From assembly GCA_030646295.1 (NCBI GenBank), contig JAUSND010000015.1:124001-188000 (forward strand): 64,000 bases of DNA. Direction: 5' to 3'. The DNA comes from Moraxellaceae bacterium. Lineage in GTDB: Bacteria > Pseudomonadota > Gammaproteobacteria > Pseudomonadales > Moraxellaceae. Shown here in pieces: positions 1-64,000 of the stretch (the stretch's first letter is position 1; each line of letters begins with the position of its first letter). A program made the position numbers and the translations under genes. The notes below the pieces were generated by a model. It was not told the DNA's origin. It saw nothing but the letters and a program-made list of their open reading frames with translations, and made no database searches.

Positions 1-2
1 CC

Positions 3-413
3 CCCGGCACCTTCGGCTCGCTGGCAGCACTTGCCTGTTTCCCCTTGCTGGCCCTGCTGGCCCTGCCCGCCTTTCTGGGCGTCGTGGCGGTCGCCGCACT
101 GGCCGGGATTGTGATCTGTGACCATGCGGCAAAGGCACTGGACGTGCATGATGACGGTCGCATCGTCTGGGACGAGTTTGCCGGGCAATGGCTGGCGCTG
201 ACCCCGCTGGTCCCGACCCTGGCCTGGGGCTTCACGGACCTGCTCTGGCTGCTGGCCGGCTTTGGCCTGTTCCGCATCTTCGACATCATCAAGCCATGGC
301 CCATCAGCCATCTGGACGAGAAGGTGCATGGCGGCCTTGGCATCATGCTGGATGATCTGGTGGCCGGCGTGTTTGCCGGGCTGGTACTGTTCGCCCTGCG
401 TCTGGCATTTTGA
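3..413 (+). CDS. pgpA: Phosphatidylglycerophosphatase A, 5' truncated by window edge
   Basis: Frame is open from base 3 (PGTFGSLAAL...); contains VICDHAAKALDVHDDGRIVWDEFAGQW and the C-terminal DDLVAGVFAG typical of PgpA. Confidence 0.93.
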   Translation, partial: PGTFGSLAALACFPLLALLALPAFLGVVAVAALAGIVICDHAAKALDVHDDGRIVWDEFAGQWLALTPLVPTLAWGFTDLLWLLAGFGLFRIFDIIKPWPISHLDEKVHGGLGIMLDDLVAGVFAGLVLFALRLAF

Positions 414-420
414 GGCTCTC

Positions 421-1065
421 ATGAAGGCATTCGTCACCCTGTTGCTGCTCACCCTCGTCTCCGCCCCCGCGCTGGCCAGCCGGGACGATCCGCATGTCGT
501 GGTGATCGGCCTGCTCGGGCAAAAGGCCCTGCTCAAGATTGATGGCCAGCAGCACATCCTGTCCCCGGGCGAAAGCGCCGGTGGCGTGACCGTGCTGGAG
601 GTGTCCCGCCAGGACACGCTGCTGCGCATCAACCAGCGCGAAGAGCGACTGGCCATGGGCATGGACACCGGCGGCATCGACCTGCGCCAGCAGCGCCCCA
701 GCATCGAGATCAACATGAATGCCAATGGCCAGTTCATCACCAATGGCCAGATCAACGGCCGCGTGGTGCAGCTGCTGGTGGATACCGGCGCCAACACCGT
801 CTCCATGACCACGGCCGACGCAAAGTCACTGGGTGTTGACTACAAGCGCTTTGGCGAGCGCACCGGCGTACTGACCGCGGGCGGCCCTGTGGCCGCCTGG
901 GCTGTCACCCTGGGCAGCGTGCAGGTAGGGCCCATTACCGTCCGCAATGTCGTTGCCACCGTCCGCGAGAGCACCGATAACGCGCCCATCCTGCTGGGCA
1001 TGTCGTTCCTGTCCCAGGTCAACCTGCAACACGAGCAGAACCGCCTGCGCCTGACCGGGCGCTGA
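421..1065 (+). CDS. Signal-peptide-bearing retropepsin-like aspartic protease (TIGR02281/clan AA type)
   Basis: ATG at 421 followed by signal peptide; [12 protein letters not shown] active-site motif; ILLGMSFL near C-terminus. Confidence 0.85.
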
Positions 1066-1156
1066 TTCCTGCACGGCAACAGACTGTTCCATCACGATCC
1101 GTGTTCCTGACCCACGGGTTTGCTACAATGCAGCCCCCTTACCCCGGGAGCCGTCC

Positions 1157-1750
1157 GTGTCTGTCGCTTTCGTCGCTGCATCCCGCCTGCCAACCCGCCA
1201 TGGCACTTTCATGATCCATGCCTTTGAAGACCCGGAAACGGGCAAAGAGCATGTTGCACTGGTCATGGGTGACGTCACGGATGGCGAACCCGTGCTGATG
1301 CGCGTCCACTCCGAGTGCCTGACCGGTGACGGCTTCGGCAGCCTGCGCTGCGACTGCGGCCCGCAACTGGAAGCGGCCATGGGAAAAGTGGCCGAGGCCG
1401 GGCGCGGCGTCATCCTGTACCTGCGCCAGGAGGGCCGTGGCATCGGCCTGCTCAACAAGATCCGTGCCTACCACCTGCAGGATCAGGGCGCAGACACGGT
1501 CGAGGCCAACGAGCAGCTTGGCTTTGCGCCGGACCTGCGCGAATACTCCATGTGCGAAGACATGCTGGCGCACCTGGGCGTAAGCAGTGTGCGCCTGATG
1601 ACCAACAACCCGCGCAAGGTTGCTGCACTGGAGTCGCACGGCATTGCCGTGATCGAGCGTGTTCCCCTGATGACCGGGCGCAACCCGCACAACGAGCAAT
1701 ACCTCGATACCAAGCAGGACAAGATGGGGCATATGCTCGACAAGGAATAA
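1157..1750 (+). CDS. ribA: GTP cyclohydrolase II
   Basis: [21 protein letters not shown] zinc site and [18 protein letters not shown] motif. Confidence 0.97.
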
Positions 1751-1890
1751 GGCATCGCGCTTTAAATCCGTCGGGCATCAAAAACCACCAGCGCCTCGCC
1801 GCTCGTCTGCATCCCCGCATTACTGCCCGGCAGCAATGCCTGCACGCACTATAGTTTTTTCATGGTGTGTTGATGCAGGAGGGTACGATC

Positions 1891-2181
1891 ATGACCATGC
1901 GCAGTAACGACTCCCAGAACAAACTGCACTTTCGCAGTGACCGCATTGCCTGCGAGAACGGCCAGTTTTTCTTTTCCACGCGGGAAGGCGCCCTGAACGG
2001 ACCGTACAACACACGGCACCAGGCAGAAGTTGCAGCATCGCTGTTCATTCGCGACCAGCTGGACCCCACCCGTCTGGCCAGCAAGCTGAGTCCGCCCGAT
2101 CCACAGTTTTATCGCTACAGGGAGCGTTCAAGCCAGGACCGGCGCGGCGATGACCGGCGACTCGGCGAGCGTCGCCAGTGA
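1891..2181 (+). CDS. Small conserved hypothetical protein (DUF6316-like)
   Basis: AGGAGGG ribosome-binding site 7 nt before ATG 1891; FSTREGALNGPYNTRHQAE...; charged C-terminus DRRGDDRRLGERR. Confidence 0.6.
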   Translation: MTMRSNDSQNKLHFRSDRIACENGQFFFSTREGALNGPYNTRHQAEVAASLFIRDQLDPTRLASKLSPPDPQFYRYRERSSQDRRGDDRRLGERRQ

Positions 2182-2190
2182 CGGGATGAG

Positions 2191-2232
2191 CACATAAAAA
2201 AAACCGGCATAGCTGCCGGTTTTTTTTATGTG
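2191..2232. terminator. Bidirectional intrinsic terminator between convergent genes
   Basis: Perfect inverted repeat CACATAAAAAAAACCGGCA-tagc-TGCCGGTTTTTTTTATGTG (19 bp arms) with A/T tracts on both sides. Confidence 0.92.
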
Positions 2233-2251
2233 CTTCAGACAGGAGTACCCG

Positions 2252-4144
2252 TCAGACACCCTGCAGCAGACGCTGCCGGATTGCCGCCTCGACACCAGCT
2301 GCATCCAGCCCGCACGCGGCCAGCATTTCACCATGCGTGGCATGCTCGATAAATGCATCCGCAATACCGATATTCAGTACCGCCTTTACCAGTCCCTCAG
2401 CCGCCAGGAACTCGTTCACGGCAGAGCCGGCGCCCCCCATGACCGCATGCTCCTCCACGGTTACCAGCAGGTCGTGCGACGCGGCCAGTTCACGCACCAG
2501 CGCCTCGTCCAGCGGCTTTACAAAGCGCATGTCGGCCACCGTGGCGTTGAGCGCATCGGCAGCCTTGAGCGCAGCTGCCAGCATTGAGCCGAACGACAGG
2601 ATGGCAATCTTCGCGCCACTGCGCTTTTTCAGGCCCTTGCCCAGCGGCAAGGCAGTCATGGCCTTGTCGATCACCGCACCGGTACCGGTGCCACGCGGAT
2701 AACGCACGGCAGCCGGCCCCTTGAACTCGAATGCGGTATACAACATCTGCCGGCATTCATTTTCATCCGAGGGTGCCATGATCACCATGTTCGGCACCGT
2801 GCGCATGTAGGCGTAATCATAGGCGCCTGCATGCGTGGGACCGTCTTCGCCAACAAGACCCGCACGATCAATGCCAAAGGTCACATCAAGATTCTGCAGT
2901 GCAATGTCATGCACCAGCTGGTCGTAGGCGCGCTGCAGGAAGGTGGAATAAATCGCGACAACCGGCTTCTGTCCCTCGCAGGCCATACCGGCTGCCAGCG
3001 TCAGCGCATGCTGCTCGGCAATCGCCACGTCGTGATAGCGCTCGGGAAACTGCTCGGAAAATTTCACCATGCCCGAGCCTTCGCACATGGCGGGCGTAAT
3101 GCCGACACAGCGCGGATCGGCCGCGGCCATGTCGCACAGCCAGTCACCAAACACATCGGAATATTTCGGCTTTTTCACCACGGGTGCCACCGGTGTTTCA
3201 CGCTCGACTGCCGGAGCAATCTTGGTAATGGCGTGGTAACCGATGGGGTCGGCTTCCGCCGGGGCAAAGCCCTTGCCCTTGGTGGTGTACACATGCAGCA
3301 ACTGCGGCCCGGGCGCATCGCGCAGATTGGAAATGGTATCAACCAGCGCTTCCAGATCGTGGCCATCAATCGGCCCGACATAATTGAAGCCGATGCTTTC
3401 AAACAGCGCGCCGGGTGAATTCACCAGATGCTTCATGCTCTCTTCGGAGCGACGCACAAAATTGAGGGTGGCGGGCATGGCGGAGAGCACGCGCTTGCCG
3501 CCTTCACGCAGCGCGATATACGTCTTGCTCGCCCAGACACGCGCCAGATAGTTGGAGAGTCCGCCAACATTCTTGGAAATGGCCATGCCGTTGTCATTCA
3601 GGATGACCAGCATGTCGGCACTGTTGTGCGCCGCATCATTGAGCGCTTCGAATGCCATACCGGCAGTGATGGCGCCGTCACCGATCACGGCACACACCTT
3701 GCGCTGGCTGCCACTCATGCGTGCGCCAAGCGCCATGCCGAGCGCGGCCGAAATCGACGTGGACGAATGGCCCACCCCAAAGGTGTCGTATTCGGATTCG
3801 GCGCGATTGGGAAACGCGGCCAGACCGTCCTTCTGGCGCATGGTGAGCATGCGTTCCTTGCGGCCGGTAAGAATCTTGTGCGGATAGGTCTGGTGACCCA
3901 CGTCCCACACCAGCCGGTCGGACGGGGTGTTGTAGACGTAATGCAGGGCGATGGTGAGCTCGATCACGCCCAGGCCGGCACCAAAATGCCCGCCGGTCTG
4001 GCCGGTGCACCAGAGCAGGTACTCGCGCAGCTCCAGCGCCAGCTCGGGCAGGGCCTCGGGCGGCAGCTCGCGCAGCTTGTCCGGGGTGGGCACCTGGTCA
4101 AGCAGGGGGGTGTCGGGGCGTTGTCGGGGGATCTCGGTGAACAT
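2252..4144 (-). CDS. dxs: 1-deoxy-D-xylulose-5-phosphate synthase
   Basis: [17 protein letters not shown] start; [31 protein letters not shown]; full-length DXS. Confidence 0.97.
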
Positions 4145-4202
4145 CGCAGCATCCTGGCAGGGTCGGCGATTATACCGTGTGGCGGCCCCGGTGGAACGGT
4201 GA

Positions 4203-5087
4203 TCAGTGATCGCGCGCCACCAGAAAGTCCGCCAGTTCGCGCAGCGGCGCGGCAGCCTCGCCCAGCGGCGCCAGTGCCGCCACCGCCTCGTCATGCAGAC
4301 GGACCGCAAGGGCCCGGGCCGCTTCCAGCCCGAGCAGGGCCGGATACGTGGACTTGTTGAGGGCAGCATCGGCACCCGCCGTCTTGCCAATCCTGCCGGT
4401 GTCGCCAATCACGTCCAGCACATCATCATGCACCTGGAAGGCCAGCCCCAGACGATCCGCGAAGGTGTCCAGCGCCTGCAGCGTCGCGGCATCGGCACCG
4501 CCGGCAATCGCGCCCAGGGCCACGCTGGCCCGGATAAGCGCACCGGTCTTGTGCCGGTGAATCTGCTCCAGCGCCGCCACATCCAATGACTTGCCCTCGC
4601 CCGCCAGATCCAGCGCCTGACCTACAGCCATGTCAGCAGCGGCAACGGACAATGCCCTGACCTGCCTGCCCACTATCGACTGGTCAGGCCCTTCGGCCAG
4701 CGCGACAAATGCCAGCGCCTGCAGGGTATCCCCCGCCAGCAGGGCGGTGGCCTCGTCAAAGGCCTTGTGGCAGGTAGGCACACCCCGGCGCAGATCGTCA
4801 TCGTCCATGCAGGGCAGGTCGTCATGCACCAGCGAGTAACAGTGGATCAGCTCCACCGCGATAGCTGCCGGCCCGGCATGCTGCTGCTCACCCCCGGCGG
4901 CCTGAGCCGCACCAAACACCAGTGCCGGGCGCACGCGCTTGCCACCATTCATGACGGCATAACGCATGGCACCGGACAGGCGGCTGGCCAGCGGATTGCG
5001 GGCATCGAGAAAGGTGGCGAGCAACGCCGGCATGCGTGCCTGCGTTGCCAGCAGCAATGAGGACGACTCAGGCATCGCCGTCTTCAT
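4203..5087 (-). CDS. ispA: Geranyl/farnesyl diphosphate synthase
   Basis: First aspartate-rich motif [14 protein letters not shown] and second DDVLD; between dxs and xseB; start uncertain (5087 or 5075). Confidence 0.94.
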
Positions 5088-5319
5088 CCTCGAAAAAATC
5101 GGTGCGTTCGGTGGAGCCATCGGACTTCTCAAGCAGCAGCTGCACTTTCTGCTCGGCTTCGGTCAGGGCCTGCTGGCAGTCACGGGTGAGGCGGATGCCT
5201 TCCTCGAAGGCCTTGAGGGCATCTTCCAGACTGAGGTCGCCACTTTCCAGCTGATGGACGCGGGCCTCCAGTTCGGAAAGCGCTTTTTCGAAATCTACGG
5301 CACTACGTTTGCGGGCCAT
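5068..5319 (-). CDS. xseB: Exodeoxyribonuclease VII small subunit
   Basis: [35 protein letters not shown]. Confidence 0.96.
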
Positions 5320-5397
5320 GGCAGTTCACTGGCAACAGAATGAGGGCGAACAGTAACGAGGGGGCGTGCGCCGGTCAATCACGCACGGCGGCGTAAC

Positions 5398-6627
5398 TCA
5401 GGGCGCGCCGTCAGCAACAGCATGCCGCGGCAGGGCAACTGAAATCATGGCAGCCAGCAGTACAAACAGGCAGGACACCCACAGACAGGCAACCAGTCCG
5501 TATGCCTGGAAAATCCAGCCCGACAATACCGTGCCCAGCAAGCGCCCCATGGCATTGGACATGTAGTAAAAGCCGACATCCAGCGAGACGCCGTCCTCCC
5601 TGGCATACGACACGATCAGATAGCTGTGCAGCGATGAGTTCACGGCAAACACGGCACCAAACACCAGCAGACCGCCAAGCAACACCACCGGCACATGCCA
5701 CGCTGCCGCAATGCCGATGGCCATCAATGCCGGCAATGCGGCCAGCAGCGACGCCCATGCAAATGCCGCCCGCCCGTCCGGCACATGGCCCCGCCCCTTC
5801 CCGGTAATGGCGGGCGCCAGTGACTGCACGGCGCCATAGCCGATGACCCAGACCGCCAGGAAGCCCCCCACCTGCCAGAAATCCCAGCCAAACACAGTAC
5901 TGAGATAGACCGGTAGCGCCACCACAAACCAGACATCACGCGCACCGAACAGAAACAGGCGGGCACCGGACAAGATGTTGATTGCACGACTTTTTGACAG
6001 CAGCTCACGGAATTTCGGTTTGGCCGTGGCCTTGCCCAACTCCTTTTTCAGCAACACCAGACTGGCCAGCCAGATCAGCGCCAGCATGCCGGCCATGGCA
6101 ATCACTGCGCCGGAAAATCCGAGCAGCGCCAGCAAGGCCCCGCCCAGAAAGAATCCGACACCCTTGAGCGCATTCTTGGAGCCCGTAAGAATGGCCACCC
6201 ATTTGTACAGCGTGCCTTGCTGCGCATCAGGCACCAGCAGCTTGATACTGCTTTTGGCGCTCATCTTGTTGAGGTCTTTCGCAATTCCCGACAGGGCCTG
6301 CGTCGCCATCACCCAGGGAATGGTCAGCATGGCCGTAGGTACCGCCAGCATCAGCAATGCCAGCACCTGCAAGCCAAGCCCGACATTCATGGTGCGGTTA
6401 AGGCCCAGCCGCGCACCGAGATACCCCCCCAGCAAATTGGTGACAACGCCAAATATTTCGTAAAAAACAAACAGTGCGGCAATCTGCAGCGGCGCATAAC
6501 CCAGCGCATGAAAGTGCAGCACCACCAGCATGCGCAAGGCGCCATCCGTCAGGGTGAAGGCCCAGTAATTTCCGGTCACCAGCAGATACTGACGCACTTC
6601 CGGCGACTGGCGCGACAAGACGCTCAT
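5398..6627 (-). CDS. arsJ: Organoarsenical (1-arseno-3-phosphoglycerate) efflux MFS transporter ArsJ-like
   Basis: 12-TM MFS (NYWAFTLTDGALRMLVVLHFHALGYAPLQIAALFVFYEIFGVVTNLLGG) directly downstream of GAPDH and ArsR genes. Confidence 0.88.
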   Translation of the reverse strand: MSVLSRQSPEVRQYLLVTGNYWAFTLTDGALRMLVVLHFHALGYAPLQIAALFVFYEIFGVVTNLLGGYLGARLGLNRTMNVGLGLQVLALLMLAVPTAMLTIPWVMATQALSGIAKDLNKMSAKSSIKLLVPDAQQGTLYKWVAILTGSKNALKGVGFFLGGALLALLGFSGAVIAMAGMLALIWLASLVLLKKELGKATAKPKFRELLSKSRAINILSGARLFLFGARDVWFVVALPVYLSTVFGWDFWQVGGFLAVWVIGYGAVQSLAPAITGKGRGHVPDGRAAFAWASLLAALPALMAIGIAAAWHVPVVLLGGLLVFGAVFAVNSSLHSYLIVSYAREDGVSLDVGFYYMSNAMGRLLGTVLSGWIFQAYGLVACLWVSCLFVLLAAMISVALPRHAVADGAP

Positions 6628-6670
6628 GAAAGGTTTCTCATGCACTGTGTTTTTTATCAGGCGTCACGTC

Positions 6671-7672
6671 TCAGGCCGACCCCACCAGACGCGCCAGCTC
6701 TACCGTGCGATTGGCATAGCCCCACTCGTTGTCATACCAGGCATAAATCTTCACCTGCGTGCCATTGATCACCATGGTCGACAAGGCATCGATAATGGAC
6801 GAACGCGGATCGGTGCAGTAATCCACCGACACCAGCGGACGCTCTTCATAGCCAAGAATGTCTTTCAGTTCGTTTTCCGACGCAGCACGCAGGAAACCGT
6901 TCACTTCCTCAACGGTAGTGGCACGCTCCACCTCGAACACACAATCGGTGAGTGAAGCATTGGCCAGCGGCACACGCACGGCATGTCCGTTAAGACGACC
7001 ACGCAACTCCGGAAAAATCTCGGCAATGGCGGTGGCTGATCCGGTTGATGTCGGTATCAGGCTCATCAGCGAAGCACGTGCACGACGCAGGTCCGTGTGT
7101 GGCTGGTCCAGCAGGCTTTGCGTATTGGTGAGATCGTGAATGGTGGTGATGGAACCATGACGAATACCCAGCTTGTCATGAATGACTTTCACCACCGGTG
7201 CCAGACAGTTGGTGGTGCACGAAGCCGCCGTGACAATGCGGTGCTCGGCCGGATTGAACAGATGCTGGTTGACGCCCATGACAATATTCAGGACACCTTT
7301 TTCTTTCACCGGCGCCGTCACCACCACCCGCTTCACACCTTGCGCGAGATAACCCTGCAGCACCTCGACCGTTTTCATTTTGCCGCTGGCTTCGATCACC
7401 AGATCGCATCCCGACCAGTCCGTGTCGGCAATGACCCGGTTGGCCGTCACCCTGACGGTCCTGCCATCAATCGTCATTGCATCTCCGGTGCCGGTGGCCG
7501 CATGGCTCCAGCGCCCGTGCACCGAATCAAAGTTGAGCAGATGCGCATGTGTCGCCGCATCCGCCGCCGGATCATTGATCTGCACAAATTCCAGCTCGGG
7601 CCAGTCCCATGCTGCACGCAATGCCAGCCGGCCGATGCGGCCAAACCCGTTGATACCGACCCTGATAGCCAT
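6671..7672 (-). CDS. Glyceraldehyde-3-phosphate dehydrogenase, arsenic-associated type
   Basis: [20 protein letters not shown]; active site [10 protein letters not shown]; located between arsR and arsJ. Confidence 0.93.
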
Positions 7673-7695
7673 GATTTTTCTCCTGAAAGTCCGTT

Positions 7696-8034
7696 CTAGT
7701 CCGATGCTGCCGCTGCAGGATTGCAGCATGGTGTCACCAGCCCGCAGTCCTCTCCGGCACAACAGTTCTCTGTCAGAAAGCCTAGCAGCGCATTCATGGC
7801 GGCCACGTCCGGCGCGTAATGAATGAAGCGCCCCTCATGCCGGGCCGCCAGCAGGCCGGCATGGGTCAGCTCCTTGAGATGGAATGACAGGGTGGCCGGG
7901 GGCAGGCCGAACTCGGCACCCAGCTCGCCCGGTGTCAGGCCCGCCATACCGGCACGCACCAGCCGTCGGTAAAGCGCCAGACGGGTCTCGTTAGCCAGTG
8001 CCGCAAGGCGGATAACAGCGTTTTTTTCGTTCAT
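7696..8034 (-). CDS. arsR: ArsR-family metalloregulator with C-terminal cysteine cluster
   Basis: ArsR/SmtB wHTH ([18 protein letters not shown]); C-terminal [15 protein letters not shown]; upstream end of GAPDH-arsJ cassette. Confidence 0.9.
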
Positions 8035-8035
8035 G

Positions 8036-8061
8036 ATTCGATATTACTGGAAATATCGAAT
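8036..8061. promoter_or_regulatory. Probable ArsR operator
   Basis: Perfect inverted repeat ATTCGATATT-actgga-AATATCGAAT ending 1 nt from the arsR start codon. Confidence 0.8.
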
Positions 8062-8196
8062 ATTAAACAACCACCTGATTGCCAACGGCCATCCTTCGTG
8101 ACTATGACCCCAAGAGTGACCCGCAATCCCGAAACAGCCATTGCCACACACCGCCCCGATGGCTAGGGTGGCGCGCTTGCTAGAGGGGATATCCGC

Positions 8197-9414
8197 ATGG
8201 ACCAGAACAGTATTGCCGCCGAAGTATCACGCGTTGCCAACGCCACTTACGGCCATTCACGTCGCATCATGCCGGAGCAGCCCTGGTGGAATAACCTGGA
8301 CCCGGTCTTCCACAAGTTTCCTGACGACTTCTATCTGGACACACGCACCCAGGTGGTCGTGGAAAGCCTGGCCATGCTCGACGTGATCACGCGCACCGGC
8401 TTTGCCAGTCTGGCCACACTGTTTGCCCTCATCGGCACCATGCGCCAGCTGAAGACCGACAACACCGAGCGGCACTTCTACACGGCCCTCGCTGATCGTG
8501 GCGACGTTGATGCAGTGTTTCCGCGGCCGACCGCCCCCATCAACGTCACACGCAAGCCCGTCAACGTGAGGTTTGCGCCGCAAGGGGCCATTACCGAAAC
8601 CTTGTCGTTTGAGAGCCCTTACCAGACCCTCAACCCGGCCCTGCAACCGCATTACAGTACGCTGCGGCGCAACGGCACGGCATGGGCACAGTACTGGCGC
8701 CACGGTGACAAGCCGCGCCCGACATTGTGCGTGATTCACGGCTTCATTCTGGACTCGCACTGGCTGAACAGCCGGTTTTTCCATCTGGACTGGTTCTACA
8801 GGCAGGGCTACGACATCGTGCTCTACACCCTGCCCTTTCACGGCAACCGCCAGGAGCGCTGGGCGCCCTACAGCGGTCATGGTGTGTTTTCCTACGGCGC
8901 CTGCCATCTCAACGAGACCGCCCTGCAGGGCGTGCATGACTTCCGCCTGCTGATGAACTGGCTGGAGCAGGAAAACGGCGTGGAGAAAATCGGGGTCACC
9001 GGCATTTCACTGGGCGGCTATACCTCGGCCCTGCTCGCCGCCACCGAAGAGCGGCTGCATTTCTCCATTCCGATTGTGCCGGTCGCCAGCCTCACCGACG
9101 TCATTTTCGAGTGGGCACCGGCCGGGCCGCTGATCAAGCTGGGCCTGCGCATGGCAGGCGTCTCCATCCCGGAGGCGCGTCATGCCATGGCGGTGCAAAG
9201 CCCCCTCACCTGGAAGCCCAAGCTGCCGAAGGAGCGCCTGATGATTGTCGGCGGTGCCGGTGATCGTGTGGTCCCGCCCAAACATGCCCGCCTGCTCTGG
9301 GATCACTGGGACCAGCCCCGCCTGCACTGGTTTCCGGGCAATCACATCATCCATCTGGATCAGGGCGTGTACCTCAAGGACATGGCGCGCTTCATTGCCG
9401 GCACCGGTTTCTGA
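8197..9414 (+). CDS. Alpha/beta hydrolase family protein
   Basis: CVIHGFILDS; nucleophile elbow GISLGGYTSALLAA; C-terminal GGAGDRVVPPKHA and FPGNHI. Confidence 0.8.
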   Translation: MDQNSIAAEVSRVANATYGHSRRIMPEQPWWNNLDPVFHKFPDDFYLDTRTQVVVESLAMLDVITRTGFASLATLFALIGTMRQLKTDNTERHFYTALADRGDVDAVFPRPTAPINVTRKPVNVRFAPQGAITETLSFESPYQTLNPALQPHYSTLRRNGTAWAQYWRHGDKPRPTLCVIHGFILDSHWLNSRFFHLDWFYRQGYDIVLYTLPFHGNRQERWAPYSGHGVFSYGACHLNETALQGVHDFRLLMNWLEQENGVEKIGVTGISLGGYTSALLAATEERLHFSIPIVPVASLTDVIFEWAPAGPLIKLGLRMAGVSIPEARHAMAVQSPLTWKPKLPKERLMIVGGAGDRVVPPKHARLLWDHWDQPRLHWFPGNHIIHLDQGVYLKDMARFIAGTGF

Positions 9415-9431
9415 GTCACATCCCCGAATAC

Positions 9432-9461
9432 AAAAAGCCCCGGCATTGTCCGGGGCTTTTT
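9432..9461 (+). terminator. Intrinsic terminator (symmetrical, potentially bidirectional)
   Basis: AAAAAGCCCCGG-cattgt-CCGGGGCTTTTT. Confidence 0.92.
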
Positions 9462-9598
9462 GTTTGTGAGCTTCTTGCCGAAGCATTCGTATATAACCAA
9501 AAGATACAATCTAATCATTATATATTCTTTTTAATAATCAAAAGGCTTTTGTAGGCTCTCCTCATCACCTGCCCCGCATACCCCTTGAGGAACCTGCC

Positions 9599-10615
9599 AT
9601 GTCCAAGTCATTCCCCTTGCGTCGTCTTGCCGCCGCCATTGCACTGTCCACCACCGCTCTGCTGGCACAGGCCAAAGAAGTCTCGCTGCTCAACGTATCG
9701 TATGACCCGACCCGCGAACTCTACCAGGACTACAACGCTGCCTTTTCTGCCTACTGGCAGCAGAAGACGGGCGACACCGTCGCCGTCAAGCAATCCCACG
9801 GCGGCTCCGGCAAGCAGGCTCGTGCCGTGATCGACGGCCTGGAGGCCGATGTGGTGACGCTGGCCCTGGCCTATGACGTGGATTCCATCGCCAGGAAAGG
9901 TCGCCTGTTCAACGAGGACTGGGAGAAGGAGCTCAAGCACAACAGTTCGCCCTACACCTCCACCATCGTGTTCCTGGTGCGCAAGGGTAACCCCAAGGGC
10001 ATCAAGGACTGGAACGATCTGGTCAAGCCCGGCATCTCGGTCATCACGCCCAACCCCAAGACCTCGGGCGGTGCCCGCTGGAACTATCTCGCCGCCTGGG
10101 GCTATGCACTGCGCCAGCCGGGTGCCAACACCGACAAGGCCAAGGGCTTTGTGAAGAAGCTGTTCCAGAACGTGCCGGTACTGGACTCCGGTGCACGTGG
10201 TTCCACCACCACCTTCGTGGAGCGCGGCATTGGTGACGTGCTGCTGGCCTGGGAAAACGAAGCCTTCCTGGCGGTCAAGGAACTGGGCCCGGACAAGGTC
10301 GAAATCGTGGTGCCATCCGTGAGCATTCTGGCCGAACCACCGGTGACCGTCGTGGACAAGTTTGCGAAGAAACATGGCACCGCCGCAGTGGCCAAAGCCT
10401 ACCTGGAGTACCTGTACAGCCCGGTGGGTCAGGAAATTGCCGCAAAGAACCATTACCGCGCCACCGACCCGACTGTCGCCGCGAAATACGCTGCACAGTT
10501 TCCGAAGATCAAGCTGTTTGGCATCAAGGATTTTGGCGGCTGGTCCAGGGCACAGGAAACACACTTCGCTGATGGCGGCACCTTCGACGAAATCTATCAG
10601 CCCGGCAAGAAATAA
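9599..10615 (+). CDS. sbp: Sulfate ABC transporter periplasmic substrate-binding protein
   Basis: Signal peptide then [51 protein letters not shown]; upstream of cysTWA. Confidence 0.95.
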
Positions 10616-10690
10616 GACCCGAGGCAACAGTGACGGTCCGCCAGCGGCGGGTCGTCACTTTCTTCATGCAGTGCATTACGGAGAACCATC

Positions 10691-10906
10691 ATGACCATCG
10701 AAGCAGTCAACGTGCGCAACCAGTTTCGCGGACGCATCCGCGAAATCATTACCGGCCCGGTGGTGTCCGAGGTTGAAGTGGAAACCCCGCAGGGCGTTGT
10801 CACCTCGGTCATCACGACCCGCTCGGTCAAGGACCTCAACCTCACCGTCGGCACCGAAGTCGTGGCACTGGTGAAATCCACCGAAGTGGCACTGGCCATT
10901 CTGTAA
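10691..10906 (+). CDS. Molbindin-like small TOBE-domain protein
   Basis: 71 aa: NVRNQFRGRIREIITGPVVSEVEVETPQG...SVITTRSVKDLNLTVGTEVVALVKSTEVALAIL, classic Mop/TOBE fold pattern. Confidence 0.9.
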   Translation: MTIEAVNVRNQFRGRIREIITGPVVSEVEVETPQGVVTSVITTRSVKDLNLTVGTEVVALVKSTEVALAIL

Positions 10907-10929
10907 TAGCCAGAGCATCTGGAGACATC

Positions 10930-11640
10930 ATGAGCAGCGTCATTCTGCTGATTCACCGCAGCGTATCGGCACGAAACTTCATCCGCCACGTACTGGTACA
11001 AAGCAATTATCTTGTCCTGTGCGCAGCCAGTGCAGACGAAGCATTGCGCGTACTGAACAACGAGGCCGGTGATGCAACACCAGATCTGCTGCTGGCCGGA
11101 TGCACCGCCATTCCGGAATTACTGGACTCACCATTGCGCCGTCACTTTCCACTGCACCGGCCGCTGCCATTGCTCGTGCTGGACGACGAACCCGGCGTGA
11201 CGCTCCCGGAGTCACTCCAGCGCACCGCCCCGGAGCCACAGTCACTCTTGTTGCGGGCACGACAGCTATTGCACAAGGCACCCTCACCAGAGGAAATCAT
11301 TGAGCATGAGGGGTTGCGGATTGATCCCTCCCGACAACAGGCATGGGCCGGCCACCTGCATCTGGAGCTGACACCACTGACTTTTCGCCTGATTCATTTA
11401 CTCGCCAGCCACCCGGGACGACTTTTTTCGCGGCAGCAACTGCTGGACCGCGTCTGGAATGATCATGGCTACGTTGAAGAGCGCACCGTCGACGTACACA
11501 TTTATCGACTGCGTGGACAACTGGCACGTCTGGGTCTTGGGCACCTGATCGAGTCAGTTCGCGGCAGTGGCTATCGTGTTGCCGCCATGAAACCTGCACG
11601 ACATCCAGTGCACACCGGCCAGTTACGCTTTGCCTCCTGA
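10930..11640 (+). CDS. OmpR/PhoB-type winged-helix regulator with degenerate receiver domain
   Basis: C-terminal LTPLTFRLIHLLASHPGRLFSRQQLLDRVWNDHGYVEERTVDVHIYRLRGQL...VRGSGYR; N-terminal receiver-like region lacks acidic pocket and phospho-Asp. Confidence 0.9.
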   Translation: MSSVILLIHRSVSARNFIRHVLVQSNYLVLCAASADEALRVLNNEAGDATPDLLLAGCTAIPELLDSPLRRHFPLHRPLPLLVLDDEPGVTLPESLQRTAPEPQSLLLRARQLLHKAPSPEEIIEHEGLRIDPSRQQAWAGHLHLELTPLTFRLIHLLASHPGRLFSRQQLLDRVWNDHGYVEERTVDVHIYRLRGQLARLGLGHLIESVRGSGYRVAAMKPARHPVHTGQLRFAS

Positions 11641-11684
11641 GCAGCGACCGGCCCACACAAGAAACAAACCGCAGGCATCTACCC

Positions 11685-12524
11685 ATGTTTGGTTTTTCAC
11701 GCTCCCCCAGTGTACTGCCGGGCTTTCGCCTGACGCTGGGCTTTGCCCTGTTCTATCTCGGCCTGATCGTGCTGATTCCCCTGTCCGGCCTGTTCTTCAA
11801 GACCGCCACCATGACCTGGGAAGACTTTGTGAACACGGTGACCGCCCCGCGCGTACTGGCCTCCTATGAACTCAGCTTCGGCGCATCGTTCATTGCCGCA
11901 GGACTGAATGCCGTGTTCGGTTTTCTGGTGGCCTGGGTACTGGTGCGCTACCGCTTTCCCGGCAAGCGCATCATTGATGCACTGGTCGACCTGCCCTTTG
12001 CCTTGCCCACGGCGGTAGCCGGTATTGCCCTGACCGCGCTGTATGCACCCAACGGCGCCTTCGGCAAGGTACTGGAGCCGCTGGGCCTGAAGGTGGCCTT
12101 CACGCCTCTCGGCGTAGTGGTGGCACTCACCTTTATCGGCCTGCCCTTTGTTGTGCGCACCGTGCAACCCGTGCTCGAGGATCTGGAGCTGGAAGTGGAA
12201 GAAGCCGCCGCCAGTCTGGGGGCGTCACGCTGGAAAACCTTCAGCCGCATCATTTTCCCGGCCGTGTTGCCGGCTCTGCTGACCGGATTTGCGCTGGCCT
12301 TTGCCCGCGCCGTTGGCGAATACGGCTCGGTCATCTTTATTGCCGGCAACATGCCGATGATTTCCGAAATTGCGCCACTGATGATCATCACCAAACTTGA
12401 ACAGTATGACTATGCCGGCGCCACCGCGATTGCGTCCGTCATGCTGGTGATTTCATTCGTGCTGCTGCTTGCCATCAATCTGTTACAGGCCTGGACACGA
12501 CGCCAGACAACGGCCGGACGCTGA
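11685..12524 (+). CDS. cysT: Sulfate ABC transporter permease CysT
   Basis: Multi-TM permease with [51 protein letters not shown]. Confidence 0.95.
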
Positions 12525-12534
12525 GGGGGTAATC

Positions 12535-13422
12535 ATGTCTGCATCATCGCGCACCTATACCAGAAGCGTTACCGAACCATTATGGATTCGCCTCCTGCTG
12601 ATTGGCGGCGCCCTGCTGTTTCTGGCCATCTTCCTGCTGGCACCATTGGCGGCGGTTTTCTCCGAAGCACTGCGCAAGGGAACCGAGGCCTATTTTGAAT
12701 CATTCAGCGATCCGGATGCGCTTTCCGCCATCAAGCTGACGCTGATAGCGGCCGCCATTGCGGTCCCCTTCAATCTTGTTTTTGGTGTTGCTGCGGCATG
12801 GGCCATTGCCAAATTCGAGTTCAGTGGCAAGCAGTTCCTGATCACGCTGATTGATTTGCCTTTTGCCGTTTCCCCCGTCATCGCCGGTCTTGTCTATGTA
12901 CTGATGTTCGGTGCCCACGGCTATTTCGGGGAGTGGCTGTATAAACATGACATCAAGATCCTCTTTGCCGTGCCCGGCATTGTGCTGGCAACCATTTTTG
13001 TGACATTTCCCTTTGTGGCCCGCGAACTGATTCCACTGATGCAGGCACAGGGCACCGAGGAAGAAGAAGCCGCCATCACGCTGGGCGCATCGGGCTTTAA
13101 AACGTTTCTCAAGGTCACCCTGCCCAACATCAAATGGGGCCTGCTGTATGGCGTTATCCTTTGCAATGCACGCGCGATGGGTGAGTTTGGCGCCGTGTCC
13201 GTAGTGTCCGGCCATATTCGCGGCCTGACCAACACACTGCCGCTGCATGTGGAAATCCTCTACAACGAATACATGTTTGTCGCCGCCTTTGCCGTGGCAT
13301 CGCTGCTGGCCCTGCTCGCACTGGTGACACTGGCACTGAAGTCTTTTGTGGAGTGGAAGCTGGCTGCCGAAATGAAAGCCCTGCGTGACGGATTCCAGGA
13401 ATCCACCCCGGCTCAATCCTGA
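12535..13422 (+). CDS. cysW: Sulfate ABC transporter permease CysW
   Basis: [55 protein letters not shown]. Confidence 0.95.
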
Positions 13423-13435
13423 GGAGCGAATGGTC

Positions 13436-14518
13436 ATGAGTATTGAAATCAGAAATGTGAGCAAGCGCTTCGGCAACTTTGTCGCGCTGGACAATGTCAA
13501 CCTGAACGTGGACAGCGGCGAACTGGTCGCGCTGCTTGGACCGTCAGGGTGCGGCAAGACCACCCTGCTGCGCATCATTGCCGGCCTGGAAGCCGCTGAC
13601 GAAGGCAGCATCCTTTTTCACGGCGAGGACACCACTGACCGTCATGTGCGTGAGCGCCAGGTTGGTTTTGTATTCCAGCACTACGCCCTGTTCCGGCACA
13701 TGACCGTATTCGAGAATGTTGCTTTCGGCCTGCGCGTGCGTCCGCGCAAGCAGCGCCCGGGTGAAGCCGACATCCGCAAGAAGGTCACCACCCTGCTGGA
13801 GCTGGTGCAGCTGGGCTGGCTGGCCGACCGCTATCCCAGCCAGCTTTCTGGCGGCCAGCGCCAGCGTATCGCCCTGGCACGCGCACTGGCGGTGGAACCA
13901 AAGCTGCTATTGCTGGATGAGCCGTTTGGTGCGCTGGATGCAAAGGTGCGCAAGGACCTGCGGCGCTGGCTGCGCCAGTTGCATGACGAACTGCATGTCA
14001 CCTCCGTTTTTGTTACACACGACCAGGAAGAAGCGCTCGAAGTGGCAGACCGCATTGTCGTGCTGAACCGTGGCCACATCGAACAGATTGGCACCCCGGA
14101 TGAGGTCTATCAGGCACCGGCCTCACCGTTCGTTTACAGCTTCCTGGGCAACGTCAACCTGTTCCACGGACGTGTTGACGAGGGCTGGGCCGAAGTTGGC
14201 GGTCTGCGTCTGGAAGCGGCAGAGCATGAAGGGGTGAGCGGCGAAGCCGTCGCCTATGTACGCCCGCACGACATCGAATTGTCACGCAGTGCATTGCCGG
14301 ATGCCCGACAGGCAGTGGTGGATGATGTGCGCCCGCTTGGCGGACTGGTACGGCTGGTCCTGCGCCATGAACAGTCACTGGTCGAGGTGGAACTGTCGCG
14401 TGAGCGCTATGCGCTGGAGCCAGTGCTGGCCGGTGATGACGTATGGTTCCGGCCACGGCAGGCGCGGGTATTCCTGCAGGAGAACACAACTGCAGCAGAA
14501 AGCAGTTACAGCATCTGA
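13436..14518 (+). CDS. cysA: Sulfate ABC transporter ATP-binding protein CysA
   Basis: Walker [10 protein letters not shown], signature [67 protein letters not shown] 9 nt before ATG 13436. Confidence 0.96.
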
Positions 14519-14523
14519 GTTAC

Positions 14524-14570
14524 CACGCCCGATAAACGGGGTCCTCTATCGGACCCGTTTATCGGGCGTG
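14524..14570. terminator. Long hairpin terminator between convergent cysA and the His-rich OMP gene
   Basis: CACGCCCGATAAACGGGgTCC ... GGACCCGTTTATCGGGCGTG, about 20 bp arms with one bulged G. Confidence 0.8.
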
Positions 14571-14571
14571 T

Positions 14572-15873
14572 TTAATGTGCGTGCCCTTCATGCCCGCCAA
14601 ACGTGCCGGTGTAACCCAGCACAAACTCGTTCAGCTGCGTTGTTGCGCCCGCCTCGTCACTTACATCGGCCGAGGAAAACTGCAGACGCAGTCGTGTTGA
14701 CGGATTCGGCCGGAACGTTACCGCCAGCGTCGTGCGCGATGACGCATCAAAGGCCAGCACATTGCCGGCTTCGTCCAGCTCGTTCTGCATGCCGGAAACC
14801 TCGTGGCGCAGGCCCAGCTGCCAGCGCGGTGCAATGCCATAGCTGGCCTGCACATACATGCCGTCCTGCGTGCCGCTGACGGTATCACCCACCAGCACCG
14901 GTGCCGCCGCATCAGCGCCCGTCACCCTCATGTCCTTTTCCAGCAGCAGGTATTCTGCAACAAGCTCCAGATCGCCCTTGCCCTGCTCACCCCGGCCATC
15001 CAGTTCATAAACAATATCCATGCCGGCCAGTGACTGCTGCCCGTCCAGCGCAAACTGGTCGTCGACCACCGTGTCGTCCTCATCAATCAGTTGCTGGAAC
15101 TGGCTGGCATGCGCCAGTGAAAGGCCAAACTGCAGCGAGTGCTGCTCGCCCAGATATGGCGCCAGCTTGATGAAAAACGTCCCGGTGCGCGGACCCGCCT
15201 GATGCTCCGGCAATCCCGCGCCGGAGAGCACCACCGCATCGGCCTCCTCCGGTTCGACCAGCGTACCGAAACGTTCCTGATCCCGCCCCTGCAGCGCCTC
15301 TACACCAAACAGCAGATAGAATGGCACCGGCGCCTGCCAGGTCAGCTGCATGCCGGTATCGAGCAGTCCGTGACCGCCCAGCAACGCGCCATACACGAGA
15401 TTGTCGCCGGCGAAATCCTGCTCATGCTGGTGCTGGCTGTTGAGGTAACCGATGCCGCTCAGGAAGCGCCCGGCCTTCATAGCCAGCCCGGCCGGCAAGC
15501 CCTGTGTCTCCAGCCATGCCTCCTCCATCTCGATCCCGTCCGCCAGCAATGCCAGCGACAAGCGCGCCTTCAATTGCGACGGTAACGATGCCTCTACCGC
15601 GAGTTCGGACTCGCCAAGGTTAAAACCGTTTTCCCGGGCATGACCATGCTCGTCCGCATGCACGCCATGCAGGATGCCGGCAGCCTCCTCCAGGATTTCA
15701 TCGCCCTCACCCAGCTGGTTGTCGTGATAGAAAAATCCGTCGAGCACCAGTGACAGTGCAGGCCTGCCATCCGTTGCACCGGCACCATGGCCATGCCCGT
15801 CATCTTCAGCAGCAGCAGTCACCGGCAACAGCGCAGCCACAAGCACGGCCGGCAAGGAAATCGAACGCATCAT
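14572..15873 (-). CDS. His-rich outer-membrane beta-barrel (porin-like) protein, predicted zinc-regulated
   Basis: MMRSISLPAVLVAALLPVTAAA signal peptide; mature N-terminus EDDGHGHGAG; C-terminus FVLGYTGTFGGHEGHAH; alternating-residue barrel strands; start uncertain (ORF opens at 15906). Confidence 0.75.
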   Translation of the reverse strand: MMRSISLPAVLVAALLPVTAAAEDDGHGHGAGATDGRPALSLVLDGFFYHDNQLGEGDEILEEAAGILHGVHADEHGHARENGFNLGESELAVEASLPSQLKARLSLALLADGIEMEEAWLETQGLPAGLAMKAGRFLSGIGYLNSQHQHEQDFAGDNLVYGALLGGHGLLDTGMQLTWQAPVPFYLLFGVEALQGRDQERFGTLVEPEEADAVVLSGAGLPEHQAGPRTGTFFIKLAPYLGEQHSLQFGLSLAHASQFQQLIDEDDTVVDDQFALDGQQSLAGMDIVYELDGRGEQGKGDLELVAEYLLLEKDMRVTGADAAAPVLVGDTVSGTQDGMYVQASYGIAPRWQLGLRHEVSGMQNELDEAGNVLAFDASSRTTLAVTFRPNPSTRLRLQFSSADVSDEAGATTQLNEFVLGYTGTFGGHEGHAH

Positions 15874-15905
15874 GAGGAGGCACACATCAGTCAGTTGATT
15901 TTTCA

Positions 15906-15920
15906 TGTTATACTATAACA
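15906..15920. promoter_or_regulatory. Zur box (predicted)
   Basis: TGTTATACTATAACA, near match to Zur consensus core TGTTATAATATAACA; overlaps a plausible -10 (TATAAC, minus strand) of the 14572..15873 gene. Confidence 0.8.
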
Positions 15921-15996
15921 ATGCATTGACTCAATACATGCCAGCACTGCATTTCTGGCACAATCGGCCTTATCCAGACGTTGCAAGGAGACCCAC

Positions 15997-16449
15997 ATGG
16001 CCGCAGCCACCGAGCTTGATCGTCTGCGCGAGGAATGCCGCGCCCTGGCGCGCAAGCGTGCACTGGTCTCGGCAGGTGCCGCTGTGGTGCCCGTGCCCTT
16101 CATGGATATCGTGGTGGATGCCGGCATCCTGATGGAACTGATCCCCGAGATCAGCCACCGCTTTGGCCTGGCCAGTGAAGACATTGATGCGATGGACCCG
16201 GCGCAGAGGGAAAAAACCTGGCGCGTGATACGCCGTCGCGGCGCGCAACTGGTGGGCATTGTGCTAACCCGCCAGCTGGTGCGCAAAAGCTTTCAGGGCA
16301 TGGCGGGGCGTCTGATCACCCGCCAGATATCAAAGTTCATCCCTCTGGGCGGCCAGATTGTTGCGGCGGGTCTTGGCTATTTCGTGATGCGGAAGATTGT
16401 CTACAAGCACATTGACGACTGTCATGCCGTTGCCAGGGAAAACGCCTGA
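15997..16449 (+). CDS. Conserved hypothetical protein with glycine-rich hydrophobic segments
   Basis: Clean 150 aa ORF: LVSAGAAVVPVPFMDIVVDAGILMELIPEISHRFGL...ITRQISKFIPLGGQIVAAGLGYFVMRKI. Confidence 0.65.
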   Translation: MAAATELDRLREECRALARKRALVSAGAAVVPVPFMDIVVDAGILMELIPEISHRFGLASEDIDAMDPAQREKTWRVIRRRGAQLVGIVLTRQLVRKSFQGMAGRLITRQISKFIPLGGQIVAAGLGYFVMRKIVYKHIDDCHAVARENA

Positions 16450-16450
16450 C

Positions 16451-17335
16451 TCAGTGCGCCCCCGGCTCGACATGAATGACAATTTCCGTTGCCGGAAACT
16501 CGGCCCGCACGGCATCTTCCAGCGCATCGCAAAGATCGTGTGACTGCACCACCGTCCATTCGCCCGGCAACAGCAGGTTGAACTCGACAAAGCGGCGATG
16601 GCCGGCATGGCGTGTGCGCAACCCCTCGATAACGGCCTGCGGCGGTAACTGCTGCTGCAAGGCATCGTCCACGCGTCGAAACTCGTCCGGCGGCAACTGC
16701 ACATCCATCAGCACATCTACCGAACGCATCATCAGCTTGACGCCCGTGCGCACAATATTCAATGCCACCGCCAGCGCCACCAGCGGGTCCAGCCACCAGG
16801 CCGAGGGAAACACCAGCATCAGTGCCAGTGCCAGCAGAATCCCCACCGAGGTCCAGACATCCGTCAGCAAGTGATGGGCGTCGGCCTCGACCGCAATGCT
16901 TTTCTCGGCATGCGCCACCTTCATCAGCCACCAGGCCGCCACCGCATTGACCAGTGTCGCTGCCAGCGACAGCAGCAAACCGTAATCCAGCTTTGCCACC
17001 GGCTCCGGTGCAATCAGGCGGTTGATGGCCGACCAGGCAATCGCCACTGCCGCAAAAAGGATCAGCATGCCCTCTGCACCGCTGGCAAAGAACTCGGCCT
17101 TTTCGTGACCGAAGGGATGCTCGTCATCGGCCGGTGCGGCCGCAACGCCGAGCAGCACAAAACCCAGCACTGCTGCCGCCAGATTGACGAACGACTCCAC
17201 GGCATCGGAATACAGGCCAACCGACCCCGTCATGAAGTAGGCACCAAACTTGAGCACGATGGTGGCAATGGCAGCAGCCATCGACACCAGCATGGCGCGT
17301 TGCACACGGCTCATCGGCGGGCGAACACTGGTCAT
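16451..17335 (-). CDS. Cation diffusion facilitator (FieF/CzcD-like) metal efflux transporter
   Basis: SVGLYSDAVESFVNLAAA, DDEHPFGHEKAEFFASGAEG, EADAHHLLTDVWTSVG: CDF zinc-site motifs. Confidence 0.92.
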   Translation of the reverse strand: MTSVRPPMSRVQRAMLVSMAAAIATIVLKFGAYFMTGSVGLYSDAVESFVNLAAAVLGFVLLGVAAAPADDEHPFGHEKAEFFASGAEGMLILFAAVAIAWSAINRLIAPEPVAKLDYGLLLSLAATLVNAVAAWWLMKVAHAEKSIAVEADAHHLLTDVWTSVGILLALALMLVFPSAWWLDPLVALAVALNIVRTGVKLMMRSVDVLMDVQLPPDEFRRVDDALQQQLPPQAVIEGLRTRHAGHRRFVEFNLLLPGEWTVVQSHDLCDALEDAVRAEFPATEIVIHVEPGAH

Positions 17336-17394
17336 GTACGGAGTCCTGTTCCCGTCGGGCTGACGGATGGGCACGGTTGGTACCGGAAAATGAA

Positions 17395-17415
17395 CAGCCC
17401 CGCATGGCGGGGCTG
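17395..17415 (-). terminator. Possible terminator of the SutA-like gene or leader hairpin of the CDF gene
   Basis: CAGCCCCGC-atg-GCGGGGCTG perfect 9 bp arms; moderately U-rich downstream on minus strand. Confidence 0.45.
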
Positions 17416-17495
17416 AAAAGCAACTGCCGGCCATTTTCGCCCATGCGAAAACGGTACGCCAGCATCACCCGCACGCTGGCGTGCGTGCAGTGATC

Positions 17496-17813
17496 TCAGA
17501 TGGGCTTGGAGCCGTAATTGCTCACCGGCTTCTGTGGCGGATCTGCCGTCACGTCGGGAGGAATTTCCTGCACCTTGCCACCCTTCGCCAGAAAACGTTC
17601 CATCTCTTCTTCCAGCTGGCGGCGCAGGGCTTCCTTGCTGGAGACGGACAGCGTCTCGGCTTCATCGACATCCTTGCGGGCAGCGGGTGCCGCTTCGCCG
17701 GACGCTGCTTCGGCCACTGGCGCATCGGCGTCCAGCGCCTCTTCTACCTCGTCCTCGGCTTCTTCTTCCACCGGGTCGTTTTCATCAAAATCGTCGTAAT
17801 CGTCATTCGACAT
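17496..17813 (-). CDS. sutA: SutA-like acidic RNA polymerase-associated protein
   Basis: Highly acidic N-terminus (MSNDDYDDFDENDPVEEEAEDE) and C-terminus MERFLAKGGKVQEIPPDVTADPPQKPVSNYGSKPI, closely resembling the recalled Pseudomonas SutA tail (FLSRGGKVQEIEPNVVADPPKKPDSKYGSRPI). Confidence 0.85.
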   Translation of the reverse strand: MSNDDYDDFDENDPVEEEAEDEVEEALDADAPVAEAASGEAAPAARKDVDEAETLSVSSKEALRRQLEEEMERFLAKGGKVQEIPPDVTADPPQKPVSNYGSKPI

Positions 17814-17990
17814 GGTGCTTACCCCAAAACAAGACAGCGCCCCGATACGGCACGAAACAACTTCGCATCGACGGGACCATTGTATAGATCAGACACGTAG
17901 GTTTGTCAGCGTTATTTTCCGGAGAAGCCGACGAGTTTTCCAGCCTTGAGACAAGCGGTTGGCTATGATAGGCAAATGGTCAGTGCCTGA

Positions 17991-18485
17991 TTACTGGCAC
18001 GCTTCCTGAATGGCCTGATCCAGCTCCTTGAGGTGACCGCTGTGCTCCTTGTCGCCCATGTACACGCGCTCGCCCTTGTCGTTGACATCATACAGGCGCG
18101 AGCCTTCGACATTGCGGCGGTAGTCCCGCAGTTCCAGACACTTGCGCTTGCGTGCCGCCAGTGCCATGTTCTTGCTGGCAACTTCCTGTTCGTGCTGCTC
18201 GCGCTCCTGCGCCAGGATATCAGCCATGCGCTTTTGGCGCTGCAACACATCACTCGCAGTGTTACCTGCTGCGGGTGCCGTCTCCACATTACGCCCGCCA
18301 GGCGCGCTGGCACGCGGTGTTGCCAGTGTTTCCACTTTCTTGCTCGCGGCGCTTTCGGGCTTCTTGTCCGTGAAATGCACACGGCCTTCCGCATCAGTCC
18401 ATTTGTAAAGCTCGGCCTGCACCGGCAGTGCAACCACTGCCGTCAGCAATACCAGCGCCCTGACACTGAAGGATTTCCTGTGCAT
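17991..18485 (-). CDS. DUF4124 domain-containing exported protein
   Basis: Signal peptide then AELYKWTDAEGRVHFTDKKP. Confidence 0.88.
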   Translation of the reverse strand: MHRKSFSVRALVLLTAVVALPVQAELYKWTDAEGRVHFTDKKPESAASKKVETLATPRASAPGGRNVETAPAAGNTASDVLQRQKRMADILAQEREQHEQEVASKNMALAARKRKCLELRDYRRNVEGSRLYDVNDKGERVYMGDKEHSGHLKELDQAIQEACQ

Positions 18486-18499
18486 GTTCCTGTTCCCCG

Positions 18500-18529
18500 A
18501 AAAAAACGGGCAGCGTCCCGGCTGCCCGT
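18500..18529 (-). terminator. Intrinsic terminator of secB
   Basis: Minus strand ACGGGCAGC-cgggac-GCTGCCCGT followed by T tract. Confidence 0.85.
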
Positions 18530-18538
18530 CGACAGATC

Positions 18539-19024
18539 TTACTGCAGGGTTTCGGCCGGTGCAGCGGCACCCTGCTGCGATGCCTGACGCTGGCGCAGCG
18601 ACTCGGCAAACACGGCATCAAAATTGACCGGCGCCAGCAGCATCTGCGGGAAGCTGCCACGGCTCACCACGTCGGAAACCGTTTCGCGGGCGTAAGGGAA
18701 AAGCAGGTTCGGGCAATAGGCGCCAAGCAACTGGCCCACCTGGGCTTCCGGCACGCCATCCACCAGGAAAATACCGGCCTGCTTCACTTCGGCAATGAAG
18801 GCAACCTGATCGGCATTTTTTACCGTGACGGTCACGGCAAGCACCACTTCATAATTCTTGCCATCTTCCAGCTTGCTGGCCTGTGTGGACAGGTCAACAC
18901 TCACTTCCGGCTTCCACTCGGCCAGAAACACCTTGGGGGCGTTCGGGGCTTCGAAGGACAAATCCTTCACATAGATACGCTGAAGTGCAAATTGTCCCTG
19001 GGGCTGCTGGGCTTGTTCCGACAT
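18539..19024 (-). CDS. secB: Protein-export chaperone SecB
   Basis: [59 protein letters not shown]. Confidence 0.98.
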
Positions 19025-19062
19025 GAATCGTGTCCTTGGTTTTTGATTGTTGTGGGTTTCAC

Positions 19063-19317
19063 TCAGCCAGCAAGCAGGGCATCCAGCTTGCCTGCACGCT
19101 CCAGCGCGTAAAGGTCATCGCTGCCGCCAACATGCTGGCCGTTGATGAAAATCTGCGGCACCGTGCGCTGCTTTGTTCGCGCCATCAGTGCCATGCGCTC
19201 GTTGTCATCGCGACTGACATCGATTTCCGTCCACGCGACGCCTTTCTGCTTGAGCAGGCTTTTGGCCCGCACGCAGTAGGGGCAGATGGGGGTGGTGTAG
19301 ATGACAACGTCAGTCAT
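19063..19317 (-). CDS. grxC: Glutaredoxin 3
   Basis: [37 protein letters not shown]. Confidence 0.96.
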
Positions 19318-19331
19318 GGGACAACTCCGGA

Positions 19332-19748
19332 TTATTTTTTCACCAGCGGCAGTGACTGGCTCTTCCAGTTACTGATACCGCCTTCCAGCTTGTAAACCTG
19401 CGTGAGACCGGCGGTCTTGAGCTGGCTACCGGCTGCACCGGCGGTCTGGCCGATGTTGCAGATAATGACAATGGGGCGGTCCGGTTCCTTTTTCAATTCC
19501 TCCAGACGTTCACCGATACGGCTGTAGGGAATATTGTCACTACCGGTGATGTGGCCGGTCTTGAACTCGGCCGGATCACGGATATCAATGACGCGGGCGT
19601 TCTGCTGGTTGACCAGCGCGGACAGGCCCTGCGGGCTGACGCTCTGGCCGCCACGGGCCATCTCGGTAACGATCCACGCAATGAGCAGGGCGACAAAGGT
19701 GCCGGCGAGGAGGTAATGATTGACGGCAAACTCAAGAAAACGGTCCAT
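19332..19748 (-). CDS. Membrane-anchored rhodanese-like domain protein
   Basis: N-terminal TM; VIDIRDPAEFKTGHITGSDNIP; active-site loop CNIGQTAG. Confidence 0.9.
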   Translation of the reverse strand: MDRFLEFAVNHYLLAGTFVALLIAWIVTEMARGGQSVSPQGLSALVNQQNARVIDIRDPAEFKTGHITGSDNIPYSRIGERLEELKKEPDRPIVIICNIGQTAGAAGSQLKTAGLTQVYKLEGGISNWKSQSLPLVKK

Positions 19749-19837
19749 GATGAGGCGGGTGTCTCAGGAAATCGGGCAGGCAGTATACCCCGGGGCGCGA
19801 ACGACCTGTAGGCGCTCCGGGCAACAGAAAAAACGGA

Positions 19838-20884
19838 TCAGACCACCGGGCGCTCAAGGTTCTGGCGCAACACCTGAAAGCGTTGCAGGCGGGCCTGCGC
19901 AATCTCGCCGGATTCCGCCGCCCGTTTCAGGGCGCAACCCGGCTCCTCGCGGTGCGCACAGTTGCGGAAACGGCAGGTCCCCAGGAACGGGGCAAACTCG
20001 ATGTAGCCGGTGAGCAGGTCCGACTCGGTGACGTGCCAGAGACCAAACTCGCGAATGCCGGGCGAGTCGATCAGGTCGCCCCCGTCCGGCAAATGAAACA
20101 GGCGAGCGGTGGTGGTGGTGTGCTGCCCCAGTTTGGAGGCATCGGAAATCGAACTCACCTTCTGCGCCGCCTCCGGCAGCAGCACATTGATGATCGACGA
20201 CTTGCCCACCCCGGACTGCCCGACAAACACCACGGTCTGCGTGCCGATCAGGGCCTTCAGGTCTTCCAGCTGGCCGGTACTGGCGCTTATCTTGCGTACC
20301 TCGTAGCCGATGGCAGTGTACTCGGCGAGCATGGCATCCAGTGCCGGAGCCGCCTCCGGCGTGATGAGGTCCGCCTTGTTGAGCAGGATCACCGGGCGAA
20401 TGCCGGTCAGCTCACAGGCGACCAGATAACGGTCCACCAGCAATGCTGACGGCTCGGGAAACGGCGCAATCACCAGCAGGATGCAATCAATGTTGGCGGC
20501 GACCGGCTTGAGCTTGCCGTACGGGTCCGGCCGCACCAGCAGCGTTTCGCGCGGCTGCAGCGCCGTCACCACACCGATGGCATCCCGCCCTTCCTCGCGC
20601 TTGAGCGCGGCCTGCCAGATGACGCGGTCACCGGTGACCAGATGCTCGAGATTGGCACGCAGATGACAACGGAACACCTCGCCGGCACGCTCGCCCCCCA
20701 CGGCCTCGATATCCAGCTGGGTACCGTAATGCGCAATCACCAGCCCCTCTTCCTCCGAGGCCAGCTCGCCACTTTCCAGCAGGGCGCTGGCCGCGGCCTC
20801 GCGCTTGCCGGCACGGGCAATGCGCTCGTCCTGGATACGCTGGATGCGATGGGATTGCTGACGAGTGAGTTTGCGTTTGCTCAT
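19838..20884 (-). CDS. rsgA: Small ribosomal subunit biogenesis GTPase RsgA
   Basis: GQSGVGKSSIINVLLP, TTTARLFHLPDGGDLIDSPGIREFGL circularly permuted GTPase; C-terminal zinc ligands CRFRNCAHREEPGC. Confidence 0.97.
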   Translation of the reverse strand: MSKRKLTRQQSHRIQRIQDERIARAGKREAAASALLESGELASEEEGLVIAHYGTQLDIEAVGGERAGEVFRCHLRANLEHLVTGDRVIWQAALKREEGRDAIGVVTALQPRETLLVRPDPYGKLKPVAANIDCILLVIAPFPEPSALLVDRYLVACELTGIRPVILLNKADLITPEAAPALDAMLAEYTAIGYEVRKISASTGQLEDLKALIGTQTVVFVGQSGVGKSSIINVLLPEAAQKVSSISDASKLGQHTTTTARLFHLPDGGDLIDSPGIREFGLWHVTESDLLTGYIEFAPFLGTCRFRNCAHREEPGCALKRAAESGEIAQARLQRFQVLRQNLERPVV

Positions 20885-20992
20885 GAAGCTCCTGGCAACA
20901 CGGATACGGGCGCGGCGAAGGCCGACGGTCTGCTATGATCCCGACTATATAGGAAACATCGGTTACGCCGCATTTTGACACTGGAGCACCGC

Positions 20993-21556
20993 ATGAGCAG
21001 CAACAATAAAGAGGGAAATCTGGTCTGGATCGATCTGGAGATGACCGGACTGGACCCGGACAAGGACCGCATCATCGAGATTGCCACCATTGTCACGGAT
21101 GCCAACCTGAATGTCCTCGCGGAAGGCCCGGTGTACGCCATCCACCAGAAAGACATGGTGCTCAACGCCATGGATGAATGGAATACCCGCCAGCATGGTG
21201 GCTCCGGCCTCACCGAACGGGTGCGCCGCAGCAAGATCGATGAAGCCGAGGCCGAGGCTCAGACCATCGAGTTTCTCAGCCGCTTTGTTGATCCGCGCAA
21301 ATCACCCATGTGCGGCAACTCCATCTGCCAGGATCGCCGCTTTCTCTACAGGACCATGCCCAAGCTGGAAGCCTTCTTCCACTACCGTAACCTGGACGTG
21401 AGCACGGTGAAGGAGCTGGCCCGCCGCTGGTACCCGGACCTGATGAACAACTTCACCAAGCACAGCTCGCACCAGGCCATGGATGACATCCGTGACTCGA
21501 TTGCCGAACTGCGTTATTACCGCCAGTATTTTTTCCGCCTGCCTGGCGCGGAGTAA
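20993..21556 (+). CDS. orn: Oligoribonuclease
   Basis: [42 protein letters not shown]. Confidence 0.97.
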
Positions 21557-21683
21557 ATACCGTTCGCGCAGTGTCGGGACACGATGCCGACATTGCGCCA
21601 CGCCTATACCTTCGTAGTGCTATCCAGCGTCGCTAACGCGGACTAGACTGGTGACCACAGTCCCGGTACGGACATTGCCCGCC

Positions 21684-23432
21684 ATGGCAACGCACACCAA
21701 CACCATGCACACCGCGTATGCGCGCACTTTCTGCATGCTCGTCGTGCTGTGCCTGCTGCTGCCTGCCTCTCTGGCGCGTGCGGACCAGTACCGCCTGGAC
21801 ACCCCCACAAGCCAGCCACTGGGCAAACACCTGTTGTTGCTGCAGGAAAGCAGCGAACCACTGAGCATCAATCAGGTCCGGCAACTGTCGCGTGATGGCG
21901 CCTTCCGCCCGAGCCACGCCGACGTGCCTTCCATGGGCATTGGCACACAGCCGGTATGGGCCACGCTGACACTGGACAATCCCGGCACAGTCGCGCTGCC
22001 ACGCCGGCTGATGATCGGTACGTCGTGGATTGATCGTCTGGACCTTTATCTGGTGCACAACGGCAGGATTGTCCTGCACCAGACCGCCGGCGACTCCAGT
22101 GCGCTGTTCATGCGCCCAACCCCCGGCATGGGTTATGTCTTCGGACACGACTTCGGCCCCGGCCGTACCGAGCTGTTCATCCGCGCCGACACGCCTGATC
22201 CCCTGCTGCTGCCACTGCGCATATTGACGCCCGACCAGGCGACCCGGCATGCCCTGCGCCAGCATTATGGCTACGGCATGATTTACGGCTTCCTGCTCGC
22301 GCTGGTGGCCTATAACGCCATGCTGTATCTGGGCCTGCGCCAGCGCAGTCATCGCGACTACTCCATTTACCTCGGCCTGTTCATCCTGATGAACCTGGCC
22401 TATACGGGACATGGCTACGTCTGGCTGTGGCCGGAATGGCAGGGCCTGCAACGTTATGTGATCCTGGTGCTGATGGTCGCGTTCGCCTGCAGCGGTCTGC
22501 GCTTTGCCAGTGATTTTCTTGAACTGCCGCGCCATGCACCACGCCGTGCCCAACAGTTGCGCAGCATCTGCCTTGCCATCTGCACCCTGATGGCCATCAC
22601 CATCGCCCTTGGCTTGCAGCGCGAAGCCGCCTTGCTGTCATTCAGCTTTACGCTGGTCTTTACCAACAGCATGGTGCTGCTGGGCTGGGAATCTGCACGC
22701 CACAAGCATGCGGCCGGCTACTACTTTCTGGCGGCGGCCTGCAGCGGCATGGCTGGTACCCTCATCACCACACTCACCGTGTGGGGCTGGATTCCCTACA
22801 GCGAGGCCACGTTTCATGCCGTCGAACTGGGCCTGCTGACGGAGGCCACACTGCTGGCGCTCGCCGTCGCCTATCTGGTGCGCCAGCATGACAAGGCCCG
22901 GGCGAAAGCAGAAGAACTGGCGCGTATTGATCCGCTCACCGGACTGCTGAACCGTCGTGCCTTCATGGAGCAGGCCGAAGGGCTGTGGAATACGGCACGC
23001 CGCCATCAGCGCCCGCTGGCACTGATCATTCTCGACCTTGACCACTTCAAGGCCATCAACGACGCCCACGGCCACAGCACGGGCGATGCGGCCCTGCGCG
23101 CGGCCGCCAGCCTGGTCAACAACGCCTGCCGCCGTGGTGACATTGCCGCACGCTGGGGCGGCGAGGAATTCATCCTGCTGCTGCCGGAAACCATACTGAG
23201 CGAAGCGCAAGCCATGGCAGAACGCCTGCGCGCGGAATTTGCCAGCCGCCCGCTGGAAAACATGACTGATCCGGTGTGGTTGCGCGCCAGTTTTGGCGTT
23301 GCCGCACGTGATGCCCATTACACGCTGGAAGAACTGATCAACGAAGCCGACACCTGGCTTTACCGTGCCAAGCAGGGTGGCCGTGACCAGGTGTGCAGCC
23401 TCGACACGGTGTTCAGCCCGTCAGCGGGCTGA
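21684..23432 (+). CDS. Membrane diguanylate cyclase with 7TMR-DISM sensory region
   Basis: Signal peptide, 7TMR-DISM extracellular and 7TM regions, GGDEF domain with active site RWGGEEFILLLPE; start uncertain. Confidence 0.9.
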   Translation: MATHTNTMHTAYARTFCMLVVLCLLLPASLARADQYRLDTPTSQPLGKHLLLLQESSEPLSINQVRQLSRDGAFRPSHADVPSMGIGTQPVWATLTLDNPGTVALPRRLMIGTSWIDRLDLYLVHNGRIVLHQTAGDSSALFMRPTPGMGYVFGHDFGPGRTELFIRADTPDPLLLPLRILTPDQATRHALRQHYGYGMIYGFLLALVAYNAMLYLGLRQRSHRDYSIYLGLFILMNLAYTGHGYVWLWPEWQGLQRYVILVLMVAFACSGLRFASDFLELPRHAPRRAQQLRSICLAICTLMAITIALGLQREAALLSFSFTLVFTNSMVLLGWESARHKHAAGYYFLAAACSGMAGTLITTLTVWGWIPYSEATFHAVELGLLTEATLLALAVAYLVRQHDKARAKAEELARIDPLTGLLNRRAFMEQAEGLWNTARRHQRPLALIILDLDHFKAINDAHGHSTGDAALRAAASLVNNACRRGDIAARWGGEEFILLLPETILSEAQAMAERLRAEFASRPLENMTDPVWLRASFGVAARDAHYTLEELINEADTWLYRAKQGGRDQVCSLDTVFSPSAG

Positions 23433-23467
23433 ACCCGTCGCATTGCACCAGAAAAAAGCCGGGGCGC

Positions 23468-24400
23468 TCAGGCCCTGATGGCGCCCATGACCTTGCTCGC
23501 CGCCATCACCACGCCCAGCACCAGCGCGCCGGCAATAATCCCTGTCGTGGCATCGATGAGGGTTGGCAGCACGGCACCTGCAACCGGCCCCACCGCCACT
23601 GCGGCATGATGGATAACGTCATGCGCACCCGGCGTACCGTGCGTGAGAATGCCGCCCCCCACCATGAACATGGCGGCCGTACCGATCACGGAAAGGCTTT
23701 TCATCATCCAGGGGGCTGCACGCAAAATGCCGCGCCCGAGGGCCACCTGGAATTTCCTGAAAAAACCGTCACCCGTCTGACGGCTGAGATAAAGACCGCC
23801 ATCATCCAGCTTGACGATGCCCGCCACAAAACCGTACACGCCCACGGTCATGATGAGGGCAATGCCGGAGAGCACCGTCACCTGTTTCATGAAAGCCTCA
23901 TTGGCAACCACACCCAGTGTGATCGCAATGATTTCGGCAGACAGAATGAAGTCCGTCCGTATCGCGCCCTTCACCTTTTCTTTTTCAAACGCCACCATGT
24001 CGACACTGGTATCGACCAGCGCCGCGACATGTTCGGAGTGGTGCGCCTCATCTTCGCCCTTGTCATGCAGGAACTTGTGCGCCAGCTTTTCAAATCCCTC
24101 AAAGCAGAGGAACAGACCGCCCAGCATCAATAACGGCGTCACCGCCCAGGGAATGAAGGCACTGATGGCCAGCGCCGCCGGCACCAGAATCACCTTGTTA
24201 AACAATGAGCCCTTTGCCACCGCCCACACCACCGGCAGTTCACGATCGGCATTCACTCCCGACACCTGCTGGGCATTCAGGGCAAGATCATCGCCCAGCA
24301 CGCCGGCCGTTTTTTTCGCGGCCACTTTGGTCATCACCGATACATCATCGAGAATGGTGGCAATATCATCAATAAGGGCAAGCAGGCTGGATCCGGCCAC
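23468..24400 (-). CDS. DUF808 (YedI-like) inner-membrane protein
   Basis: [65 protein letters not shown]. Confidence 0.92.
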
Positions 24401-24433
24401 AACAGGTTTCCTTGAAAAGTCGTTCAGAAATGA

Positions 24434-24784
24434 TCAGAGAAGTTCTATGCCAACGCGCCGCAAGGCAAGCGCAAACAGGCCAAAACAGGTGACGGTGATG
24501 ATGACGCAGGCCAGCAGGGTTGGCCAGAAACCGATACGGGGCAGCAACTGCGGAAAGACCAGAAACATGGGCAGGGTCGGCAGCACGTACCAGAAGGTGT
24601 ACCAGGCATGATTGGCAATCTTTTCCGGCGGCTGCTGTTCGACATGCAGCCAGACCAGCGCCAGCACGGTCACCAGCGGCAACGCCGCCACCAGTCCGCC
24701 CAGCTTGTCACTGCGCTTGGCAACTTCCGAAACCAGCACCACCATGGCGGCAGTAATGGCGTATTTGGTAATGATCCAGCCCAT
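24434..24784 (-). CDS. DUF3147-like small membrane protein
   Basis: Four hydrophobic segments; ITAAMVVLVSEVAKRSDKLGGLVAALPLVTVLALVWL. Confidence 0.75.
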   Translation of the reverse strand: MGWIITKYAITAAMVVLVSEVAKRSDKLGGLVAALPLVTVLALVWLHVEQQPPEKIANHAWYTFWYVLPTLPMFLVFPQLLPRIGFWPTLLACVIITVTCFGLFALALRRVGIELL

Positions 24785-24789
24785 GAAAT

Positions 24790-25905
24790 CTACGTCCTGT
24801 TTTGCGGCAACCCGTTCATGCCCTTCTGACGCTGCTGCGTCAGCGCCCACCCGATATGCTCGGCCACAACAGCATCTGCATCCGGCAACCGCGATTCCAG
24901 CGCAGCAACAATGGCCGCATCATACGGTGCATTCCCCAGCCCCACCGCAATATTGCGCAGAAATACCGGATAACGGGCCCGGCGCAGGGCCATGCCCTCG
25001 GTGGCGCGCAGATAATCCTGCTCCGTCCACAGGAAAAGCTCGCGCAAACTGGCGCGATCCAGTGCATTGCGCGGCAGAAAGTCCTTTTCCGGTGACACTT
25101 TCGCGTAGCGGTTCCACGGGCACATGAGCTGGCAGTCATCACAACCAAAGACGCGGTTACCGATTGGCGCCCGCAATTCTTCGGGAATGACACCCTCGTA
25201 CTCGATGGTGAGCCAGGAAATGCATTTGCGTGAATCCAGCTGATACGGCGCCACAATTGCCTTGGTGGGGCAAATGTCGATACAAGCCGTGCAGGAGCCA
25301 CAGTGTGCACTCACGGGGGCATCCACCGGCAGCGGCAAATCGGTGAACAGCTCGCCCAGAAAAAAATACGACCCGGCCTGCCGATTGATGATGACGGTGT
25401 GCTTGCCCATCCAGCCCAGACCGGCTTTTTCGGCCAGCGGCTTTTCCATCACCGGGGCCGAATCGACAAATGCGCGATAGCCGAACTCGCCCACCGCCTC
25501 GACAATACGGTCAGCAAACTTCTGCAGGCGCTTGCGGATGGTGCGGTGATAATCGCGCCCGAGGGCATAACGGGAGATGTAGGCGCGCGTGCCGTCACGC
25601 AGGACGTCCATCGGGCGGGTGTCTGCCGGCCAGTAATCCATGCGCACGGAAATCACGCGACGCGTACCGGGAATCAGCGTGGCCGGCTGGGTACGTTTGG
25701 CAAAATCATTGGCAAGAAAATCCATGCCGGCATGAAAGTCGCGCGCAATCCAGCCGGCAAACCGGGCCGGGTGCTCGCCCAGATCAATATCGCTGATGCC
25801 AACCTGCTGAAAGCCGAGCTCGCGCCCCCAGATCTTGATGTCGGCGGCGAGCTTGTCGAAATCGGGGGCGCCATCAGTGTGCGGCGCCACGGGAATGCCT
25901 TGCAT
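24790..25905 (-). CDS. queG: Epoxyqueuosine reductase
   Basis: CGSCTACIDICPTKAI and CDDCQLMCPWN Fe-S motifs; RDYHRTIRKRLQ. Confidence 0.96.
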   Translation of the reverse strand: MQGIPVAPHTDGAPDFDKLAADIKIWGRELGFQQVGISDIDLGEHPARFAGWIARDFHAGMDFLANDFAKRTQPATLIPGTRRVISVRMDYWPADTRPMDVLRDGTRAYISRYALGRDYHRTIRKRLQKFADRIVEAVGEFGYRAFVDSAPVMEKPLAEKAGLGWMGKHTVIINRQAGSYFFLGELFTDLPLPVDAPVSAHCGSCTACIDICPTKAIVAPYQLDSRKCISWLTIEYEGVIPEELRAPIGNRVFGCDDCQLMCPWNRYAKVSPEKDFLPRNALDRASLRELFLWTEQDYLRATEGMALRRARYPVFLRNIAVGLGNAPYDAAIVAALESRLPDADAVVAEHIGWALTQQRQKGMNGLPQNRT

Positions 25906-26045
25906 GACCACCTTGCGCGCATTGCGCCTGTTCAATGTTTCCGCTTGCAACAGCATTGCAGAAACCTGCGGATTGCCTGACCCTGTCACCACCGACACGG
26001 ATCGCCCCTCGCCTGTCTACAGGCACAGGCCGGGAGTCCGTTATC

Positions 26046-27542
26046 ATGTCCGCCGAGATCATCAAGGAAACGCCCGCAATGTCCCTGCCACTCTACTCTG
26101 CCGCCCAGAGCCGTGAACTCGACCGGCGTGCCATCGCAACCGGGACACCGGGCTATGCACTCATGCAGCGGGCAGGCGAGGCATCCTTCCAGTTCCTGCG
26201 CAGCCACTGGCCGGAAGCCACGCGCATTGTCGTTCTGGTTGGCCGTGGAAACAACGGTGGTGATGGCTATGTGCTGGCACGTCTGGCCTGGGCCCAGCAC
26301 CTGGACGTCCTGCTGCTCACCGTGGGCGAACATGAACTGCTCAAGGGCGAAGTGGCCGAGGCGGCCAGTGATGCCACCAGAGCCCGGGTGCCGGAAGCCA
26401 GCTGGACTGGCGCCCTGCCGGCGGCTGACCTGTATGTGGATGCCCTGTTCGGCACCGGCCTCAACCGCCCCCCAAGTGGTGACTTTCCCGCTGCCATCGA
26501 CGCCCTCAATGCCAGTGGCAAGCCGGTACTGGCACTGGACATTCCGTCCGGCCTGATTGCCGACACCGGCCACGCCCCGGGCGCGGTGGTGCAGGCCTCG
26601 GCCACCATCACTTTCATTGCACTCAAGGCCGGCCTGCTGACCGGGCGCGGCCCCGCCCTCACCGGCCCGCTGCAGCTGGACACACTGGGCCTGCCCGCCA
26701 CACTGGGACACGACATCTGCCCGCTGGCCCGGCAACTGGACGCCAGCCAGCTCTCCGGCTGGCTGCCCCGGCGGCCACGTGATGCACACAAGGGTTCGCA
26801 TGGCCATGTGCTGGTGGTGGGCGGCAACCACGGCATGGCCGGCGCCGTTGCCCTTGCCGGTGAAGCGGCGTTGCGTGCCGGCGCCGGGCTGGTCTCCGTG
26901 GCCACGCGCCCGGAACACCTGATGATGCTGAATGCGCGCCGGCCCGAACTGATGTGCCATGGCATCAGCAAGGCCGCCGATCTGGCACCACTGCTGGCGC
27001 GGGCTGATGTCATCGTCCTTGGCCCGGGTCTGGGTCAGGACGCCTGGGCAGCCGCCCTCTATGGCGCCGTGCTGGACTGCGGCAAACCGCTGGTGCTGGA
27101 TGCCGATGGCCTGAACCTGCTGGCGCAGCAGCCCGACAGCAGAAGCGAGCGCATACTTACCCCACACCCAGGCGAGGCTGCCCGCCTGCTCGGCACCACC
27201 ACCATCGCCATCCAGACCGACCGCTTTGCGGCCGTGCGCAGCCTGCAGGAGCGCTTTGGTGGCACCGCCATCCTCAAGGGAGCCGGCAGCCTGATTGCCA
27301 CCGCCGACGCCATCCACCTCTGCCCCTGGGGCAACCCGGGCATGGCCTCCGGTGGCATGGGGGACCTGCTGGCCGGCATCATCGGCGCCCTGCGGGCACA
27401 GGGGCTGGGCCCGGATGATGCTGCCTGTGCCGGCGTTATGGTGCACGCCAGAGCCGGTGACGATGCGGCACTGGTGGCTGGGGAGCGCGGCCTGATGGCC
27501 TCCGACCTCCTGCCCTTCCTGCAGCAGCGGGTGAATCCATGA
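26046..27542 (+). CDS. nnr: Bifunctional NAD(P)HX epimerase/dehydratase
   Basis: GRGNNGGDGYVLAR; DALFGTGLNRP; KGSHGHVLVVGGNHGMAGA; NPGMASGGMGDLLAG. Confidence 0.95.
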   Translation: MSAEIIKETPAMSLPLYSAAQSRELDRRAIATGTPGYALMQRAGEASFQFLRSHWPEATRIVVLVGRGNNGGDGYVLARLAWAQHLDVLLLTVGEHELLKGEVAEAASDATRARVPEASWTGALPAADLYVDALFGTGLNRPPSGDFPAAIDALNASGKPVLALDIPSGLIADTGHAPGAVVQASATITFIALKAGLLTGRGPALTGPLQLDTLGLPATLGHDICPLARQLDASQLSGWLPRRPRDAHKGSHGHVLVVGGNHGMAGAVALAGEAALRAGAGLVSVATRPEHLMMLNARRPELMCHGISKAADLAPLLARADVIVLGPGLGQDAWAAALYGAVLDCGKPLVLDADGLNLLAQQPDSRSERILTPHPGEAARLLGTTTIAIQTDRFAAVRSLQERFGGTAILKGAGSLIATADAIHLCPWGNPGMASGGMGDLLAGIIGALRAQGLGPDDAACAGVMVHARAGDDAALVAGERGLMASDLLPFLQQRVNP

Positions 27543-28000
27543 GCAGCCTCGACTACACACTGCCCGATGCCGAGGCCCAGGAGGCACTGGGGCGCGCCCT
27601 TGCCACCGCGCTGGCCGGCCGCGGCGTGGTCTATCTGGAGGGCGACCTCGGCGCCGGCAAGACCACCCTGACCCGGGGCATCCTGCGCGGCTATGGCCAC
27701 ACGGGAGCCGTCAAAAGCCCGACCTACACTCTGGTCGAGCCCTACGAGCTGGCAGCAGCCACGGTGTACCACTTTGACCTTTACCGCCTGACCGATCCGG
27801 AAGAACTGGAACTGCTGGGCATACGCGACTACTGCCGACCGGATACACTCTCGGTCATCGAGTGGCCGGGGCACGGGCATCCATTTTTGCCCCCTGCCGA
27901 CCTGACCATTACAATCCGTGCCATTACCGACGGGCGCGAGCTGCGGTTGGTCGCACATAATGAAAAAGGCGAGGCGGTACTGTCAGCCCTCGCATCCTGA
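27539..28000 (+). CDS. tsaE: tRNA threonylcarbamoyladenosine biosynthesis ATPase TsaE
   Basis: LEGDLGAGKTTLTRGILRGYG; VKSPTYTLVEPYE; HFDLYRL. Confidence 0.96.
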   Translation: MSSLDYTLPDAEAQEALGRALATALAGRGVVYLEGDLGAGKTTLTRGILRGYGHTGAVKSPTYTLVEPYELAAATVYHFDLYRLTDPEELELLGIRDYCRPDTLSVIEWPGHGHPFLPPADLTITIRAITDGRELRLVAHNEKGEAVLSALAS

Positions 28001-28025
28001 TCCCTTTGCCCGACAAGGTGCTGCT

Positions 28026-29597
28026 GTGCGCGTGTTGCTGCGATGCTTGATTCTGATGCTTGCGAGTGGACTGGCCCTGCCAGTGCTCGCGATCGACATC
28101 ACGGCCGTCCGCTCCTGGCGCGCACCTGACAACACCCGGCTGGTACTGGACCTGAGTGGCCCGGTTGCCTACCAGCTCAGCCCCGACAGCACGCCGGCCC
28201 GCCTGATCATCGAACTGCCTGACGCCCGGACTGCCGGTCCCATTGCGCTGCCGGCCGCCATTGCCCCGCTCAAGTCGGTTCATCTGGAAAAGTCAGGCCA
28301 GGGCCAGCGCCTGGTCATCGACACCCTGCAGGAAGTCACGCCCAGAATATTCCAGCTGCCGCCCAACGAAAAATACAGCCAGCGTCTGGTGGTGGATCTG
28401 CTCCTCAAGGTTCCCGCACCCACCGTCAGCACCGTCAGCACCGTCACCGAAGCTACGCCCGTTGCCAAAGTCCCGGACCAGGTGACCAGCATCCCGGTCA
28501 TGCGGCCGGCCGAACCCGTCATGCCTGCCGTGAAACCGGTGGAGAAACCGGTTGTCAGCGTGCCGGAACCCGCGCCCGAAAAACCCGACCAGCGCCGCTA
28601 CCGCAACATCGTGGTGGCGATTGATGCCGGCCACGGCGGCGAAGACCCTGGCGCCATCGGCGCCAAGGGCACGCACGAAAAGAATGTCACCCTGGCCATC
28701 GCCCGTGAGCTCGAAGCCATGCTCAAGGCCGAACCGGGACTTACCGCCGTACTGACCCGCACCGGTGATTACTTCATCCCCCTGCAGGAACGGCGTCGCA
28801 TTGCGCGCTACCAGCACAAAGCCGACATTTTCATCTCCATCCATGCCGATGCCGCCGAAAACCGTGCCGCCAAGGGTGCCTCGGTATTTGCCCTGTCACT
28901 GAAAGGTGCCGGCACCGCCACCTCCCGGTTTGCCCGCATGCTGGCCGAACGCGAAAACCGTTCCGACCTGATCGGTGGTGCCTCCATCGAATCGGGCGAC
29001 GACACCCTGCGCAATGTGCTCGCCGACATGGTGGTGGCCGGCTCGCTTGATCACAGCCTGCACATGGGCCGCAACATTATTGATCGCCTCGGCGGCCTTA
29101 CATCGCTGCACAGCAAGCGCGTGGAACAGGCCGGCTTTGCCGTGCTGAAAGAGCCGGGCATGATGTCGCTGCTGGTTGAAACCGGTTTCATTTCCAATCC
29201 GCAGGAAGAAGAAAACCTGATCAGCAAGGAGCACCAGCGCGAGCTGGCCAGGGCAATTTTTGAAGGCGTGTTGCGCTACAACCAGCGCTACCCTGCACCT
29301 GACAGCTACTTTGCCTGGCAAGTCGAGCAGCGCGGTAAAAAAACCGTCATCGCCAGTGCACCTCGCATCGAGAAAAAGCCGGAGCCCGTGCGCGACAGCC
29401 CCCGTGCCGAAGCACTCATGGCCGGCCAGACCAGCGCCCCCGAGAGCAAAATGATTCGCTACCGCATTGCACCGGGCGACAACCTGACACGCATCGCCGA
29501 CCGTCATCAGGTATCGCTGGCCGACCTGCGCAGCCTCAACAACCTTCAGGACGACACGGTAAAAATCGGTCAGACCCTGAAAATTCCCGTGAATTGA
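28026..29597 (+). CDS. N-acetylmuramoyl-L-alanine amidase (AMIN + Amidase_3 + LysM)
   Basis: GTG start at 28026; [33 protein letters not shown]-terminal Lys[30 protein letters not shown]. Confidence 0.95.
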
Positions 29598-29605
29598 GCG
29601 CACGC

Positions 29606-31429
29606 ATGGCCCGCATCAATGCACTGGACCCTCGCCTTGCCAACCAGATCGCCGCCGGCGAGGTGGTGGAGCGTCCGGCCTCCGTGGTGAAGGAACTGGT
29701 GGAGAATGCACTGGATGCCGGCAGCACACGCATTGATATCGACATCGATGAAGGCGGCATAAAACGCATTCGTGTGCGGGACAATGGCGAAGGCGTGCAT
29801 GTTGACGACCTGCCACTGGCACTGTTGCGCCATGCCACCAGCAAGATTCACGACCTCGAAGATCTGGAGGCCGTCGCCACGCTCGGTTTTCGTGGCGAGG
29901 CGCTGGCCTCTATTTCGTCGGTATCACGCCTGACACTGACCACCAGCGACAATGAATCCGGCCTTGGCCATGTGGTGCGCTCGGAAGGGCGCGACATGAG
30001 CGCACAGGTGGAAGCCAGTGCCCATGCCCGCGGCACCACCGTTGATGTGCGTGATCTTTTTTTCAATACGCCGGCGCGACGCAAATTCCTGAAAAGCGAA
30101 AACACGGAGTTCTCGCATATCGAGGAAACCGTGAAACGGCTGGCACTGGCCAACCCCGACATTGCCTTTTCCCTGACGCATAACGGCCGCCAGATTCACG
30201 GTCTGCGCCCCGCCACGGAAGAAATGGAGTGGCGCCGGCGTGTGGCCTCGCTGTGCGGTCCTGCCTTCATGGAGTCGGCCATTCCGGTGGACATTGACCA
30301 CAGCGGTTTGCGCCTGCGTGGCTGGCTGGGCCTGCCAACATTTTCACGGGCACAGGCCGACCTGCAGTATTTTTACGTGAACGGTCGCATGGTGCGTGAT
30401 CGCGTGGTGACCCATGCCGTGCGGCAGGCTTACGCCGACGTACTGTTTCACGGCCGCCACCCGGCCTATGTCCTGTTCTTCGAACTGGACCCCGGTGCGG
30501 TGGATGTGAATGTGCACCCCACCAAGCATGAAGTGCGTTTTCGCGAACAACGCCATGTGCACGATTTTCTCTACCGCAGCCTGCACCGCATCATCGCCGA
30601 CCTGAAGCCGCAGGATCAGGCACCGGCAGGCACCGGCACGCTTGCACTGGCCGGCACCACGTCGCTGCACGAACAGGCACCACTGGCGCTGCCCACAGGA
30701 AGCCCCTACACCCCCACCGCAGGCAACTGGTCATCGTCGCCGGACTACGCCGCATCCGCACTCGGCGAGAATCGCGCCACGTTTGCCGCCAGCCAGTCCT
30801 TCCAGCGCCCCGGCAACATGGCACAGGAAAACACGCCCGGCGAAGCGCCTCCGCTCGGCTTTGCCATTGCCCAGTTGCACGGCATTTACATACTGGCGCA
30901 AAGTGCAGAAGGACTGATCATCGTCGACATGCATGCGGCACATGAGCGCATCACCTACGAGCGCCTGAAGCAGAACTTCAACGAAAACACGCTGGCCTCG
31001 CAGCCGTTGCTGGTGCCGCTATCGCTGGCCGTCAGCACCCGTGAAGCCGATCTGGCCGAGAACGATACCGGCTTTTTCCATCGCCTCGGTTTTGAACTGG
31101 AGCGCATGGGGCCCGAAACCTTGCTGGTACGCGCCGTTCCCACGCTGCTGGGACAGGCGCGCGCCGAAGCACTGGTGCGTGATGTACTGGCCGACCTGGC
31201 GGTGCATGGCAATACGCGCCGCATCGAGGAAACCCAGAACGAGTTGCTGGCCACCATGGCCTGTCATGGCAGCGTTCGCGCCGGACGTGCACTCAGCATT
31301 ACCGAAATGAATGCACTGCTGCGCGACATGGAGGCCACCGAACGCGCCGGCCAGTGCAATCATGGCCGTCCGACATGGACACGCCTGACCATGAGTGACC
31401 TGGACAAACTGTTCCTGCGCGGCCGCTAA
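29606..31429 (+). CDS. mutL: DNA mismatch repair protein MutL
   Basis: [46 protein letters not shown]-terminal [10 protein letters not shown]...CNHGRPTW. Confidence 0.98.
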
Positions 31430-31497
31430 AAAAAGAAAAAGGAAATATTTCCGGCGACACCGCACGGAAAATACAACGACAATAAAAGGACGTTACC

Positions 31498-33303
31498 GTG
31501 GCAGATCTCCGCTCTGTTCCACTCCGCCCCCTGGTGCCGCACGAAGACCTGCGCCGCAGCAGCCTGCTACTGTTGCTGATCGCACTCGGCTGGGGTATCT
31601 ACAGTCTTTACTGCATTTTTTCAGGCATTTACTGGCGCATCGGCATCATTGACACCACGCAGGTGATTGCAAGCCTGTGGCTGCGTCACTGGCTGTTAAA
31701 AACCGGCGAGCAATGGCGCTATGACTTTGCCTGTCATCTGGCCGCCGGACTGAATGTACTTGGCATCCTGATGGTCACAATGCTGATGGGGCAAGCCAGT
31801 TCGTTTGTGCCCTGGTATATCGCCCTGATTCCGCTGGCGGTGTCCTATGTCGGCAGCCTGCGCGCCACCCTGATCTGGGCCGTCATCTGCAGTCTCAGTA
31901 TGCTGCTGCCAGTCTTGAGCGAAAAGTTCTGGCAACTCGCGCCGGAGTTCGCACCCAGCCACGGGTTTGAAATCTTTGCCCGCATGGTGATGGTGTTCCT
32001 GTGCGCCGGTATCGGGTTTGCATCCCGTGCTGCCAGTAACCGCCACATTCTCGAACTGCAGACACAAAAAACCATTATCAGCCGACAGGCCGATGCCCTG
32101 GCCGAAGCACTCTCCGCCGAACAGCGGTCCAAGCTGGTGGCCGAAGAAGCCAACCGCGCCAAATCGGATTTCCTGGCCACCATGAGTCACGAAATCCGCA
32201 CGCCGTTGAATGGCGTGATCGGACTCAACGGCCTGTTGCTGGACACCCGACTGGATGCCGAGCAGCGGCGACTCGTGGAGCTGGCACGACTGTCCGGCGA
32301 ATCACTGCTGCACCTGCTCAATGACGTACTGGATTTTTCCAAGATCGAGGCCGGCAAACTGGAGCTGGAACCAGTGGACTTTGATCCGCACCCGGTCTGT
32401 CACGAAGCCCTCGACCTGCACCGGGAAATGGCCCGTGAAAAAAACCTGGACATGTCGCTGGTCATGGGCAGCAACATTCCGCACCAGTTGCGTGGCGACC
32501 CCACCCGCCTGCGCCAGATTCTGGCCAACCTGATCAGCAATGCCGTGAAGTTCACCGCAGCCGGCAGCGTCACCCTGCGCTGCTTCAACGAGGGCAGTGA
32601 TGTCGATGGCCGTCACTGGCTGTGTTTTGAAGTCATTGATACCGGCATCGGCATCGAGGCCGACCTGTTACCGAACCTGTTCTCGCCCTTTACCCAGGCC
32701 GATGCCTCAACCACCCGCTGCTACGGTGGTACCGGTCTGGGCCTGAGCATCTCCCGGCGCCTTGCCGAACACATGGGCGGCCGCATCACGGTCAGCAGCC
32801 AGTCCGGCATCGGCACCCGGTTTCACCTGTCACTGCCGTTCGATGCCGGGATCATGCCCGCCTCGCGGGAAATTACCGCCACCACACCCGCCCGCACCGG
32901 GCCGGCCGCCCTGGCCCGCGCCCGCATTCTGGTTGTGGAAGACAACCCGGTGAACCAGCTGGTGGCCGCCGAAATGCTGAAGCGGCTGGGCCTGCATGCC
33001 GATGTCGCCGGCGACGGCGCCGAAGCACTGGCTGCACTCGAACGCCTGCCTTACGACCTGATCCTGATGGACTGCCAGATGCCCGTCATGGACGGCTTTG
33101 AAGCCACCCGCCGCCTGCGTGAACGGCAGACGACCGAACGGCGCCTGCCCGTCATCGCCATGACCGCCAATGCCATTCGTGGTGACCGGGAGCGCTGCCT
33201 GGAAGCCGGCATGGATGACTACCTGCCCAAGCCCGTCCGCATCAGCGAGCTGACCGCCATGCTGCAACGCTGGCTGCCCGTTCCGGATACCGACCCGGCC
33301 TGA
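31498..33303 (+). CDS. Hybrid sensor histidine kinase (multi-TM N-terminus, HisKA, HATPase_c, REC)
   Basis: GTG start with [52 protein letters not shown]; receiver [13 protein letters not shown]...[21 protein letters not shown]. Confidence 0.94.
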
Positions 33304-33341
33304 GCCGGCGCAGACAAGGCCGGATCGCGTACAATACGGCC

Positions 33342-34292
33342 ATGTCTGCTCATCTCCCTCCTGCCATCCTGCTCATGGGGCCTACCGCCTCGGGCAAAAC
33401 CGCGCTCGCCATCGAACTGGTGGAGCGTGGTCCGTTCGACATCATTTCCGTTGATTCGGGCATGGTCTATCGCGACATGGACATCGGCACCGCCAAGCCT
33501 GATGCCGCCACCCTGGCGCGTGCACCGCACCGGCTGATCGATATCCGCGACCCGGCCGACGCCTATTCCGCCGCCGAGTTTCGCCGTGACGCGCTACTGG
33601 AAATGGCCCGCATTACTGCTGCCGGGCGGATTCCCCTGCTGGTTGGCGGCACCATGCTCTACTTCAAGGTATTGCTGGAAGGACTGGCGGCCATGCCCGA
33701 GGCCGACCCGGACCTGCGCGCCCGGCTGGAGGCCGAGGCCGCCGCGAAGGGCTGGCCGGCCATGCATGCCCGCCTGGCCGAGGTCGACCCGGTGACAGCG
33801 GCCCGTCTCCAGCCCAATGACAGCCAGCGCCTGCAACGCGCCCTCGAAGTCTGGGAGCTCACCGGCAAACCGCTGTCACAATGGCACGCCGAGCAGGCGC
33901 CGCCAGAACCCCCGCCCTTTCGCCTGACCCAGCTGGCCGTATCCCCACCGGACCGCAGCATCCTGCATGCCCGTATCGAGCAGCGCTTTGACGTCATGCT
34001 GGAGCAGGGCCTGATCGACGAAGTGGCCCGCCTGCGTGATCGCCCCGGGCTGCATGCCGACCTGCCGTCGATGCGGGCCGTGGGCTATGCCCAGGTCTGG
34101 TCGCACCTGGAGGGCGAAATTGACGCGGATGAAATGCGCCTGCGCGGCATCTATGCCACCCGCCAGCTGGCCAAGCGCCAGTACACCTGGCTCCGGCGCT
34201 TTCCCGCCGAATGGCATGATGCCGCCGAGCCCGGTCTGGCCGGACGGCTCTTGAAAAAATGGGAGGCAGACCGCACATTAGCCTTACCGTGA
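33342..34292 (+). CDS. miaA: tRNA dimethylallyltransferase
   Basis: [49 protein letters not shown]. Confidence 0.97.
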
Positions 34293-34446
34293 GCGTGTTA
34301 ACGACCGGATTCCAGGCAACGCCGCAGGATGCGCTTGCCAGCTACCCGTACTTGATTGCCTTTGCGGCGCCCGTTTTGGGCGACTTTTGCGCTGTTTTAT
34401 GACTTTTTTCGAGCCCGGCTTGGGCTCATCGCAATGGAGAACCATC

Positions 34447-34770
34447 ATGTCCAAGGGACAAACCCTGCAGGATCCTTTCCTGAACGCCCTTCGTAAAGAA
34501 CGCATTCCCGTATCCATCTTTCTGGTCAACGGCATCAAGCTGCAAGGCCAGATCGAATCGTTTGACCAGTATGTCGTGCTGCTCAAGAACACCGTGAGCC
34601 AGATGGTGTACAAGCACGCCATTTCCACCGTGGTGCCGGCCCGCAACCCGCGCAGCACCGTGCCCGGCGGCCCTGCCGGTGGTCCGGTCGGCCCCATGTC
34701 CAGTGGCACCTACAATCCGGCAGCAGGCACCGACGACGGTTTTGACGACGATCGCCAGCCCAACTACTGA
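34447..34770 (+). CDS. hfq: RNA chaperone Hfq
   Basis: [64 protein letters not shown]. Confidence 0.99.
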
Positions 34771-34829
34771 TCCGGCTGTACCCCGGCAGCGCCGCCTGCG
34801 GGCGGCGCTGCCATTTATGAGAGCGACCC

Positions 34830-36119
34830 TTGGAATTTTTTGAACGCCACGAAGGTGGCGAACGTGCAGTACTGGTTCACCTCGATGTCCGCGACGACCG
34901 TCAGGACGAGGATCTGGAAGAGTTTCGCCTGCTGGCCAGCTCTGCCGGAGTCACCGAAGTCGGCCTGATTGTCGGCAATCGCCAGCGCCCCGACCCCCGC
35001 TTTTTTGCCGGCACCGGCAAAGTCGATGAAATCAAGTCACTGGTCCAGGCGACCGACGCCGACGTCGTGCTGTTTGACCATGCCCTCACCCCGGCCCAGG
35101 AACGCAACCTCGAAGCCGAGCTGCAGTGCCGTGTGCTGGACCGTACCGGCCTCATCCTCGACATCTTCGCCCAGCGCGCCCGCACCTTCGAAGGCAAGCT
35201 GCAGGTCGAGCTGGCCCAGTTGTCCCACCTCGCCTCGCGTCTGGTGCGCGGCTGGACCCACCTGGAGCGCCAGAAAGGTGGTATCGGCCTGCGTGGCCCC
35301 GGTGAAACCCAGCTCGAAACCGACCGCCGCCTGCTGCGCGCCCGCATCGTCCACCTGAGTGAACGGCTGGACAAGGTACGCCAGGTGCGCGCCCAGGGCC
35401 GCGCCGGTCGGCAGAAGGCCGCCGTGCCGACGGTGTCGCTGGTCGGCTATACCAATGCCGGCAAGTCGACGCTGTTCAACCGCATGACCAATGCCGAGGT
35501 GTACGCGGCCGACCAGCTCTTTGCCACCCTCGACCCCACCCTGCGCCGGCTGGACCTGCCCGGTTTTGGCCCCATGGTGCTGGCCGACACGGTGGGGTTT
35601 ATCCGCCACCTGCCGCACAATCTGGTCGACGCCTTCCGCGCCACCCTGGAGGAAACGGTAGAAGCCGACCTGTTGCTGCATGTGGTGGATTGCGCCAGCG
35701 CCGAACGCGACCGCCATATTGCGGCCGTGAACGAGGTTCTGGCCGAGGTTGGTGCTACCGCGCCGGTCCTGCTCGTCTACAACAAGGTGGACCGCATCGA
35801 GGGACGCGAGCCCCGCATTGACCGCGACGATCTTGGTGTGCCCGAGGCCGTCTGGCTGTCGGCACGTGACCATCGTGGTGTCGACCTGCTCATCGAGGCC
35901 ATTGCCGAACGGCTTGGCCCCGACCGCTTTGATGCCTGGCTGCACCTGACACCGGAGCTGGCCCGGTTGCGCGCACGCTTTTATGATGCCGGTGCCGTCA
36001 TCACCGAAGAAAGTGACAAACATGGTGAAATCAGCCTGCATGTCCGCATGCCGCACACCGAACTTGAACAGTTGCTACGGCGCGAAGATGTGACACTCTC
36101 CGACCTGACGCGCAGCTAA
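34830..36119 (+). CDS. hflX: Ribosome-associated GTPase HflX
   Basis: GKGGIGLRGPGETQLETDRR-type motif (QKGGIGLRGPGETQLETDRRLLRARI); LVGYTNAGKSTLFNRMTNAEVYAADQLFATLDPTLR. Confidence 0.97.
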   Translation: MEFFERHEGGERAVLVHLDVRDDRQDEDLEEFRLLASSAGVTEVGLIVGNRQRPDPRFFAGTGKVDEIKSLVQATDADVVLFDHALTPAQERNLEAELQCRVLDRTGLILDIFAQRARTFEGKLQVELAQLSHLASRLVRGWTHLERQKGGIGLRGPGETQLETDRRLLRARIVHLSERLDKVRQVRAQGRAGRQKAAVPTVSLVGYTNAGKSTLFNRMTNAEVYAADQLFATLDPTLRRLDLPGFGPMVLADTVGFIRHLPHNLVDAFRATLEETVEADLLLHVVDCASAERDRHIAAVNEVLAEVGATAPVLLVYNKVDRIEGREPRIDRDDLGVPEAVWLSARDHRGVDLLIEAIAERLGPDRFDAWLHLTPELARLRARFYDAGAVITEESDKHGEISLHVRMPHTELEQLLRREDVTLSDLTRS

Positions 36120-36174
36120 CCCTTACCCAACCCCTTTCTCCCGCCGGGAGAGATTTTTTGCAGTGGAGTACTTC

Positions 36175-37299
36175 ATGGCCTGGAACCAGCCTGGCAACAA
36201 AGGCGAAAACCCGAACCCCTGGGGGGGTGGCGGCAACAAGGGCGGCAACCCGCCCGGGCTGGATGACCTGCTGAAGAAACTGAACGGCCTGTTCGGTGGC
36301 GGCAGCGGAGGCAGTGCTGGCGGCAACAGTGGCGGCATGAAGGAAACCGACCTGCTCAAGTGGGCCGTCGGCGGTGTCGTCGCCCTCTGGCTGGTGTTCG
36401 GTTTCTATACGGTCAAGCAGGCCGAGGAAGCCGTCATTTTCCGCTTCGGCAAGATCTACAGCACGCAGACCGCCGGCCTGCACTGGGCCCCGCCACTGGT
36501 TGACCGTGTGCAGAAAGTGGACATCCAGAGCGTCGAAAAAGCTGCGCTGAATGCCACCATGATTACCGAAGACACCAACATCGTGGATATTTCACTCGAG
36601 GTGCAATACCGCATCAGCGATGCCAAGAAATACCTGATGCAGGTCTCTTCACCGGAGACCAGCCTTATCCAGGCGTCCGAGTCGTCACTGCGTCATGTCG
36701 TTGGCTCGTCAAAACTGGTCAACATCCTCAATGAAGGCCGCGCCACCATTGCGCGTGATGTGCAGCCACGCCTGCAGAAGTATCTCGACAACTACAGCAC
36801 CGGTATCACCGTCACTGGCGTAAACGTGCTGGAAGCACTGCCGCCAAAAGAAGTGAAGGCCGCATTCGATGACGTCAACAAGGCCAAGGAAGACAAGGAA
36901 CGCCTGAAAAACCAGGCCGAAACCTACGCCAACGGCATTGTGCCGGAAGCACGCGGCCAGGCCGCACGACTGCTGGCAGAAGCCGAAGGCTACAAGCTGG
37001 AAGTGGTTGACCGTGCCACCGGCGATGCGTCGCGCTTTGACCAGCTCATCACCGAATACCGCAAGGCACCTGCCGTCACGCGCAGCCGCCTGTATTACGA
37101 AACCATGGAATCCGTACTCGCCAAGACCAGCAAGGTTGTGGTGGAAGGCAACAACAACCAGATGCTGTACCTGCCCCTCGACAAGATGATCCCGCAAACC
37201 ACTCCGCCCGCCGCACTGGCCCCGACCGTCACGCCATCAAACGAGCCAGCCCCCTCCGTGCGCAGCCGCAGCGGCAACAGCCAGGAGAACCGCTCATGA
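36175..37299 (+). CDS. hflK: FtsH protease modulator HflK
   Basis: MAWNQPGNKGENPNPWGGGGNKGGNPPGLDDLLKK N-terminus and SPFH domain. Confidence 0.97.
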   Translation: MAWNQPGNKGENPNPWGGGGNKGGNPPGLDDLLKKLNGLFGGGSGGSAGGNSGGMKETDLLKWAVGGVVALWLVFGFYTVKQAEEAVIFRFGKIYSTQTAGLHWAPPLVDRVQKVDIQSVEKAALNATMITEDTNIVDISLEVQYRISDAKKYLMQVSSPETSLIQASESSLRHVVGSSKLVNILNEGRATIARDVQPRLQKYLDNYSTGITVTGVNVLEALPPKEVKAAFDDVNKAKEDKERLKNQAETYANGIVPEARGQAARLLAEAEGYKLEVVDRATGDASRFDQLITEYRKAPAVTRSRLYYETMESVLAKTSKVVVEGNNNQMLYLPLDKMIPQTTPPAALAPTVTPSNEPAPSVRSRSGNSQENRS

Positions 37300-38165
37300 G
37301 TCCTCGTGCCTTCAACATCCTGTTCGTGACAGTGATTCTTTTTTTTGTCGCCACTGGTGCGCTCTACACCATCAAGGAAACCGAGCGTGGCGTGCTGCTG
37401 CAGTTTGGCGAGGTCATTGATGCCGACCTCAAGCCGGGCCTTCATGCAAAAATGCCGTTCATGCATGACGTGCGCAAGTTTGATGCGCGCACCCAGGTCA
37501 GCAACTCGGAAAGCACCGACTTCCTGACCAAGGAAAGCAAGTTCATCACGGTGGATGCGTATGTGATGTGGCGCGTGGCCGATGTGCAGCGCTACTTCAC
37601 CAATACCGGCGGTGATCGCAGCCGGGCCGAACTGCTGCTGATGTCGCGCGCGAAAGACAGCCTGAAAAACAAGGTTTCCGAACGCACCGTGCATGAAGTG
37701 GTGTCCGGCCAGCGCGACAAGCTGATGACGGATCTCACGCAGGAACTGAATGCCATTGCCGTCAAGGAGTTCGGCATCAAGGTAGTGGATGTGCGCCTCA
37801 AGCGCGTGGATTTCCCCGACTCCATTTCCGACTCCATCCACAACCGCATGCGCTCGGAACGTGAACGCGAAGCGCGTGAGCACCGTTCGCAAGGCACCGA
37901 AATTGCCGAGACCATCAAGGCCAACGCCGAACGCGAGCAGCGTGTGCTACTGGCCGAAGCCTATCGCAAGGCAGAAACGCTGCGCGGTGAAGGTGATGCC
38001 CTGGCCGCGTCAATTTCGGCACGGGCCTTTGGCAAGGATGCGGAGTTCTACAAGTTCTACCGCTCCCTGCAGGCGTATCGCGCCAGCTTTGTAAAACCGT
38101 CGGATGTCATGGTGCTCAAGGGCGACAGTGAATTCTTTCGCTACATGAAGAATCCCGGAAAATAA
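37296..38165 (+). CDS. hflC: FtsH protease modulator HflC
   Basis: ALYTIKETERGVLLQFGEV; SPFH domain; ATGA overlap with hflK. Confidence 0.97.
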   Translation: MSPRAFNILFVTVILFFVATGALYTIKETERGVLLQFGEVIDADLKPGLHAKMPFMHDVRKFDARTQVSNSESTDFLTKESKFITVDAYVMWRVADVQRYFTNTGGDRSRAELLLMSRAKDSLKNKVSERTVHEVVSGQRDKLMTDLTQELNAIAVKEFGIKVVDVRLKRVDFPDSISDSIHNRMRSEREREAREHRSQGTEIAETIKANAEREQRVLLAEAYRKAETLRGEGDALAASISARAFGKDAEFYKFYRSLQAYRASFVKPSDVMVLKGDSEFFRYMKNPGK

Positions 38166-38178
38166 AAGGCAACTGCTG

Positions 38179-38526
38179 ATGATTCGCGGTCTGCTCATTC
38201 TGCTGCTGTGCCAGTTTGCCGGCGAGATCATCGCCCGCGCCTCCGGAATTCCGGTGCCGGGCGGTGTGATCGGCATGCTCATCCTGTTTGCCGGCCTGGT
38301 GATCCGCCGCGGCGTGCCGGCGGATCTGGACCAGGTCAGCCAGGTGGTGCTCAGACCCCTCACCCTGTACTTCGTGCCGGCCTCGGTCGGCATCATGACG
38401 ATGGGCCCGCTGCTGGCACAGGAAGGGCTGCGCATTGGTCTGGTCATGGTGCTGTCGACCCTGATTCCGTTGCTGCTGTGCGGTTACGGACTGGACCGCT
38501 GGCTGCGTGCCCGGGGCGCCGCATGA
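38179..38526 (+). CDS. CidA/LrgA family holin-like protein
   Basis: LLCQFAGEIIARASGIPVPGGVIGMLILFAGLV; FVPASVGIM. Confidence 0.92.
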   Translation: MIRGLLILLLCQFAGEIIARASGIPVPGGVIGMLILFAGLVIRRGVPADLDQVSQVVLRPLTLYFVPASVGIMTMGPLLAQEGLRIGLVMVLSTLIPLLLCGYGLDRWLRARGAA

Positions 38527-39218
38527 ATCTTGCCGACCTGCTGCACTCCCCGGTGCCCTGGCTGATTGCCACCTTTGCCGCTTACGAAGTGGGCAACTGG
38601 ACGTTCCAGAAACTGGGACAACCGGTGTGGGCACCGCCACTGATGATTGCACTCGCACTGCTGATTGGCGGCCTGCTGCTCACCGGCACGGATTACCAGA
38701 CCTACTTCAAGGGCAATGCCCTGCTGCATTTCATGCTGGGCCCTGCCACCGTGGCACTGGCCGTCCCGCTCTACCACGCCTTGCCGCGCCTGCTGGCCGC
38801 CTTCAAGCCACTGGGCGGCACCCTGCTGATCGGCACCCTGCTTGGCGCCGGCAGTGCCATGGGGCTGGCCTGGCTGTTCGGCCTGTCCCACGACAGCATT
38901 CTGGCCTTCGGCACCCGTGCCGTGACCACTCCGATCGCCATCGGCATCGGTGAAAAAATTCATGCGCCGATTGCGCTGGCCGCCGCGCTGGTCGGCTTTT
39001 CCGGCGTACTCGGTGCCGCCGTGGCCGAGCCCCTGCTCAAGGGCGTGAAGAGTGATGTGGCCCGCGGCTTTGCCATGGGTCTGGCAGCGCATGGTGTCGG
39101 CACGGCACGTGCTTTCCAGATTCATCCCACTGCCGGTGCCTTTGCGGCGCTGGGCATGGGCCTGAACGGCATGCTCACCGCGTTCTGGTTGCCGCCCCTG
39201 GTGCATGCCCTGCTGTAA
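38523..39218 (+). CDS. LrgB family protein
   Basis: MLGPATVALAVPLYHALPRL; TRAVTTPIAIGIGEKI; AAHGVGTARAFQ; overlaps the upstream gene by ATGA. Confidence 0.93.
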   Translation: MNLADLLHSPVPWLIATFAAYEVGNWTFQKLGQPVWAPPLMIALALLIGGLLLTGTDYQTYFKGNALLHFMLGPATVALAVPLYHALPRLLAAFKPLGGTLLIGTLLGAGSAMGLAWLFGLSHDSILAFGTRAVTTPIAIGIGEKIHAPIALAAALVGFSGVLGAAVAEPLLKGVKSDVARGFAMGLAAHGVGTARAFQIHPTAGAFAALGMGLNGMLTAFWLPPLVHALL

Positions 39219-39383
39219 AAAACCGCAGGCGCTTGTGTAAAAGGGCGGCGCGCCCCACCGAAAAAAAGGGCCGCCATTCCCGCCACCATTTACAGCAGGG
39301 CATGCACGAAAGCAGACAGCAGGCAGAGGAATCCCTTCGCAAGGCTTGGGCCGGACTGCCGGCCCGTGCTACTATTCGTCAAG

Positions 39384-39406
39384 CCGAGTATCTACTCGGT
39401 TTTTTT
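39384..39406 (+). terminator. Intrinsic-terminator-like hairpin upstream of hisZ
   Basis: CCGAGTa-tct-ACTCGG followed by TTTTTTT. Confidence 0.75.
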
Positions 39407-39441
39407 GTGTCCCCGCTGTGCCCGTGAGCGATTGACTCTCC

Positions 39442-40623
39442 ATGACCCGATCTGTCGATACCTGGCTGCTGCCCGATGGCGTGGCCGACGTACTGCCGGC
39501 CGAAGCGGCCCGTCTTGAGCAGCTGCGTCGTCGCCTGCTTGATACCTTTGCCGCCTGGGGCTACCAGCTGGTGTTCCCGCCCCTCATGGAACACCTTGAC
39601 TCCCTGCTCACCGGCTCCGGGCATGATCTGGAACTGATGACCTTCAAGATTACCGACCAGCTTTCCGGCCGCATGATGGGCGTACGCGCCGACATCACGC
39701 CGCAGGTGGCCCGTCTGGATGCCCATGTCATCCCTGTGGAAGGCCCGGCGCGTTACTGCTATGCCGGCACCACGCTGAACACCCGCCCGGCCAGCATGGC
39801 CGCCTCGCGCTGCCCGGTGCAGATCGGTGCCGAACTTTACGGCTACGCCGGCGTTGCCGGTGACATCGAGGTCCTGCGCCTGATGCTCGACACGCTGGCA
39901 CTGGCCGGCTGCCGCGACATCCATCTCGACCTCGGCCATGTCGCCCTGTTCCGTGGCCTGACCACGGCTGCCGGCATCAGCGGTCGCGATGAAGACACCC
40001 TGTTTGACATCTATCAACGCAAGGCCGCCGCAGAACTGCGAGAGTTCCTGGCGGCGCGCGCCCTGCCGGCGCCCCTCAACCGCTGCTTCGACGGCCTGCT
40101 CCGGCTGGCCGGTGGCGCAACGGTACTGGGCAAGGCCCGCGAACTGCTGCAGGGCGTTTCAGCCGGCATTGACGCCGCACTGGATGCCCTTGATGCCGTC
40201 GTGGCGGCACTGACCGCATCGCACCCCGGCATCACGCTGTATGTCGACCTGACCGAGCTGCGTGGCTATCACTACCACACGGGCCTGGTGTTTGCGGCTT
40301 ACGCCCCCGGCACCCGTGCCGAACTGGCCAAGGGTGGCCGCTACGACCATGTGGGCGAAGCCTTCGGTCGCGCCCGCGCTGCCACCGGTTTCAGTGCCGA
40401 CCTGAAGGCACTGCTGGCGTTTGGCCCTGACAGCGCACTGCGCAAGTCCATCCTGGCCCCGGCCGGCGATGACGCCGCCTTGCGTGCCGCGATTGCCGAC
40501 CAGCGCCAGAAGGGTGAGCACGTGGTGCAGCAGTTGCCGGGCGACAACACCACTGCTGCCGCGCTGGGTTGCGAGCGCATGCTGGTGCAGCAGGACGGCC
40601 AGTGGACTGTCAAGAATTCCTGA
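39442..40623 (+). CDS. hisZ: ATP phosphoribosyltransferase regulatory subunit
   Basis: WLLPDGVADVLPAEAARLEQLRRRLLDTFAAWGYQLVFPPLMEHLDSLLTG; upstream of purA. Confidence 0.96.
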   Translation: MTRSVDTWLLPDGVADVLPAEAARLEQLRRRLLDTFAAWGYQLVFPPLMEHLDSLLTGSGHDLELMTFKITDQLSGRMMGVRADITPQVARLDAHVIPVEGPARYCYAGTTLNTRPASMAASRCPVQIGAELYGYAGVAGDIEVLRLMLDTLALAGCRDIHLDLGHVALFRGLTTAAGISGRDEDTLFDIYQRKAAAELREFLAARALPAPLNRCFDGLLRLAGGATVLGKARELLQGVSAGIDAALDALDAVVAALTASHPGITLYVDLTELRGYHYHTGLVFAAYAPGTRAELAKGGRYDHVGEAFGRARAATGFSADLKALLAFGPDSALRKSILAPAGDDAALRAAIADQRQKGEHVVQQLPGDNTTAAALGCERMLVQQDGQWTVKNS

Positions 40624-40649
40624 TTTTCCTTTTTATCTGAATGCAGTAA

Positions 40650-41981
<1,332 letters not shown>

Positions 41982-41998
41982 GCAAAACGGAGGCGATG

Positions 41999-42685
41999 AT
42001 GCAACCATCCGCCTCCCTTTTTTCGCCGCGGCACTGGCTGCGCGCGCCGGTACGCCGTGTACTGACGCGCCAGCTCTACTTCACCGGTGCCGAGTCCGTG
42101 CTGCTGGTCATGCTGATCGGCATTGCGCTGGGCGCCATCATTGTTGCCCAGCTGCATTACACCTTCGGCCAGAGCGGTGCCGACACCCTTCGGCTGCTGG
42201 CACAACTGCTGTTCAGCGAACTTGCCCCGCTGGTAACGGCGCTTATCCTGATTGCGCGCTCCTCCTCTGCCATGGCCAGCGAGCTTGCCGCCATGCAGGT
42301 GCATCGCGAAATCCGGGTGTTGCGACAGTTCGGCGTGAGCCCCGTGCACTACCTCGTTGTTCCCCGCGTCGGCGGCATGGTGCTGGCGAGCGTGTTTCTG
42401 GCCCTGTATCTGGCACTGGCGGCCCTGCTGACGGCAGCCCTGATGACCGCCGGTCCCAATGCCTGGGACGAGCTGCTGCAACTGGGTGATGTGCTGCCGT
42501 TGCAACGCGTGCTGGGCGGGCTGACGAAAACCGCCCTGTTCGGCAGCGTCATTGCACTCATTGCCTGTCGCGCCGGCTTTCTGGCCGGCTCTGCCGTGAC
42601 CGACATTCCACAGGCGGCATCGCAGGCCGTGGTGCGCAGCCTGATCACCGTCTTTGTGCTGGATGCCTTGTGGGGGCTGCTGTAA
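41999..42685 (+). CDS. MlaE-family ABC permease
   Basis: ARSSSAMASELAAMQVHREIRVLRQFGVSPVHYLVVPRVGGMVLASVFLALYL matches the MlaE coupling-helix region; RBS CGGAGG; start 41996 or 41999. Confidence 0.88.
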   Translation: MQPSASLFSPRHWLRAPVRRVLTRQLYFTGAESVLLVMLIGIALGAIIVAQLHYTFGQSGADTLRLLAQLLFSELAPLVTALILIARSSSAMASELAAMQVHREIRVLRQFGVSPVHYLVVPRVGGMVLASVFLALYLALAALLTAALMTAGPNAWDELLQLGDVLPLQRVLGGLTKTALFGSVIALIACRAGFLAGSAVTDIPQAASQAVVRSLITVFVLDALWGLL

Positions 42686-43206
42686 TGGCTGGCGCCACCA
42701 CTGCCCTGCCCGCGCCCGGACGCTGGGCAGTCGGCAAATTGCCGCGAGAGAAACTCGAAACCGTGCTCGCCGCCGCCAGTGCCAGTGGCCTGCGCACCGC
42801 CTGGCTGGGGCCGGATGCCGGCTTTCTCAGCAACCTGTCCCTGTATGAAAACCTTGAGCTGTTTTTCGAATGGCAACAGCGCCCCGGCACGTTTGCTGAC
42901 GAACTGCAGAGCGCCATGACGCTGCTGGCACTTGATGACGCCGACTGGCTGCACGAGCGTCCGTCACATCAACCGGAGCACATCCTGCAGCATGCCCGCC
43001 TGCTGCGACTGGTGGTGCTGGCGCCCGACATTGCCATCATCGAGCCGGCCGATGCCGGTGCCCTGCTGAGCCTGCCCGCCGCCGTGTTCAGCAGCAGGCT
43101 CCAGCACTGCCGCCTGCTGTTGCGCGCGGCCACATGCCCCGGGTGGCCAGACCTGACGGACCATGCCATGCTCTTTGGCATCACTGCGGAAACACCAGCC
43201 CCATGA
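42685..43206 (+). CDS. Degenerate ABC ATPase-like protein (MlaF position) lacking Walker A
   Basis: Start codon overlaps the stop of the permease gene (TAATG); FLSNLSLYENLELFFEW and LLRLVVLAPDIAIIEPADAGAL resemble Q-loop-region and Walker B strands of ABC ATPases; no GxxGxGKS/T and no LSGGQ. Confidence 0.7.
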   Translation: MAGATTALPAPGRWAVGKLPREKLETVLAAASASGLRTAWLGPDAGFLSNLSLYENLELFFEWQQRPGTFADELQSAMTLLALDDADWLHERPSHQPEHILQHARLLRLVVLAPDIAIIEPADAGALLSLPAAVFSSRLQHCRLLLRAATCPGWPDLTDHAMLFGITAETPAP

Positions 43207-44162
43207 ATCGCCCGCTCCCTGCCGACCCGCGCTTTCTCCGCCTCAGGCTCAAGCTTGGGCTGTTCATCGGCCTTGGCCTGGTGCTGGGACTCAGCCTGCT
43301 GCTGGGCATGGCGGTACGGCAGGGCTATTTCTCGGCCAAGACACCGGTATTCTTCATTGCCGAGAGTGGTGCCGACCTGCGCGCCGGGATGGCGGTCAAA
43401 CTGTCCGGCTTCAAGATTGGCACCGTGCGTCGTGTCGACCTCAACGAAGCAGCACGTGTTGATGTGGAAATGGCGATCGAGGATCGCTACATGAAATGGG
43501 TCAAGACCGACTCGGTTGCCACGCTTGCCCGTGAAGGCATGATCGGCGACAGCTTCATCAGCATTACCCGCGGCACCCCGGAACTGCCGGCACTGACCTC
43601 TGATGATCGGCTGCGCTTTGAACTGGGCCGTGGCCTGGCCGACATTGCCCAGGACGTGCGCAACCGCGTGGTGCCCGTGATTGATGAGCTGCATGTGCTG
43701 CTGAAGTACACGAATGATCCGAAAGGTGATGTGCGCCAGGGGTTTTCTAACCTGAACCGGCTGGCCGCGGAGCTGCGCGAAACACGACGCAAGGTGGACA
43801 CAACGCTGGCCGGCATTGACCAGCTTGGCCGTGAAGATGCGCCGGCAACACTGGCGGCCACGCGCAAGACCCTGGAGCGTACCGACGCGATGCTGCACGA
43901 ACTGGAAACCACCATTCCGGCATGGCGCGCACAGGCAACCCAGACCCTGCAGGCGCTCAACGAAACCGCCAGCACTGCCACCCGCACCGCATCCGAAACC
44001 GAACGCATGCTGAAGGAAACCGCGCCGCAACTACTGAAGGTGCTCAACGAAACCGAAGCCCTCATGCTGGAGAGCCGCTCTGCCGTCAGTGCTGCGCGCA
44101 CACGCTGGCCGTTCACGGGACCGGACGTGGCTCCCGTCAGTGCAGAACCCGGCAAGGACTGA
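43203..44162 (+). CDS. MCE (MlaD-like) domain protein with extended coiled-coil C-terminus
   Basis: N-terminal TM then FFIAESGADLRAGMAVKLSGFKIGTVRRVDLNEAARVDVEMAI; ATGA overlap with upstream gene. Confidence 0.92.
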   Translation: MNRPLPADPRFLRLRLKLGLFIGLGLVLGLSLLLGMAVRQGYFSAKTPVFFIAESGADLRAGMAVKLSGFKIGTVRRVDLNEAARVDVEMAIEDRYMKWVKTDSVATLAREGMIGDSFISITRGTPELPALTSDDRLRFELGRGLADIAQDVRNRVVPVIDELHVLLKYTNDPKGDVRQGFSNLNRLAAELRETRRKVDTTLAGIDQLGREDAPATLAATRKTLERTDAMLHELETTIPAWRAQATQTLQALNETASTATRTASETERMLKETAPQLLKVLNETEALMLESRSAVSAARTRWPFTGPDVAPVSAEPGKD

Positions 44163-44168
44163 CTCACC

Positions 44169-46700
44169 TCAAGACGTCGGCAGCAGTTTCCGGACCAGCC
44201 CGAACCAGAACACGCTGATCATGCCCAGCGCCACCGCGAGTGTCAGCTCCTGCAGCGGCAACGGCGCAAAGCGCAGCAGCCCGCCCAGCACCGGCACATA
44301 CACGGACAGCAGCAGGATCGCGATCGTGATGCCCGTGATCACCCACAACAACGGATTGGGGATGCGCAAGGCGGCCAGCAGCGAATGCGCTCGTGAGCGA
44401 TTGGAAAAAATCAGGGCAAGATTGGCCATCACCAGCGTGACAAACGCAAAGGCGCGTGCCTCGGCTTCCGGCAATTGCTGCAACGCCATCACATAGGCCG
44501 CCATCACCACCAGCAACACACCGGTCCCTTGCAAAAGAGCCAGCAGCAGCGTCATGCCACCAAACAACGGAACGCCGGGATCGCGTGGCGGACGTTGCAT
44601 GACATCCGCCTCGGCCGGTTCGTTCTCGAATGCCAGCGAGCAAACCGGATCAATGATCAACTGAAGAAAAGCGATATGCATCGGGAAGAACATGGCAGGC
44701 AAACCGAACAACATCGGCAGCAATGCCATGCCCGCAATCGGCACATGTACCGCAAGAATATAGGACATGGCCTTGCGCAGATTGTCGAAAATGCGCCGAC
44801 CCAGCTTCATGGCGCGCACAATCGAGGCGAAGTTGTCATCCAGCAACACCAGTGATGATGCCTCGCGTGCCACATCAGTCCCGCGACCGCCCATGGCAAT
44901 ACCGACATGTGCGGCCTTGAGCGCCGGCGCATCATTCACACCGTCACCCGTCATCGCGACAATGTCGCCACTGGCTTTCAGGGCCTGCACGATACGCAGT
45001 TTCTGGTCAGGCGAAATGCGCGCACACACGCTGACGTTGCCAATATGGGCCTGCAGTTCGGCATCACTCATCGCCGCCATTGCTTCGCCCGACAACACTT
45101 CGCCCTCGATGATCCCTGCCTGCGCGGCAATCGCACTGGCCGTTGCCGGATAGTCGCCGGTAATCATCATGACGCGAATGCCGGCCGCGTGACTTTCTTT
45201 TACGGCCGCATTGATTTCAGGGCGCAGGGGATCGTACAACCCGAGCAGGCCGACAAATTCAAAATCGAAATCGTGTTCGCTTGGCGGCCAGTTTTCACCG
45301 GCAAACCGTGACTTCGCCACCGCGAGCACCCGCAGCCCCTGCCCTGCCATGGCATTCACATCGGCCGCAACTTTCTGACGACGCTGATCATCGAGGTGGC
45401 ACAGGTCCACGATGGCTTCGGGCGCACCTTTGGCCGCCACCACATGCACATCACCACTCACCGCACGCCAGACATGCGACATGGCGCGCAGCTCGGGTGT
45501 CAGTGCGTATTCATGCACCAGCTCCCAGTCACGGTGCAGGTGTTCGGTGTTGTCGAGAAAATGCTGGCCGAGCCGGTGAAATGCCTGCTCCATCGGATCA
45601 AAGGGATCGGCTTCGCTCGCCAGGATGGAAAACTCCACCAGCGTATGCACATCCTCCGGCAGCACAGGTGGTGCCGCCTGATAATCCACTGCAATGTTTG
45701 TTGCACCGGCATGCAGGCGCGCAACAGTCATGCGGTTTTCCGTGAGCGTCCCGGTCTTGTCCACGCACAGCACCGAGGTGGCCCCCAGTGTTTCGATGGC
45801 ATTGATGCGTCGCGTCAGGACGTTTTCCTGCGACAGCCGTCGCGCGCCGAGCGCGGGAAAAATGGTGAGCACCACCGGATACTCTTCCGGCAACATGGCC
45901 ATGGCGAGTGCAATACCGGCCAGCAGTGCCTGCAACCAGTCGCCGTGCATGAGCCCGTGGGCCATAACGAGCAGAAGACTCAAACCAAACGCAAGGAGTG
46001 CCAGGGTACGCACCAGCGCAGAAGTCTGCTTTTGCAGGGGCGAGCGCTCTGTCTGCAAGGTATCCAGCGCCGTACCGATGTGGCCGATCTCGCTGCGCGG
46101 CCCCGTCGCCGTAATGCGGGCGATGCCCTTGCCTCGCACCACCAGTGAGCCGGAATACACGAAGGGAAGATTGTCACCACCCGGCCGGCCCGGCACGACC
46201 TCGCCGGTTGCCGCCACTTTTTCTACCGGGACGGCCTCGCCGGTGAGCAGGGACTCGTCTACCTGCATGACGCTGGCCGACACCAGGACGCCGTCCGCCG
46301 GAATCCGGTCCCCCTCGCCAAGAATGACGATATCCCCCTGCACCACGTCACGGCCGGCAATCCGCTGTTGCAGTCCGTCACGAATCACGAGGGCGCGCGG
46401 ACTGGTGAGATCGCGCAAGGCATCAATGGCTTTCTCGGTCTTGCCTTCCTGATACAGCGTGAGCCCCAGCGTGACCAGCACAAAACCGAACAGCACCAGC
46501 CCTTCCTGCAGCTCGCCAAACGCAAGGTACAGGCTGCCTGCCGCCAGCAGGAGCAAGAACATCGGTTCGCGCAGGGTTTCCCGGACAATCGTCAGCAATG
46601 AACGACGCTGCCCTCCGGGCAGGCCGTTGGGGCCATCCTCGGCCAGCTTGCGCGCCGCCTCCGCTGCACTGAGGCCCTGCTGCATTAGATCATTATTCAT
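44169..46700 (-). CDS. Cation-transporting P-type ATPase (P2-type, Ca2+-ATPase-like)
   Basis: CVDKTGTLTENRM; MTGDGVNDAPALKAAHVGIAMGGRGTDVAREASSLVLLDDNFASIV; LLTGEAVPVEK. Confidence 0.94.
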   Translation of the reverse strand: MNNDLMQQGLSAAEAARKLAEDGPNGLPGGQRRSLLTIVRETLREPMFLLLLAAGSLYLAFGELQEGLVLFGFVLVTLGLTLYQEGKTEKAIDALRDLTSPRALVIRDGLQQRIAGRDVVQGDIVILGEGDRIPADGVLVSASVMQVDESLLTGEAVPVEKVAATGEVVPGRPGGDNLPFVYSGSLVVRGKGIARITATGPRSEIGHIGTALDTLQTERSPLQKQTSALVRTLALLAFGLSLLLVMAHGLMHGDWLQALLAGIALAMAMLPEEYPVVLTIFPALGARRLSQENVLTRRINAIETLGATSVLCVDKTGTLTENRMTVARLHAGATNIAVDYQAAPPVLPEDVHTLVEFSILASEADPFDPMEQAFHRLGQHFLDNTEHLHRDWELVHEYALTPELRAMSHVWRAVSGDVHVVAAKGAPEAIVDLCHLDDQRRQKVAADVNAMAGQGLRVLAVAKSRFAGENWPPSEHDFDFEFVGLLGLYDPLRPEINAAVKESHAAGIRVMMITGDYPATASAIAAQAGIIEGEVLSGEAMAAMSDAELQAHIGNVSVCARISPDQKLRIVQALKASGDIVAMTGDGVNDAPALKAAHVGIAMGGRGTDVAREASSLVLLDDNFASIVRAMKLGRRIFDNLRKAMSYILAVHVPIAGMALLPMLFGLPAMFFPMHIAFLQLIIDPVCSLAFENEPAEADVMQRPPRDPGVPLFGGMTLLLALLQGTGVLLVVMAAYVMALQQLPEAEARAFAFVTLVMANLALIFSNRSRAHSLLAALRIPNPLLWVITGITIAILLLSVYVPVLGGLLRFAPLPLQELTLAVALGMISVFWFGLVRKLLPTS

Positions 46701-46726
46701 CAGCTCATCAGCCCTTGCGGCAGCGC

Positions 46727-47425
46727 TTACACGACCGCGCCAAACATCCCGCCAATGCCGGCCGTTATCCCCAGCGCCAATGCGCCCCAGAACATGACCC
46801 GGCCGGCACCCTTCCAAAGGCTGGCGCCACCGGCACGCGCTGCCAGCCCGCCCAGCAGCCCCAGAAATACCAGCGATGCCGCAGACACGGCAGGAATCAG
46901 CGCGCCAGACGGCACCGCCACCACCATCAGCAACGGCATTGCTGCACCTACCGCAAACGTCCCCGCCGACGCCAGGGCCGCCTGCACAGGACGGGCCGTC
47001 ATGGTATGCGAAATACCCAGCTCGTCACGGGCATGCGCACCCAGGGCATCATGGGCCATCAGTTGCAGGGCCACCTGACGGGCCAGCGGTTCATCCAGTC
47101 CGCGCTTCACATAGATATGCGTGAGTTCGTCACGTTCGGACTCGATGTCCGTGGCCAGTTCGTGGCGCTCACGCGCGAGATCTGCCTGTTCGGTATCGGA
47201 TTGCGAACTCACCGAGACGTATTCGCCGGCCGCCATCGACATGGCGCCCGCCACCAGTCCCGCCACACCCGTAATCAGGATGTCATTGCTGGCAGCTCCC
47301 GCAGCGGCCACCCCCACGATCAGGCTGGCGGTCGACACGATCCCGTCATTGGCACCGAGCACGGCCGCACGCAACCAGCCGATACGGTCCGTACGGTGCA
47401 ACTCGGTCAGAAGGGAATGACTCAT
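46727..47425 (-). CDS. VIT1/CCC1 family iron/manganese transporter
   Basis: WLRAAVLGANDGIVSTASLIVGVAAAG; GAMSMAAGEYVSVSSQSDTEQADLARER. Confidence 0.94.
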   Translation of the reverse strand: MSHSLLTELHRTDRIGWLRAAVLGANDGIVSTASLIVGVAAAGAASNDILITGVAGLVAGAMSMAAGEYVSVSSQSDTEQADLARERHELATDIESERDELTHIYVKRGLDEPLARQVALQLMAHDALGAHARDELGISHTMTARPVQAALASAGTFAVGAAMPLLMVVAVPSGALIPAVSAASLVFLGLLGGLAARAGGASLWKGAGRVMFWGALALGITAGIGGMFGAVV

Positions 47426-47684
47426 ATGAACTCCTCGCGTGGTCAGGCAGAACGGCTACCCTTTCCGTACTGCCGTGCAATCGTGCAGTGTAATGAAAGG
47501 ACAGGCCATCCCTGAAGGTATCACGCCCGCCGGCAACGCCGTCGCCACAGACAACACTGCTGTCACAGGACTGACGCCGTATCTTCATGAAGCTGACGCC
47601 GGGCTGCAAAAAAGCCTGCGAAGAATGCATGCACCTGCCGTTACCGCTACGTGCAAGCGCATTCACCCTGAGGACTCCCTGCCC

Positions 47685-49745
47685 ATGAACACGCAAGACA
47701 TCGAGAACATCCCGACCAACCTGTCGGCCAACGAACATTTCCAGGACGTGGTCAACCGCGTTGCCATGTCCCGGCGCAAGGTCATCAAGAGCGGGCTTGG
47801 CCTGAGCGCCGCCATGTTTCTGGGCGGCTCGCTGACCGCCTGTGGCAGCGATGACGACAGCCCTGCCGCAACCGGCGGCAACCCGGCACCGGCTCCCGAC
47901 AGCACCGGCACCATCAGCTTCAGCCCGATTGCCGTCTCTTCCGGTGACAGCGTACTCGTCCCTGCCGGTTACCAGGCCCAGATTCTGGCACCATGGGGCT
48001 CGGCATTGTTCAACGACTCGCCCGCATGGAAGGGTGATGCCTCCGAAACCGGCGACGACCAGGCCAGGCAGGTCGGTGACAATCACGACGGCATGCATTT
48101 CTTTGCCATTCCGGGCGCGGACAGCAGCACGGAAGGCCTGCTCGTGATGAACCACGAATACTGCAACTACGAATACCTGTTCAAGCCGGACAATTACGGT
48201 GACGACCCCACCGCCACCTGGACCCTCGACAAGGTCCGCAAGGCCCAGCACGCCCATGGTGCCTCCGTCCTGCACGTGCGCACGAACAGCGCCGGCAAAT
48301 GGGAAGTGGTGATCGGCTCTTACTATAACCGCCGCATCACCGGCCGCACGCCGATGGAACTGACAGGTCCCGCCGCCGGCAATGCACTGGTGAAAACCGT
48401 TGCCGATGCCACCGGCACCCGCGTATTCGGCACACTCAACAACTGTGGCAACGGCTTCACGCCATGGGGCACCTACCTCACCTGCGAAGAAAACTTCAAC
48501 GGTTACTTCGGCACCACCTCAGGTGTGGATACCCGCGACACGCACATGAAACGCTATGGCATTTCGGCGCTGAAGTCAGGCTATCGCTGGGAAGAATTTG
48601 ATGACCGCTTTGATTATGTGAAAGACCCGAACGAATCCAACCGTTTTGGCTGGATCGTGGAAATCGACCCGTTCGATCCCAATTCGATTCCGAAGAAACG
48701 CACTGCACTGGGCCGCTTCAAGCACGAAAACGTTGCGCTCACTTTCTCCAAAGACGGCCATGTTGTTGCCTACATGGGTGATGACCAGGCCAACGATTAC
48801 GTCTACAAGTTTGTCTCTGACAATGCGTATGTGGAAGGCAATGCCTCCCTGAACCGCGACCTGCTCGACAGCGGCAAACTCTATGTCGCCAGGTTCACCA
48901 ATGGTGCAACTGCCAGCGACATGATGGGGGTGGGCGAGTGGATTCATCTCGACAAGACGGCCAATGCCACTCTGGCCGCAGACAACGTCAATTTTCCTGA
49001 TCAGGCCGCCGTGCTGGTCAAGGCACGCATGGCCGCCGATGCCGTTGGCGCCACCAAAATGGATCGTCCGGAGTGGGTCACCGTGCACCCGACCACGCAG
49101 GAGGTGTATCTCACACTGACCAACAACTCCAGCCGCGCACTGGCCGCCATTGATGATGCCAACCCGCGCGAAGCCAACCGTTTCGGCCAGATCATCCGCT
49201 GGCGCGAAGCCGCAGGCGACCCGGCCTCGGTGGCTGCGTTCGAGTGGGACCTGTTTGTACTGGCCGGCAACCCGGTGAAATATCCGAAGCCGGACCTGCG
49301 TGGTGGCTCGGACAACATCACCGCCGACAACACATTCAACAGCCCGGATGGTCTTGCCTTTGATGCCGAAGGCCGGCTGTGGATACAGACCGACGGCAAC
49401 TACAGCAGCACCAGCCACTATCAGGGGCAGGGCAACAACCAGATGCTGGTGGCGGACGTGAAAACGAAAAAGATTGACCGTTTTCTGGTCGGCCCGGCCG
49501 GCTGTGAAATCACCGGCATCACCTGGACACCGGATGGCAAGACCCTGTTCATCAATGTGCAGCATCCGGGTGAGGCGAGCGGTCACCCGAATGCCCCGGT
49601 ACCCACCGGCGGCATGAGCATGGATGTTTTCCTGGCCAACAATGCAACATCGTTCAGCACCTGGCCGGACCGTAACCCGGACAGTCGCCCACGCTCATCG
49701 ACAGTGGTCATCACAAAGACCGATGGCGGCACGATCGGCCTCTGA
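47685..49745 (+). CDS. PhoX family (DUF839) phosphatase, Tat-type signal
   Basis: SRRKVIKSGLGLSAAMFLGGSLTAC (twin-arginine with lipobox-like LTAC); NHEYCNYEYLF; FGTLNNCGNGFTPWGTYLTCEENFNGYF. Confidence 0.92.
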   Translation: MNTQDIENIPTNLSANEHFQDVVNRVAMSRRKVIKSGLGLSAAMFLGGSLTACGSDDDSPAATGGNPAPAPDSTGTISFSPIAVSSGDSVLVPAGYQAQILAPWGSALFNDSPAWKGDASETGDDQARQVGDNHDGMHFFAIPGADSSTEGLLVMNHEYCNYEYLFKPDNYGDDPTATWTLDKVRKAQHAHGASVLHVRTNSAGKWEVVIGSYYNRRITGRTPMELTGPAAGNALVKTVADATGTRVFGTLNNCGNGFTPWGTYLTCEENFNGYFGTTSGVDTRDTHMKRYGISALKSGYRWEEFDDRFDYVKDPNESNRFGWIVEIDPFDPNSIPKKRTALGRFKHENVALTFSKDGHVVAYMGDDQANDYVYKFVSDNAYVEGNASLNRDLLDSGKLYVARFTNGATASDMMGVGEWIHLDKTANATLAADNVNFPDQAAVLVKARMAADAVGATKMDRPEWVTVHPTTQEVYLTLTNNSSRALAAIDDANPREANRFGQIIRWREAAGDPASVAAFEWDLFVLAGNPVKYPKPDLRGGSDNITADNTFNSPDGLAFDAEGRLWIQTDGNYSSTSHYQGQGNNQMLVADVKTKKIDRFLVGPAGCEITGITWTPDGKTLFINVQHPGEASGHPNAPVPTGGMSMDVFLANNATSFSTWPDRNPDSRPRSSTVVITKTDGGTIGL

Positions 49746-49761
49746 CGCGTTCGTTTCCACC

Positions 49762-49798
49762 AATGAAAAAGGGCCGCATGTTGCGGCCCTTTTTCATT
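49762..49798. terminator. Bidirectional intrinsic terminator
   Basis: AATGAAAAAGGGCCGCA-tgt-TGCGGCCCTTTTTCATT, perfect 17 bp arms. Confidence 0.93.
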
Positions 49799-49812
49799 AC
49801 AGATCAGGTGGT

Positions 49813-50190
49813 TCAGTCCTGCCGCTCGACCTTGATCACCAGCTTGTTCTTGCCCATCAGCAGCGACCCCACGGCATGCATCAGCGCCACAATGGCCCAT
49901 GCCCCAAGCGCAGACCAGAACCCCGCCAGCGAGAAACCCGGCAGCAGCCAGGCCACCAGACCAAAGACTGCCGCGTTGATCACCAGCAGAAAGAATCCCA
50001 GCGTGAGCACCGTGATCGGTAACGTGAAGAAAATCAGCAGAGGCCGCACAAAGACATTGGCCATGCCCAGCAGCAGTGCCGCCCAGAACAGGGTGGTGTA
50101 GTGCGTAAAGTTCACACCGTCCAGCAGGTAATCGGCCAGCCCCAGCCCGCAGGCACTCAGCAGCAGACGCAGCAGCATCTGGTAACCCAT
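49813..50190 (-). CDS. Phage holin family (4-TM) membrane protein
   Basis: ANVFVRPLLIFFTLPITVLTLGFFLLVINAAVFGLVAWLLPGF. Confidence 0.85.
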   Translation of the reverse strand: MGYQMLLRLLLSACGLGLADYLLDGVNFTHYTTLFWAALLLGMANVFVRPLLIFFTLPITVLTLGFFLLVINAAVFGLVAWLLPGFSLAGFWSALGAWAIVALMHAVGSLLMGKNKLVIKVERQD

Positions 50191-50279
50191 CGCAGATCCC
50201 CCAAAACAATGAGGCCGCTACAGTAGCGGCCTCACTCCTGCCTCACAAGCGGCAAGGGGTATGGATTGCGTGAGCGGGA

Positions 50280-51182
50280 TCAGGACACGCTGCGGATAAC
50301 CTCGGGCATCTGGTCTGCCTGGCCCCTTGCAGCATGCATGATCGGAATGATCTCGGCAGCCGGCACCGCGCCATCACGGGAATGCCGGTAGGTGCATGCC
50401 GACAGCAACACCGACTCGCAGCGCACGCCTTCGGGCATGCGCGCCGCCAGCGTGGCATCCAGTGCCGGCAGACGGCTCCAGTGCACAGAGGGCTTGAGAT
50501 GATGCGCAGTGTGATAACCCAGATTCCATGAAATCAGGTTGTAGAGACGGCTGGTGGTATTGCGCGAGGCCGTCAGGTGCGAGCTGGTATCCAGATCGGA
50601 ATGCTGCATGTAGGTATTGTCGAGCAGGCCCAGATACATGACCGGCATCGGCACCACAAACAGCAGCAGCGCCTTCACCGGGTCCAGTGCCACAAACACG
50701 CCCAGCACCACCAGACTCACCGAGCCCCACAATTTGAAACGGCGGAACAGCTCGGGATAGTCACGGCCAATGCGCCAGATTTCCGGATAGATGCGCAACG
50801 AACCCACCACGTCATAACGGATACGCGACATGACACTGCCATCCGCCTGGCGCCAGTTGGCCGGGTCCTTCTCCTGGTCGAGGTAATCCTTGTGATGACC
50901 CAGATTGTGGTGAATGGTCCAGGCATAGGGCGGAATGCCGACTTCCAGAAACAGGATGACCTCGTAAATCCGGTTCATCCACGGCCGGGTGAAGGTAGGG
51001 ACATGATGGTGATTGTGGGAAATGGAGCCGGGCATGGCCGACATGGACAGCAGGCCGAGCATGACGGCCGCCACCACCCACAGTGAATCAATCAGGAAAA
51101 AGGTGGCCAACTGCACAGTGAAAATGGACAGAACGATGAAGGAGGGAAGGCGGTCCTCCCTGAATCGGTATAGCTGGCGCAT
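50280..51182 (-). CDS. Membrane fatty acid desaturase
   Basis: Histidine boxes HNHHH, HHNLGHHKD, HTAHH; multiple TM. Confidence 0.9.
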   Translation of the reverse strand: MRQLYRFREDRLPSFIVLSIFTVQLATFFLIDSLWVVAAVMLGLLSMSAMPGSISHNHHHVPTFTRPWMNRIYEVILFLEVGIPPYAWTIHHNLGHHKDYLDQEKDPANWRQADGSVMSRIRYDVVGSLRIYPEIWRIGRDYPELFRRFKLWGSVSLVVLGVFVALDPVKALLLFVVPMPVMYLGLLDNTYMQHSDLDTSSHLTASRNTTSRLYNLISWNLGYHTAHHLKPSVHWSRLPALDATLAARMPEGVRCESVLLSACTYRHSRDGAVPAAEIIPIMHAARGQADQMPEVIRSVS

Positions 51183-51410
51183 GAGTCCTCCTGACCGGCA
51201 TTGGCTGTGACTTCTTGTCCGCCGGCGCAAGATCATTGAACATCCGGCCGCTCGTCGCTGCCAAGCACCACTCGTCCGACAGACCTCCTTGCCGACGAAA
51301 TTAACCCCTCCTTTGGAAGGGTTTTCCCCCGGGGGTTGACCTGCATCATCGTGAAGCTGGCACGCTCGCTCCAGAATCCGGTCCGCCCCCAATACCCGTG
51401 AACATCCGCC

Positions 51411-52211
51411 ATGAATTATTCGCCAGCACTCTCTGCCGCACACATCCTGTTTGAAACTGCGGACCATAAATGCATCTCGTTTTCATCGCTGGTCAAGGGC
51501 GATGGCGTTCAGTCCAACCAGTTCCTGATCGTGCACAAGGGCCATGCCGCCGTGATTGATCCGGGCGGAGACCTCACCTATACCCCGCTCACCATCGAAC
51601 TCAGCAAGCATGTGAAGCTGCAGGACCTGGACTATGTGATTGCCTCCCATCAGGACCCGGACATCATTTCCTCGATGCCGCGCTGGCTGATGCACACCCG
51701 TGCCACCATCGTTGCCTCCAAGCTGTGGGCACGCTTCCTGCCGCACCTGGCCTCGGCCTTCATCACCGACCGCATGAACGAGGAGGTGACGGATCGCCTG
51801 ATGGAGCTGCCGGACAGGGGCGGGCTCATTCCGCTGGGCGACAGCGTGCTCAAGGCCGTACCGGCGCACTTCCTGCACTCGGTGGGCAATTTCCAGTTCT
51901 ACGATCCGGTCTCGAAAATCCTGTTTTCCGGCGACATGGGCGCCTCGATGGTGGATGACGCCGCCAACCCGGTGAAGGATTTTGATGCCCATATCCCGAC
52001 CATGCGCGGCTTTCACCAGCGCTACATGTGCTCCAAGCGCGTGATCCGCCTGTGGGCCAGCATGGTCCGCAGCATGGATGTGGACATGATCGTGCCGCAG
52101 CATGGCAGCCCCATCCAGGGCAAGGAAATGATCAACCGCTTCCTCGACTGGATCAGCGATCTGGACTGCGGCATCGACCTGCTCACCCAGATGGACTACC
52201 GCTGCCCGTAA
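51411..52211 (+). CDS. MBL-fold protein of ODP (oxygen-binding di-iron) type
   Basis: QSNQFLIVHKGHAAVIDPGGDLTYTPL; SHQDPDIISSMPRWL; AHFLHSVGNFQFYDPVSKILFSGDMGAS; PQHGSPI. Confidence 0.82.
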   Translation: MNYSPALSAAHILFETADHKCISFSSLVKGDGVQSNQFLIVHKGHAAVIDPGGDLTYTPLTIELSKHVKLQDLDYVIASHQDPDIISSMPRWLMHTRATIVASKLWARFLPHLASAFITDRMNEEVTDRLMELPDRGGLIPLGDSVLKAVPAHFLHSVGNFQFYDPVSKILFSGDMGASMVDDAANPVKDFDAHIPTMRGFHQRYMCSKRVIRLWASMVRSMDVDMIVPQHGSPIQGKEMINRFLDWISDLDCGIDLLTQMDYRCP

Positions 52212-52293
52212 CACGGATGGCGGCGGCGGGCGCGCAAGGCGCTCGACAAATGCCGCCACATGGGCAGAATCATCGGCTCACGGAGGAGCCGTC

Positions 52294-52788
52294 ATGTCCC
52301 GCCTGCTAACGCACCTGCTGCATACCCCGCTCGCCACCCGCCGCGCCTTTCCGGCCATGGTGCAGGAGAGCATTCGTCATGCCATTCACGAAGGGGAGCA
52401 GTCACACCACGGCGAGATCCGTTTTGTGGTGGAGGGCGACTGGCCGCTGGCCGATGTCTGGTCGGGCAAGACCGTGCGGGCGCGGGCGCTGGAGATCTTC
52501 GGCCTGTCGCGCGTCTGGGACACGGCCGGCAACACCGGCATCCTGGTCTACGTGCTGCTGTGCGAGCACAAGGTCGAGATCCTGGCGGACCGCGGACTCG
52601 GCGGCACCATCGGCCCGCAAGTCTGGCACCGGCTGTGTGACGAGATGACGGCAGCCTTCCGTGCCGGCCGCTTCGAGGAAGGCAGCGTGACCCTGATCCG
52701 TCAGGTACATGCCCTGCTGGCACAGCACTTCCCGGCACCGGCAGGCAATCCCAACCAGTTGCCCGACCTGCCCGTCATCCTGCGCTGA
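52294..52788 (+). CDS. TPM domain-containing protein
   Basis: GEIRFVVEGDWPLADVWSGKTVRARALEIFGLSRVWDTAGNTGILVYVLLCEHKVEILADRGLGG. Confidence 0.88.
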   Translation: MSRLLTHLLHTPLATRRAFPAMVQESIRHAIHEGEQSHHGEIRFVVEGDWPLADVWSGKTVRARALEIFGLSRVWDTAGNTGILVYVLLCEHKVEILADRGLGGTIGPQVWHRLCDEMTAAFRAGRFEEGSVTLIRQVHALLAQHFPAPAGNPNQLPDLPVILR

Positions 52789-52892
52789 TGCCGCGGCTTG
52801 GCCGCAGGCGTCGCAGGGGCTACCCTTGCCGATTGCCCAGCGCTGATAGCCCCGCGCCGACTGCCCGTTGATCATCCCTGCCGAGACGCCGT

Positions 52893-54032
52893 ATGTCCTC
52901 GCCCGACCTCAAGCAAATGCTGGCGGCCCTGATTGCCACCCCCAGCGTAAGCTGCACCGACCCCGCCCTTGACCAGAGCAACCGCGGCGTCATCGACCAG
53001 CTCGCGGAATGGCTGACCGACCTCGGCTTTGCCTGCGAAATCATGGAAGTCCTGCCCGGCAAGGCCAACCTGATTGCCACACTGGGCAGCGGTCCCGGCG
53101 GACTGGTGCTGGCCGGGCATACCGACACCGTGCCCTACGACCAGGGCAAATGGCAGCACAACCCCTTTCGCCTGACAGAGGCCGATGGCTGCTTCTTCGG
53201 CCTGGGTACGGCAGACATGAAGGGCTTTTTCCCCATTGCCATCGAAGCCGCCCGCGAATTCCTCGACACCCCGCTGAAAGCTCCCCTCATCATTCTGGCC
53301 ACCTGTGACGAAGAGTGCTCCATGTCCGGCGCCCGCGCGCTAGTCGACGCCGGCCGCCCGGCCGCGCGCTTTGCCGTGATCGGCGAACCGACCAGCCTCA
53401 AGCCCCTGCGCATGCACAAGGGCGTGATGATGGAGCGCATCGTCATCGAGGGCCGCAGCGGCCACTCCAGCGACCCGGCACTCGGCGCCAACGCACTGGA
53501 AGCCATGAACAGCGTGATGAACGAGCTGCTGGCCTTCCGCGGCGAACTGCAGGCGAAATACCGCAACCCGGCCTTTACCGTGCCGGTACCCACGCTCAAC
53601 CTGGGCTGCATCCATGGCGGCGACAACCCCAACCGCATCTGCCCGCGCTGCGAACTGCAGTTCGACCTGCGCCCGCTGCCCGGCATGGTCATGGACGAGC
53701 TGCGCCAGCAGATCCGCGCCCGGCTGGCACCACTGGCACCGCGTCACAACGTCAGCATCGCGCTCGACCCGCTGTTTGCCGGCACCCCGGCCATGGAAAC
53801 CGACGCCAGCTCGCCACTGGTGCTGGCAGCGGAGCGCCTCACCGGCCACACCGCCGGGGCTGCGGCCTTCGGCACCGAAGCACCCTATTTTCGCGAACTC
53901 GGCATGGATGCACTGATCTTTGGTCCCGGCGGGATCGAACAGGCCCACCAGCCTGACGAGTTCATCCGCCTCGACAGCATCCGCCCGACCGTGGACGTAT
54001 TGCGCGGACTGATCCGCGAGTTCTGCCTGTAA
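52893..54032 (+). CDS. argE: Acetylornithine deacetylase
   Basis: LVLAGHTDTVPYDQGKW; GTADMKGFFP; TCDEECSMSGARAL. Confidence 0.95.
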   Translation: MSSPDLKQMLAALIATPSVSCTDPALDQSNRGVIDQLAEWLTDLGFACEIMEVLPGKANLIATLGSGPGGLVLAGHTDTVPYDQGKWQHNPFRLTEADGCFFGLGTADMKGFFPIAIEAAREFLDTPLKAPLIILATCDEECSMSGARALVDAGRPAARFAVIGEPTSLKPLRMHKGVMMERIVIEGRSGHSSDPALGANALEAMNSVMNELLAFRGELQAKYRNPAFTVPVPTLNLGCIHGGDNPNRICPRCELQFDLRPLPGMVMDELRQQIRARLAPLAPRHNVSIALDPLFAGTPAMETDASSPLVLAAERLTGHTAGAAAFGTEAPYFRELGMDALIFGPGGIEQAHQPDEFIRLDSIRPTVDVLRGLIREFCL

Positions 54033-54137
54033 GCTGCCGCTGTTTTCAGGCGCACAATTGATGCAGCGCCTGTAAACCTGCGGACAGCTCCTCTACAATC
54101 CGGAGCCTTGAGCCCAACCGCCAGCGAGCCTTACGCC

Positions 54138-55481
54138 GTGAGCAACCTGCCCTTTCAGGACACCATGTCGGAACAGTACGTGCACTGGTTCCGTAACTCT
54201 GCCCCCTATATCAACACCCACCGCGGCAAGACCTTTGTGCTGCTGTTCGGTGGCGAAGCCGTCAACCACGATAATTTCCACAACATCGTGCACGACATCG
54301 CGCTGCTGCATTCACTGGGCATCCGTCTGGTGCTGGTGCATGGTGCCCGCCCGCAGATTGACGAGAACCTGGCCGAATACGGCCTCACCACCGAATTCCA
54401 CAATGACCTGCGCGTGACCTCGCGCGAGTCGTTGCGCTGCGTGATGGATGCCGTCGGCTCCATCCGCCTCGAAATCGAGGCACTGCTGTCAATGGGGCTG
54501 GCCAACTCCCCCATGTTCGGCGCCAAGATCGATGCGGTCTCCGGCAACTTCATCACCGCCCGCCCCTATGGCGTGCGCGACGGCATCGACTACGGCCTGA
54601 CCGGCGAAGTGCGCTCGGTCGACATCGAGGCCATCAACAAGAACCTGGAGAATCACCACATCGTGATTCTCGGCCCGACCGGCTACTCCACCACCGGTGA
54701 AGTGTTCAACCTGCTGGCCGAAGACGTCGCCGTCAGCGCCGCGATTGCACTCAAGGCCGACAAACTGATCTGTCTGGGCGAGCGTGACGGCATCCAGGCC
54801 CAGGACGACCGCCTGCTGCGTGAAATGATCCCGAATGAAGTGGACCAGTACCTGCGCGGCAAGAAACTCGACAACGAACTGCTGCGCTACATGCATGCCG
54901 CCTCGGAAGCCTGCCGTGGCGGCGTCAACCGCGTGCACATCATTTCCTATGTGCGTGACGGCGCCCTGCTGCAGGAACTGTTCACCCGTGACGGTTCCGG
55001 CACACTGATCACGCACGACCCCTACGAAGAAATCCGCGAGGCGGAAATCGAGGACATCGGCGGCATGATCGAACTGCTGCGTCCGCTCGAAGAAGAAGGC
55101 ATCCTGGTGCGTCGCTCACGCGAACGCCTCGAAAACGAAATCAATCATTTTGTCGTGATCGAGCGTGACGGCATGGTGGTCGGTTGCGCCGCGCTGTACC
55201 CGTTGCCGGCTGATGAAAAAAATCCGGCCTCCGGTGAAATTGCCTGCGTGGCCGTGCACCCGAACTACCGCAAGGGTGATCGTGGCAGCGAACTGCTGGA
55301 GTTCCTGGAGAAGCGTGCTGCCGGCAAGGGCCTGCGCAAGCTGTTTGTACTGACCACGCGCACGGCGCTGTGGTTCATCGAGCACGGCTTTACCGCCGCC
55401 TCGGTGGACGACCTGCCGACCGAACGCAAGGAACTGTACAACTTCCAGCGCAACTCGCAGGTCTTCAGCAAGACCCTCTGA
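54138..55481 (+). CDS. argA: Amino-acid N-acetyltransferase (N-acetylglutamate synthase)
   Basis: [32 protein letters not shown]; kinase-like plus C-terminal GNAT domain; start GTG 54138 or ATG 54165. Confidence 0.96.
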
Positions 55482-55551
55482 TTGTTTTACCTGCGGCAGT
55501 GGCCTGCACTACTGCCGCAGCAAACCTGTTTTCTTTACGGAATTTTTTGAC

Positions 55552-57243
55552 ATGAGCAACAACGACGATCTCAGCAACCTCCGCAAATATTCTTCCGAAG
55601 TGGTCGACGGCATTGAAGCCGCGCCGGGTCGCGCCATGCTGCGTGCGGTCGGCTTTACCGATGCCGATTTCAAGAAGCCGCAGATCGGCATTGCCTCGAC
55701 CTGGGCCATGGTCACGCCCTGCAACATGCACATCAACAAGCTGGCAGAAGAAGCCGGCAAGGGCGCCGATGCTGCCGGCGGCAAGTCGGTCATCTTCAAC
55801 ACCATCACCATTTCCGACGGCATCGCCAACGGCACCGAAGGCATGAAGTATTCGCTGGTGTCGCGCGAAGTGATTGCCGACTCCATTGAAGTCGTGGCCG
55901 GTTGCGAAGGCTTTGACGGCATCGTCGCCGTCGGTGGCTGCGACAAGAACATGCCGGGCTGCATCATCGGCATGGCACGCCTGAATCGTCCGTCGATCTT
56001 TGTTTACGGCGGCACCATCAAGCCGGGCGCCGGTCACACCGACATCATTTCCGTGTTCGAGGCGGTGGGTCAGCACGCCAAGGGCGAACTCAACGAAATC
56101 CAGGTGAAGCAGATCGAGGAAGTGGCCATTCCCGGCGCCGGCTCCTGTGGTGGCATGTACACCGCCAACACCATGGCCTCGGCCATTGAAGCCCTGGGCA
56201 TGTCGCTGCCCGGCTCCTCTGCGCAGGATGCCATCAGCACCGACAAGACCTCCGACTGCTTCCGCGCTGGCCAGCAGGTAGTGGAACTGCTCAAGCAGGA
56301 CATCAAGCCGCGCGACATCATGACGAAGAAGGCCTTCGAGAATTCGATCCGCGTCGTGATCGCTCTCGCCGGCTCCACCAATGCCGTGCTGCACCTGCTC
56401 GCCATGGCCAATGCGGTTGATGTCGATCTCACCCTGGAGGATTTCGTGCGTCTGGGCGACATCACCCCGGTGGTGGCCGACCTGCGTCCGAGCGGCAAGT
56501 ACATGATGAGCGAACTCGTCGCCATCGGCGGCATCCAGCCCCTGATGAAGCGCATGCTGGATGCCGGCATGCTGCACGGTGACGTAATGACCGTTACCGG
56601 CAAGACCCTGGCGGAAAACCTGGCGAACGTGAAGGACTACCCGGACGGCCAGCAGGTCATCATGCCCTTCGACAAGCCGATCAAGAAGGACTCGCACCTG
56701 GTCGTGCTCAACGGCAACCTCTCGCCCACCGGCGCGGTAGCCAAGATCACCGGCAAGGAAGGCTTGCGCTTTGAAGGCACGGCGCGCGTCTACGAAAGCG
56801 AAGAACACGCCCTCACCGGCATTCTCAACGGCGAAGTGAAGGCCGGCGAAGTCATCGTGATCCGTTACGAAGGCCCCAAGGGCGGCCCCGGCATGCGTGA
56901 AATGCTGTCGCCCACCTCGGCCGTCATGGGCAAGGGCCTCGGCAAGGAAGTCGCACTCATCACCGATGGCCGCTTCTCCGGCGGCTCGCACGGTTTTGTG
57001 GTGGGTCACGTGACACCGGAAGCGTTTGACGGTGGTCCGATTGCGCTGCTGCAGAACGGCGACCGCATCATCATTGATGCCGAAACCCGTGAAATCAGTG
57101 TCGGAATCAGCGACGCAGAAATGGCGGCACGCAAGGCCAAATGGCAGCGCCCGGCACCGAAATACACCCGTGGCGTGCTGGCCAAATACGCCAAAACGGT
57201 CAGCAGTGCCTCGGAAGGGGCTGTCACGGACAAGTATCTGTGA
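55552..57243 (+). CDS. ilvD: Dihydroxy-acid dehydratase
   Basis: [56 protein letters not shown]. Confidence 0.98.
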
Positions 57244-57244
57244 G

Positions 57245-57281
57245 ATAAAAAACGGGAGCCTGAAGTGCTCCCGTTTTTTAT
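57245..57281 (+). terminator. Intrinsic terminator after ilvD
   Basis: ATAAAAAACGGGAGC-ctgaagt-GCTCCCGTTTTTTAT. Confidence 0.93.
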
Positions 57282-57359
57282 TACGATGCCTGTTGTTACT
57301 ACAAGCTGATCCTGCTCTTGCAAGCCGCCCTTGCAAGCGGCCCTTAAAAGGTCAACCCG

Positions 57360-58769
57360 ATGTCACCCGGCAAGTTTTTCCAGCCCCGACTGGCCGCACT
57401 GCTGACCAGTCCGCGCACCCGCCAAAGCCTGCGCAAACTGCAGGAAGCCAAGCGCAAACTGGGCGCGCAGCCGCATGTCGTGTCGGTATGGCTGCGCGTC
57501 GATGATCCCTACAGCTACCTGCTGGTGCAGGTACTGCCGCGTTTCCTTGCGCATTTTGATGTCACCGTACGCATCCACCTGATCAGCAGCCATGATCCCG
57601 CCACCACGCCGGCGCCCGGGCAACTGGCCGCTTATGCCCGCCAGGATGCGGCACGCCTCGCACGCCGGCAGGCACTCGACTTCCCCGAGTCATGCAACGC
57701 ACCCGATGCCGCAGACTGCGACCAGGCCACACGGCTGCTGATGGCCCACGTCCAGCAACCGCCTGCCACCTTCCTGCCCATGGCAAAGCAGGTACTCGGC
57801 GCACTCTGGCGGGGCTATCACAAGAAGCTCGCCACGCTGGTGTCGCGTTTCCCGCTCATGCCGGGCCCACAGGCCCTGCGGCAGCTGGCGGACAACCAGC
57901 TGGCGCTGCGCCAGCTGGGTCATTACCAGCCAGCCATGCTGCACTATGGTGGCGAGTGGTACTGGGGCATTGACCGCCTGCCTTACCTCGCTGCACGCCT
58001 GCAGCAACTGGGCACGGCACGGGTGGCGCATGACTTTGCGCTCAATGACACCCCGCTGCCGTTCGAGTCCGGCCATGCCGGCACCGACTTTCTGGTGAGT
58101 GATCCGGGCGATCTGGCCACCCTGCGCGCCCTGCATCTGCCGCTGGAGTTCTACTTTTCCTTTCGCAGTCCGTATTCCTACCTCGCGCTGACGCGCGTGA
58201 TTGACCTGGCAGAACACTACGGCCTGGACCTGCGCTTCCGTCCGGTATTGCCCATGGTGATGCGCGGCCTGCCGGTCCCGCGGGACAAGCGCATGTACAT
58301 CCTGCTGGATGCCGCCCGCGAGGCCGAGCGACTGGGTATCCCCTTCGGTCATGTCTGCGACCCGGTAGGCACCGGCGTCGAACGCTGCATGGCCCTGTTC
58401 CCGGCAGCGCAGGCGGCGGGCCATGCCGAAGACTACCTGCTCACCATTGCCCGCGGCATCTGGGCCGAAGGCGCCGACGTCAGCACGGACGCAGGCCTGC
58501 ACCGCCTTGTCACGGCCGCCGGACTGGACTGGGCAACCCTGAGCCCCGAACTGAAAAGCACCGCCTGGCAGGCCATGGCCACGACCAATCGCGAGGCACT
58601 AAACGCACTGGGCCTGTGGGGCGTACCGGTCCTGCACCTGAACACCCCGACCGGCCAGTGCACCGTCTGGGGCCAGGACCGACTTTGGGCACTGGAGGAC
58701 GCTCTGGCCGACGTACTGTCGTCGCCCGCCTCCACGGCACCCGCCGGTGGTGGTAACCTTTCTGCATAA
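57360..58769 (+). CDS. Tandem DsbA-like / 2-hydroxychromene-2-carboxylate isomerase-like protein
   Basis: Two thioredoxin-fold-like repeats: VSVWLRVDDPYSYLLVQVLPRF (N) and LEFYFSFRSPYSYLALTRVIDLAEHYGLDLRFRPVLP...ALGLWGVPVLHL (C). Confidence 0.82.
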   Translation: MSPGKFFQPRLAALLTSPRTRQSLRKLQEAKRKLGAQPHVVSVWLRVDDPYSYLLVQVLPRFLAHFDVTVRIHLISSHDPATTPAPGQLAAYARQDAARLARRQALDFPESCNAPDAADCDQATRLLMAHVQQPPATFLPMAKQVLGALWRGYHKKLATLVSRFPLMPGPQALRQLADNQLALRQLGHYQPAMLHYGGEWYWGIDRLPYLAARLQQLGTARVAHDFALNDTPLPFESGHAGTDFLVSDPGDLATLRALHLPLEFYFSFRSPYSYLALTRVIDLAEHYGLDLRFRPVLPMVMRGLPVPRDKRMYILLDAAREAERLGIPFGHVCDPVGTGVERCMALFPAAQAAGHAEDYLLTIARGIWAEGADVSTDAGLHRLVTAAGLDWATLSPELKSTAWQAMATTNREALNALGLWGVPVLHLNTPTGQCTVWGQDRLWALEDALADVLSSPASTAPAGGGNLSA

Positions 58770-58789
58770 GATCAGACCAAGGACGCGTC

Positions 58790-59620
58790 ATGCCTGTCAC
58801 TCGCCGCTGGCTATGTGCATGCATGCTGCTGGGTTCGCTGCTCGCCACTTTCCACGAGCCGGCTCAGGCGGCATCGGTGGTCTATACCGTGGCCGTTGTC
58901 CCCGCCCTGCCCGCCACCGAGACCAAGCGCCGCTGGCAGCCACTGCTGGACCAGCTGAGTCGTGACACCGGCTTCACCCTCCACTTCCGGTTCTATGAAG
59001 ACAACGAGCAGTTCGAGGAAGGATTGATGCAGGGCGAGCCCGACTTCGCCATGATCGGTCCTTACCAGTTGTGGAAGGTGCGCCCGCGCTACCTGCCCAT
59101 GCTGCGTGATGCAGCCCCCATGACCGGGCTGGTACTGGTTGGAAAAAACAGCCCGGTACAGTCCCTCAATGATCTTGGCGGACGTACGCTGGCGTTTCCC
59201 AGTGGCAGCGACATGACAACCACCATGGTGCTCACCCAGTCACTGAAAGACCCGAAGATACAACCCCTGCTGCGGCCACAGCGCACGCACGTCAACGGCG
59301 TGCGCGGCGTCATGCTGGGCAAGCTGGACGCCGTCATCAGCAACAGCTACAGCATGAAGCTCATCCCGCCCGGGCTGGAGCAGCAACTGCGCGTCATTTA
59401 CCGCACCATCCCCACACCAGGCCCCGCCTTTGCCAGCGCGCAGCATATTCCGGCAGAAGATGCGCTCAGGATGAAGGCCGCCCTGCTGCACCTGAAGACC
59501 ACGCACCCCGAGCTGCTCGACTCTGCATTGATGCCCAACATCACCGAGGCAGACCTGGAAAGGGACTACAGCATTTTCAGCACGCTGTACGGCAACGGGA
59601 CGCCCCATGCAACGCCGTGA
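58790..59620 (+). CDS. Phosphate/phosphonate (PhnD-like) periplasmic substrate-binding protein
   Basis: Signal peptide; VVPALPATETKRRWQPLLDQLSRDTGFTLHFRFYEDNEQFEEGLMQGEPDFAMIGPYQL; LNDLGGRTLAFP. Confidence 0.88.
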   Translation: MPVTRRWLCACMLLGSLLATFHEPAQAASVVYTVAVVPALPATETKRRWQPLLDQLSRDTGFTLHFRFYEDNEQFEEGLMQGEPDFAMIGPYQLWKVRPRYLPMLRDAAPMTGLVLVGKNSPVQSLNDLGGRTLAFPSGSDMTTTMVLTQSLKDPKIQPLLRPQRTHVNGVRGVMLGKLDAVISNSYSMKLIPPGLEQQLRVIYRTIPTPGPAFASAQHIPAEDALRMKAALLHLKTTHPELLDSALMPNITEADLERDYSIFSTLYGNGTPHATP

Positions 59621-62348
59621 CCTCACACGCCGGCTCTGGCAATACCTGTTACCGCGCGGATTCAACCAGCAGGTTGCCGCGCTGTCTGCGCTGTCACTGA
59701 TGGTGGCGCTCGCGGTGTTCGGTTATGTCATTTACCAGAAGCAGACAACGCTGCAGGAAGAGTCGGCACTGGCCAAGGCCAACATCATCATCCGTAATTT
59801 TGCCTCTGCGTCCTATCGCGACATCCTGCTGGCCAACTACGATGAAATCCGTGAACTGCTGCTGCACACGGCGGAATTTCCCGAGGTGCGCCGCATCCTG
59901 GTAACCGACAACCAGGGTCGCATCATCAGCGATGTCGTCCACAAGCCCGGCGGCGCCCCGCAGGAAGTCTTCGGGCCAAAGGAGATGCAGCCGCCGCACA
60001 ATGACGAGCCCGTCATGCACCGCACTGGCGACCAGTATGAATTATGGCAGGCGGTGGCCGACCAGGGCTGGGTCTACATGCAGTACGACTACTCGGCCCA
60101 GTCCGAGCGCTATCTCGCCGTGCTGCGTGCCGAAATCGGCACAGGCCTGTTACTGGCAATCTTTTCGGCACTCTACTTTCTTGGCCTGCTCCATCGCCCC
60201 ATTCATCAACTGCGGCGCCTGATTGCCTTTGCGCAGGACATGGATGTGTATCAGCAAAAGCGTGAAATCCACGTCAACTCATTTACGCGCGAAATCAATG
60301 AGCTGAACGAGGCACTCAACCAGTCTGCCGACCGCCTCTACGAACAAAGCCGCAAGATCCTGCAGTCCGAGGCGCAATATCGCCGCGTGGTCAACAGCGT
60401 ACGCGAAGTGATTTTCCAGACCGACATGCAAGGCCGCTGGACATTCCTTAACCCGGCATGGGAAGAAATAACCGGCTACTCCATCGCAGAATCACTGGGA
60501 CGTCCCAGCGTCGGCTTTGCCCATCCGGATGACCTTCAGGCAGCCATCAACGGCCTGCTGCCGGTATTGCAACTGGAAATTGAAAGCACCCGCATTGAAG
60601 TCCGGTTTGTGACACGACAGAAAAACATTCGCTGGGCCGAAATCTGGTCCACCATCCTGCGCGATGAAAAAGGCATGCCGATTGGCGCCTCCGGCACCAT
60701 TAACGACATTTCCGCCCGCAAGGAAGCCGAGCAGGCGCTTATTTCTGCGAAGGACACTGCCGAATCAGCCACCCAGGCCAAGAGCCAGTTCCTGGCCACC
60801 ATGAGCCATGAAATCCGCACGCCCATGAATGGTGTGCTGGGCATGGCGCAACTGCTGATGGAAACCGACATGGACAGCGAGCAGCGCGATTATGTGCGCA
60901 CGCTGTACCACTCCGGACAGGCATTGCTGACCATCATCAACGAGATTCTCGATTTTTCAAAAATCGAGGCCGGCAAACTCACCATCGAGTCAGTACCGTT
61001 TGACCTGGGCCAGGCCATTGATGATGTCAGCGACCTGTTGCTGCCGCAGATACATGAAAAAAACATCGAACTCATCCTGCGCTATGCACCGGACTGCCCG
61101 CGCCTGCTGCTGGGCGACGTTGGCCGCATCCGGCAGATCCTGCTCAACTTCCTTGGCAATGCCGTCAAGTTCACCAGCCACGGTCACGTCCTGATTGATA
61201 TCAGTGCAGAAAGCTGCAGCAGCGACGAGGCCCTTATCCGGCTTGCCGTGACAGATACCGGCATCGGCATCTCGAAGGAAAAACAGGTTCATCTTTTCGA
61301 GCAGTTCACCCAGGCCGATGCCTCCACCACGCGCCGTTTTGGTGGCACCGGCCTGGGCCTGGCCATCTGCAAGGCGCTGGCCGAACTGATGGGGGGTTAT
61401 GTCGGGCTGGACAGCAGCGAAAACCAGGGCAGTACCTTTTATGCCGTTCTGCCACTGGCACGGCAGGGCACGACTGATACGGCGTTGCTGTATGCCGGGC
61501 TGCAGGGACTGCATGTGCTGGTGGTGGACGATAACGAAACGGTGCGCACCACCCTGCAGGCAGGCCTGACCGCCTGCGGCCTGCTCGTGTCGACAGCTGC
61601 CAGCAGCAAGACCGCCCTCACCCGTCTGCGTGAACAGGCTGTCACCGGCACCCCCGTGCAACTGGTGCTGCTGGACTATCCCCTGCCCAATGATGACAGC
61701 CTCGTCCTCACCCGGACCCTGCGTGCCGATCCGGGCCTGCAGGACGTGCGCGTCATCCTGCTTGGCGCCGGTCCCATCCGTAATGAACGGGAGGCCCTGG
61801 CCACCACGGGCTGCAGCACCCTCATCAACAAACCCGTGCGCCTGCCCGTCCTGCTGGAAGAACTTTCGCGCCTGCAGCACCCGGCACAGCTGGTCGCCCC
61901 GCAAGCACCCGACAGCCTGCAGCCGGAAAAAACCGGCCTGCCCAACAACCTGCGCGTACTGTTGGCCGAGGACAATGTCGTCAACCAGAAAGTGGCTGCG
62001 CGCATGCTGGAAAAACTGGGCGTTCGTGTTGATGTGGCCAATAACGGGCTGGAGGCGGTGCGCATGTGCCTGCAGTTCCGCTACGACATGATCTTCATGG
62101 ACTGCCAGATGCCGGAAATGGACGGCTATGCCGCCACCCGTGAAATCCGGCGCCTGCAGGCTCTGACCGCCAGCCCGCTTGGCGTGCCGATCATTGCCCT
62201 CACGGCCAATACGCTCGAGGGTGATCGCGAGCGTTGCCTGGATGCCGGCATGAGTGATTTCCTGGGCAAGCCGATCCGGCAACAGGACTTGCTGAACCTG
62301 CTCTTGCGTCATGTACCGGCTCGTGCAGTGGAGACCAGCGCAGGCTAA
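59607..62348 (+). CDS. Hybrid sensor histidine kinase (periplasmic sensor, PAS, HisKA, HATPase_c, two REC)
   Basis: Two TMs flanking a periplasmic region; [49 protein letters not shown]1 [12 protein letters not shown]...[11 protein letters not shown]2 [13 protein letters not shown]...[20 protein letters not shown]. Confidence 0.95.
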
Positions 62349-62432
62349 GCTTGCCTGCATGAACTGCCGCTGCAAAAGAACAATAATCCGTGCACCTCGC
62401 CGATCTTGCGACGGATGCACAAGGGAGCAACC

Positions 62433-64000
62433 ATGCCACCGGCATTGATTCCACTGTCATCGCACTTGCGTCGTGCCAGCTACCGTGTCGTGCTGGTTGT
62501 CCTGATCATCGGCATCCTGCTGTCGCTCGCGCTGTCACTCTGGGTGGCACACCAGGTTGACGAGCAGGTAGAGGGCCGCTTCGAGCAACTGAGCACGCGC
62601 CAGGTCGAGCGCATTCGCGGCCGGCTCGAACTGTTCGTCTACGGACTCAAGGGCTCCCGCGGGATTTTTGCAGAAGACCCGGAAGCCATTACACCGGAGC
62701 GTTTCCTGTCCTATGCCCGCTCACGCAACCTGGGCCGTGAATTTCCCGGCGCCATCGGCTGGGGCTATATCGAGCGCATTCCCGCCACCGAAAACCTGCA
62801 GGCACATCTGGCAAAACATGACCTGGGCGGCTATTTCCGGCTGGACAAACGCAATGCGCCAGAGCCTGGCCAGGACGCCTGGGTAATACGTCTGGTCGAG
62901 CCGCTGTCCATGCACCGGCAAGCCCTCGGCCTCGACATTTCCAGTGAATCAACGCGACAGGCAACCGCGTTCAAGGCCATGCAAACCGGACTGGTGTCAC
63001 TCTCGCCCCCCCTCCAGCTGCTGCACGACTCACCACAGGACACCGGCTTCCTGCTGATGCTGCCGGTGCATTATCGCGGCCTTGCACATCCATCGAATGT
63101 CAGTGGCTGGGTGTTTGCCAATTTGCGCACCCATGATCTTTTCGATTTCCTGCGGAAAGACACCAGCCTCAACACCAACCTGTCCCTCTTCATCACCGAC
63201 ATTACGGACGGTGAGATTGAACTTTTTGCCAATTCCGACTCTCCTGACAAGGTAGAAAGTTCACGCAACAGGATCAGGCTGCACCACAACCCGCGCCTGA
63301 TGCGTGAAGAAAAAATAGAGTTTGGCGGTCGTATCTGGCGCATAAACATCAGCGGCAACCCCGGACTTTACAGCGGTGCTGATCGCTGGCTGCCACCGAT
63401 GACCCTGGCCATTGGCACCCTGCTCAGCCTGATGATCGCCGGCGTGCTCGGCTTCAGCAGCAGCCTGCGCCGGGAGGCAGAAGAAAAGGCACGCGTCATG
63501 ACCGGGTCATTGCGCGAGCGCGAAGCCCTGCTGGAATCGACACTGGCGTCACTGGACGACTGGGTATTTGTACTGGACCCGGATGGCCGCGTCATGGATT
63601 GCCACGAACCACACAACAACAACTCGTGGCAGCCGCGTCAGGAATTTATCGGCAAACTGCTCGCCGGCGCGTTACCGCCATCCGCACAGGGCGACCTCGA
63701 CAATGCGCTGAAGGAAATCCGCACCCACCTGCAGGCATCATTCGAATTCAGTCTGCACAGCACCAGTCGCTCCCGGTATTTCTTTGCGCGACTTTCGGCA
63801 CGCCGCAACAGCGATGGCGCCCTGGATGGCGCCACCCTCGTCGCCCGCGACATCACGCGCGAGCGCGAACAGGCACGCGAACTGCGCGAGTCCGAAGAAA
63901 AATTCAGGCTGCTGTTTGCAGAAGCACCACAAGCCATACTGCTCACGAAATCCGATCGTTATGTTGATGCCAATCCCGCCGCGCTCGACCTGTTCGGTGT
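62433..64000 (+). CDS. CHASE- and PAS-domain membrane sensor protein, 3' truncated by window edge
   Basis: ATG 62433 (GGGAG RBS) opens a frame with no stop to 64000 (absent from supplied ORF track); two TMs flank CHASE-like region (RIRGRLELFVYGLKGSRGIFAEDPEAITPERFLSYARSRNLGREFPGAIGWGYIERIP), then PAS repeats. Confidence 0.85.
   Translation, partial: MPPALIPLSSHLRRASYRVVLVVLIIGILLSLALSLWVAHQVDEQVEGRFEQLSTRQVERIRGRLELFVYGLKGSRGIFAEDPEAITPERFLSYARSRNLGREFPGAIGWGYIERIPATENLQAHLAKHDLGGYFRLDKRNAPEPGQDAWVIRLVEPLSMHRQALGLDISSESTRQATAFKAMQTGLVSLSPPLQLLHDSPQDTGFLLMLPVHYRGLAHPSNVSGWVFANLRTHDLFDFLRKDTSLNTNLSLFITDITDGEIELFANSDSPDKVESSRNRIRLHHNPRLMREEKIEFGGRIWRINISGNPGLYSGADRWLPPMTLAIGTLLSLMIAGVLGFSSSLRREAEEKARVMTGSLREREALLESTLASLDDWVFVLDPDGRVMDCHEPHNNNSWQPRQEFIGKLLAGALPPSAQGDLDNALKEIRTHLQASFEFSLHSTSRSRYFFARLSARRNSDGALDGATLVARDITREREQARELRESEEKFRLLFAEAPQAILLTKSDRYVDANPAALDLFG

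Follow-up and report, generated by a model that had tools for sequence, protein, structure and literature searches.

What does an MlaE/MCE lipid transport module do when the protein encoded in its ATPase slot lacks a Walker A motif? The question is raised by three overlapping genes found 3' of purA in the window (the whole 64,000-nucleotide stretch of Moraxellaceae DNA analysed here, to which all coordinates refer unless a locus is named): an MlaE permease gene, a middle ORF of 173 aa and an MCE gene. The original prediction, made from sequence alone, had described a Walker-A-less pseudo-ATPase in the ATPase slot of this module, and that description held in profile searches and in a profile-profile comparison with controls. 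The features on which the following argument rests are these:

40662..41981, plus strand: purA, a 439-aa ORF, the upstream gene of the same apparent operon
41996 or 41999..42685, plus strand: MlaE-family permease without a STAS domain (PF02405; 229 or 228 aa)
42281..42367, plus strand: coupling-helix segment of the permease, ELAAMQVHREIRVLRQFGVSPVHYLVVPR, located in an alignment of 41 permeases
42685..43206, plus strand: pseudo-ATPase (the middle ORF), a degenerate and shortened ABC nucleotide-binding domain of 173 aa, identified by profile and hhalign matches
42799..42855, plus strand: Q-loop region without its Gln, followed by a retained SNLSLYENL motif, from alignment with the genome's own MlaF
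42961..43053, plus strand: signature (lost), R108 (kept; equivalent to MlaF R157) and Walker B (lost), from the same alignment
43203..44162, plus strand: MCE (MlaD-like) protein of 319 aa (PF02470), with an N-terminal transmembrane segment, one MCE domain and a long helical tail

The genes are tightly packed, with 14 bases between the end of purA and the permease gene, and no terminator-like site was found from purA to the end of the MCE gene. For the permease, the ATG at 41999 is favoured as the start because of a GGAGG at positions 41989-41993. The start codon of the middle ORF sits in a TAATG at 42685 and that of the MCE gene in an ATGA at 43203, so that the overlapping starts and stops directly 3' of purA, as originally described, were confirmed. 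Likewise, neither MlaB nor MlaC is encoded at the module locus, both being found in a canonical locus on another contig, and a STAS domain is neither fused nor adjacent. A large P-type cation ATPase gene on the minus strand (44169-46817) is convergent with the module and ends a few bases from the MCE gene.

Both partners of the middle protein are readily recognised. The permease matches the Pfam family MlaE (PF02405) with E=2.6e-45 and the MlaE chains 7ch8_G (4e-14) and 6xbd_G (2e-9) in the PDB, and in the permease tree it falls outside the canonical MlaE group. The MCE protein matches Pfam MlaD (PF02470, E=1.6e-11), and its residues 19-270, most of its length including the helical tail, match PDB 13hr_I (1e-8), an entry described as an Mce/MlaD domain-containing protein with eight chains and 312 aa.

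The identity of the middle protein is less apparent, given that it matched no family in Pfam and NCBIfam, and that a Pfam search of seven members gave no match of any kind, on which basis a STAS/MlaB relative was rejected. A single-sequence search of the PDB returned only a chance lipocalin. When a five-member profile was run against 295 genomes of the order, it retrieved, besides the modules, weak matches with E between 4e-6 and 1e-3, and all those that were read (18 of 18) were ABC ATPases, with alignments that ran from the Q-loop as far as Walker B. ABC ATPase domains also filled all 60 rows shown of a seven-member profile search against the PDB (best E 1e-5). For the hhalign comparison, we used the 30 ABC domains detected by PF00005 in the window's own genome, which were not chosen by similarity to the query; the middle profile reached a score of 67.1 with a probability of 96.7%, against 21.8 for the best of 200 column shuffles, 14.3 for the reversed profile and 14.1 for the permease profile. 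Compared with MlaF alone, the probability was 67.7%. By hhalign, the ABC match was undetectable in the first 35 and last 50 residues of the protein, and an AF2 model based on only two sequences, the window's middle protein and one orthologue, had a pLDDT of 43. The profile searches and the hhalign result with its controls therefore establish common ancestry with ABC domains and, at the level of sequence, identify the middle protein as a degenerate ABC nucleotide-binding domain.

Inspection of the motifs indicates that this domain is very probably a dead ATPase. The Walker A pattern GxxxxGK[ST] is absent in all seven short forms, as are the Q-loop Gln, the LSGGM signature, the catalytic Glu and the H-loop His; the stretch ahead of the Q-loop strand, about 36 residues in all, is too short to accommodate Walker A together with the usual beta-subdomain. 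The reported absence of a P-loop and of LSGGQ was thus upheld. The accompanying claim that the Walker B Asp is replaced by Ile failed: in a gapless register against MlaF the Asp position is occupied by E120 and that of the catalytic Glu by P121. Two elements are kept in the short forms, namely a SNLxxxEN motif C-terminal to the Q-loop and an invariant R108, which aligns with R157 of E. coli MlaF, a residue that contacts the MlaE coupling helix (PMC7784689). An Arg occupies the position equivalent to MlaF R157 in 18 of 18 rows compared; as an Arg here is common among ABC domains of all kinds, its retention fits docking to the permease and does not prove it.

The middle gene is found between the same two partners in six other genomes (G002, G004, G005, G006, G143 and G011), the short form occupying the same slot in all three genera and two families. 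The module adjoins purA in the first five of these, four from the same genus and G143 from another family, and lies away from purA in G011, from another genus of the family; in G026 the same permease is present and the contig ends before the middle gene. Because the short form recurs in six other genomes, a frameshifted fragment of MlaF can be excluded, and the refutation named beforehand, that relatives would reveal such a fragment, was tested and not met, since they keep the same short protein. A weak match in G017 (E 5e-4) was dismissed as chance, with an internal stop and an unrelated frame.

Identity of the middle protein drops to about 25% among the seven genomes with the open reading frame kept. 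Between G000 and G004, the close relative Moraxellaceae bacterium UBA8513 (contig DPJB01000025.1), dN/dS was 0.015 for purA, 0.083 for the permease gene, 0.19 for the middle gene and 0.038 for the MCE gene. The middle gene is thus under purifying selection, and a spurious ORF is ruled out, given that the two remaining forward frames gave values of 1.16 and 6.4. Only canonical MlaE was found in G003, G007 and G008, of the same genus, so that the module is patchy within the genus. It could be argued that decay of the middle gene is under way and that the module is being lost, as the gene's dN/dS lies above its neighbours' and three genomes of the genus lack the module; we consider this very unlikely, however, in view of the persistence of the reading frame in seven genomes at such low identity, its dN/dS of 0.19 and the stronger constraint on the permease and MCE genes.

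Going beyond the original prediction, we found that loss of the ATPase motifs belongs to a wider permease clade. When 369 genomes of the class were searched with the permease profile, 35 of them had a match at E 1e-30 or better. At nine loci (L101-L106, L108, L111 and L123) the neighbouring ATPase has neither the Q-loop Gln nor LSGG (9/9), the Walker A pattern failing in six of them and still fitting in L101, L105 and L123. Five further members of one family are also degenerate, and the Q-loop Gln and LSGG are missing from the 250-aa ATPases of the clade's other members in 14 of 14 cases. All motifs are intact in the ATPases of 20 other relatives, except for one Q-loop Gln changed to Glu. When 42 permeases were placed in a tree, every row with a degenerate partner fell into a single group (99/95), and the same grouping was obtained (100/99) after rows had been added and the long-branch row L105 removed; in this larger tree the row L173 is a partial extraction (18% of columns), and its place within the clade is meaningless. 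The grouping is not circular, because the tree was built from the permease and not from the ATPase. Permeases with degenerate partners are therefore one clade across Gammaproteobacteria-level relatives.

In the sister lineage, the degenerate ATPase of 250 aa is still recognised by PF00005, and its gene lies between the permease and MCE genes, as the middle gene does. Given that the Walker A pattern still fits in L101, L105 and L123, we infer as the likely order of loss that the Gln and the signature went first, followed by the P-loop and then by the shortening seen in the present form.

Some further observations concern loci of this clade. In several genomes of the sister lineage the MCE gene is followed by a fourth gene encoding a lipoprotein-like protein with TPR repeats (PF13424; L133:1903-2835 and L136:2131-3033, also L131, L135 and L137), which might be an outer-membrane partner in place of PqiC. 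At L137 (G617 C11:18500-27500) the degenerate module directly follows murA-hisG-hisD, the usual neighbourhood of the canonical mla operon. In G609 no MlaE permease was found other than that of the degenerate-clade module (L134:4042-4761); the L134 ATPase keeps Walker A, with MSESF at the signature and LLLDNP at Walker B, and its placement in the tree is unsure because of a long branch.

Following the suggestion in the original prediction to look for other mla loci, we found that another contig of the window's genome carries a complete mlaFEDCB-murA-hisG locus, its MlaF intact, and that all eight genomes in which the module occurs encode an intact MlaF. It is therefore possible that the permease borrows the MlaF of mlaFEDCB, either by itself or paired with the pseudo-ATPase in a mixed dimer, and that the module is still driven by ATP. 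Besides the presence of MlaF in all eight genomes, this alternative is favoured by the precedent of Mycobacterium tuberculosis, in which one ATPase, MceG, is common to Mce1 and Mce4 (PMC9947336), and the existence of ABC transporters with a single degenerate site is well established. Against it, the permease coupling helix has diverged from the ATPase-facing motif that its relatives carry: in the alignment of 41 permeases, EIDAL/EQLSS is replaced by EIRVL here and by EIR- or EIW-x-L among module permeases. The middle gene also overlaps both the permease gene and the MCE gene through its start and stop codons, which argues against borrowing. Moreover, an ABC dimer needs, for each of its sites, the P-loop of one subunit and the signature of its partner, and a mixed dimer of MlaF and the middle protein would therefore have no complete site. 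Between the two mechanisms originally proposed, the evidence leans towards ATP-independent transport and away from a borrowed MlaF, without settling the matter.

Our preferred reading is that the module is an accessory MlaE-type MCE lipid transporter with a pseudoenzyme ATPase subunit as scaffold, to which we assign a probability of roughly 0.6; docking in the MlaF position, the absence of ATP use and the lipid cargo are all inferred. The middle protein descends from an MlaF-like ABC nucleotide-binding domain, of which the part kept would be the seat of the permease coupling helix (the Q-loop region, the helical subdomain and R108). With the P-loop, Q-loop Gln, signature, catalytic Glu and H-loop lost, no ATP sandwich would be formed or fired. 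What remains is the portion that holds the permease, and what is missing is the portion that burns ATP; a pseudo-ATPase on which the MlaE dimer is seated is the simplest reading. The protein would most likely dock under this dimer and act there as a structural plug or an assembly factor. Exchange of lipid between the MCE hexamer and the inner membrane would proceed without hydrolysis of ATP, along a gradient or by another energy source, and the helical MCE tail would reach towards the outer membrane.

The shown part of this reading consists of the ancestry, the motif loss, the conservation, the purifying selection, the single clade and the coexistence with an intact Mla system. A bolder version, in which this MlaE/MCE clade gave up ATP hydrolysis and kept the ABC domain as a scaffold, in the present form about one third shorter than a normal ABC domain, while lipid moves without ATP, seems to us as likely to be wrong as right, its ATP-independent transport being inferred. 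Evidence that counts against our main reading is the need of the E. coli Mla system for catalysis, the intact MlaF in all module genomes as a possible energy supplier, the three same-genus genomes without the module, the missing ABC match at the ends of the protein and a structural model too poor to be used. These ends, the length of only 173 aa and the lack of a fused or adjacent STAS domain would also fit a regulator or adaptor that reuses an ABC fragment, for instance in the place of MlaB or with another partner, but the gene sits in the ATPase position, as do the sister-lineage ATPases, and the Arg of the permease contact is kept, which makes this explanation unlikely.

Compared with known systems, the pseudo-ATPase module resembles MlaFEDB of E. 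coli, P. aeruginosa and A. baumannii in combining an MlaE permease, an MCE protein and an ABC-ATPase-derived protein in one operon, but it has no working ATPase, MlaB or MlaC, its MCE protein is longer, with a helical tail, and a complete Mla locus exists elsewhere in its genome. Mpc of Brucella abortus (MpcE, MpcF, MpcD and a Pqi-type lipoprotein; PMC12436622) also joins a permease, an ATPase and a long MCE protein in one operon, and MpcD, with 331 aa and an extended C-terminal domain, is similar to the 319-aa helical MCE protein of the module. In contrast, MpcE has a STAS domain and the Mpc ABC transporter is described as well conserved (PMC12436622), whereas the module has neither STAS nor a working ATPase, and no PqiC-family (PF03886) match was found in its genome. 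MCE systems without an ATPase do exist, given that PqiA and LetA have no ATPase domain (PMC12436622); PqiABC and LetAB are thus alike in being MCE-based without a working ATPase, but PqiA and LetA are a different kind of membrane protein, while the module keeps an MlaE permease and an ATPase remnant. The mycobacterial Mce1 and Mce4 share with it MlaE-like permeases, MCE proteins and the lack of an intact dedicated ATPase in the operon; their MceG, however, is intact and shared, and to our knowledge no pseudo-ATPase is encoded in the Mce1 and Mce4 operons. No description of such a dead-ATPase MCE module was found in the open-licence literature searched.

If our reading is true, the pseudoenzyme would be unusually drastic: a conserved operon encoding an ABC domain that has lost every catalytic motif. 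How far the lineage would have departed is shown by E. coli, in which the MlaF variants K47A and E170Q fail to complement (PMC7367683). Both the energy source of MCE lipid transport and its direction are under debate, and a natural lineage with stepwise loss of the catalytic motifs, in which the permease and MCE protein remain under selection, offers a test of the role of ATP and of whether MlaE can conduct lipid without it.
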